In this document: in pieces, positions 1-64,000 of the stretch | Numbering within the stretch: position 1 is the stretch's first letter | Layout: each line of letters begins with the position of its first letter | Made by a program: the position numbers and the translations under genes | The notes under the pieces: generated by a model | Told to the model about the DNA's origin: nothing | The model's database searches: none | Seen by the model: only the letters and a program-made list of their open reading frames with translations | From: Larus michahellis | Taxonomy: Eukaryota > Chordata > Aves > Charadriiformes > Laridae | Length of the DNA stretch: 64,000 nucleotides | Direction of reading: 5' to 3' | Assembly: GCF_964199755.1 (NCBI RefSeq) | Contig: NC_133911.1 | Location: 3,685,001 to 3,749,000 of the forward strand

Positions 1-1470
1 CCACAGTGCAGGTGTCAGGCTAAGAGCAGAAATGCACGCACTGGGGGGAGGGCGAGCAGGAGAGCACAGCTGCAAAGAGCAGGAGCAGAGACCAGAACCT
101 GAGAGACAGACTTTCTGCTTGGCTTCATCTGACAGCAGAACTCCTTGAGCACAGACTGCTGCTGTCACAGCAGCTCAGAATGATGCAGAACCACATCGGC
201 TCATCAAAATGGGCTCCCACATGGATGAGATGGCCTCCAGTTACCTGTATTTTCCCATTTGCCCACAGACATGTCAAGTCCTTTTGTTGTCTTTTACCTT
301 TGTTCAATATTTCATCAATGACAAAAGAAAGAGAATCCCGTCTCATCTCATTTTCCCAGGGAACCTAGTTCTTTTGCAAACAGAGTGTGTAATATGTGCT
401 CTAAATAACATCTTGCTGCACGCCTGTGATTCTTTATGCTCAGGTATTCCAGTACCTTCTTCCTGAAGCTTAGTGATGGTGATGGCTTCCATTGCCCTCC
501 ATGAAGGAGATCGGGTTGCTGAATCTTAGGCTGTATCGTGGAATGAGGAAGTGACTTGGGGGTTCGGATTTAGCACCGAAGATTAAGACACCGGGGAATT
601 ACCTCTGCTGTCAGCATCGCATAGACCTTCTGTCACCTGTATTTCAATGGAAAGCTGCTAGCTGGTGATTTGTTGCCTCCTAAGAAGGCAGACTCCTTTC
701 ACACATATCTGTCCGTGCTCTAGCTGTAGGTAGCGGGAGCTTTGGCACTGTTTGGCCTCATGTAGGCTGTGGTGGGTACAGAGGAATCAGCCTGGTGGGT
801 AGCATAGCCTGTGTAAACAACAAGGTGTGCAACTCCTTCGTATTATTTTCTCCAACAGTATTTGTAGGGCTGCCAGTTAGCAGGCTTTTCTGAGATGGAT
901 TTTTCTTTTTCCCACCTTGGAAGGTTCTTCATGGTGTCAAGGAATTTCTGGCTTGCCTTATGACAGCCTGCTTGGAGAGGCAGCAGGCACACTGCATCTG
1001 GCACATGCAAGTAATCCAGCTTCCCCAGTAAATGTCAAGTAGCACATAGGCAAGTATGCCCTAACCAGTGCGACATGTCCCACAGGCACTGGGCTTGCTA
1101 CCTGCACCAGGGGCAGTGCACACACAGACTTCTGCCCCAGAAATCATAGGCAGGAATACGGCACTGCCCTAATCCTTTGTTTCTTCCCGTCTTTCCTTCC
1201 TTCTTGCTGCGCATTAACATATCTAGAAAACTTGCCAGCATGGCATCTCAATGCCAGGAGTCATTCCCTAAGGCTGTAAATCCTTATTCTCCGAGAGAGG
1301 GGACTGGAGAAGTGCAAGCTTTTCTTGTGTCATTACTTTCCAGCTTCTTGGGATAAATTACACTCTTTTTAATTGGAGAAATATCCTGCCCTGCTGCAGA
1401 ACAAACTGCCTCTCTGTGGCTCTGCTGTTCACTTGTTCTGATGTCTGTCTGTCTGTCTGTCTTCCTTCAG
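1..1470 (+). other. ACAP3: ACAP3 intron (partial), upstream of first exon in window
   Basis: No PH- or BAR-domain coding segment of ACAP3 could be found here in any frame, so the preceding exon lies outside the window. The intron ends with a short (TGTC)n-type run at about 1442-1461 that doubles as pyrimidine tract before the acceptor CTTCCTTCAG at 1461-1470. Confidence 0.75.
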
Positions 1471-9640
<8,170 letters not shown>

Positions 9641-9935
9641 TGACAACCCCCCCACCTCCCCTTTGCTGTCTTGAAGTTGGGCTGAATTTCTAGAAGCCCT
9701 GAGAGCCCCATCCTTGGTATACTGGTGTTTCTTGCAGATTGGTCTGTTTTTGATGCCTGCACATAGAGGTTGAGATGCACACAGGAAGGAAAAGGGGCCT
9801 CTCCTGTTCGCGTTAAGTTCTCAAGCTTGACTACTGGATGGTTGATTTTGTATAGGAGACTCCTAGGGCATAACCACAGACCATGGCATGTGGACTTGAG
9901 TGTGTGAAAAGTATGGGAGATGACTTTAGCATTTT

Positions 9936-9992
9936 AAAAAAAAGAAAAAAAAAAAAAAAGGGGAAAAAAAAAAAGAAAAAGAGAAGAAAAGG
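9936..9992 (+). repeat. A-rich homopurine tract
   Basis: Long runs of A broken by single or double G, inside the ACAP3 3' UTR. It is a likely site of false oligo-dT priming in cDNA libraries and could mimic a transcript end. Confidence 0.85.
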
Positions 9993-12633
9993 AAACCCTC
10001 TATCACCAGGAGAAACCCACCAACAATACGATCAGACGAACCTGTCTCTGCTGCAGTGTAGTTACCGTGCACTGAGTTCTCGTCTGAAGAGTTTGGTTGG
10101 AAGGGATTCTGACGTGGAGCCCTCCATCCCGGCAGCCTGACCAGCAGCCTGCTCTCTCATGGGACTGCTGCAGCATCTGGGAGCTGCTGGGACCGGTGTA
10201 GTAAACTAAAAGGTGACCTCTTAAGACAGGAACAGGCTGTTTTGTGGGGCAGAGATGTTTTGCTCCAGAAGGAAAAGAGAGAAGGGGTAGGATTGAGAGC
10301 GATGGCTACTCACCTTAATTGCTCTCAGGACTATACCAGCCACGCTCCTCTCTTTTTGCCCTTGGTGGTCAGCTGGTCAAAGCCATAGCTCGCCTGCTTT
10401 CTGGGCCAAGATGCAGTCTGCACAGTGTTACGGAAGCAGCGGTGCTAATTTTTTCAGGCTGGGAGAAGCTTGTCGCTGGCGATGGGCTTTGTGTCAGGGA
10501 AGAAAAGCCACATCCAACTCCCACTGCCTAAATGGCTGGCTGCACCATGCAATTTGACTTCGGTTCAGTTCGTTTCCTGTTCACTTCAGATTTCTGACTT
10601 CGCATCTCTGTGAAGGAGACTTCTACCTGCATGTGTGTCCCCCTGTGCTCTTCCCCCGCAGGCTGAAGCATGTGAGTAGGGCATCTCAGCAGCTGGCCCA
10701 GGGGCTTTTGAGTTCCCCAGTTCCAACAACCGGCAGAATCTTCTTTTTGTTTCTTTCCTTTTTTCTTGTATTATTCTTTGCGGGAGTTGGGCGAATGTGT
10801 TTCTACTTGGAGCACTTTGTTGCTGTGTTTATGGTCCGCGCTACGGGAATCGTGCTACGGTAGCTCTGCAGAGGTGCTGCAGCCGTGTAATCCTGTCTCA
10901 GGAGAGCTGATGGAGCACGCGTCCCATGGGTGGCTTATCCTCTGGCTGGGAGTTTGGATGCCAAGCGGAGGTGTGCTCCTGGAAGAGCCTCTTCAGAATG
11001 CCCTCAACTGCAACTGATGTCGGAGTTTTTCAGGTCCACAACTGGCATTTAGCCTGCCTGGGCACCCAGGCTGCCGGCTCTGGGGCTGGGCCGTAGTGCC
11101 TTACAGACAGAGCTGGGATCTTGAGGGGATCAAGATCTCACAAGGAATGCAAGAACACCAGGCAGAGTCCCCCATCCTCCTGCATTACATCAGCAGTGAG
11201 ACACAATCATATTATTTTTCATGCGATACGTGTTTGACTTTACTTTTTTTTGTATCCTGGCTGCTGTGGCGCTGCAGCCCTTAGTGGATTAAACCTTTGT
11301 GGGTTTGTTTCTACTGATGTAATTGAGTCCTCAGATACTAAAGCAACAGTGACCCAGCCCTTCACTCAAGATACTGCCCTCAGAGACTGAACCAACACCA
11401 TTCACTCTCCACCCACACATCTAAAAGTGGAACAGTAAAGAAACTCCGCGTGGTCTCCAGGAGAGTGTCCCCTCGGTTCAAGGGAGAGTCCCCGCATCCT
11501 TATGAAAGCGCTGTGCAAGTTTTCTGTCTGCGCAGTCTGGGTCTTGAAGTCCATCTTTGTCTTGTCGCTTTCTCGTTCTTGTTCCTTTTGGAGCTTTGGG
11601 ACGCACAGTGCCAAGTGCTGAGTTCTGATCTCAGTCCCAGCTGTCTGTTGGGAATCTGAAATGGTCCTCGTGACTGTACTGAAGCCGCTGCAGATCAGTG
11701 GCAGTGCAAAACCTGTCCCCAGGGCTTTTCCTGCTTCCCTAGATAACGAACAGTCTCCTTCCACCAATCTTGGAAGGCAAAAATTAATGGTCGCTTGGTC
11801 TGTATTTGTATTCCCTTCATCTGCGGCACCCTCCGGAGTGATTCAGGACTGCATGTGGATGGAAGCAGTGTGGCATAAAATGCCATCCTTGCTGCAATTC
11901 CATTTCAGAGGAACGCTAGCGTGTACAAATCCTGCGTTCAGAGGACGATTTCTTTGTGAGGAGGGACCGTGTTCTGCTGGTAGTTCCTGGGAGTGACTCT
12001 GGGCTCCTATCACTGAAGGGAGAGGGCTGACTCCAGGCGTACACCCCTCTAAGTGACACCAAGTGTAGGCAGGTGTGCACCGCACATAGCTGTTGCTGCT
12101 GTGCTGCTACGCGGTATGCTTCAGTTTGCCTTCATCATGCCCTGGGTTAATTATCTTTCTTCCTGATAGCTGTGTGAAGGTATAGCCGGCATCTCTGCCC
12201 GCTCGGCGTTTCTTGCACAGGATTACAGAAGGTGACCACTTTACATTCTCATGGAGCTTCATCTTTCTCTCCTTTGCATTGGACTTTGTCTTCTTTCTCA
12301 TCCAATTCACCCTAAATTTACCTAATTTCCCCACCGAGCAGGGTGTTGCCTTCGCTTGTGTGTTGCTGCCCCATTTGACCCCCCCCTTCCTTGTCAGTTG
12401 AGCCCACTGCAGCCTGAGTTGGGGACAGGAGCAAGTCTGAAGTCTTACAAATCATCTGTGCGAAACGCCCTGCAGCCCTCGCCATGCTGGGATGGTGTCG
12501 GATGCTGTTGTCTGGGGATACGGGCTGTGGTGCTGAGCCTGCTGGCGATCCAGCAAAGCCCTTAAGCACGCTTCCGCCGTCTGCAGGACGGTGCCGTGCT
12601 CGTGGTTGGATCCTACAGCTCACCCCGCCGCAT

Positions 12634-12970
12634 CCACAGAATCACGGAACGGTGGGGGTTGGAAGGCACCTCTGGGGATCACCCCGTCCCACCCCCTGCC
12701 AGAGCAGGGTCACCCACAGCAGGTGGCACAGGAACGCGTCCAGGCGGGATTGGAATGTCTCCAGAGACGGAGACTCCCCCACCTCTCTGGGCAGCCTGTG
12801 CCAGGGCTCTGCCACCCTCACAGCAAAGAAGTTCCTCCTCATGTTGAGATGGAACTTCCCAGGGGCAAGTTTGTGCCCGTTCCCTCTTGTCCTGTCTCCA
12901 GGCACCACTGAGAAGAGCCTGGCCCCATCCTCCTCACACCCACCCTTGAAGTATTTATAAGCGTTGATAA
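12634..12970 (-). mobile_element. CR1 LINE 3' fragment, antisense to ACAP3
   Basis: Starts at 12634 with CACAGAATCACGGAACGGT, the reverse of the CR1 end (tggtttgggttggaagg reversed). It continues with typical CR1 landmarks read backward (CTCTGGGCAGCCTGTGCCAG; CAGCAAAGAAGTTCCTCCTC) and stops near AAGTATTTATAAGCGTTGAT. It is truncated at its 5' end. Confidence 0.9.
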
Positions 12971-13641
12971 ATACAGATCCAGATCAGCCCAGAAACCGAT
13001 ATCCGGCCAAGAACTCGCGCTGCTTCCTGGGTTAGGAACTGGGAGATGCTCCATAATGAATTCTCTTTGATAATCCTGTCCCATTTTATACTGATCTGCA
13101 TCAAGACATCTGTCAGTGCTGATGTCCCCTCAAGTTGTGCCCTTTCCTAGAAAAAGGCCGCACTGCATCAAAGCTGGCGTCTTTCAGGGTACTTCAACCA
13201 TCTTGAAAATGAAATCGATGTTTCGCCACTCCCATGGTCCTGCTCTGTTAATGAATTTCAGCATGATCACCGTCTAGCCATGTTTTTTACATGTACAGCA
13301 ACTTAAAACACCCCAGGTGGTTTTCCAGCTTTTCGTAAGAAGTTAGAAATACGACGGATCCTTTCCGTAAGCCAGTGAGAACCGGAGACGTGGCTTCCAC
13401 TGCGGGTCATTTTATTTCACGGTCAGCGTTAGCGGCTCATGAGAACAATACGAAACCCATGGACAGTTGGGTCCGCCGAAGCTCAGCCTCGCTGCTGAAG
13501 TACGTGAAGTTAAAGCCTATGTAAATACTGATGCAAAAAGCAGCGTCTTGCAAGACAATTTATCTATTTAACATGTATTGGTACTTTATTTAGATTCAAT
13601 GTATAAAGCAACTTTGTGCACTTTTCCTACATACAGTATTT

Positions 13642-13653
13642 GGGGGGGGGGGG
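13642..13653 (+). repeat. G12 homopolymer
   Basis: Uninterrupted run of 12 G in the ACAP3 3' UTR, close to a T-rich stretch. Length polymorphism or sequencing error is likely here. Confidence 0.9.
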
Positions 13654-14081
13654 TGTTATGTTCTTTTGTTATGGATTTTGTGCTGTCTTTTTTTAATCGG
13701 TGAAATTGTTAAGTATTTAATTTATTATTGATGTGCCCAGAGGACTAGTGCAATTTTTATTCAATACCGTTTGTCTGTATTTAATGTCAGGATTTTTTTT
13801 TTTTTTTGTAGCATTGTTAGGGAATATTTTTCAAAACCTGCCTTTTTTTCCCCCCACGATTTTCCTTTCTTCCCCCTCCCCCCTTTTCTCTTCTATTTTC
13901 ATTACACAGATCAGGAAGGCATTAAATGCCTCTAGTTTGAAATATAATCAAACGCTTCAGTACATCCTGCAGTTTCTAAAACAAAAAGGCTCTCCAGGAA
14001 AAAAAAATGCTAAGGAGGCACTTCTCGATGTTTTCTGTGTTTATTTGATTTATTCTTTTTTTTTTTTTTTAACTGAGGGGG

Positions 14082-14103
14082 GTGTGTGTGTGCGTGCGCG
14101 TGC
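14082..14103 (+). repeat. Alternating purine-pyrimidine (TG/CG) tract
   Basis: GTGTGTGTGTGCGTGCGCGT alternates strictly between purine and pyrimidine and includes CG steps, so it is a candidate Z-DNA former. It follows a T-rich run at about 14056-14070. Confidence 0.8.
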
Positions 14104-16142
14104 TTGTAGCTCGAAGGGGAGAGTGGGGAAGTTGTACAGAAAACTTGTTTTCAGCAAAGTGAAATGGCCAGCCAGGCTCCCGGGAAGACTAGACATTGAA
14201 CGCTTTCTTTTTTTCCTCCTTCAAATACAGCTGTATTTGTGTCGTACGATCTTGGTTTTGAAATACCTAATGCCAAAACTACTCTCTTTTCATTCTCCCT
14301 TTCTTTTCAAAGAGCGCGGGCGTTGTCTGTAGGACAGTCACTTGGTTGCAACCACAGTTAGCAGGAGGAGATTTGCCTTTGTCTAGAAAGCAACGTGCCA
14401 GGCGTCGTCAAAACGCAAACGGACCCAAAGCGTTGCCTCAGCCGTGCAGGTTCTGTCATCCTTTGAGTTTTTGGAGATCTGGGTGAATATTTACATCCCC
14501 TCCCCTAGCTTTTGTTTGACTCGACCCAACCCCTGTAACCAAGTGCCTGGTCAGATAGTCTGGGTTTGAACCTTTGGGGTCCGCCACGTGTCTCTGATTC
14601 CCCACGGGATGAGTTCTGGTTGCTGGCGAGTCGGAATGGTACCCTCTGTGTTCCCTCCCCACGCGGCAGCCAGGGAAGCCTCAGGTTATTTCAATATTGT
14701 CTCTGAGATGGTCTCTGCAATGTGACATTTCTTTGAGCAGTCCAGAGGAAAAACATGGAATTGGAAGAATTTATGTCTCTAAAGAAAAAGATTTGGCAAG
14801 CTGGGACTGCCTAAAACGGATCAGTAACATCTCAGACCAGCAAAAATGACCGTTATTTATGCAAGAGAAAAACAGGACCTCCTAAAGCAATGCACTGATT
14901 AACCTACTGTCCGGTGGCCACAACGCAGCTCGTGTCTCCTGCTGAGCTGCCGGGTTGTTCTGTGCTGCTCCACTGTCCCTGAGCCCGCTTCCCTCCTCGC
15001 TGCCCGAGCATCATTGCTTTCAACCAAAGACAAAACAGGATGAACGGATTAAATGCGATATTAAACCATCGGTTAGCTGACGACAGACGTCTGTGTGAGT
15101 GCGTGTGCGTGTGGTGCTGTTATCTGAGGAAGGGACTGAGCTGGAGAAGGGAGAGTGGGAGTTCTGAAGAAACAAGATATTTTTTATTTTTTTTTTTTTA
15201 GATTCTGAAATATAGAGTGCTGTTTCCATAGGAATGTGATTCATATCAGTCTGCCTGCTGGTTCCTCAGCCTCGGAGGGAATTGGGGCCGGGGTACGTCC
15301 CTTCTGAGCTGTATTCCCAGCGCTGTGTTAGGGGGAGGATAGGGCGGCTCAGCGGCTGTGGGGAGGGGACGAGGGATGGAGGTGGGGGAGTAGCCAAGAC
15401 GGTTTCCAAGGCACGAGGAGGCCTGTGTGTGTTTCCAGCGCAGCAGTTGGGGTGGCGAGAGAGGTCAGCTGAAGTAGGAGCATTTGCTCCGCAAACACAT
15501 CTCAGCACCTTCCTCCCAGCGAGGGCCACGAAGGAGCACGTGTAACGTCCTCGTGCTGCAAGAGGTGACACGGGGAGCGGCCAGGCGCTTGCCTTCGGGT
15601 TGTCAGTGGCTCTGTGGCCCTCTCTCAGTTGACTTCCATCCATCGCGTCCCTCCCAACAGCACACGGACGTCCGTGTGGATGGCCCGCCCTGGGAGCCCT
15701 GTGGCTGCTGGATCCCAGAAACGGAGTAAGGCTCTCTGGCTGCAGGGTTCCGCAGGCTGCAGTGGGAGCCTGGAGCGGGGAGGAAGGGTCCCCCCACCTT
15801 CCTATCGAAACAGCACGGAGAGAAAGGAGTCCTTGAGCCAGGTCAGCGCTGCAGAGCGTGGTTGACGAGCAGGGCTCCGTGACCCGCGGGATGGCTGGGC
15901 TGCTGGACCAGGGGCTGACACTTGCTGTAAATACGCTATAACCTATTAACCTCCTTCACTTGCCTGCTTTCCCTACAACTTTGTAACACGTTTTTTAATT
16001 CCCCCTTTCCCTACACGGCCTGTACTGACTGTAACTATGGAACCAGATATTCTGTATGTTATTATCTTTGTACAATTTTAAAACTGTTGCTGTGGTGTCT
16101 GCCTTTTTTTCCTTCTCTTCTATTGTCTCTTGAAACACTCTT

Positions 16143-16148
16143 AATAAA
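16143..16148 (+). terminator. ACAP3: ACAP3 poly(A) signal (canonical isoform)
   Basis: AATAAA preceded by a T-rich conserved-looking UTR end (TTGTACAATTTTAAAACTG) and followed by a pyrimidine-rich downstream region. It is the first strong candidate after the canonical stop. Confidence 0.6.
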
Positions 16149-16165
16149 AATCTAGATAAACTCCT

Positions 16166-19100
16166 TCCCTCCTCCTCCTTTGGCTTGATTTATTTATGTC
16201 GGGTTTCTTGCCTTGTTGCCTGTATTAACTGGCTCTAGAAAACCATCCCCTTTTAACCTGTTTTCCTTCTCTGCAGCCCACAGCTTGAATTGTATGGCAG
16301 TGAATGCACTGGAATGCCACGTAAATACTCTGCATTTTTGTTTGGGATTCTGTGACGCTGTCTTGTGATACTGCGACTTCAGGGGGCTCAGGCAGAAGGC
16401 CGGGGTGAAGGCGATGGGCTCAAATCACCCCCCCAGCCTCCCCGTTCGTGTTTCTTTGGAGTACCCGAATCCGTTAATGCTTGATATGTTACGAGCTGTG
16501 CCGATGGCTGTCCTCTAAAAGGAGACCTTGCACTAGATGAAAATATCAATCCTCCTGCACATGGACCACCCTTTCCCACGTACCACAGCACAATCCTTCC
16601 CCCCGCTCCCCCCCTGGCCCCCAGCCTTCTCCCGTACTGCGTGTCTGTGGCAGAAAAATAAAAGAAGAAGAAGAAAAGAAAGCCTGGCCTGGCCTCATGA
16701 TTTCTACCATGCTCAGCACGGAAAATAAATGCAGAAAAACAAAATTGTGGGATAACCTCTGTTTTCCCCTGGAGGGACAAACAGACCCCAGTTAATGAGT
16801 CCGGGCAGGCTCCTGGACGCAGTGGAGGAGTTGAATTGGAAGGGTACTTTGAAATCAGGAGCATCACAGTCTTTTGAGGCATTCATGGAAGGAGAGCTGG
16901 GTGGTCTTACAGTAGATTTATAAGCACAGAGCTCGGGAGACGCGTGGCTTCCCCCCACCCTCTTACCGACTCCCACTGCCCCCCCCTTTATTTTCCTGCC
17001 TTTCTGTTTCTGTCTAAAATGGAGACTCTGGTCTCACCCGGCCTCACAAGGATGAACACACTGAAGACTAAAATGCGGTTACAGAAACCCAGATCTCCAA
17101 AAGCCAGTCTCTTTCTTTCTTTAGGCAATGAGGATTAAACGCTCAACTATCTTCCAAAATCTGGGACTGATGCTTTACTACAACAGGAGGATTCTCGTAA
17201 CTGGAGTTGTATCTGTGTTCCCAGAACAAATGTTTCACCGGTGTGCAGGAGGATCACTGGTCTCACTGAACGAGGGTATATTAACGATTTTACCAACACG
17301 GTCAGGCTCCTGGCAGGAGGTAATCGCAATCCTCTGACCCATTACTCGAGTGCCACTTTGTCGCCATCCCACTGCCGTCAAAACTAAGGATCAAAGCGGA
17401 GAAGTCGCGGCTGCCCCCTGGTCTCTGCACCAGAACTCGGCCAGTTCGGCGCTTCCCTGCTGCTGCCAGGCTCACTTCACAGTTCGACTGAATAAACCCC
17501 GGAGAGAGGAGTCTTTATGGTCCTCGTGGAAAATCTACCTGGTTTCTTTGCAGCGTATAAGGGTGGGCTTGGGGTTTTTTCTCCTCCCAGAAAGGGAGTA
17601 CGTTTTATTCAGGGCAGCTGGGGAGGAATAGGTGGTGGGGGAGCAGTGGCGATGCCGGGGTGATGCACAGCGAATGAGCGGCGCTGTGGGTCCCGGGGGG
17701 GCTGTCGCCGGTGTTGGGGGACGGTGTCTAACAGCAGAAGTCCCTGTAGCATCGGGATATGTGTGTGTGCACAGGACAGCACTGGGGGGGACTGGGAACG
17801 GGCCGAGTCCCACCAGTTCAGGAGGGGCCCCAGCGAGCGTGAGCAGAGGCCAACAGGTAGGTCAAGCTGGTTTTGCGGCAGGCACAAAACCGAACGTTTC
17901 CTGAGCGTGGCTGTGCCTGAAAATCAACAGATCCCGGTCAAAACCTGCCCTGGCGATAAGGCTCGCGTTATCAGCCTTTGCCGCCTGCATGTGGATGATG
18001 CTGAATTAAGACAACTATTATTCTCGAGACCTTTGGGGCCGGACACTCTTCGTATACGGGCGAGGGACAATTGTCACATCCCAGTGTGCTCGCCCGTGAG
18101 CTGGGGTGGGAGGGGACAGCACAGAGGGACCTGTCCCGCCAGCAGCTGGAGGAAGGCTCCTCCGAGGACGTCCCCGGGGCCGGGAAGATGCCGGGCGAGC
18201 GAGGGGACACCCCAGGCCGCCTCTGCCCACGCTCAGCCAGCCGGACACGCGCTCAGAGCACTCTCTCCAGCCAAGTTTGTGAGGAAATACGAAGTTAGAC
18301 GGGGTCCTGCTATGGAATGGGCTGTATGGAGCCAAGGTTTTGTATTAGCTTTTCCCTCCGCACCGCACCAACATTGACAGACGGCGTGCCTTGGAGCCAC
18401 GCAGCTCGTAGCTGTGGGTCTTCCCTCTCAGTGTCTCTCCAGGACATGTCTGCTGTCAAACGAAGGGCAGAGGAGCTCTGGATGAAAGACCGAAGGTAGC
18501 TGCACCTCTGTAGGTGAATACCTGGGATCTTTCACTTATCTTTTCCCCTGTGGCTACACGAGTTCATCACCAGGTAAAAATGCCCAGTCCGTGGCAAAAA
18601 ATTGCCCTAGAACATCAAGTAGCAAACAATACAAGCAGAGATATCATTAATGGGATGCGGGTGCCTAATTATCTCTAGAATTGCAGCATAAATCTGAAAC
18701 CACTCCTGCGTGAAGGGAGATTCTATCATGGGACGGCTGCTGGGACACCCGAACCCGTTGCCTTCCCCCGTGGTTTGAGCGGGGCCTTGTCGCGGAGAAT
18801 CGCCGTTCCCTGAGGGTGCCCTTCGGCAGGCGGTTGTTTCGTTCCAGCGCAGGCGCGCCGATGTCGTACCTGCCACGACACGCTCTGAAAAGTCTGGCTG
18901 CCGGAAAAGAAGCCAGAAAAGCGGTCAATGAATGACCCTTCTCCCTGTTCCCGGCTGAACAATGTCTCCAGCAAACCGCTCTCGAGCCCCGTGTTCCCGG
19001 CCGCCCGAAGCTCTGCTGGTGCCCAAGCGGCACCGAGGAAGGACCTTCGCGTTTCAGAGCACTCGGCTGCCAGAATAGCTCTCGCCTTCGAGTCTTAACA

Positions 19101-19480
19101 GTCTCCTCTGCTGTCTCTTGGGCTTTGGGAAAAAAGTGCCAATAATATTGAAAGGGAGGAATTATCCCAAAAGGGAGGAATTATCCCAAATCTGATTGTG
19201 AAGGAAGAGTCCTGAGAGCATGTTGACGTGCGCAAAGCTCATGAATACTCCTGTTCTTATTAAACACAGAATGGAAAGGCAAAACAGGACCCCCTGAGGC
19301 AGGGCAAGGCTCAAGAGCTGGGCTCCGTCTCTGCCGCACGTAGAGCTGTCTCTTACACCCAGGTGAGAGTCACGAGCTCTCAGAGAAAACGGCCTGATGC
19401 CCCAGGACCTCCGTGGGTGGGAAGTTGCAAAGCAAAGCAAAAATATTGGGACTAACGCCTCTTCCTGTGTATTTTTGCAG
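16166..19480 (+). other. ACAP3: ACAP3 distal intron segment between the two gene ends
   Basis: GC-rich, CpG-containing sequence without recognisable coding exons. It contains clusters of transcription-factor-like motifs: GATAAG and TTATC at 17955-17972, ATTAAT at 18646-18651 and TAATTATC at 18666-18673. It also has a CTCF-like CTGCCCCCTGGT at about 17411-17422 and a 19-bp tandem duplication. It is intron only in the isoform that uses the distal exon. Confidence 0.55.
19152..19189 (+). repeat. 19-bp perfect tandem duplication
   Basis: AAGGGAGGAATTATCCCAA occurs twice head to tail without a mismatch. Each unit has partial dyad symmetry (GGGA ... TCCC). It lies about 290 bases before the distal ACAP3 terminal exon. 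Confidence 0.95.
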
Positions 19481-19587
19481 GAGATGCCACCTACCTGGAC
19501 ATCTTCCGGGAGTTCTCGCACATGGCGTCCAACGACCCCGAGAAACTGAAGCGGAGGAGCCTGCACTTCAGCCACTCCTGCAGATAA
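19481..19587 (+). CDS. ACAP3: ACAP3 alternative terminal exon with ACAP1/2-type tail
   Basis: Preceded by TGTGTATTTTTGCAG and entered at phase 1. Joined to the internal donor at 9554/9555 it restores GQPG and continues DATYLDIFREFSHMASNDPE, KLKRRSLHFSHSCR and stop TAA at 19585-19587. ACAP1 and ACAP2 end in the same kind of sequence (GDETY-DIFR-FS-MAS-DPEKL), which makes chance very unlikely. The protein would have the family-type C-terminus instead of the ACAP3-specific one. The donor (gtcaat) is weak, which fits regulated use. Confidence 0.88.
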
Positions 19588-20545
19588 CCCCCTCTGCCCC
19601 GCGTCCATCCGGGCTGCCCGCCGCGGCAGAGGCGTCTGCGCGGGAGCTCCGCTGCCCGAGAGGGATGTTCTCTGCTCAGACGTTCTTCTGCTCCAAACCC
19701 GTGTGTTCCCTGGCTTTTGCGCCCTGGCCGGGAAGGTGACGGACCTCCCAGGGGCCGTTCCAGAGCAGGAACGCATTCAGGCTGCATTAGGTGCCGTGCC
19801 TTGCAGGACCTGGATGCAGTTTAAAATGAGTTAAGCTGATCTTTAGCTCCCGGTGCCCTTTCTACACTGCCGTTTCTGGGAAAAATCCCCCCTTTCTGGC
19901 TGTATGCAAACACTTCTCACCCTGCGGCAGTGCCCGCCCCTAAAATGAAGTACAGGGAAGCGGCCGTGACCATCGAGCATTCCAGCAGGAGACCAAGCCT
20001 GAAGCGCTCCAAAAACTGAGGAAAAGTGAATGTCGCAGACTTTTAGTGATGCCGCGTCGTGGCCGTGTCCTTGCAGCCAGCGCAGCTCACCAACGCGCAG
20101 CTCACCAACGCGCAGCGCCGGCCGCCTGCCGTGCCCTGGGGTCCGACCAGCGTCCCGCCGCCGTGACGGGACACAATTCCCAGTGGCACGAGACCCTCCA
20201 GGCACAGCGCTCGCAGGAGAAAGGCCCCCCCAGGACACGGCACTGGGAAACCACCCAGCCGTAGGGGTCCCAGTCCCAAACCACTGCACTGCAAAACCTC
20301 CGGCAAAGCGTTTTGTTGTCGAACTCGCCTCTTCCGATGCCTCCACCGCTGAGGGCTTTGGTTTGGCGTGGAGCAGGAAACACAACGCCGATTCCACGGA
20401 GACTGTACAAACAACCCTGGAAGCAGGACCCAGCTCTTCGTGAGGAGAGTCGCACTCTTCCGCAAGGCACGGCTTTCAGTATTATTTTTTTTTTTGGTCA
20501 TTTTGACTATTGTATGTCATAGTTAGCGGAAATAATAAAAGGTTG
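19588..20545 (+). other. ACAP3: 3' UTR of the distal ACAP3 isoform
   Basis: GC-rich sequence after the distal stop, ending in AATAAA at 20534-20539, with further signals at 20580-20585 and 20723-20728. A 15-bp tandem duplication (CGCAGCTCACCAACG, 20081-20110) is embedded. No other coding segment is apparent. Confidence 0.65.
20081..20110 (+). repeat. 15-bp perfect tandem duplication
   Basis: CGCAGCTCACCAACG appears twice in succession, followed by a third partial CGCAG, within the distal ACAP3 3' UTR. Confidence 0.93.
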
Positions 20546-20585
20546 TGTGTGGACTATACAGGTATAGGCACCATGACATAATAAA
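20534..20585 (+). terminator. ACAP3: Poly(A) signals of the distal ACAP3 isoform
   Basis: Two AATAAA hexamers (20534-20539 and 20580-20585) lie 0.95-1 kb after the distal stop, in an AT-rich setting that contrasts with the GC-rich UTR. The first is followed by a GT-rich GGTTGTGTGTGG element, a typical cleavage-stimulating context. Confidence 0.65.
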
Positions 20586-20749
20586 GTGTATTGTCAGAAT
20601 GAGATATATAAGCTATAACAGGCTGAAATGTAATATATCTTACGGCAGAAGAAATGTATTTTTTTTGAAAAGGTGGGAGTGAAAAAAAAAATCTCACACG
20701 CAAACAGTATCTATGAACTGAGAATAAAGATGGGAATTTTTTTTTTTTT

Positions 20750-22180
20750 ATAAACCCACACACGTTTCTTCATTCTTTCTGATTCTAGATCTTTACAAGC
20801 CAGCGAAGCGCTTTGGCCTGAGAAGGGTTAAAATACGAAGTTTATCTGGCACAGGTTTATGGCTTGAAAAGAGGAAGGTAAATGACCTTTTCGCCAAAGA
20901 GACCCGGGATTCTAACTCTCTTGGCAGCCCTTCTGTTTTATCTGATTAAGAGACGCTCTAATTTTATTAATGCTATTAACGAAGCGCACTCGCAGTGCGG
21001 CAGCTTAAATACACATCTCAGGCCTCCTGGCAGCCGGGGCAGGGAGCTGGGGTCGGGGTTGGCTCCTCTCCCTGCCGTTGCTGTGGGATCCTCAGCGTCG
21101 CCGCGGCTCCCGCTCGGGCCTCAATTTCTGCTGCCCGCTGGAAAAACGCAGCTCAGATACGGGGAGCTCCAAATAGGACAGATATTTCGGCGATGACATC
21201 CCCAACACTAAGGTATGACCCCAATGAAGAATTTGTACGGCTGATTTCCCAACTCCAACAGGCTACAGGAATGTTCAGTAATCAAGAGGCAGCTACCAAG
21301 CTGAAAAGTAGTCCACACCCTCGGAGAAGGTTGCTCGACGCTACCTTCAAACTGGATCCCCATGGCTTATGCTTCCACTACCTTAGAAACCATCATTTTA
21401 TTCCACTAAAGGTGGCAGAAGCGGGTGCGAAGCAAATTTTCCCTGTGCCCCCCTCCCACGGTGAACCCCACACTCTTTTGCTCTTCCAGTCCCGTGTCTC
21501 CGTGCCACCGACAGACGCTCCCTGCCCACTCGCATACCAGGCTGCCGGGGCATCTCCCTCCTGCCTTGCAACACCCCTTGCTCTTCTGGGTCTGCACACG
21601 GACAAACCGAAGCACACGCCCCGGCTGACAGATCCCTGTCCCGTGTTGCCACATCCCTCTTGTTCCAAATCTGACCACGGGACAAGACGCTGCCGCTCCG
21701 TCCTTGGCCCTGCCTCCTCCGTCCCCAGACTGGCTCCTCCTGGAAATTATATTACACGATGCAGAATTCAGCAGTGATTTTTTTTTTTTTCCTGTGCTTT
21801 GGGACCAGTATAAAGGTTGTTTCCTCAATCTCCTTTTAGCCAACCTTTAGCATTCCCATCTATTCCCAGTGGTAACAAGTCTGGGAGTTCTGAGAGGGGC
21901 TTTCTTTGGTGCACACACACAGACCTGAGCGTACCTGAGGCACCGCAATCTTTCAGTAATGACTGCCCGGCACCCGCTCGAGGTTTGCATTCCCAGGGCA
22001 TGCCCAGATGTTCTGCGTTAGAAGTCTCACTCCTTTTCTCTCTTTCTTGTCCATAGTGCTTTCTTCCTCCACGGCATCCTTTCCCAGCAGGGTGACTCGG
22101 GCTGCAGTATCGCATCAAATCACTCCTGCCAGTCTGCGAAGCAGCTGCATTTCCCAGTGCAGAAGACCCAGAGAAAAGCC
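20750..22180. other. Intergenic region between the tail-to-tail ACAP3 and SCNN1D genes
   Basis: No known gene is recognisable. A 260-codon open frame on the plus strand spans 20995-21777, but it has no identifiable domain, and its second half is Pro/Ser/Cys-rich in GC-rich DNA, as expected from chance. A T-rich run sits near 21778-21790. Confidence 0.5.
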
Positions 22181-22645
22181 TCCACGAAGATGACCCGAGG
22201 GCTGGAGCCCCTCTGCTGTGAGGACAGGCTGAGAGAGCTGGGGGGGTTCAGCCTGGAGAAGAGAAGGCTCCGGGGAGACCTTGGAGCCCCTTCCAGTCCC
22301 TAAAGGGGGCCAACAGGAAAGCTGGGGAGGGACTCTGGATCAGGGAGGGGAGCCACAGGATGAGGGGGAATGGTTTTAAACTGAAAGAGGGGAGATTTAG
22401 ATGAGATCTCAGGAAGAAATTGTTTGCTGTGAGGGCGGTGAGCCCCTGGCCCAGGTTGCCCAGAGAAGCTGTGGCTGCCCCATCCCTGGAGGGGTTCAAG
22501 GCCAGGTTGGACGGGGCTTGGAGCAACCTGGGCTGGTGGGAGGTGTCCCTGCCCAGGGCAGGGGGGTTGGAATGAGATGATCTTTAAGGTCCCTTCCAAC
22601 CCAAACCAGTCTATGAGTCTACGAGCTCTGAGAATCTATGAGATC
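22181..22645 (+). mobile_element. CR1 LINE 3' fragment
   Basis: About 460 bp of CR1 3' end in sense orientation: GGCTGGAGCCCCTCTGCTGT, TTCAGCCTGGAGAAGAGAAG, GCCCAGAGAAGCTGTGGCTG and GATCTTTAAGGTCCCTTCCA. It ends in degenerate TCTATGAG repeats. It is truncated at the 5' end and closely similar to the copy near 46 kb. Confidence 0.93.
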
Positions 22646-22984
22646 CTAGACTGGGTTGGTGTATTACACTGCAATTCGTTTGGGTTTGGTCTACAACTCT
22701 GGAGATTCTCCTTGTGAATGAAAAAAAAATAATAAATCAAGCAAATCAAACAAAAAAGGGAGACTTTCAAAAGCATCTTGGTGCTTGGCTTCCAATGGTG
22801 TCAGCAGCAAACTGTCTGGAACCAAAACTCTTTTCGTGATTCCTCCCATGCATTTAGGCTTCTGCAAGTAAGGTCTGGACATGTCGAAGAAGACTTTTCC
22901 AGAGCCAACACTTAGAATTAACAACTAGGCAGTAACAAACCCACATATCGGCTGTAGGCAAAACAAAGCCAAACTAAACGCCCA
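22646..22984. other. Short intergenic spacer before the SCNN1D 3' end
   Basis: Unremarkable AT-balanced sequence with an A-rich run near 22720-22730. No gene is seen. Confidence 0.5.
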
Positions 22985-23007
22985 GTCACCGTCTGTATTC
23001 AGAGCAT

Positions 23008-23013
23008 TTTATT
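23008..23013 (-). terminator. SCNN1D: SCNN1D poly(A) signal candidate
   Basis: AATAAA on the minus strand (TTTATT on plus) about 0.92 kb after the SCNN1D stop. It is the only good hexamer I saw between the stop and the CR1 element, so it probably fixes the transcript end near 22,985-22,995. Confidence 0.6.
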
Positions 23014-23936
23014 ATTTAAAAAAGTTACAAAACAAAGCTCATTGTTTTCTTGTTAACTCTTTGTTTTCTACAGAGAGTCATAAACAAGATTACAAGAGAG
23101 TAAAATGCTCCTGTGCAAACATCATCATCAAAAATAAATGTGTTATTCTATGTACACATAAGTTACTGTCAAATATTAACATTAAAACATCTCTTTTTAT
23201 AAATGGACTGCAACAAAAACGCAGCATTGTTTTAACCTTCTAAATAAATCAGATGCTTCGTCTGTGACATGAAACAACCGTTATCGACCCCATTTCCTCT
23301 CTTTCCTCTAAGATGGTGGGTCTCATTTGCACTAACGGGGGTTAAGCATCTCAGCAGCAGCATCCTGCGCGTTGTCCTCAAAACACAACAGCGGTAGGTT
23401 AAGGACCGAGAGGTGTCTCGGAAGCACGGCTGCCATCAGAGCCACCTCTTGCTTTGACACGCTCTGTCATCCTCAAGACAGCGCTGCCTGACAGGAGCGC
23501 GCGCTCCTGAGCCTCCACCGGGAATCTTTCCATGAACGGCCAGGCTGATTTTTTTCTCTTGAGCACATTTGTGAAATGTAGATGGGCCCGTCTGAAGCCA
23601 CAGGCTGATTTCCTCAGAAGGATTTAAAAGTTAAAAGCTATGAATAGGCTTTTACGAGGACGCGACGACTGTCCCAGAGAGTCGAAGCTCAGTTCTCCCC
23701 TCCCCAGATACTCATTAGGAACAAAAGAACATTGCACGATGCCTGAATCCAGGACACACGGCCGGTTTAATAATGAACTTGTAACAGCTGGAGGAGGATT
23801 GCCAGGCTGAGCAGCGTGGGCTTTAGGTGCTCACGGATTGTGGATCCAGCACGTTTCTGTGTGCGACCTCTCTGACAGCACCTGAGCACTAGGGGAGTTT
23901 CCAGCCTCCCGCTTCTCTGCGCACACAAGCACCTTC
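23014..23936 (-). other. SCNN1D: SCNN1D 3' UTR
   Basis: Sequence between the SCNN1D stop and its likely poly(A) signal. No coding potential and no repeat family was recognised. Confidence 0.55.
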
Positions 23937-24350
23937 TTAGCGGTTCAGCTCCCGGTCCGACGAGGTGTCCTTCGTGTATCTAAATCCATTAAGCACCACA
24001 TTTGGGCAAGGCTCTGGCATTCCCACCTTGCTGCAGAGTGGGTGAAAATGCGGGTCGCTGTTGTTGTCCATGGCAATAGTCACTCCAGAAGGGTGAGTAT
24101 GAGCAGAATCATCACCTTTTCCAGCTTCTTCTTGCACAACTCGGTAGTTTTCTAGGGTCAAGCTCACGCTGGGGACGGTAGGAGTGTGAGCTACTTTCAA
24201 CGTCTTCTTTGACCTGAACCGTTGGTAGCAGAAGAGGAGAGACAAGACCAGCGTATCTATGAGCAGCTCAAACATTTCAACTACAGACAACACTGAGGAT
24301 CCAAACCAGAGACTCCACTGGCTTCCCATGCTGGACAGAAGCAGATTCTC
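23937..24350 (-). CDS. SCNN1D: SCNN1D last coding exon (pore, TM2, cytoplasmic tail)
   Basis: Encodes [20 protein letters not shown], then TM2 ([20 protein letters not shown]), then a 90-residue cytoplasmic tail ending SSDRELNR and TAA. The deg-site serine and GSS filter are intact. The tail starts RFRSKK but has no PPxY Nedd4-binding motif. Acceptor TTTCCACAG. Confidence 0.96.
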
Positions 24351-27300
24351 CTGTGGAAAGAATCAAAGGGTTGTGTTTATCAAACACAGCAGAGCTCCGG
24401 GAACATGAAATTATTGCGTACCGCCCGCAGGTCAGTTAGCTGCTTGCCAGCTGGGGAGTAATTTTGCGTGACTGTGTACAATGTGAAATGTTCAAGTCTC
24501 TTCCCTAAGAAGCAAAATCCCATCCCATCCTGGGGGCTGTAAACAATCCTCCCTCCAACCACACGCAGCACACCGTAACTAATGACAGGTAACGATGTTT
24601 TGAGCTGATGTAGTGCAACCTACTGAGAGTAAAGGAGACTCGTTGACGGACTGGTAGTTCAGTTGCTTGTAGAAGATGGTCACCTTGGCAATATCCTTCC
24701 TGTATTGGAGAAAGGCAGCAGTTAGCAACGGTGGGATGGCCACACGTCATTCACCTGGTGGAAGGCCCTGCCGGCATTCTGATTTACATGCAATTTACAT
24801 GCCGATTGCTAGGCAATAGGTTTCGCCACTCACTCAAGCTTTCTTCCTGAGGGTGTTTAACACGAGCTTGGAAAAAGGTTACAGAAGTGACCATTTCACA
24901 GTGTTGTAAGGAAAGATGGGAAGTTGATCGGCTGACCCTGTGCATTTCATAGTTGGACTTGATGATCTTAAAGGTCTTTTCCAACCTGAACGATTCTATG
25001 ATTTTTCTCTTGTCCTCCCTTTCCAGTCTAACATCTACAAATTCTGCAGGGATGAAGAGCTGATCCATAGTTTTAACAGAAGCACCTTCTCGCAGTGACT
25101 GACCTGTTGCTGGTGGAGTTATATCCGTTCTGATGCCTTAGAGCTTGGCGGACCCAGTCCTGCAGCAGAGCACATGTATATCATTGGCGATCCTGTGTTC
25201 TGAGTTTTTGTATGCTTAATATTTTGTAAACGTACATTTCATAAGCAATAAAAAGGCTATTGCAAATAATAAAAAAAGATGTAATAGACTGATTTACAAC
25301 ATATAGTGATAGCTATCAAGTAGCAGCCGTATTTGCCAGAATAGCAAGGAAATACACGCTGATATTTTAGGTGTGTACAGTATTCTGGTTCTTAAATTCT
25401 GCCTTTAATGGCAACCCTGCCAAATAACTTCCTCTTTTAAAATGTATTGGTTGTGTTTACCTCCACATTATCATCTACATCACATGAATTAATTGCCTGG
25501 TCATGCCGCCGGAATGCCCTTTTAACATCTGAACATGAGAAATGGCAAGAGGTCACCTACTGACTCACAGAACTTCCACTGCAGCCCCGCAGCACCTCAC
25601 GAACAGGAGCGAGCGAGCGGTCGCACCACAACACCCACTGGAAGCAGAAGGTCATCAGCACCATTTTGTAGGTGGGCAGCGAGGCAGTGAGGTGAATTGC
25701 TTAAGGTCGCAAGGAAGTTTGGATTAGGACTGGAATTGAATGTACGGCTCCAGCGCCTTAGTCTGGCTTCTTAACTACAAGGTCATTCCCTTGGGTCCAG
25801 GCTTTGGACCAGTTTGCTTTATTTGCCATTTCCGTTGCTGCTGCCTGAGTCGTCGTTTTCACCCTTAACTTTAATGTTCCAACAGCCAGAGTAAAGGCGG
25901 TATCCCCCCTGAACACAGCAGCTGTCTGTATGGCCTACCTGAGACTTTGTCGACGGCCACTTGGCAGTTCCAGCAGACACCTTGTACAGCGATTCCCTGG
26001 TCAGATAAAAACGGAGATTATGATCACTACGACTCTCGGCATTTAAAAGCGAATACATGAAGGAGTTTAACGACGCTAACTACTTGCCCACTGCATAAGT
26101 TCCGGGGGCAGCTCTTGAGGCCCTTGGAAAAAGCTTATTGAGTCAGCTTAGAAAATAATACCAGAGGTTGCCTGAAAACGGCTCGGGCCAGGAGGAAAAC
26201 TAGAATGGTTTCAAAAGCCTGACCACTTTACTTGGATGCATTTAAAGTCAAAATATTTCACATTTTGCTCTAAAATTCTGTCTTTCCATTTTGAAATTGA
26301 CCTACAATAAAAAAGGTGATCCATAGACAAGTAGTATAGATTGAAAAATGACACAAACAATTTGGTTTGGGCGTAATAAAACATTTCAGTGGGATAAAAT
26401 AATTTCCCCTCTCTGCTGTCATGTCAAAATTAACTTAAATTAAAGTTCTTATTTAATTTGTCTAATGCTGTTATCTTTTTCCTTTCTCAGCATTGGGGTT
26501 GAAACATCAAACTGACATCTCCTGTTCAGAAAACATCAAAATCCATAAATTTTCCATGAAATTGCCTATATTTCCACTGGTGTAATTTTCCTCTGCAAGG
26601 TGGCATTTACTGTGCTGTAATTTAGCGACGTACCGGCAAGGCTTGGGGCACTGGTCAAAACAATTCAGGTGATGATTTCTGAGCCTGTTGTAGAGCTGGT
26701 AAAAGCAGTGACCTGGTGAAAGAAATGAGAGGAACGCACTCAGGAAACGGAAGGCTACCGAATGGAAGGCTACCGAAACCTCCGGCCTCCCTTGCCCTTC
26801 CCAAGCACACAGGAGTCTCCCAAAGAGACTCGGTTTTGCTTCACTCTCACTTTGGAACGGCCCCTGCGTGCAAAGCACGTGCCTTCCCTGTAAGGATCGG
26901 CCGAGGACAGGCGAGCAGAAAACCAAGAGAAGTTATTCAAAGCTTTGTCTTACACCAGCACGGCCACCAATACTGGTAACATGAAAGAGCTTGACCCTAT
27001 ATTAAGGTCCTTAATAGAGGGATGCTTGATGTTTTTTAGGCTCTAACTTGATATCCACGCAAACACCCAGAGAGGGGTCTGCCATCGGGCTGGATTTAGT
27101 GATGTGAGGGAACAGTCTAAGCAGGAGACGGGCACAAAGCAGAAGGGCAGTAACCGAAGGGGTCACGTAACTATTGTGGGAAGGTGTCCCCTTCCGACAA
27201 GGACAAGACAACAGTCTGTTGCTCTCACCCCACGCAGGCTGCTTATTGTAGTCACAGTACTCGGCGCCAGGAGGCAGTGGGTAGTAGTAATAGCCACAGC

Positions 27301-30300
27301 CACATTTTCGAACCATTATGTGCTGAAAGCAGGAATGCAAACAAGCCTGGAAAATAAAGAAGACACAAAAGATTGGATAAGCCAGAAATTCTCAAGCGCC
27401 CAGATCTTCAGTCTGTAGCATGCAGCTGCTAGGAGACAACAACTTTGGTGCTGCAAAAAGACACCAGCCATCACTAGAGCACGATGATGCAAAAGGTTTT
27501 CACTTTTCATTCCTTATCTTTACCTCTGAAAACAGTACCGAACACAGTGAGACAGAATTTTCTCCAGCTGCCTTTTTCGTTATGCCCAGAAACATCTCAG
27601 TTAAGCAGCCTGAACTTCTAGAGCCAGAAGCAACTACTTACACAAATAAAGACCTGATGGCCCAAGAATGTCCCACCAGAACATTCCAGCTGCCACGACT
27701 GGCTCGCTGTCCGACCTCTCTTGTGGTACAAGGAGGGAAGAGCCCCAGTGTCTTGGACTGAGTATCCCCGACTCAGTGAAACTCATTCCAAGTGATAACG
27801 CCCTGTTTGTCAGCTTCTTTGCAGAGGGGCGTGAATCTCCCTGTTACCTCCAGCAATGAACCTGCTGATTTGTAAAAGCTCTCTGGAGAGCAAGGCATGA
27901 CTCCTTTGCTATTCATTGCCTCTGAATAAGCTGGGTCCTCAGCCAGCCGCTCTGACAATACCTGCAGGGTGTAGGAGTTGTTGTACAGGAGTTTGACATT
28001 CACATCATTGCCATTAGTCGTGCATTTCCCATAATTGCCGCCCAGGCGATTCACCTCATCCTGTGGACACAGAAAGGAGGCCTGAGTGATCAGGAGCTGT
28101 AATTGGACCTAGCCGTCACCACCTAAACTTAACTGGAGCATCATATAAAGGACAGGAAAGGTAGTAATATATGTGAGCGGCCAAGCTATACCCTGCTAAT
28201 AAAATACACACAGGAGCAGGGAAAAGGTAGGGGAGTGCAGGTGGTCAGTCCCTGTGGTGCAGCTGACAAAGCAGTAACGCATCACGTCAAAACAACTAAA
28301 TCACTTCTGAATGTTTGTTCTCATGCTATGACACACACGCAGTTCGCTGTACAGGGCTGGAACAGGACCTAAGAGGTGCAAGAGCCCCAGTGTAAAACAA
28401 ATCAGGCCCCAGCGTACTGAGGACTAAAAGGCCACTTGCGCATTTGGAACAATTTTGTTTTGCCCACGGGAACCTGAGCACAGTGAGAAGAGGCTCCCAT
28501 GGATACACATGCCCTGTCCAGAGGGGAGCAGAAGAGTCCCGCAAGTCCGTTGTATGAGTCAGTCACACTGTTCAGCTCCTCACAACTTTCTGCAACCAGA
28601 GGGAAAAGAACCGATGCTCTTGCTCAAGTGGCTGACCTGCTGAATGCCTATGGTAGTTGCAATGCCTGGTCTGATGTCAAAGCCTTCATGCTCGAGGAAT
28701 GGCGTCTGATTGTGGTTGTGTATCATCACTTTCACACCTGCTACTGTAGACAAGAGCGGGATGTGATCCTTCTGCTCCGCTCTCAGGATAAGGGAAAGTC
28801 CTGTAAACCAGAGAAAAGGGAAGCATATAACAACTCATTTTGGGCCAAAATAGGAACACCACTATGTCTTGACGTCTCAGCACTGATCAAATTGCTGTCT
28901 TAGCTTACAGAAGAGCCATTCTTTTTCCTCAGAGATCTGGTGAGTGGCCAGGTAGCGACTGCACCAGCCTATTTTGAAACCGTAATAATATTCTGCTTGA
29001 AAACTAAAATAATATTCTGCTTGCTATAAGGTAAGATAGGGTTGATACGGCTATCATATACATGTGGCTCGTGAAGCAAGCAAATACAGTGTATAATTTG
29101 TGCCACCAGACAGAAGAGAGGGCTATATGTCAGTAAGTCATCTATAGAAGACATATTTAATCCATTGTCAAATTATATTAACTTCAGCTCTTCTTCCCAC
29201 CCTTTGCCAAATAACATACCGTAAGGAATTCCTGGTTTTGTGGCTGTCCAAAAAGAGTCTGTTCCCTTGCTGTTAAAAGTATAGCAGCTTCCAAAGACGG
29301 GGTGGTGAAAGTGAACATAGTCACTGAAATCAAGAGAGATTTTGATGGGTTTTAATACAAGCGCAGCAATACCTTTACTTCTACGTAGGAAGCTTTTTTT
29401 GTATATATATGTGTGTGTGTATGTACAGCAGTGACCATGGGAGACAGCTGTTAACTCGCCGGAGACGAGGAAAAAAATGCGGTGCACAGGGATTCACTGC
29501 TCACCAGATTACAGACCACCAGATCACTGGTACAGCCAGAGCGGCAAACACAGGAGTCAAATCCAAAGTTCTGACTTGCTTTTCCCTCCAAGTAGACTAA
29601 ACTTTTTCCTGCTTATTCCAACCAGGCAGGTTGAATTTCTATGCTCTAATCAATAGGAGAATACTTGCAGTCTCCCAAGTCCTCGAATTCTGCTGAAATC
29701 ACAATTATCGTCTCAAGAAGTGACGTACCTGGGTCTGCAGGGCTCCCCATCGTACTGGCAGGAGTAGACCATATCTTCTATTTGCTCCTCATGATCAGAA
29801 ATGTTGATTATAACCGGTAGCTGGGACATGATATTCATGTAGTGAAACCTGTACCATTCAAGAATTGCATCCATCCCGGATGAATAGGTCTTGTAGAAGC
29901 AATTCCCACCTGTGGCATTGCACTGGGGGAAAAGAAGAGAGGGAGCCATTCAGCACAGCCAGGACAGGACAGCCGAAGGGTAACAGGGAGCGGGGGGTAA
30001 AGGCAATATTGGATACAGGGACAAGGGGAACCCTTATTTTTCCAGAAAGTGGAGTCTCTGATCATTTTAGTTATCACAGAACGGCTGAGGTTGGAAGGGA
30101 CGCCTGGAGGTCATCTTGTTATGTGCTAAGCACCTTCTCTCCCTGAAGCTGAATTTGGTGTGCCGCCTCATCTCAGGGGAACGAGCGCAGGGGAAGAGAG
30201 GCGGGAGAGGAGAGCAGGCAAGCACACTCAAGTACGCTGGGAGAAGGAAGGACAGGGCTGGTGGGAATTCTGTACAACCCATGAATCATGGACCAAGTCC

Positions 30301-32840
30301 TGAGACACTTTCTGTGTTATTACTCAGGCGTTGGGTGAACACCCACAGCTTCTGGTGAAAGTGTGCCTGGGGAAGGACTGCAGGATGGGGCAGGACGATA
30401 ATAATCAGGCAAAAATTGCTGGCCTTTCACGCCACATTAATCCCTCCCTCTGAGCTCCTGCTCTTAGATCTACGTAAACTCTGTTTTTCATATGAAGAAT
30501 CTGAAGCATTTGCATTCTTTTCCACAGACACAGATACACATTTATTGCATTCGTCCTCTTGATTTGTTATTGCCATCTTTTCTTTTATCTGCAACATTTC
30601 TAGTGCCCCCAGTATCACAGCATTTAGACACTGAGGGAATCCTCGCATGTTGTTTCTCTGTTATTTCAACGCTCACCTGCTTAGTCTAGATGTTTTGTAT
30701 ATTTTTAGAAAGGGCTACAATGATTCCCATAGCCTGCTAATATCATTATCTACCAAATTTGTCACGGCCAGAAGGACTTTACAAGTGGGTGGGCTGCGTA
30801 AGATCATTGATGTTGCTGTCGTTTCACTTCACGTGAATCCTGGCAATCAGCATAAATTGTTAGAGGCAGGGATGGACTCTCCAGAAACATCCTCCAAGAA
30901 ATCATTACACAGCACTGAAACTAGCCTTTTTTTCACTAATTTTTTTGCATGTACCTTGTGAGATCTTTGCCAGGGCCCTCAGTGCACTGTTAGGACGTAG
31001 CGTCCCTGAGCAGCCTCACCTGGCACATCCACCCCCACCCTCCACCTGTGGCCCCAGGGGCTCATTTAAGCTCAGCTGGAGCCTTCAGCCCCTCTTTGGA
31101 CTGTGCTGCTGCTTCCCAGCCTGGCTGCTGTGGTGCTCCTGCCTCGCCGTGGACCCTGTCGATCCAGTGGGCTGACTTCATGGCCCCATCTTAAACCTGC
31201 CTCATCGCCACCAACTTGCCTGATGAGCTGGACTCCTGGTTGGACCTGGCCACCATCTGCGGGCTTTCCTTGCTCGCTTGCTCAGGTACTGTGGGATGGG
31301 GACCCATCCTGCCCTGCCAGTGGGGTCCCCCTCTGCCCCTGTCCCTCAAGGAGCAGCTGATTCTCGCTGCTCCTGTCTGTAGCCCGGTTAAAATCTCAAA
31401 GGGGACACGTGCTTACCAGCCTGAAGCCCACGCTGGAATGCCTCCTCCCTGACCTGTTATTGTGGTCAAACATTCTCAAGAGTGAGAAGTTTTGGCTCAG
31501 CTTGAAGCTAGATGTGCTGAGATTGCCAACGCTAGACAAGTCCTTTATGCGGATGTTTCTCTCATTCATGTGGAACAAGCTGGCTGATGTGTTGACGCCA
31601 TACAAAAAAGTGATTGATTCCTCTGCCATGCGATCCAGTTGAACCAAATGTTTGCTAACCAGTTCAAATCTGCAAGGAACGGAAATATTAGTTATTTGTG
31701 AATATCCACGAAACAAAAGCACTTTATCTTATGTCGCCTCGCAGTATCTATGGAAAAGCTACTCCTGGTCTCTGCAGACCGTGTGAGAGAAGTCAGCAAT
31801 TATGTTGTCTATGCTTAGCATGCCTAACTCCAACACGTTAATTTATCAGAAGCTCCAGTAGCTGCATTTCCAGTTGCTGGATCCTCCACTGAAAACCTCA
31901 GAACTTGTAGCTGTGTGGCATCAGCTGCACAAACTGGCCTTCCTGTCGGCCAGGTAATTATTCTGAGGAAATTACATAATTCTTTTACGATGTAATTTGA
32001 AACTTCTCAATAACTTGCCACTACTGTGCGAGCCTTGCTTGACAAGCAGAGCCATGCAGTCTTCCACAGAATTCATATTGTTTCCTTAAGGCCACTCTGT
32101 GGCTTGAAAAACCAAGCAGAATGTAGAATCTAGCAGAATAATCTCTAACATGGACCATTCCAGAGACGGTTAGCTTAGTTCAGAATGAATGCACAGAGTA
32201 GCCACGTTTTTCAGGGAAAGACTCTTTTTTTATCAGAGCACAAAATCAGTTAGCAGCTTGAACCGAGTCAGAAGGCAGAGTTCCCTCTATCCTGACTCAG
32301 TGCATGAAATAAACTGCTACATGCTGTTGCACAATTCCCAACAAGATGTTATCTTAAAACCAGTTTGGAAATAACAATAGTCCCTTTCCACCTCCGTGAG
32401 GGCAGAGAGACCTCCCTCTACCTTCAGCCTCCTCCAGGCTGCGCTCCTCCGGTTGCTGACCTTCCCAGAACCCTTGTGAGTGTAAAAACATGACTACAGC
32501 AAGGGGAAAGCACAGGTCACCTGTAAGGGTCCAGGTTGCAGATGGTGATTGCTGGAAACATCTTGGGCTCTGAATGCATGGACATGGTCAGGACAACAGG
32601 GTAGGCCCAGTACTGGCTGAACATAAGCGCAAATTGCCAGTACAACATGCCAAAGCTGGCAAGTAAAAGCAGAGTCCAAAAAGCTGTTTTCATCCTATTG
32701 CTGTCCGAGCATACAAGGCGGATGGTGCCGTGGATTGTTGTGTTCTTACAGAAGAACTCAAACATATCCTTGAAGGAATCATAAAACTCAATCAAGCCTT
32801 CTTTCTTTTCTTCTTCTTCTCTTGCCATTTCCTGCTCCAT
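23937..32840 (-). CDS. SCNN1D: SCNN1D, epithelial sodium channel delta subunit
   Basis: Pore subunit of an amiloride-sensitive Na+ channel of the ENaC/degenerin family, in the plasma membrane. Twelve coding exons (listed separately) sum to 1,935 nt, an exact 644-residue frame, within the usual ENaC length. The N-terminus carries the conserved His-Gly gating motif (residues 37-38). TM1 is about 52-74, followed by the FPAITICN motif. The ectodomain is cysteine-rich with several N-x-S/T sequons and an RSGRR dibasic site (179-183). The pre-pore segment [10 protein letters not shown] holds the G-S-S selectivity filter (524-526), and TM2 is about 527-549. No PPxY motif appears in the last 90 residues. 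Assignment to delta rests on the ACAP3-SCNN1D-UBE2J2 synteny plus the family match. The start has an in-frame TAG six bases upstream and a good Kozak context (A at -3, G at +4). Confidence 0.94.
24624..24699 (-). CDS. SCNN1D: SCNN1D exon (palm to pre-TM2)
   Basis: Encodes [20 protein letters not shown] and then SPLLS, the strand leading to the pore in all ENaC subunits. Acceptor AATACAG, donor CTCA/gtaggt. Confidence 0.94.
24945..25005 (+). mobile_element. CR1 LINE terminal fragment in an SCNN1D intron
   Basis: TTGGACTTGATGATCTTAAA, GGTCTTTTCCAACCTGAACG and ATTCTATGATTT form the extreme 3' end of a CR1 element. It lies just before the exon at 25104 and antisense to SCNN1D. The upstream part is too short or diverged to delimit. 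Confidence 0.85.
25104..25159 (-). CDS. SCNN1D: SCNN1D exon (small ectodomain exon)
   Basis: Encodes [19 protein letters not shown], too short to appear as a long open frame but fitting the ENaC exon pattern and reading phase. Acceptor GCTGCAG, donor ACAG/gtcagt. Contains an N-S-T sequon. Confidence 0.93.
25648..25790 (-). repeat. MIR-like CORE-SINE fragment
   Basis: Read on plus it gives the reverse MIR layout in order: CCATTTTGTAGGTGGG, GGCAGTGAGGTGAATTGCTT, AAGGTCGCAAGGAAGT, GATTAGGACTGGAATTGAA and CTTAGTCTGGCTTCTTAACT. Ancient and diverged, in an SCNN1D intron. Confidence 0.7.
25939..25996 (-). CDS. SCNN1D: SCNN1D exon (small ectodomain exon)
   Basis: Encodes [19 protein letters not shown], the conserved ENaC W-P-S motif. 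Acceptor CTGACCAG, donor CTCAG/gtaggc. Phase matches both neighbours. Confidence 0.94.
26634..26712 (-). CDS. SCNN1D: SCNN1D exon (cysteine-rich domain)
   Basis: Encodes [20 protein letters not shown] and then CPKPCR, with four cysteines of the ENaC cysteine-rich region. Acceptor TTCACCAG, donor GCCG/gtacgt. Confidence 0.94.
26749..26777 (+). repeat. 14-15-bp tandem duplication upstream of an SCNN1D acceptor
   Basis: GGAAGGCTACCGAA(T) occurs twice in succession. On the minus strand it ends 37 bases before the acceptor of the exon starting at 26712, in the branch-point zone. Confidence 0.92.
27229..27346 (-). CDS. SCNN1D: SCNN1D exon (cysteine-rich domain)
   Basis: Encodes [20 protein letters not shown], then [20 protein letters not shown], the most conserved ENaC ectodomain block. 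Acceptor ATTTTCCAG, donor TGGG/gtgaga. Confidence 0.96.
27962..28060 (-). CDS. SCNN1D: SCNN1D exon (ectodomain)
   Basis: Encodes [20 protein letters not shown] and then [10 protein letters not shown], matching the family R-L-G-x-x-Y-G-x-C-T and Y-x-x-x-Y-T motifs. Acceptor GTCCACAG, donor CTGCAG/gtattg. Confidence 0.95.
28637..28800 (-). CDS. SCNN1D: SCNN1D exon (palm/thumb region)
   Basis: Encodes [20 protein letters not shown], then [20 protein letters not shown] and [14 protein letters not shown], a diagnostic ENaC segment. Acceptor GTTTACAG, donor CAGCAG/gtcagc. Confidence 0.96.
28983..29024 (+). repeat. Short direct repeat, 16-17 bp
   Basis: AATAATATTCTGCTTG appears at 28984-28999 and again at 29009-29024 with a 9-base spacer, within an SCNN1D intron. 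Confidence 0.9.
29220..29323 (-). CDS. SCNN1D: SCNN1D exon (ectodomain)
   Basis: Encodes [20 protein letters not shown] and then [15 protein letters not shown]. The HFHHP-x-x-G-x-CYTFN motif is a hallmark of ENaC subunits. Acceptor GATTTCAG, donor TACG/gtatgt. Confidence 0.96.
29729..29922 (-). CDS. SCNN1D: SCNN1D exon (ectodomain)
   Basis: Encodes [20 protein letters not shown], then [16 protein letters not shown] and an acidic segment ending [10 protein letters not shown]. The CFYxTYSSG and EWYRFHYxNI motifs are strongly conserved. Acceptor CCCCCAG, donor CCAG/gtacgt. Confidence 0.96.
30073..30117 (-). mobile_element. CR1 LINE terminal fragment
   Basis: ATCACAGAACGGCTGAGGTT, GGAAGGGACGCCTGGAGGTC and ATCTT are the reverse of the CR1 3' terminus. 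Only about 45 bp survive, in SCNN1D intron 2. Confidence 0.8.
30118..31416 (-). other. SCNN1D: SCNN1D intron 2
   Basis: Mostly AT-balanced, but 30,990-31,390 is a distinctly GC-rich, C/T-biased block (GCTGCTGTGGTGCTCCTGCC) that resembles inserted repeat sequence more than its flanks. I could not assign it to a family. Confidence 0.45.
31417..31669 (-). CDS. SCNN1D: SCNN1D exon (finger domain, variable region)
   Basis: Encodes [20 protein letters not shown], a sequon-rich variable region (NTS, NLS, NFS, NRS), the dibasic RSGRR, and HSSVGFRL. RxxR at this site is where alpha and gamma ENaC have furin sites. Acceptor CTTGCAG, donor GCTG/gtaagc. Confidence 0.93.
31670..32520 (-). other. SCNN1D: SCNN1D intron 1 (between first two coding exons)
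   Basis: Contains no recognisable exon or repeat. Confidence 0.5.
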
Positions 32841-32855
32841 CCTCTAAGTCTCTTT
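32521..32855 (-). CDS. SCNN1D: SCNN1D first coding exon (N-terminus and TM1; 15-nt 5' UTR at its start)
   Basis: ATG at 32838-32840 opens [20 protein letters not shown], then the HG gating motif ([10 protein letters not shown]), TM1 ([20 protein letters not shown]) and [14 protein letters not shown] long pyrimidine tract followed by CATTGAACAG on the minus strand marks an acceptor at 32856, so the exon adds 15 non-coding bases and at least one 5' non-coding exon must lie further upstream. Donor TACAG/gtgacc. Confidence 0.93.
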
Positions 32856-33426
32856 CTGTTCAATGAAAAAAAAAAAAAAAAATCTTATTAGCTTGTTAGA
32901 AAAACCACGGCCAGTCTCTGGACGCTTTCAAACAAGGCAGCAATGACTTCGTTATTAGCAAAAGTTGAAAATAACTGTGAGCTGACACTCATCTGTCTTT
33001 CCAGAGTTTGGACACCATGAAGCAGCAAAGAGATCAAAGGTTCTTCCTGCTGATGCCTCAGTAACTTGAGGGATTCTACCACACTTACACTATGACTGCT
33101 CCGTGAGTACGGATATGCAAAGTTAGTGACTAATACACAAGTTGCTGAGAAGTCTGCAGCCAAAGGGGTGTGTAGTTTTCGTCTTTCTAAGAACACCAGG
33201 GACCAACATTTGATTCTGAAACATTATGTCACCGTGCATTAATACAGATCAGCAGCTAATTCATTCGTATGAGTACACTGCTAGAGAAACACGCTGGCCC
33301 ACGGGCCAGAACTAGCAATATGGCTTACGTCAAGGAATCTGAATAAATCCAACTTTCAAGGGAATGAAAGGGACAAATTAGAAATATTAATTACTGCTAT
33401 TAACAGAAATGTTAATCTCTTATATC

Positions 33427-33448
33427 TCCTATCTCCTAGGAGATAGGA
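33427..33448. repeat. 22-bp perfect palindrome
   Basis: TCCTATCTCCTAGGAGATAGGA reads the same on both strands with no spacer, centred on CCTAGG. Confidence 0.95.
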
Positions 33449-33504
33449 TATGTAAGACCTCTCTCTTACATAAATGGTTTCCCCCAGGAATCTAAAAATC
33501 TTCT

Positions 33505-33605
33505 CCTTCTCTCTATTTTACAGAAGTGAAAAGAAAGCACAGAAGCTGAAAATCGCCCAAGAAGAGTCACATAACTGGAAATCAAAATCCATATCTCTTT
33601 TGTCA
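33505..33605 (-). repeat. MIR-like CORE-SINE fragment
   Basis: On plus: CTCTATTTTACAGAAGTGAA, then GAAAATCGCCCAAGAAGAGT, CACATAACTGGAAATCAAAA and TCCATATCTC, the reverse-orientation MIR pattern (attttacagatgaggaaac, ttgcccaaggtcacaca, gagccaggattcaaaccc). Confidence 0.6.
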
Positions 33606-36600
33606 CAGTAAGTAAAACATCTACTATGCTACTCTAGATAACTTCAGACTTGAGGCTGATGAAAGCGTGAACATTATTTATTTTAGGCAGCACAGACTCA
33701 GGACATCTTCCTAGATTTTAGTACCAGTTTGGGACATGGGACTATTGTTGACATACTTCCACTTACTGAACATGACATCAAGTCCTGTAATATGTGAGTT
33801 TCCAACATTACAGCACTCTGTGAATCACCCCACCTATTATGCTATTAAGAGAAGTTTACTGAGTACAACACTTCAGTCCAACCTTAACTCCAAATAAAAA
33901 AATCTTATGAATACAGTAAGTAACAGAGTTTGGGTACAAGACAAGGAGTGCACAAAAAACTAAAGAATTGTGGCAAGTGGCCTATGTGATAAGGAAACGA
34001 AAGCTTAAGCCCTTTACTGAGTTATCGGCCTTGGAGTGTCTGGTGGTGGCTCGGTCCCAGGTGCCACTGAGGTTGGCACAGCTCGGCTGATAGACTCTAG
34101 TGCCCTGACCTGCGATGCCTTCATCCTCACCTAGACCCCCCCGTTTTAAACACAGCTTTATTTCAAAGGTCCTTGGAATAGGGCTCTTCATATGAAATGA
34201 TATCTTAGAGTCACAAGCTGCTAAGACAGTCTCTTCAGCTGTGCCTACTCATGTCAGAAAGATTAGGAATAATCTTTAAACAGCGAAGAGCACTCCAAAA
34301 GCTCTATGCCCGATTACCCTTAAAATAGCCCCAAAAAGTGTTTTACCAGACAAGAAAACCCATTTTCTCATAAGTTATTTTCCTGAAAGGCCATAACACA
34401 TACCCCATTTGTATTTTCTAAGATAGTTTAACAATAATACGAAATTAACTCAAAGGCATATGCATCCCCTTTATACTTTCGTGATTAAACACGACAAATG
34501 ATTTTTTCAAATTTCTTAGATGTATTTGCCATTGAATAAGTACAGGAAGCCCAAGAAAAATGAAATATTTAAAAAAGGGCATGAACAATTAAAAGAAAAC
34601 ATGTGTGATGAAGAATTGAAGTGGGAAATGAACAATTCCACTTTTGCTACAAGGAAATACCGTTTTTCTGCGTTGGGCATATACAGTCAAACCGTTACTC
34701 CCGCACAGACTACACGGAGCCACGATACTCTGAACCACCGGTCACAAATCTTATCAGCCCCCCTTACAGCTGAAGACTTACATCTGAATGCTTCTACAGC
34801 CAAAACCGACTGTCTGTGGCAATCTCCAGAAATGAATCCATGGTAGTCTTGGTACCCTCTATTGTTACGCATTTTTCAGATTAAACTTTTATGCTCTACC
34901 TTTTTCTTATTCAAGCCTTTCTTTCTCATTTTATTTAGATGAGAATAACTGAAAATAAGCTTGCAGTGTATGTTAAGAAATATATTGAATGAGTCTTTAA
35001 ATATTTATAGTATTTTAAGACAGGAATGAAAATTGTGTGAGACTAAACCAGGAAAATTTGTTAGCGTTGTATTACTCTCGCTAGTCAGCCTTGCTCTAAT
35101 GAGAAAAAGTAGTATAAAAGGCAATAGTTGCCAAAAGTGAAAGCTAAATCAAAACTACCAAACACACTTTTTCTACATATAATTTTGAATCTAAAAAAAC
35201 CATCTGTAAACATTCAAACCATGTCTTTAGAGACAAATCCAGACATTCTGACTTGCTTTTAAGGCTATGGCTAGTTAGTTCCTACCATTTGAATCTGCGT
35301 TCTTAAAATAACTAGAATGAAAAAGCGTATGATAAGGCAAAGTAACAGAGGGAAATCTTTCAAAACACACATGTGTACAGGCGACAGAAGAGCCTCCCTC
35401 CACTGGTTTCCCAGATCAGCCTATCACTAATTTCTTTAACGCAGCAATTGCAGTCAGGGACTTAACAAAACATCTAACAGCAACAGTGAGCAATTGCCTG
35501 TCTTGTCCATGGGAAGCGCCTGGAGAGAGGCTGCAGGTTATAAGGAAGTCAGTGGAAGTCATACAGCGGTGGCAAACAAGCATATGCCCATGTCTTATCA
35601 CAGCAACTCAACGCATACTAAACACTTACACATGAACGCCATGCAGACAGATATTTCACCATGTGGACAGGTATCCGTATCTACATATCCATCACACATC
35701 TATACAGAAATACACAGCAAAACAACTAAGACCAAATTGCAGAACACCCCACTGTACCTTGGCAGGAACTCTATCTTTTGAGTGTTTAGAGAAGCCGCTA
35801 AGCTCAGCCTTCAGCTTTATCCTGAACAGAAGACGATGGTCCAAAGCTTCCAGATCGCCTTTTCTAACTGGAGACACCCTGGGAGCTGACTGGCCTATAT
35901 GGATCAAATCGATGACATCAAAAGGGGCAGGACTTGAGAAACAGATCATGGAAATTATTCAAAGCATGATGCAGGGAATAATAGGAAGTGAATGAACTGG
36001 ACAAACTAGTTAACATTAAGGTTACGCTTGAGTTAAAGTTGGTTTGAGTGGTGGTGCTGTGTTCTCCTTTTTTATTTTAACGGTTAGAAAAGCTTTTTAT
36101 CCACAATTTCTATAAACACTTAGGGAAGTAACCATGGGTCCTGTAAGGTTCTTCCCGCTCTGAACTTTCCCATCGAGGAATTAGCATTCTGCCTTCTTTT
36201 CATGGTTTCCGGAGGCTTGCATGATCACTAGTAATTGAAGCCATTAAGGTTTCCACAGGTGTGCTTGAGGAATTACATACCTCAGTGTAATCTGAAATGA
36301 TCAGCTACTCAGTCTAAGGCACACGTGGCAGTGGATTTCTTCCTGCTTCTCCATGACTCCTGCTCACCTGCAGTGGGCTATCCCATACCCATAAAGAATA
36401 GAACTCTTCAGACGTTAAGACTTGAATAGACTGAATCAACCACGATACTCAGTTAAAATCAGAACACCCTGGTTTTGTAACACTGCTTAGTTAAGATTTG
36501 CATAAGTAATACAGAGGCAGATTCAGGACTCTGGGACTGCTAAAACACAAGCACCTCGGATTGTTGCTTAATTAGTACTGACGGCTGCCCAGTTGGAAAA

Positions 36601-39600
36601 CAGCTCTGCGATGGTTTTGCAAGAAGCTTGTTATATGAAAATGTTAATACTCCGGATATGGATACTGTTTAGAGCTCCATATCAGACCAGCAGAGCTCCT
36701 GCCTGCCTTTTCAAATTGGCTGGAACCGGATTTTCTTTTACATTGGAACTTGCGAAATACTGTCATTTGCAAAGACAACTGAAATTTCTTGTGAAATTGA
36801 ATTCAAAAAGAAGGGAGAAAGGGCAAAGATCAGGGAAAATACACTCTTCTGATTTTGACCAATTTCAATCCTGCTTACGTTTTTAACAATTGCTTTGTGC
36901 TGGATTATGTTTTAGAGAACCAAAACATGTAGGAGGTTCATGATTATTCTAAAAGATGAGAATCCTATTAAACAGCTGCTATTAGTGTGTTTTAACCCTC
37001 TTTGTCTTTGGTATTAAGGGGAAATGTCACGAAAAGTACTCGGAAAATGTTTTACATTTTTAAAAAAGTCAGCATTTTGGGATGTAAAAATTAAACTTTT
37101 TATTAAAAAAACTCCAATTGGCTCTTGATCGAGCAGCTACCACAGAGCCATTTGCACTGATTGATGAAGAGGTAAGTAGTTAAACTATCATTAAAAAAAA
37201 CCTCAGAAAACTGAAAACCTAATTCTGTCATGTCCATTTATTTGTCCCCCACCCTTCTTTCTCGCTTCATTTTATGTTGTGCAATAGAAAATGGCAACAA
37301 TAAATCCTTGACAATGAGATTATTGCACAATGAACATACACAAGACAAATTCTGTTGCTTCATTATGGCTGCAGGCCTCAGTGTAGAGATTCTCTGGCAA
37401 CACATCAGAACAATACCTTCTGAGCCAGCCATGAATTTTTCCTGCAGGAAATGGAGAAGAACTGGATACACAGACAACGCTGACCCTCAAGCAAGATACC
37501 ATTTCTGTTTGCACTTGCTCATTCGTTATCCTGTATCCTGAACTGGGAGGAGCGGGGAAGAGAACTCTCTCTCTGGTTAAAAAGTAAGTTGGTGTTTCTT
37601 TCAAAATACAGAAACAGATTAAGGAGAGATAACATTCATGAGAAAGTCCTTTACGGTTGCAAAAAGACTATGCTATAATTATTTTCAGTGGGGCAGAACA
37701 TGTTTATTAGTGCTCGTAGTAGCGTAATGGGGGGAAGGAGTAAGAATACTGCACGCCCTGTAGAGCAGCAGCAAATATCAACGGATGAATACACCCTCTG
37801 GCCAAGTTATGCTTTACACAGAAGGATGCCTCCCACAACCTTTCAAACCCCTTTCCCTAAATTGCAATTTGTTCCCCAATTAGGTTTAATGGAATCACAT
37901 CCCATTTAGTTGACCGAGACCATACAGGTAAACAAAATAAAGGGATCTCGTCATTTTGCTTTTAAGATTTTGCGTTGCCGTCGCGTGTTAAAGGAACCGT
38001 CCAGACTCCCCACTCTCGGCTCCACACGAGCCTTGATGATTGGGCATGCTCAGCACGGACCATAATACGATTCTCACCCATTTCGTAGACTACTGAAACA
38101 GAAATTACAATCACGACCGTACAAACATGTCTCTGAAGATGTGCCTGTCTAGTATCAGCACCAGCTCAGAGTAACAGAAGAGAGAGAGGTACAAAGAGTA
38201 TCCTGCAGGCAGAAAGAAGAGACTTTTTCTACTTCACACGGGCCAAAGAGTTACTCAGTGAATTAATGTGCTTTGTGGAATGGACTCAGGCACTTAGGGA
38301 AATCTATTACCAGACAATCATATATTTTTTTTAATCCTTGAATATTTCCTTTCAGCTGGTGCACGTGAAAAAAAGTGCTGCTCTCTATAAAGCAAACATT
38401 TCTTATAACACTGATTTTGGGTATCATTAGACACTAAGCAGATCAACAGCACAGACAACGTTCACCGTGTAGAATATTCGGTGTGCCTGCCCCTTATTAC
38501 ATTTGCTGTTGTTACAGGCTTGAGTGAAAGGGTAACAGAGATTAAACTGGAGAAGCTTAGTGATGATCTCTAGCTAGTCGCTCTTGCTGTGACAGGCTAC
38601 TCCTCTAGAGCTCAAATATTAATATTTTGCCCTATCTCATTTTAAGTGTCCAGAACAAGAGGTGCCAGACTGTCTGGACTTCTTGTCAGAACGCTGAATT
38701 GCAGTGAGATGAGTCTGACCTGACAGATAAGAGTAAATCACACTTTTTTTTGGCTTACACAGGAACAACAGAGGACACGCTAGCTACTCGTTCATGAAAA
38801 CTTTCACAGTTGGTTGAAAACTGCTCGTACTGAGAGGCCAAAAACAAATCAGCAAACTGAAATGACACATTAAACCCCCCCCAACTTCCAGCAGCTTTCC
38901 CTGCTGCCATACCAAACTGTAAACTTCACTGTAATTTGCTGTCCACTAACCACACAAACTGTCTTTCAGTTATTAACTTTCTCCCGTGCTGCATTTGTTT
39001 CATATTATCGCGCTCTCTCACGCTTAAGTGTTTCATTTCTTTCTATTATTCCTCAACTCTCCGGTGTCTTGCAGACATGCCCTGTGCTTTTCTCTATATT
39101 CTTCAGCCTGTGAGCTGAGAAAAGCAGCCTTTGGCATCCGCTTCTCTGGCAGTGGAAGGGCTACGGAGCAGATCCTGCACCCTCCTGCCTTCAGCAGGCT
39201 TTGTAGATCTACAGTTTAATCTTGATTTTTAGCAAATCTTGCTTTACTCACGTCACTCGTTCCTGCATGAATGGCGTTTATTCTCCTGGAATGCTCCAGG
39301 TTACTCTGTCAAACCATCTTCCCACATTTTCTCCCATTACACAGGACACAGCATACCAACCCAGTTTTTCTCTCTCCAAAATCAGTGCGACTTGCCTCCT
39401 CTGGTTTTGTGGAAACTCCCTCACAGTGCTTTCTTCATGGCCACTGGATGAGCCAGTCTATTCCTCCTCCCACTCAAAGGCAGGCAAACTTCTGTGGGCA
39501 ACTACAGAAAAAGGAAACTCCCAGTGTTTCCTCCACATCTGTTGGTTGGCTGTGCTCTGTATGGACTTGAACTGGCACACATCAGGCTCTGCCTCCTGTA

Positions 39601-42292
39601 TTTTTTCCCAGTTCTTACCAGCCAGAACAATTCTGTCGTCTTTTCAAAGCAGAACGCAAAACTGTTTCTCTGCTGTCCCACTGGAGGAAGGAGCAGTACC
39701 CAGAGGTATTATGGAAGTGCTGACAGCTTGTTCAGTCCTATGCAAGAGGCAGAACAAAGGCAGTCCCTGCCCTGGAGAGCTTTCAAACGTTGCTTAATGT
39801 CTCCTTTTGATCCTGCCCCAAATGTTGCTGAACTAACTCTGATTTTCAGGCGTTTGCCTCATCTGCTGTAATCTCTCCGTTGAAGCTCCGTTCACCAAAA
39901 TTTCTTCTGGGAATCCCAACATTCATTGCTTTGCCTGTGTGATGCTTTGAGCCGCGGCTGAGGGGATCTATATCTTGAAACCACAGTGAGCTATGCCTGC
40001 AGAAATAGGATAGCATTGGTGTACCTCGGCGTCCCTTTTGCACTGGTTTGCATCTAGCCAAAGCAACTCCAATTGCTGCAAAGGCTGCCAAACCTGCTCG
40101 AGGAAGTGGGTAAATACTCCTTAACTTGTGCTGAGCTCCCTAGTGCTCTGGTTTGATCGCCAGCAGTGCCTGAGTTAGCACGGCTGAAGCTAGCTGGCAC
40201 ATCCTTACAAAACCCAGAAATCGCAGCAATGAGCACGTGCATATTCTGCTCGTCACCAGCCATTTGAACGTTCCTTAATTACACCTGTTGTTATGAAGAG
40301 GCCCTACATAACCCCTGCTTTTCATTAAGCCTCCACCAGAGGCACAGAGGGTTAAAAATGCAGCCTCAGTAGCAAAATCCTGCTTGCTTCCAGTATGACC
40401 AAGCATTCATTTCCACTCACTCACCTTTCTGAGTAAGACGACTGTAGCTCCTCCTGTCATCCCTCTGGGATAACACCTGCTTTCTTGTTTCTCTTCCTGT
40501 TCTCTGTTCTTGTTTCTTTAGTCACAGGCCTTCATAGATGATGTTCTGCCTGTTCCAACCTGTCAACCCCTCAGCCAATTTAGAAGATTCACAAGCTGGT
40601 GAAATCCTGCTTGCTAGTGGATTTTTTTTTTTTTAATCCTACTCCAGCTCAGATGCAGTATCTGTAGGAATGCTGATGCAATTAGAACTATCAGAGGTTG
40701 GAGAACATCAGTAAAAGCTTCTTGTTCTGTGGACATGCAAGATGCAATCATCCTGGAATCACAGACACCATAACTCCACCATAAATGAAGCCCAAATCTT
40801 CCTGAGCAGTTGTCCAAGCTCCTGGAGAAAGTGGTAGATAGTATGTCTTCTCCTGTCTTCTGGCAATAGGCAAGCAGATCTCCCCTGGCGATCCTCACTC
40901 CTCTTGGTACTTGGCGGAGCGATTGCAATGCTTGGTAGGAATTCACTGGGGTTAATCAATCCAGTAACTTCAGGCTCTCCCTATTGGGAACTAGAACAGA
41001 TGTCAACAAGAGGAAGAGGTACTATAGTATGGCAGCGAGGAAGGAGGGGAATGAAGAAACCAGGAACAAACTGCGCAAGGGCAAAACAGTCATTAGCAAA
41101 TCAGTAACTGAAACTAGCTATTATATAAGTGGCTGTGTCAGCTGTCATACCTCTTTCTTTAGATGGATGCTTTTTGAGTTAAATTCAGCTGCAATATTAT
41201 ATTTTCCATCAGCAACCTCTGAAGGATTCCTTCACCTTCTCACAGAACAGTTCTATCCATGCCTGAGTCGGTAATTGCAAAGTCATAGACCCAATGCCCC
41301 AACAGCAAATGTACAAACAGCTCTATACAGGCTACCGGTGCTGAAAACTTTAAAAACCACAGTAATAATCTCCTGAATGCAGGTAAACCCTCAGGGAAGC
41401 ATTCTGGCTGAAGAGAAGACCTGGCTTTAAAAAACAGATGATTTTGCAACCTTTAAATGATACCAAAGGTGATCTAAAATGCTAGGCCGACGTAAGGATT
41501 GCATAGATGACTTATTTTTGATTCATTCAAAATTGCAGATTATCTGGGAGACCCATGAATGTCTCTGTGCTCTGGGTCTGTTTGCTCTGATGTTTGGGCT
41601 GTGCTTATTCACATGGAAAGCACCGTAGTTAGCCGGGAAGCCCTACGATTTGCTATTAATCACTTGTTTTTATTTTTTTTTTCACGCCCTGGAAAGCTTT
41701 ATTAGCCAACCAAAGAGTAGAACTGCTGCCACGTGACTTCCACGACCCATACCTCACCGTGAGTAATGTGGAGTGAATAGTCCACCTGAACAGCACAAAT
41801 ATTCCTGGTCTGACCCGTCTGTTCAGCACTAACAAAAACCCTCTACACAAGTCCCCAAGCAGCCCCCAAAAGTTGGTCCCCCCAAAAGGTCGGAATGGTT
41901 TGTAACCAAAAGGAGTTAAACTGGCCTAGTGAAGTTTCCTGACTGAATTTACCCCACCGGCACCATATAAAACTCAAATGAAGGCAGAACTCTACAAACT
42001 CTTCACAACCATTTGTTCAAAGTCTATGTCCTGTTTGCTGGAGGGTCCCTGCTTGCCGAGGAGATTTTGTCCAGTCTCTAGCATATTTAAAACAAACTAA
42101 CAAACAAAAAAAACCCAACCAAAACAAAACTCAAATGCAACAAGAAGACATTAAATTTTCCCTGTCCCCCAGAATGGCAAAAGCAATGGCAATAAATACA
42201 GAACTCCACCCCACAGACAAGGGTAGAGTCTGCCCCAACATGGACACGAAATACCAACTTCAAAGCCTTAAACTCTTGAACTTTTCTCTTCT

Positions 42293-42445
42293 CTTGCTGT
42301 GCAATCTTGGGCAAATCTTTCTGCCTCTCTCTCTCTGTTGCTTCATCTCTGAAATAGACATAATGACACTTTGCAGCATTGTTGAGAGGGTTAATTGGTG
42401 TTTGTATAAAGCTTTGGTGATGTAAGCTGCCATGTAAGCATGATG
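42293..42445 (+). repeat. MIR-like CORE-SINE fragment
   Basis: CTTGCTGTGCAATCTTGGGC, AAATCTTTCTGCCTCTCT, TTGCTTCATCTCTGAAATAG, ACATAATGACACTT, GTTGAGAGGGTTAATTGGTG and TGTATAAAGCTTTGG follow the sense MIR consensus over about 130 bp. It is the best preserved MIR-like copy in the window. Confidence 0.75.
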
Positions 42446-44529
42446 ATGACTATTGCTTTGATACTGCTTGTTAATTGCGACAGGATGGGTTGTAGTCATG
42501 CGCCAGTATTTAAAAATATGTTTTTAAGAGATATTCCTAGATCTCATCTGGTATTTGAAGATGATCAGTACTTACTCCTGTATTAGACGAACAGATGACC
42601 AAATTCTTTGTGCGTTTAACAATCCTGCAGATACTTTCCAACAACACGCAAGGGGTGCTGCGTACAGCAGATCCCACACATTTCGGCCTTTGGCGCTCAG
42701 CCTCATCAAATGAGCTTCTTGCAAGGCCCGTTGCTTAACAGAATAGACTTTCTTCTCACTTTATCAGCATGAGAGGATAAGATCTTGAGATTATTTTCAC
42801 TTCTACGTGCATTTGTCATAGAGGTCTACAGATCAAGAACACTTGTAATTTGCATTTGCCACGCAGGCCGTTTAATACACCTCCAGAAGTACATCATGAG
42901 GGCTTGTATCCTTTACCTGGTATTTTTTCTGAAATTCTCTCTCCTCTTTGAGAGAATACAGTCACTCGTCACATAAGGACTGACAGTTAGGCCTACAAGG
43001 CAAGGAATGCATTTTGTATTACTGGCAGACAGAAATTCTAAACGTTATTGGTACCAATAGTTGGAAAAGTCTTCCCTCCTCCTCTTCAAGGATGTGTCTT
43101 CCTGCAAGGCTGCAGCACGTCCAAAGGCTTGCCTCAGTAAGCAAACTGTTTACCTACTCCCGAACTGATTAGAATCTGGCTGTAAAAGGCTGCATGTGCT
43201 TCTACACTCCGCTCCAACCATTCCGGGGGCACTCAGTGTGCGCCCACTTCTCTTCGTGGATGTAAAGAAAAAAACAGATCAGAAGGTGGAGTGGGAGAGC
43301 AAGGATTTACAACTCAGGCTAAGTTTCACAGGTACTCGGTGTTGCTTATTAAGCTCTATAAAGGAAATATTTTTTAATTGAAAGGCTCAATGCCTCCTTT
43401 CAGCCCTGGAGACAATTATTCTAGGTAAGTCAGAGGCGTATTTGTCAAAGAAATTTAGCAAAGCAGCCCATTCAATGAGGCTCGTTTTTCGTCTAACCAG
43501 AGGAGAACAAACGACTTGTCAGCTCAGCCAGATCTTTCTGCAGGACTAAAAATTTTACACAAGTAAGAAAAAAAATATTTAGACAGAAAAATTTGCCATG
43601 AAATTGCAAATGATCTCTGTGAAGAATGATTATCTATAGAGATCTGTGTAGAGATTACCCGGCTTTAAAGGAAGTTCAGCAGTAACGAAACCACAGCCAC
43701 TATAATGGCTTTTGAAGGCATACATCCATCCTGCAAGGTAATAGCTTAATAACGTTCTAATGCTAGGCATGCCGTACTTTGGATATAAAGAGCAATGTAA
43801 TCACACAAATATCAAATACTAAAGAAGAGCACGCAGAAGCAGTGAAAGGCTCTGAGTGAAAGTGATGAACGGTAAGGAGAAACTGGCACGTCATACTATT
43901 TGCCTTTGCATCTTGAGGTGATGTCATCAGAAGGCCACTTATGGCCACTGATGGCTGTGTACCAATTATCGTTTGGGAAACACAGGATGGAGAGGTAAAT
44001 GGGAACTGGGTCCTGGTAATGGAGCTCCTTACCTAGTACCAGTGGAATAAATAAGGAAGAGGACTGACCTTTCCTCTTCCTGACTCAGAAACATGCCAGA
44101 ATTATTTTCTAAGTAATACTATCTCCTTGTCAATCATCATAAAGGAGGTCATGCCCAACCGTAGCCAGGCAGGAGAGGAAATCAAAGGGAAAAAAAGCCC
44201 TAGATTCAGCAAGTTTATCAGGGATTTATCGGTGCTTAGGTTAAATTGCCTATCGTTTTATTTGGGTCACCTAAGGCTGTCTGATTGCCTGCTGTCTCTG
44301 CAATTCAGACAGTAGAAAATGAAGTAAATCACAAAAAGTGTGACACCTGGAAATATTAATCTGTCCTATAAATGAACAACATTGATCATTATCATAACAG
44401 CAATGATTATTGCAAACAAAGATTATGATTCACGTTTGGCACTTGCTGATGTGGAACCTTTAGTCCAGAGAGCTCAAACCAGGTGACACTTACCAAATGA
44501 TTAAGTGTGCATGCTTCCAGTTAAGCCAG

Positions 44530-44645
44530 ATAAATAATATTATCCTTCCTTTATACAACAAGAAAAATAGAGCTTCAAAACAATTGAATGATTTCCTCAT
44601 GATCAACAGTGAATCAGTGAGACTCAGGAACCGTCATAGCCTTTC
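44530..44645 (-). repeat. MIR-like CORE-SINE fragment
   Basis: On plus: AATAATATTATCCTTCCTTT, ATACAACAAGAAAAATAGAG, ATGATTTCCTCATGATCAAC and AGTGAATCAGTGAGACTCAG follow the reverse MIR order (attattatccccattttacag, cacagctagtaagtggcaga). Confidence 0.55.
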
Positions 44646-45956
44646 TCTGAAACTCAAGGTAATCACACATGTTGAAGCTATTTATGATCAAGTTATCAAT
44701 TTCCATTAAAAAAAATGATAAGGATCAGTTTCCTAGGGAATCAAAGAGTTTGAGGAATTCTACAAAATCATATAGTTCTACTAGATAATAATATACTGTA
44801 CTTCTGTAATACTATGAAACAAACATGCACTATAGTGACAAAACATTCACTGAAGGCAAGTTTCTCAGTAAAAGCCAATGTGGTAGTTAAAGCAATAAAC
44901 CCCCTTAGAAGGACAAAGAACCAAAAATAAGAAAAACAAATAAACACACAATATCTCTAAATTGCCTTCTGGCCAAAGATTAAAGGAGACTCGATTTGGC
45001 AGCACTTTATGGGAAAGCCAAAACAAAAACCCCCTACATTGTTTCATCCATCAACGAAGTGGAACTACTTTTAGCTGGGAAAGGGGCGAGATGTTTTAAC
45101 GCGAATGACGTTGCTCGTAGTTTAGGCCTGGAAGTGATGCATCTCATATGCACTTGAAATTGGAGGGGAATTCAGGAAGGCAGGATATAATTACTTGAAC
45201 TAAATCTGGCCAAGACGTTAGCATTAGTGTCCTGTACTCTTACAAAAAGATCTCTGAAGGGTTATTGGTCAAGCATATCTCTTGGTGTGAATGCCAGGTC
45301 AGACAGTGGAAAATATTTAATCAGTCAGTGCCATGTTACAAACATGACCCTGGGACAGTGATTTGGTTTCTCAATGTCACATTTCTCAGCTGCACACAGG
45401 TACTTACAGTTGCAGCACATTCAGATATCGTTGATGGGAGATTCACTGTACATTGAACAGTAAATATCCTTCTGCTTTTAATAGGGTTCAGAATTACAAA
45501 TTCCTTTTGTTGAAAGCCCCTCCCAAAAAAAAAGAAAAAAAACCCCACACCTTGTAGAAGTTTTGCATTCACCCAAAATGAAGAAATACACTTTAAAAAG
45601 TTAAGAATAAATACAGTTCAGCAATATTTATTAATGCTTAAACACAGTACAAAACCAAATCCCTAAGTAAGGCCTTTCAGATAACAGTGTCTGGAACACA
45701 CGTTTCACCTAGCACAAATGAAAAATGGCTTCACCGGCATCACTGAGCTCCTTGCCCTGTCTTTGGCAAACACCGACAATAGCCATGCTAATAAATGGTG
45801 CTCCCCTGCTCAGAGAGAGATGATTCTGTGGTTTCCTGAGCTAAATCACCTGTTACTCATGGGATGAATTCTTCCTTAACAACATCCTAAAGATTCATTC
45901 TTTCCTTCCCCACAGCTTTGCAAAGGTTCAGCCCCATGCCTGACTTCTTTATAAGA

Positions 45957-46223
45957 TGAGGGTAGTGGCTTCAAACTGCAAGAGGGGAGATTTAGATGAG
46001 ATCCGAGGAAGAAATTCTTTGCTGTGAGGGTGGTGAGCCCCTGGCCCAGGTTGCCCAGAGAAGCTGTGGCTGCCCCATCCCTGGAGGGGTTCAAGGCCAG
46101 GTTGGACGGGGCTTGGAGCAGCCTGGGCTGGTGGGAGGTGTCCCTGCCCAGGGCAGGGGGGTTGGAACTGGATGAGCTTTAAGGTCCCTTCCAACCCAAA
46201 CCATTCTGTGATTCTATGATTCT
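45957..46223 (+). mobile_element. CR1 LINE 3' fragment
   Basis: Sense CR1 tail from GGTAGTGGCTTCAAACTGCA through GCCCAGAGAAGCTGTGGCTG to AAACCATTCTGTGATTCTAT and GATTCT, with intact terminal repeats. Nearly collinear with the element at 22.4 kb, so both belong to closely related and fairly young subfamilies. Confidence 0.93.
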
Positions 46224-49200
46224 TTCAGCCCATTCAGATCAAGATTGCCAGAGTCGCTTTTGTTCTGAGGCCCAGGAGTATTTTTTCCCTGTTTGTTTTC
46301 TTCTCAGTTCCATCCAAGCTTCTTGCCCTTCTGTCCAACTCTACCCTCACGTTTACTGGGCTTGGTAATCTCCACCCACATCTCTTACTTGGGTGTAAGA
46401 CTCCCAGACCTCCGTCCTTCCTGATCCCCATGGGTTTTGCTTGCTCGGAATCTTCGTTGTATCTTTGGTCATGGCGCAAGATGCAAGGCAGGATTTGCCC
46501 AACGCCTTCGGTTCCCTGAGGCCCCCTGTTCTAGGAGGTTGTCAGCCATGAGAGGCCACATGACGCTCTTCCATTTATTCACTGGGCAACGATTTCTCTA
46601 ATGCATCTTGCGCTTGTAGGCCGTAAGGTCTTCACAGTTACCAAATCCTGCCTTTGTATATCCAAAATATTTACATGGTGCCAGTTGGCAGTGGCTTTAG
46701 ACAGCAAACAAAATGAATAGATCAGTAGTTTCACTGTGCTACACATCAGGGGAGAGATTATATGGACGTGTAATGTAAGAGAGCGCATTATAACTGACCG
46801 ATCTTCCAGTTCCACAGGCTACAGAGATTGAAACACCAGTAAAGGGCCTAGGGGGTAGTTCTCTGTATTCAGGGTAGAAGTAAAGATTCCTGGTTTTTTT
46901 CACTACTTAAGCTGTGACCTATCTTGGTTATCTGAAGCAGCAATGGGTTCAATGGTCAACCCATGAGGTAACTAAAGAAAAAAACCTGCCCATTGAGTAC
47001 ATGTGAGTTATGCAGTTAGGTCTTCTCCTGATCCCACTGTAATGTGGCTGTTGGTACTAGGACTCAGGGAAATCGCTTCCCCAAGGATATATCAAACATC
47101 TTTTCGGGATACAAGAACCTTCCATTTCATCAGCATGGCTGTTCTTCCAAGTGTTCTCTGTCTTTCTGGACGACCTAAACAGAGACACTCAGCAGCCGCA
47201 GAATTGCCACGTTTACTGGACAAGATTACATTTGAGTATATGTGAACACTAATTAACCATCACTACATTCCTCAGGGTGCGTTTTCTTTCTCAAATTATT
47301 TCTTCATCCACCAAGGTCAGCCTCAAAATACTCATTTGACTGCATGCGTGGAGTAGTGCATAAAGTAGTACTTTCATTTAATGGAGAAACTAAAGCAAAG
47401 GACTTACTCAAACGCACCCGCAAATAGAACAAATTCTGATTCCTGTTGTTTGTATCCGACTTGAAAATTTGCGATTCTTTTGTTATGATTACAATTAAAG
47501 GAACATTTTCTGCAATGTGAAAGTCAGACAGCTATGTAATTTTCAAGAATAAAGCAAAAGGTCTGTGTTCATGAGCACACAAAGATGTTTTCATGTCCTG
47601 TAACCACCCATGTGATACTGCTGAGGGGCCATACAAAATTAAAAAGCAACTCCAACCTTTATGACATAGTGAACTGCCTCACTTGTCTCTGTCCTGGACT
47701 TAATCACTTTCCAAGCTAATTTAGCAGCATGTACTTATTTATTTGGTGCATTTAATGATTTAAAAACATAAATTTGGAGCTCCTAGTCACTGCCCAAGCC
47801 CAGGTTTAAAATATGCCTCCAAGACACGATAGCAGTACAGCAAAGATACTTTACAGAGAGAGGAAATTCTACAGTGTGATTCATTTGCATGTTGGAAAAC
47901 AACTGGGAAGAAAGAAACTACTCTGAGAGAGAAGTCTCATTCTACGCTATCATTAGGGTTGAGAATAACATACCAGAAAGATGAATGGAATGTTAATGAC
48001 AACACACTTATGCATGAAATACTTTGGGGTTGGGGAACATTAGGGAGAATGACAGAGGTGTAAATATGAGCTCTGGAATCCCTTCAGCATTTTGGGGCCT
48101 TTATTACAGTCTCCAGGTTCACATGTTTCCCACATTTCTAGACTGAGATGACTTAGTAGGAATTCCAGTGTAAATACAAAAAAGGACAAAATGGTGTGGC
48201 AGAGGAAAACAAGGTAATTGTCCTCAGGTCAAAGGGTATAAAACTAGGTATGTATCACATTGCATGAGTTGCCATGGGGAATTTATTAGGTGAAATACAG
48301 GTAGGCTAATGCAGCATTCTAATAATACCGTGTATTTATAGAGTGCTTTTCATCTTGAATTATAATAATAATTTATTATAAAGAGTTCCTTCTGTTCTGC
48401 AAAACCTTCAAGCATTTGTAAACTGTGATCTCAGATTAGATATAAGGATGAGTGAGTGTAAGAGATTAAAACAAAACAGATCAACTATTCCTTCTTTTTT
48501 GAAGCAAACCATTTTTCCTTGAAGCATTTCAGGGCACCAAAATTAAAACAGTTCAAAGAAAAGGATATGGTTTGATAAATTTCACTAACTCAAAAAGATT
48601 TTATGTGGCCACAGGTGGCACACGTGAATACTTTGTGTATGAAAGATCCCGTTATTGTGATTGAAGTCTGAGGTAAAAATGAAATAAAAATTTTTACACC
48701 CCTCAGCAAACTGAAAATATTTTTGTTTGGTTGGTTTCTCTCTTCATGATTTCAGATTGGCATTTTTTTTCTAAAATCTCTGTCATTTTCTTACTTCTAG
48801 AAAAATATTTCTTGTCCATATTTGAAACCTCGATAACAAAAATGGTTACATCTCTCAGTGGGGTTCTGTAAATCCAAACATCATTTAATTTTGCTGCACA
48901 ACTGTAGCTCTCCCTGGGGTCTAATACAACAGTCACTTTGCGTCAACAACCCTGCCTCTGTGCTTACCACATAAATTAAAACTACATATTCCCACTAAAA
49001 ACGAACAGATGACCTCGAGTGAGATATTCTAGGAGCACACGGTATTTTGCACTCCCCAGTTTGTAGAAACGAAGTTCCAAATTTGGTTTTGGCCCACAGG
49101 TACTGACATCACGGCCATTTTTACCCCCACTTCTTGCACTTAATTAATCTCCACAAAGCCGGGAGAGGGAGTGCAAGTCTGCACAACAGCCTGTGCTACT

Positions 49201-49244
49201 CGCAACAGACAGAACTAAGAGCTGAAAAAGTTTGTGGGCTACCA

Positions 49245-49258
49245 CTGCCCTCTGTTGG
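49245..49258 (-). promoter_or_regulatory. CTCF-like motif
   Basis: On the minus strand CCAACAGAGGGCAG matches the CTCF core CCASYAGRKGGCRS at all but one position. It lies 1.4 kb before the UBE2J2 CpG island, between the divergently oriented SCNN1D and UBE2J2. Motif evidence only. Confidence 0.4.
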
Positions 49259-50599
49259 GTACCGGTGCAGAAGTGCTCAAGCTTTGAGGAGAACCGTGGT
49301 CACTGCAGGAACTATTCACATGGAAGATGCCTGCAGCTTTTGGAAGAGTAAGAAAAATTCTGGCCTTTTTTGCAGTCATGTGGTTCCATCTGTGCGTCTT
49401 TTGCAAACTCTTTGGGCAACTCAATCGTTTTCTTTTCTGCCGTTTCGTTTCACCTGAGGCAATAAAGAAGATTATTAGCCCAGAGAGAGAGGTACACTTT
49501 CCCTTAAAGTAGTACGTATCCTAATAGTTAATGAACACAACACTGCAGCTCTGCTCTACACCTACAGCGCTAAACACACATGTATAAATCAGGAGCCGGT
49601 CTCTTCCTTATGCTTTTTTAAATTAAAGCTTGGATAATCAAACTGCATGAATTCCCTTTCACAAACATTAACTGAGTTGCAGATTTCAAAAGCCCAGAAA
49701 AAAAAACATTGGAAGGGAGTGGGCGAAAAATTCCCCTCAACAGGGATACAATTCAGTATATAGGTGACGACCGAAATGCCAAAATATTGTTAACCACGAA
49801 CAGGTTATTTCTTAGTCTTTTGAAGAGGAATTTTTTTATTTTTTGGCGTTCTTTGCGTGTGAACAAATACAACAGGAAATGCTAGTATTTAGATTCAATA
49901 TAAGTCAGTCTCAAGCTGGACTCAGCTCACCAAAGAGAACTGATTAGCCCAGCCCTGACAATAAAAGAGAAGGACCATCGTGACTGACATCTGCTAAACC
50001 CCGTCTTGCACAAAATGGCACGTAGGTTAAGACTGTAGTGTAACTTATGCAACGTGCTTATTGCGCCAAGAACGATGTTAAGGCCAGGAGGAATTTTGTG
50101 TTTGACAAAACATCCCACAACACCCATGTTATTAAAATGTTTAATCTTTCAAGCGTAGGCATCTCCCATAATCCCTTCAGGGAAAGGCCTGTGTGCCATG
50201 GTGCTCAATGGTGAACTAAGGATCCAAGACAGAGCAGAACTCCGCGCTCCCTTTGACGGAGCAAAACTTTGCAGCATTTTCTCTTAAAATGGTCTGGATA
50301 CGCGACCTGAAATTAAGAGTGAATAGACACTACACCTTCCTGTCACGTTTAGCCTCCCAACTGTAAAGGAGCACTTTGCTTTACTCTTCTTACACATTAC
50401 TGAAGCAACAAACGTGCAAATGTGATTTACAAAATGATTTGCTGTTATTTTTATGGGCCTACCCGTGGAATCCTGGAACAAAAAATACTGCCTGCGCACA
50501 GAATGACTGAAAACAGGGTTCGATTTATCCATTTTATGAGCAATGGGGACCTCAAGAAAAGACTTCGGAGACTTATAGCGAAAAAAAACCACGTTCAAC

Positions 50600-51080
50600 G
50601 CGGAGGCGTCGGGCCGCTCCCGGGACCCCCACAGCCCCTAGTCCGCCATGGCGGTGGGCGGAAGTGGGAATCATGTGAGTGCTGTGTGACGCACTCACGC
50701 CCCGGAAGCGGGGCGGCTCCTTCCCGGAAGGAGAGGCCAGCCCTGCCTTGGCCCCGCCTCGCCGGGCCGCCATCTTGGCTGGGAGCCGCGGTCGGCGCCG
50801 CAGCGGGGAGGTGTGGGGGTTGCTGCCCTGCCCTGCCGCCTTCTCCTGTGGCTCTCCCATCCCTTCCCTTTTCCTTCCCTCCCCTCCATCCCTCCCTCGC
50901 TTGGCCGCCGGCTGCAGGCAGGTGGGGCGTCCCGGCCGTGGAGGGGCCTGCTCCAGCAGGGAGAGGTGAGTGGGGCCTGGGCCGGCGGGGCGAGCCCGTG
51001 AGGGAGCTGAGGGAGCCGTCCGGGCTGGGAGTAGGGCTTTTGGGCGCATCGTGCTGCTCGTGCTCGGCTGGCTAAACACC
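50600..51080 (+). promoter_or_regulatory. UBE2J2: CpG-island promoter of UBE2J2
   Basis: An abrupt GC- and CpG-rich island in AT-rich surroundings. It contains ETS-type sites (GCGGAAGTG at 50658, CCGGAAG at 50702 and 50724), a TGACG half-site at 50687, a GC box (CCCCGCCTC, about 50752-50760) and a YY1-type GCCGCCATCTTGG at 50766-50778. No TATA box is seen. This is a typical housekeeping arrangement. Confidence 0.85.
50780..50965 (+). other. UBE2J2: UBE2J2 non-coding first exon (5' end approximate)
   Basis: The exon end is set by a consensus donor (GGGAGAG/gtgagt) at 50966. The start is uncertain and taken just after the YY1 site, which often sits at the transcription start. Spliced to the exon at 52502 it places GAG directly before the ATG, with a purine at -3. 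Confidence 0.6.
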
Positions 51081-52501
51081 GGCGAGTTGCTTTTTGGCTT
51101 GGTTCTCGTAAATTGTATTGTCGAGGTGGGAAGTTGGGTTTCCGGTCGTAGCTTCTGTAAGTGTTTGCCGTTTATTTTGCGCGTTTAAGGTACAAATGTT
51201 CTTTCAGATAAGGCCTTTGAGGGGTGTTAAAATCCCCAGAGCTATGCTTAGTGCTCTAAAATATTTTAGTGTATCTTTGTAGCCCATAGTGAGGGGCGCT
51301 ATACTAAGATTACAGAACAAATAATTGAGTTAAATTAAAAAGATATGTTTTAATGTCAAAACTGACTTCTTTAGAGAAAATTCTTAATCTTATGATTTCA
51401 AGAGGCGTGACTTAAAAAGTGTGACTTCCTTCGAGAAAAAATACCGTATGTTTCAAACAATGATTTACAGTAATTCTGACAAAAGCCAGGTTAAATGCGT
51501 TTATTTCGAGTAGGGTTTGAATATTGGTCCACATGCAATTGTTGCTTGTGGTTTAATAGTATTTAACAAATTCTGCTTGGTTATCTGTTTAAAGTAAAGG
51601 AACAGAAAGGGTTATACTTTTTGTGTCAAATGCTGCTATCATATTGTAAGTATTTTCTTATCTGTTTACACGAATTGTTTGTAAAGTCTTTCGTTTTCGT
51701 TCTTGCTTGAATTGCCAAGTAACTTGCTGCATTTCTAGGGGAAAAGCGAGTTAAATAGCAGTTGTTAATTGGTATGTGTTCTGTAGGTGCATTGTAAGGG
51801 CTAATACTTTCTTTATCTTGTAAGCAGCATGGAGTTTCCTTTCTTCACACTGACTTGTCTCACTTTGGATGAGGCCTTTGTTTGTCTGGAAGAGAATAAT
51901 CTGGCTCAGAAGTTCCCTTCTGTAAATTCAGCTGACTCTTAAGCAGGCAGCAGATTTAATTTAAAATCCTTCACCTCAGAGTCAGTAATAAGGTTACTCT
52001 GTTTTTTATATTTGTTATTTATTTCAAATAACTGTATGTGTAGAAACAGCAAACAAATTTACATCATAGGCAAATTTACATAATAGATGTTCAAACTGAA
52101 AAGGGAAATGAATTAGTCAAAAATACTAAGCTCTTTGAAACAGTGTCATAATGATGTGTGTTCAGCCAAACACAGGGCTCGTTATTAAGAGTTCAAGTGG
52201 GTTCTATAGTGCAGCATATTTTCATGGTAGCACTTCACTGTGGTATTTAAACAGCGGTGTTCTGGAAGGAGTATTTTCCCATTTTGGCAATATACAGAGA
52301 CTCTTGGGAGTGTGTTAGTTGGTTAAGATTTTGCATGGTTCTTGCCACTTAAAAGTTATGGTAATTTAATGTATATTTTTTAAAAATACTCTGCGAAGTA
52401 GATTTTGCAAAAATCTGGAGCTGTGTTCAATGAAGCATAGTAGCTCTGCGTCTGTTAAGATTGTACTGAGATTGTGTTTATATGTATTTCTCAAAAACTA
52501 G
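50966..52501 (+). other. UBE2J2: UBE2J2 intron 1
   Basis: The CpG-rich start fades within 200 bp into AT-rich intron. No repeat or extra exon was recognised. It ends CAAAAACTAG immediately before the ATG. Confidence 0.6.
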
Positions 52502-52632
52502 ATGAGCAACAACAGTAATAAGAGGGCACCAACGACAGCAACACAGAGACTTAAACAAGACTACCTTCGAATTAAGAAAGATCCAGTGCCTTATATCTGT
52601 GCAGAGCCCCTCCCATCTAATATCCTTGAATG
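52502..52632 (+). CDS. UBE2J2: UBE2J2 first coding exon
   Basis: The ATG is the first codon of the exon. Encodes [20 protein letters not shown], then [20 protein letters not shown] and ILEW, the start of the UBC fold. Donor AATG/gtaaga splits the Trp codon. Confidence 0.97.
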
Positions 52633-55600
52633 GTAAGAATTAGAATGAACTGCTCACACACTTGTGAAGAGAGAACAAGATTTTCCAGGTCATCAAGTCT
52701 GACTCCCTCACTCCTACAGATTGTATGAGAATATTGATTTTGGGAGGTGCAGTATGAAACTTTGGCTGAAGTGATGTAGATTTTTTTCTAGTGAAATTGG
52801 TTGATGGTGCGATGGCTTTCATATTGTCTAATTTTCCCTCTTTGTCTAGGCACTATGTTGTACGGGGACCTGAAATGACTCCTTATGAAGGTAAAAGTTA
52901 GCATGTAGCAAAAGCGTGCATGTACTTTATGTTGTGATTTGTGTGCCTGAGTAATTGCATGCCTGTTTGAATGGGCAAAATATAACTACTGTAGACAGCT
53001 CAAAAAACTGTTAGTGCAGTTTCAAAGCTGTCCATGACTCATGTGGTAGCTTGTTGAAAAGAAGCAGTGGTACTACTATCTATTAGTAATTTTTCTGTTA
53101 TAAAGGATTCTAACAAAACCACATCTAGGTTAACAGATAACTTCCTATTAAGTAATTGCTAAAGGTCAGGGAGCAGATAACTCCCTTTATGTAGCATGTG
53201 ACAGTCAAAAATAATTTCAAAAAACCCCATTTTGTTACCACGTAAATGCTCTCAGTGAACTGAGACATATACTTGCTTTATGAATTTCTCTAGAGAAAGT
53301 GAGGAATGTAAAAACGTTATTAATTTGTTGTAGTTGCATATTTCACAATGTCTTCTGGAGCCTCTCACAAACTGCTTTTTGAAATCGGACTCTTCATAGT
53401 ATTGTATGTGCAGTTAGCTGTGTTCCTGGAAAACTAGTCCATTTGTATTCTATCAAAAACACTTTGGCTGGTTTTCCTTGAATTTATTACAGACTTGACA
53501 GCAGCAAGTACTGTTTGTAATATGCATGTGAGAGAATTGCCTCCAAAGTAAATCTGTTGCAGGTGTGGATCATTATTCCTGTGTGTTAGAGGCACAAGAT
53601 GATGAGCTTGGTCTCTTTAGTGTGAGGGGGAGGAGACAAGTAAAGGGTTTTATTTGGCCCATTTTGAGTAGCAGCTTAGGACTTCATCTTCATGCAAAAT
53701 AAGTAATTCATCTCTTTATGTAATGCAGGTGGCTATTATCATGGGAAACTAATATTCCCCAGAGAATTTCCTTTTAAACCTCCTAGTATTTATATGATTA
53801 CACCTAATGGAAGGTTTAAGTGTAATACAAGGTAAGGATTTTCTTCTAACACTTAAGCAATTAACACCATTTTAGCAATATGTATAGTGTGTAATAATTT
53901 CAATGGCAAAAATAACATACATTGCTTGTCTTACCTTTTTGAAGGTTGTGTCTTTCAATCACTGATTTCCATCCGGACACATGGAATCCAGCTTGGTCAG
54001 TCTCGACGATCTTGACGGGCCTTCTTAGTTTTATGGTGGAAAAGGGCCCCACACTGGGCAGCATAGAGACATCAGAGTTCACAGTAAGCTCCAGACTGTG
54101 TGATGTACCTTTTTGTCAGCTATGGGAATGTTGAATGTGACCTCGAAATTTAAACACCAGGAGCGGCTGGCATTTAGATATCTCATGAATGAATATGTTG
54201 TTGCCTACTACAGATGATGGGCAGATGAATCCAGTCAATTTTAGGTAGTGTGGGGATGGTGAGAGGATTTCTTAGAGAACTTGAAATCCCTTTTAGTAAA
54301 CAGTATAGTTAGGACTTTCTGCTTCCTTCTTTCCGCTTGAAGTGTCTGCCAAGCAGGCACACTAGTATAGAACGCTAATCCCAGAAGATGAAGAATTGAG
54401 AATATAACTTATGCCTAGAAATGTCTATTGGAGTGAATAATATTCCTAAGTATGGAGTTTTAAATGTTAGAAACTACATGGCTAGTGGTTTGCACCATTC
54501 TTGTGGGGAAATGATCAAATGTTGAATTAAAGTATATTAACTTCATTTATAAGCAGCTGCTGATAATTTTTGTTTCCTCCACAGAAAAGACAGCTTGCTG
54601 CACAAAGCTTAGCATTTAATTTAAAAGATAAAGTCTTCTGCGAGCTCTTTCCTGAAGTGGTGGAGGTAAGGGAATTAATCTGTGCAATAATTTGGTTTCC
54701 TGTAATTTTTCAATTTCTCTTTGTAGATCTGTAAACTAATTGTTTAGGACTTTTCCTGGACAGTAGCTGCTTTTGTCAGTCCTGGAAACCTTTTAATGGG
54801 CACTTTTGCTATGCGTAAGAATTAAAACCTTGAATCTTGAAATAGAATTGTTTTTCTGCTACCCAAAGATCCATTGTAAAGGGAATCAAGTCTGTGTATT
54901 TGGCATTGGTGTCACAGCCTTAACTGAGCTGCACGTGCACATGGAGCCTGCATGGTTGTGGTCCCAATATTTTAGAATTTTATGCTGTGTTTTCTTGAGT
55001 TTGGGCAGGACTAATCTTTCAGTAGTTGACACTAACAATCATGTGTCCGAGTTTATTTTTAGTTCACGTGTACATTTTCTGAGAATATTCTAGATGTTCA
55101 TCAATATCCTAGATTTCTTAGATTTCTTATTTCCCATTTAAGATCAGAGATTGTTACTTCCTGCTTAACTTCTGAGAATGGGAGGTGCCTGTTCTTTTTT
55201 TTTTAGGGTATGCATCTTCCTTGCACAACACTAACACGCTAAGTGTGTTGATACAGTTTATATTGCCGTGTATGGGTAACAGCTTAATGTCTTGTGTTCA
55301 AAACAAGCTGCAAATGCAATACTTGATGCAAGTATTTCTTATTTCTGAAAAAAGCCTTCTCAGAAAATGTACCTGTGAACTAAAAATAAGCTGCCAAGTG
55401 ATTGTTAGTGTCAACTACTGAAGTAGGTTACTTTGGAGAAGTTGGGGAGTCTGTACAAATGTATGTAATGCAGTTAATTTAGTTAAAAAACCTACAATGT
55501 AAAGATACCTTTATATTGATATATTTATATTGAATATAAAGATATAAAGGATACCTACCATATCCTTTTCCTAAAGTTATGCAAGACCCTGAAATCTTTT

Positions 55601-55950
55601 CAAAATACCCAAGAGCTTCAACACTTTCACTTCCAACTATTCAGTTTCCTTTTTTCTTTCTCTAGGAGATTAAACAAAAACAGAAAGCACAAGAGGAGCT
55701 CAGTAACAGACCTCCATCCCTCCCTTTACCAGATGTTGTCCCTGATGGGGAAGCACACTACGGTCAGAACGGAATACCCCTTCTGAATGGGCATGTACCG
55801 TTGGCACCTGCAAACCATCCAGGTCTCCAACAGGCCAACCGTAACCATGGACTTTTAGGCGGAGCTTTGGCGAACTTGTTTGTTATAGTTGGTTTTGCGG
55901 CCTTTGCCTACACAGTCAAGTATGTACTGAGAAGCATAGCGCAAGAATGA
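52502..55950 (+). CDS. UBE2J2: UBE2J2, ER-anchored ubiquitin-conjugating enzyme E2 J2
   Basis: E2 enzyme (yeast Ubc6 family) that transfers ubiquitin at the cytosolic face of the ER in ER-associated degradation, working with membrane E3 ligases. Six coding exons total 780 nt, giving 259 residues, the same length as the human protein. The UBC fold covers about residues 10-165, with the non-canonical active-site context [18 protein letters not shown], in which the cysteine is residue 94. A variable Pro-rich stretch follows. The C-terminus is a single tail anchor ([20 protein letters not shown], then VLRSIAQE). All exon phases join cleanly. It lies head to head with SCNN1D, as in mammals. Confidence 0.98.
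52655..52705 (-). mobile_element. Possible CR1 remnant in UBE2J2 intron 2
   Basis: GATTTTCCAGGTCATCAAGT followed by CTGACTCCCTCACTCC resembles the reverse-strand CR1 3' end (aagatcatcaagtccaacccc). It is short and has lost the terminal repeats. Confidence 0.35.
52850..52890 (+). CDS. UBE2J2: UBE2J2 41-nt exon
   Basis: Encodes [13 protein letters not shown] of the UBC fold. Acceptor TTTGTCTAG, donor GAAG/gtaaaa. Both phases match the neighbours. Confidence 0.96.
52891..53728 (+). other. UBE2J2: UBE2J2 intron 3
   Basis: AT-rich intron with nothing recognisable. Confidence 0.6.
53729..53831 (+). CDS. UBE2J2: UBE2J2 exon (UBC core)
   Basis: Encodes [20 protein letters not shown] and then [13 protein letters not shown], with the conserved F-P-F-K-P-P motif of the E2 fold. 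Acceptor TAATGCAG, donor CAAG/gtaagg. Confidence 0.98.
53945..54083 (+). CDS. UBE2J2: UBE2J2 exon with catalytic cysteine
   Basis: Encodes [20 protein letters not shown], then [20 protein letters not shown] and ETSEFT. The cysteine in RLCLS is the thioester-forming residue 94. Acceptor TTTTTGAAG, donor ACA/gtaagc. Confidence 0.98.
54084..54584 (+). other. UBE2J2: UBE2J2 intron 5
   Basis: AT-rich intron; no repeat or exon recognised. Confidence 0.6.
54585..54665 (+). CDS. UBE2J2: UBE2J2 exon (end of UBC fold)
   Basis: Encodes [20 protein letters not shown] and then LFPEVVE. Acceptor CTCCACAG, donor GGAG/gtaagg. Confidence 0.97.
54666..55665 (+). other. UBE2J2: UBE2J2 intron 6
   Basis: AT-rich. 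It contains an inverted repeat CCTTTATAT (55508-55516) / ATATAAAGG (55542-55550) around an AT-rich loop, which could form a hairpin. No exon recognised. Confidence 0.6.
55666..55950 (+). CDS. UBE2J2: UBE2J2 last coding exon (tail and membrane anchor)
   Basis: Encodes [20 protein letters not shown], a variable linker, [20 protein letters not shown] and the anchor up to VLRSIAQE with TGA at 55948-55950. Acceptor TTTCTCTAG. Confidence 0.98.
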   Translation, partial: EIKQKQKAQEELSNRPPSLPLPDVVPDGEAHYGQNGIPLLNGHVPLAPANHPGLQQANRNHGLLGGALANLFVIVGFAAFAYTVKYVLRSIAQE

Positions 55951-58900
55951 GGATAATAAAAGCAATCCAAGACCAAATTAGTGGTAGTTGCAGAATGATT
56001 GGGACTTTTCGGGCATCTGACACTGGGATAAATATTTTTTTTACCAAGTTGCAGGTAAAACAATGGTTGGCTCATGGGTTACGTTTGGGAAATGGAGTAG
56101 TTTCGATTAGTCAGAAAACTAAAAGAAGTTCTACTCGCAGATCCTCTTGTCCTCGCTACTATCTGGTAGTGGCTCACAAACAAGTCAAAGCATTATTGAT
56201 GAGATGCTAACATTTCTAGTGCTTTGATTTTTATAGCAGTTCTCCATCTGTTATTTGAAAACCTTAAGCAAATAAGGCTTTTTACTTCATTGAACAATTT
56301 TTAAAATTTCACAATTAACGCATATCATATTTTATTTTCATTAGGGAAGAGTCTGTACAGGTGTTGGAATGATTCAAGTAGAGCTTTCATGTGGACTTGG
56401 TAAGGGTTTGATTAATGTGAACATTGATGCTACAGAAGATTGCTGGTTTCTTTTTTAAAATAGAATGAACATCATTGCATATCTAGTCAGTAGTGATTAG
56501 ATGAGTGGGAAGGTAACACTGTGTGTGTTAAATGTATTGTCTAAATTATCACAATGTAATTGAATGTTTTATTTGGGCTATAAGAAGCGCAGTTGTCAGC
56601 CTTTAGGAACAATTAGCAAGAAAAAGCATTTGAATCAGTCTTTAGTGGGGATACCCATATCCAGTATTGTTTTGGATTTGTTCACTTACAGATTTCCATT
56701 TTGGGAGATGTTATATTTCAAAGCTGTAATACTTAATTTTGATCACAAGGTGCCACTGTTGAAAAAAATAATAAAACTGCACAGACCCATGGAGAGTTGA
56801 TTGTGTATTCAGAAACTCTTCTTTGCATTTCTTGGGCTTTGGTAAATGAAGTAACCCTAGCCCTTGTGAAGACAAAAAGACAAATGAGTCTGAAAAACAA
56901 AACCAGCTTCTTCAGAGTCAACTGAATTAATCTGACGTGTCAGTAGCTGAAGTAAACCCTTAAAATTAATTCTGCTTGCTTACTTGAAGATTTGCATAAA
57001 CTCTGGAAAAAAAAACAAACCCCACCACCCCCACCAAAACCGAAAGCCTTCTAATTCTTCTAAGATTCTAGAAGCTTTTTGCTTTGAGGTATAAGTTCAT
57101 TGCTGTTCCCCTTCAGATGATTGATGACTGAAAAACTGATGTTTGTTCATGGGATTACAGGACTGTGGATAAACACTAAAGCCCCTGTGGTAGTTCAAAA
57201 GTCTGAAACTACTTTTTTAACTGATTTTGCTTGGTTTTCTCCCCCTGCTTAATTTTATCCCAATGCTTTGTTTCATCAGAAGCAAACATCCTGTGCCTTT
57301 CGTAATTGACAGTGACGCCTAGTCATCTGGGGAAGAACGCAGTCACTGTTGATGGTACAACAAACTGTCAAAGGTGATAGCAGGGTAAAAAGCTCTGCAT
57401 CTAACTGCATAGTCTTATTATAAGTGTTGTGAAGAGCCCAAATAAATATTACCTCATGTATCTAAGAATTTTTTTGAAACGTTTTATTTTCCCTTTCAGA
57501 TTTGTTCTCTCTCTCTGCTTCTCCTTAGTATCTTGAATTGTAAGCAAAAATGTATTGTTAACCCATGAGCCATGCAGCTTAGAGCATCAATAAATGTGAC
57601 CAATTCTCTGCAATAGGTAGGAATTATCAAAATAGCAGAACAGCTCTATACTAAAGAAATCTTAAAGCAGTTCTTACTGAGGTAAGGAAGGGAAGGAGGA
57701 GATGGGGTGTGTGGGGATGGAATTTGGAAAAGGCTGGATTTTAAGATGTATTTATAAGTCTTTTTTTTTTTCTATTTTGTGGTTTTACCAAATCTTATTT
57801 ATAACTATTTTTTAATTTACCTCTTGTATGTGCTTAATCAGCTCTTGTAAAAAGAGAAGCACCAGTTGTATCTATGTAGAACCAATTATGTGTCTGTTGG
57901 TCTGGGAGTGTGCTGGAAAGGAAGGGGGAGCGTCGTGTCTTTCCTGCAGTGATAGAAATTTTCACGATGGCTTGTCAGACTGGTATTTTTCCCTCAAAGC
58001 GTATGGACCCGTAGCTGAGGTTGTTGTGCCTCAGATCTTAGTATCATTGAAACATGTTTGTGTTCTCGCAATGCCTTTTATTACCATTGACATCGCCTAC
58101 AGATAGAAGCTTATAATCGGTTATCTATGTTTATCATCTTATCTTATGGAAGTTCTTTTTTCCACATACATGAAGACAAAGGCAAGGAGACCTTGGGCAT
58201 GGTGTGTTTGCATCTTCTGTGAAATGTACCTAACCAAGGCAAAAGAACTAGCAAAATCCAGAGATGTTGAATAAAAGGCATTTTATTGTGTGACAACAAG
58301 TTGGCCTTAAGCTACACCCAAGTATTTTAAGGCGGGTGTCTTGTTTTTAGTAAGTGCCACAATTGGAAACAAAAAAAGCTTTGGTTAAACCCTGGACATG
58401 CTGCATTCTTTCTGAGGATTGGTTGTATTTAAAAAACAAAACTTCCAACTGCAGTTTCCCTTCACTGTCCTGGATTCGGAGAAAGACTTGACAGTCATTT
58501 CTAGGAGCAGTAGCTGATGGAACCCTTGCACCTATGGCTTACAAGATTTTGATACATCTCCTTGCTCCTTGCCTTTGGTAACGGAAGATTTATTCTCTCT
58601 TGTGTAGGTTTTACTGTTTTGTGTTTTTTAAAAGCATTTATAATAGTATGCAGTATCTGATCTTTTTGTTACCAAAGTCATTAGATGGAGTAAACCATTC
58701 TTTGCCATGCAAAAATATCATCATGCCCTGAAGCAGTGCATTACTTAATGTAATAAAATGAAAAGCTGTCCCTCAGTATATGATATTGGAACAAATGTCT
58801 GGCCCTTTGCTTTCGTGCTGCAATTTCATAGACTTCTGTGGATCGTTACACGCAGTTGGTAGGGGGTTTTTGCAGCTTGACTCAGAAGACATCTCAGTGG

Positions 58901-59085
58901 TCCCCTTTAAAGATCTCTTGATTTTCAAAATCCTGGATTTGTGTGTAGCCGTAACTTTTTCTCTCCCTAAGATTTCAAGGTCACGGAAGTTACCTTACTT
59001 CACGCATGTACTGAGGAGTAGAAATGACTGCATTGTAAAGTTGTTTGTTCATAATAAACATTCATGATAAAATTTCTACTTTCTG
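55951..59085 (+). other. UBE2J2: UBE2J2 3' UTR (maximum extent)
   Basis: AT-rich, with no competing coding sequence. AATAAA hexamers at 56770, 57441, 57589, 58270, 58752 and 59053 suggest alternative polyadenylation. The last is followed by a GT-rich TTTCTGTGGGACTGTTTTTG element, so it may be the distal end. Which sites are used cannot be told from sequence. Confidence 0.55.
59053..59058 (+). terminator. UBE2J2: Distal UBE2J2 poly(A) signal candidate
   Basis: AATAAA followed about 30 bases on by a G/T-rich downstream element. It is the last such signal before a repeat-poor stretch with no gene. Confidence 0.4.
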
Positions 59086-61566
59086 TGGGACTGTTTTTGG
59101 GAAAAGAATCACTGGGAAAAAAATCTGACTGGATGTATATGGACTAGAAAACAAAAACGATGGCAAAACTGCATTCCTTCCACCTCAAGGTTATTTTTTT
59201 CCTCAAGTTAGTTTGGTATCCGTTACATCTGTGGTAAAACACCTCCAGGAAGATCTACAGGTAGTAACTTCTAGATCTTTTGTTTCTAATGCAGTTCCTT
59301 TACAGAGAGGTATTCGTTCTATAATGACATAAATGTCATTGCATAAACTGTCCTTGCAGTGCAGTACCTGTTTTCAGTACCTTCTCTGAGACATGGAACC
59401 ACTCTAAGATGCTGTTCCACTGTTTTTGCCAACAGTGATGGTGCGTCTGAAGAACAAAGTAGATTGGAACCTTGCTACTAACTCATCAGTTGCTGTTTGA
59501 GTGCAGTTTGACTTCATTCTGCTGCCATTCCCTTAACATCTGGATAGCTACTTCTGTGGTACCTAGACAGCTTCAGTTCTGTGTAAAGCAGTGAGTGTAA
59601 CTAGGAGGCTGTCTTCACTTCTGAATTCTAGAATTTGATTTTTGGGCTGGCATTTCAATTGCGTGTGTGGATCCAAAACCTAATTGTTTCTAATGGATGG
59701 AAGTAAGTTGTTTGGTTTTTTTTTGCTTGACTAACATCTGCTGGGGCTGAGGTGTGTCCTAATTTGTTTTACGAAATGATGTATTTTCTTTAATAATAAC
59801 ACTGGTATTTCCACCATTTATTTTTTTTTCTTATTCAGGACAGTTCTCGTGCCTGGAGTTCTTTTGCATTCCATTGTTTATACGTTTTGTCCGTTGCCCT
59901 GCTTCAGGTTTGTTTAGTGCTTGTGTTAGTAAGGAACTAGTCGGATGAGGACAGCTGTGTTTCGGATCCATGTAGTCACACAGGATTCTTGCTGTGAGGA
60001 GAGGCATTGTTCTGCCCCTTCCCTAGGCAAATTCTGTAAGGAAAAAAAAAACAACCCCTTGTATTGCATTTGCACAATATTTGAATTTGAAACTGCTCAT
60101 GGGTGTTGATAGTGTCAATCTAGACAAGAATTAAATGGGAAACTCTGCCGTGCACAGAAGGCCAGACAAATGAGATGCCTCTTGTCCATCTCGTGGATTC
60201 ACCAGCTTGCCTTAAATGTTTCAGCAGTCAGCAAGTGACAAGCCGTCTTTTCTTCAGAAGTGCAAGCTCATAATTTGTAGTTAGAATTATTACTTGAAGT
60301 CCTGTGCTTCAAAAAGTATTTTTTTAACATCTCTGAATAATTTACGCTGCTAATTTGCTGCTATTGGTGGCTTGTCTTCCTGTGACTGGGTTGCAATATA
60401 AATAGTATACAAGATGATACTTTTTTGCTGCCCAGCAAAGGTCAGATCTCACTTCTTAAAGCAGAAAAACCATGTTTTCCGTGTAAAAATCACATACGCA
60501 CACACAAAAGGGAGGCTATTGAACTCAAAGCATTCACATCTCATGTTATTGAAAAGGCTTTTCTGGGCCACGAATGAGGATGATTTATTAGGGTGTACTA
60601 GGAACCTTTTATTAGTGGTAAAAGCTTTACCCCCACCACCGTTATTTCCCACCTCGGTCGCTCCGCAGAGCCCGCTGCAAGCGAGACCTTGGGCATGGCA
60701 GTGGAGGCTCCCCGGTGCTGCGCCGCGTTTCCGTGGCTTTGCCGGGAGATGGCGTAGCGATCCCGCCTGGGGGATGCGGGAAAGCGCCCAACGGAGAGAA
60801 CCTGCGAAGCGTGGGGTACAGGGGGTTCGCAAAAGGCCACTGAGTGGCCACAAACTCTTGGTCTGTCTCCCCACGCCTGCTCTTTTATCTGCTGGTGTGT
60901 TTAGGTTTGTTCTAGCAGCTTTTGTATATTAACCCAATCACCAAGCTTGAGTTTATATTGAATTAGCATTGGGAAATTTTAGATTTAAACCTAAGGAATC
61001 TATCATAGGAGTATTCTAGACCTTTATCTGCTATGAAGGGGGGTTTGTGTGTGTCAGGGAATGGTAATGTGCCACCTTCTGTATTGGCTTAAAAAAATCA
61101 CTATCTCTGCTTTAAGGCTTAGGATTCGGTCAATGTATTTACAATGGGCAACTCTGGGAAAATCCTAGCTTTTGACCTTTTGCCCTTTGGATATTACTCT
61201 TAGCGTAGTTAGGTGAGGTCTATCTTGAGTAAAAGGCGACTTGCATAAGTAGAGATTGAAAGATCAAATCACAAGTTTCTTGCCTGACTGTTCAGTTTCC
61301 TCTCCAGCTTTACACGCACTTCTTACAGTGTTTGCAAACACTGTATTTGGGTTCTTGCCCACAATTTTGAAATGTAAATGGGGCTGCTTATACTATCTTC
61401 CCTACTTCAAAACTTTGCTCGTGCAGAATTGGTATTGTTATATTCTTAACTACTCCCATTATGGTGCTGAGCTCCGACAAGAAAATATTTGTCTTTTCAG
61501 TCACTTTGAGATCCTTGGTTTGTTGTAAGTGCAACATTGGCGTATTCCTTTCTTATTTTTTTTCTT

Positions 61567-61591
61567 TTCTTTTTTTTTTTTTTTTTTTTTT
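61567..61591 (+). repeat. Poly(T) tract
   Basis: Long uninterrupted T run after a T-rich lead. No retroposon body was recognised next to it on either side. Confidence 0.85.
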
Positions 61592-63927
61592 GCAAATGGG
61601 GGTTGAATGTTGTTCATGCATTGGCAGGACTCAGGTGTTTGGAACTGCTGCAACTAGGATGTGAAAACAGCAGCAGCAAGGTGTGCAATTTTCTGCAGAT
61701 AAAACAAATGCTGAATTGAAGGTCGGAGGAGAAGTAATAACTGTGCTGACACTTGTTTCAGCCCAACATAGACAAAAGTATACAGGCAGGATTTAGCTAC
61801 AGTCAGTTTGTCCTACTGGACCATCAAGTAACTTTGTCATATGCTTGCCAATACAGTTGGGATTCAATTCCCCAAAATCTGAGGTTATAGTCTTGGGATT
61901 TGGCTCTTGGGATGGGAAAGGAGATGTTGCAGGCAGACAGCAGACCAAAAAAGCGATTGCCCCATTCCAGCCGTGAATGTCATTTCTTGCCATGGTGTGT
62001 GGATCTGTCAAGCTGTTTAGCTGCAATATGACAGATTGTCCTATTAATGTGTCATCAAGTGCACTTTTACAAATTCATGGCTTGTCTACAACTAACCTGA
62101 AAAAAGAGGCTTAAGTATGAGAAGGCGCCAAAGAAAGTTAAATATTATTAACAAATAAAGTCTGCCACGTAGTTTTGATGGAATGTGAGCTAGTTGGGGG
62201 AGGGGTGATATGCTGTTAACTATTTAGCTTCTGTGTAACTTCCCTTCTTACTCTCCCTCTCTTCTCTTCCCCAAACTCCATTTCTCTCAAAAGATGCTTT
62301 TAAAAAAAAAAAATAATCTGTATTCTACTTCCCGATTTTGTGCTCAGATTGTTCATGCCTCAGTTTCCCTGAGCTGTGGGTAATTGAGCTGTTGCTCCTG
62401 ATCCGCCCTGGCTGCCTTGAGAGTCCAATGAAGGAGTGTGCTGGCGTTATTACTTAGATTACAGAAGGCATGGTAAAGGGATTGTTAAAAGAAAGCGAAT
62501 CTGTTGCTTGCTGGCTGCATTAAGGCACTTCAAATTATGTGATCTTCAGCCCTTTATCATTCTTGGACTTTCTCATGGTACACTCTCAGATAAATTTTTG
62601 CATCACTACAGTTGTAGAAAGAATAGGAATATTTGTTCTAGGTGGTGGGGAACTGACAGATTTGCAGACTGTCCGAGTACTTCAGGGTCTCCCTTATGAA
62701 ATGCTGGTAGGAGGTGTGTAACCTTTGGTTTTCTGTTATTTTTAATAAACAGCCCGCCCTCCTGTAACGAAATCAGAAAGCCCCTACTGAGCCAGCCTCT
62801 AACGAGAGCTAGGGGAAAAAGTTGTATGGAGCACAGCTAACTAGAGTATAAAGCAGGAGTTCTGATGTATCAATGTGTGGTGTGATGCTGAGTGCATATT
62901 CCAAGCCACATATTTTTAGCTCTACCACACGCTCATGTACAGTTTTACAAACTTCCCAGAAAAATGGTGATTTCTCTGAGATAATGAAGGGGAGGTACAG
63001 AATAGGGCTGAGGGGAGGGAGCAGGGAACGGGCATTGATTTAAATCTGCCTGGCACACGGGCCAGCTCCACTTATCAGTGAGTCTAATAGGAATGTGAAG
63101 AGAATAGGCTTGACAGCTCATTAGAATGTGATCCCTCCTCCTTTTTTTTTTTTTTTTTTTCTTTTTTTTCCCCTTTCTTGAAGTTGATGGAAACTCATTC
63201 AGGAAAGAAGTACTTATTTGCTGAGGTAAAGCAAAAGCTGAGGAGGGTTTTGCCAGTGTGCAGCTGAGGAAAGGAGCAGTGAGAAAAATCAGACGTGATC
63301 TACACTCAGAGGTACCTGAAATCCTGCCTAGTGCGAGGGCAGATGAGGATGAAAAAGACATGAGATTCTACATCCTGACGGCTGCTTGTGGCATCGGGAC
63401 TTGCTGCTCATCGTCTCATTAAAGAAAAGTGAAGATCAGCCCAGCTAAAACGAGAGAGAAGCTAGACTTGGGAAAACTTTATCTGCTCCTAATGGACCTA
63501 GGTACATCTTCAGATTCTTTGCTTCTCCCTGTTCTAACTTTTATGATATGAGAAATTTATTTTCTCCTTAGAAGGCTGAGCACTTGGCTGAGCTGTGATG
63601 CTTTCAACCTCTTCAGAAGAGCAGTGGCTGTAGCAACCTTGGGTTGCAGTTCCCCGGCATCCTGAAAGGAAAGGATGAGGACTTGTCACTGAGGAAAGGG
63701 AAGTATCGCTCAAGAGAGAATGGACGGAACATATTCAAGCCTGCTTTGAACTGAGCACAATGCTGCAAATGACAGAAAGTGAAATCTCCTGTTGAAGAGG
63801 AACAACCTAACCACTCTCCTAATGAGTTCGAGTTGTCAGCTCCGGCCTGAGGAACTGTTGCCCTGAGCAATTTGACTTCTCTAGGTTTCATAGTTGAGTG
63901 CATTTTAAACGAGTCCGAAGACTTACT

Positions 63928-63939
63928 GGGGGGGGGGGG
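63928..63939 (+). repeat. G12 homopolymer
   Basis: Uninterrupted run of 12 G near the window end; candidate for length variation. Confidence 0.85.
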
Positions 63940-64000
63940 AGCGACACTTCAAGGTGGGTGGCAGGACTTTACAGGGCCCCTTGTATTTATGTAAGCTTCA

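Follow-up and report, generated by a model that had tools for sequence, protein, structure and literature searches.

Genes of the locus

The window, meaning the whole 64-kb stretch analysed here (C20:3685001-3749000 of the 1.405-Gb Larus michahellis genome), holds part of an ACAP3 gene together with two further genes, SCNN1D and UBE2J2. That the DNA belongs to a bird, as the original prediction had it, was borne out by a feather keratin query, of whose 382 candidates 150 were scored, giving 150 matches with up to 92% identity. The located features of ACAP3 are collected in Table 1. Pfam recognises an ArfGap domain at 3190-3366 (4.8e-17) and an ankyrin domain at 8809-8919 (1e-5), while 8425-8643 and 9278-9385, each searched alone, gave no match at a cut-off of 0.01. 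The ArfGAP-then-ankyrin order by which an ACAP protein is recognised is therefore seen on two exons, and the best-matching natural proteins over the whole C-terminal part are ACAP2 and ACAP1 chains.

On the minus strand, ENaC-type exons at 24.2-29.3 kb (23940-29343; Pfam ASC, 8.1e-11) are convergent with ACAP3. UBE2J2 was located at 52.5-55.9 kb by a sequence query; Pfam UQ_con was seen on one exon with 17 bits, under the 27-bit cut-off. In rodents, the neighbours of SCNN1D are ACAP3 and UBE2J2, according to PMC8662647, and it is on this gene order that the gene in the window is called ACAP3 and the ENaC gene SCNN1D. The latter name rests on position, because alpha ENaC (47.4 bits) is a closer match to the frame of the last exon than delta ENaC (34.3 bits) is. 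The two neighbours, together with a distinct ACAP2 elsewhere in the genome, agree with the identification as ACAP3.

A 265-residue open frame (20980-21774, + strand, with MTSPTLRYDPNEEFVRLISQLQ... inside) separates the distal ACAP3 exon from SCNN1D; a 73-residue stretch of it finds only itself in the genome. Frames at 12645-12983 (-) and 22401-22577 (+) carry LPRE..PSLE.F..RLD, a motif that we take to be typical of CR1 retroposon ends.

Table 1. Features of the ACAP3 3' region, in window coordinates.
Feature	Position	Strand	Basis or remark
Upstream ACAP3 exons (ArfGAP, linker, ankyrin repeats); nine located, window holds part of the gene	3190..9387	+	Pfam
Shared coding part of the composite exon	9493..9554	+	Acceptor 9.38 bits; gapless against ACAP2 6if3
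Weak internal donor CAG/GTCAAT, cut 9554/9555	9552..9560	+	Identical in ACAP2
Proximal (read-through) tail, 27 residues beginning QY, and stop	9555..9640	+	ACAP2 comparison
Alternative intron of the distal-tail form, 9,926 nt, GT...AG	9555..19480	+	Splice sites
ATTAAA, candidate poly(A) signal of the proximal end; GT-rich sequence behind	11288..11293	+	Then CCTTTGTGGGTTTGTTT
Distal last coding exon, (G)DATYLDIFREFSHMASNDPEKLKRRSLHFSHSCR and stop	19481..19587	+	Sequence, PDB matches, ACAP2 comparison
Distal 3' UTR, putative 3' end	19588..20600	+	AATAAA at 20534 and 20580

A distal last exon with an ACAP1/ACAP2-type tail

The distal exon consists of a 35-codon open frame between an acceptor AG at 19479-19480 and a TAA stop at 19585-19587. 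Its join to the upstream exon (9554/19481) is in phase (phase 1). The exon, its acceptor and stop, and the in-phase connection to CCAG/gtcaat at 9554/9555 are all present as predicted. The further statement that 28 C-terminal residues would be exchanged for 35 holds if the shared glycine, whose codon is split by the junction, is counted; the residues that differ number 27 and 34. Scored with a splice-site matrix, as were all splice sites, the acceptor reaches 9.7 bits and is equalled or bettered by 9 of the 733 AGs between 9700 and 20500.

When the protein is joined across this junction, its last 55 residues match ACAP2 (6if3, E 5e-18) and ACAP1 (3t9k, 2.2e-12) in the PDB, gapless over the junction. 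With the distal 34 residues alone and E values up to 10, the PDB yields four sequences: ACAP1 three times (best 2.2e-7) and ACAP2 once (2.5e-5). Since nothing but ACAP1 and ACAP2 is found at so permissive a threshold, the exon is far beyond chance, and a chance frame is ruled out. The solved proteins carry the corresponding tail in the equivalent position; 21/26 residues are identical to the ACAP1 tails (3t9k, 3jue, 4f1p) and 18/24 to the ACAP2 tail (6if3), with no gap inside the tail. Upstream of the junction, 110/145 residues are identical to ACAP2; the distal exon is thus as well kept as the ankyrin region. ACAP1 and ACAP2 tail queries gave a strong match within the 64-kb window only at the distal exon (E 1e-11 and 4e-10; the next 0.34). 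The end of the protein would follow the pattern D..Y.DIFR.FS.MASN.PEKL, and the predicted role as an alternative last exon of ACAP3 with an ACAP1/ACAP2-type tail fits the PDB matches and the gapless junction. Against the whole genome at E 0.001, the ACAP3 distal tail retrieves only itself, while the ACAP2 distal exon is retrieved by an ACAP2 query. Pfam gave no match at a cut-off of 0.01 for either the distal or the read-through tail. AlphaFold models, made from single short pieces without an alignment, fold the distal tail into two helices (best pLDDT 89.8, five models 65.0 to 89.8); the 48-residue composite exon reached 70.2 (55.9 to 70.2), its tail being modelled as a loop followed by a helix.

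The distal AATAAA signals lie ~1 kb past the exon and ahead of the SCNN1D 3' end. That at 20534 is preceded by TGTA and followed by GTTGTGTGTGG, and a third AATAAA is found at 20723. A perfect tandem repeat of 15 bp (2.5 copies) occupies 20080-20116 within this 3' region, and another of 19 bp (2.1 copies) precedes the distal exon at 19151-19190.

It is very unlikely that the distal exon is a decaying relic, ACAP3 of Larus michahellis now making the read-through tail only. The read-through tail is the one known for ACAP3 of mammals, and LHFSHSCR, the eight residues that close the exon, fail to align with the ACAP2 tail, both of which would suit a relic; on the other hand, the frame is open, the acceptor strong, AATAAA signals follow, and the identity equals that of the ankyrin region. 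In a neutral simulation started from the present exon (20,000 runs), frame and acceptor survived in 49% of runs at 0.05 substitutions per site and in 24% at 0.1, and survival was 1.2% at 0.3 and 0.09% at 0.5. Relaxation would therefore have to be recent. Only frame and acceptor were used from this simulation, because its third criterion, 21/26 identities or more, is harsh: the runs begin from precisely that value.

The composite exon and its internal donor

The shared coding part of the composite exon has 18/21 residues identical to the ACAP2 exon of the same genome, and is followed by the internal donor at which the two tails would part. This donor scores 4.79 bits and is equalled or bettered by 35 of the 570 GTs of the intron. 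Nine other ACAP3 donors score 4.02-12.51 and six other ACAP2 donors 4.21-7.87, each score taking the best GT near the exon end. Lower values than that of the switch donor occur in ACAP3 (CAGGTACTG, 4.02) and in two of the six ACAP2 donors (4.21 and 4.73), so the switch donor is not uniquely weak, and weak donors are no rarity in these genes. In both ACAP3 and ACAP2, bases +3 to +5 of the donor spell CAA, a Gln codon when the tail is read through; by the same matrix, the alternative Gln codon CAG would raise the donor by 4.07 bits.

When the donor is read through, the protein ceases to match the ACAP1 and ACAP2 chains of the PDB at the junction, and the read-through tail agrees with no ACAP chain there beyond its first residue. 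Downstream of its stop, AATAAA is absent from the + strand from 9641 to 16142, and the proximal candidate poly(A) signal of ACAP3 is the non-canonical ATTAAA. Among the listed open reading frames of at least 42 residues in the intron, inspected by eye, no gene was recognised except CR1-like remnants, and Rfam returned 0 matches at gathering score over the 64-kb window. RBFOX-type TGCATG occurs in the intron at 10628, 11850 and 17986, that is, three times in 11 kb; these sites were not used as evidence.

ACAP2 of the same genome carries both tails

With the ACAP2 tail as query, the genome returned the two exons of ACAP3 and a further two on C10, four matches in all. The C10 locus is 97% identical to the ACAP2 tail query and was assigned to ACAP2. 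Its two-tail region (C10:27286363-27291353) has the same order of parts as ACAP3: the penultimate exon ends in GQPG at a donor CAG/GTCAAT (CAGGTCAAT; C10:27286423), a read-through frame of 26 residues and a stop extends to C10:27286506, and after an intron of 4,826 nt there follows a distal exon encoding (G)DEIYQDIFRDFSQMASNNPEKLNRFQQSDSQKS and a stop (C10:27291250-27291353). An intronic poly(A) sequence, ATTAAATAAA, is found near C10:27287508, and poly(A) hexamers are present for both ends in both genes. Conversely, the ACAP3 read-through tail searched against the 1.4 Gb genome found two loci, itself and ACAP2 (3.7e-8). Side by side with these, the ACAP1 query on the genome gave two matches, both accounted for by ACAP3 and ACAP2, and no ACAP1-like tail was found; ACAP1 may be absent from Larus michahellis or from its assembly.

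That ACAP2 shares the read-through tail, and the donor ahead of it letter for letter, implies that both options predate the ACAP2/ACAP3 split. The original prediction had set the read-through end, as the tail proper to ACAP3, against the distal end as the ancestral tail of the family. This division does not hold, as the C10 locus rules out a read-through tail confined to ACAP3, and the switch is a shared and older one rather than a second tail specific to ACAP3.

The layout of ACAP2 also bears on whether the distal exon, lying as it does 9.9 kb past the ACAP3 read-through frame, belongs to another gene or is left over from a duplicated ACAP copy lying between ACAP3 and SCNN1D. The exact phase and gapless fit to 9554, the lack of a second copy of the located ACAP3 exons inside the 64-kb window, and the same order of parts around the 4,826-nt ACAP2 intron together speak against a separate gene or tandem remnant, readings that we reject as extremely unlikely.

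Selection on the two tails

ACAP2 and ACAP3 were compared as paralogs within one genome by the NG86 method, on sequences that are short. The proximal tails share 17/26 residues after the glycine and 55/78 bases (pS 0.75, pN 0.19), and the distal tails 18/26 residues, glycine included (pS 0.96, pN 0.20). The differences in both tails are mainly synonymous. For the 20 constitutive codons before the junction, pS was 0.80 and pN 0.06; the tails are thus kept, but less strictly than the constitutive codons, given their pN of 0.19-0.20. As a control, six other homologous introns were read through in frame, yielding 1, 4, 2, 5, 1 and 4 identical residues of 26 and 12-27 of 78 bases. This comparison covers seven of ten junctions, the switch included; exons 4, 5 and 6, whose ends are not fully aligned with ACAP2, were omitted. 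Past the read-through stop codon, 24/90 bases are identical between the paralogs. When an equal number of changes was placed randomly, the observed identity without a stop arose in 8/20,000 trials for the proximal tail and in 0/20,000 for the distal. A scan of 10 kb of ACAP2 in 19,844 reading windows gave 8/26 identities as the second-best match to the proximal tail.

The substitution patterns, the intron controls, the drop after the stop and the random-placement trials thus show that selection acted on both tails as protein sequences in the period after ACAP2 and ACAP3 split. Because synonymous sites are saturated, this selection is an average over that whole period, and either gene may recently have stopped using one of its tails. 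The split is placed at the early vertebrate genome duplications; the data themselves show only saturation.

The same comparison weighs on the view that the read-through frames are mere 5' ends of introns in unspliced or prematurely cleaved RNA, all proteins ending in the distal tail and read-through giving no functional product. Such a view would account for the distal type being the one carried by the ACAP1 and ACAP2 chains of the PDB, of which none matches the read-through tail beyond its first residue, and for 8/13 annotated human ACAP3 transcripts being of the retained-intron class (PMC7730309). It is nonetheless very unlikely, being at odds with the codon-level conservation of the read-through tail between the paralogs, which falls away past its stop and is absent beyond the six other donors.

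A proposed two-tail switch in ACAP2 and ACAP3

Our preferred reading is that ACAP2 and ACAP3 very probably share a two-tail switch older than their split, with 19481-19587 as its distal alternative last exon in ACAP3. The parts of a composite terminal exon are present: a donor within the coding terminal exon, and a distal exon in phase with it that has an acceptor, a stop and a poly(A) signal. The weak donor inside the composite exon would compete with intronic polyadenylation. Where the donor went unused, the ribosome would continue through the 27-residue ACAP3 tail to its stop, and the RNA would be cleaved in the intron; with U1 losing, cleavage would fall perhaps at the ATTAAA of 11288 in ACAP3 and at the intronic poly(A) sequence of ACAP2 given above. 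With U1 winning, the strong distal acceptor and the distal poly(A) signals would be used and the protein would end in the distal pattern. The donor sequence may be kept at a level that allows either outcome, as the two genes suggest, and both RNAs are presumably made. The tails, directly following the ankyrin repeats, could then alter partner binding or the location of the protein.

In mammals, ACAP2 is known with the distal tail and ACAP3 with the read-through tail. More speculatively, and with less than even odds in our judgement, the switch could predate the vertebrate ACAP2/ACAP3 duplication, have stayed whole in both bird genes and been divided in mammals in this way, the tail setting the use of the adjacent ankyrin repeats, for example in Rab35 binding. 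According to a review (PMC6358971), the ankyrin repeats of ACAP2 serve Rab35-dependent recruitment, and ACAP2 does not handle Arf6 in neurite growth in the way that ACAP3 does. If each gene can make both tails, part of that difference may reflect the tail studied rather than the gene. Should the mammalian division hold, one lineage would achieve by splicing what another achieves with two genes. ACAP2 and ACAP3 would further offer a clean example of a single splice choice that both duplicates retained until synonymous sites were saturated.

Comparison with known systems

Splicing of mouse Acap3 at exon 19/intron 19 has been linked with Srsf3 (PMC11616996), and PMC3025006 reports splicing and promoter differences of ACAP3 in human frontal lobe. 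A two-tail switch of ACAP2 or ACAP3 was not found in those parts of the literature that were covered, and a literature search with six tail strings gave no match; at least one of the forms may already be present among the isoform models of databases.

Relative to the solved ACAP1 and ACAP2 chains, the distal tail of ACAP3 would be one of two options, and its LHFSHSCR end is ACAP3's own. That a composite terminal exon can switch a C-terminus by intronic polyadenylation is already known, as in secreted versus membrane IgM. The proposed ACAP switch resembles IgM in having a weak donor inside the last exon, with read-through and polyadenylation expected to give one C-terminus and splicing to a distal exon another. 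Unlike in IgM, the choice of tail would neither add nor remove a membrane anchor, two paralogs retain both tails, and the competition is a suggested one. Within this kind of mechanism, the ACAP switch would be unusual in its age and in its retention in both paralogs. A second parallel is offered by fungal SKI7/HBS1, where, according to PMC3597508, an ancient alternative splicing event preceded duplication and the yeast duplicates then lost splicing. As in that account, the ACAP splice choice would be older than the gene duplication; unlike SKI7/HBS1, both ACAP duplicates of Larus michahellis still carry both options.
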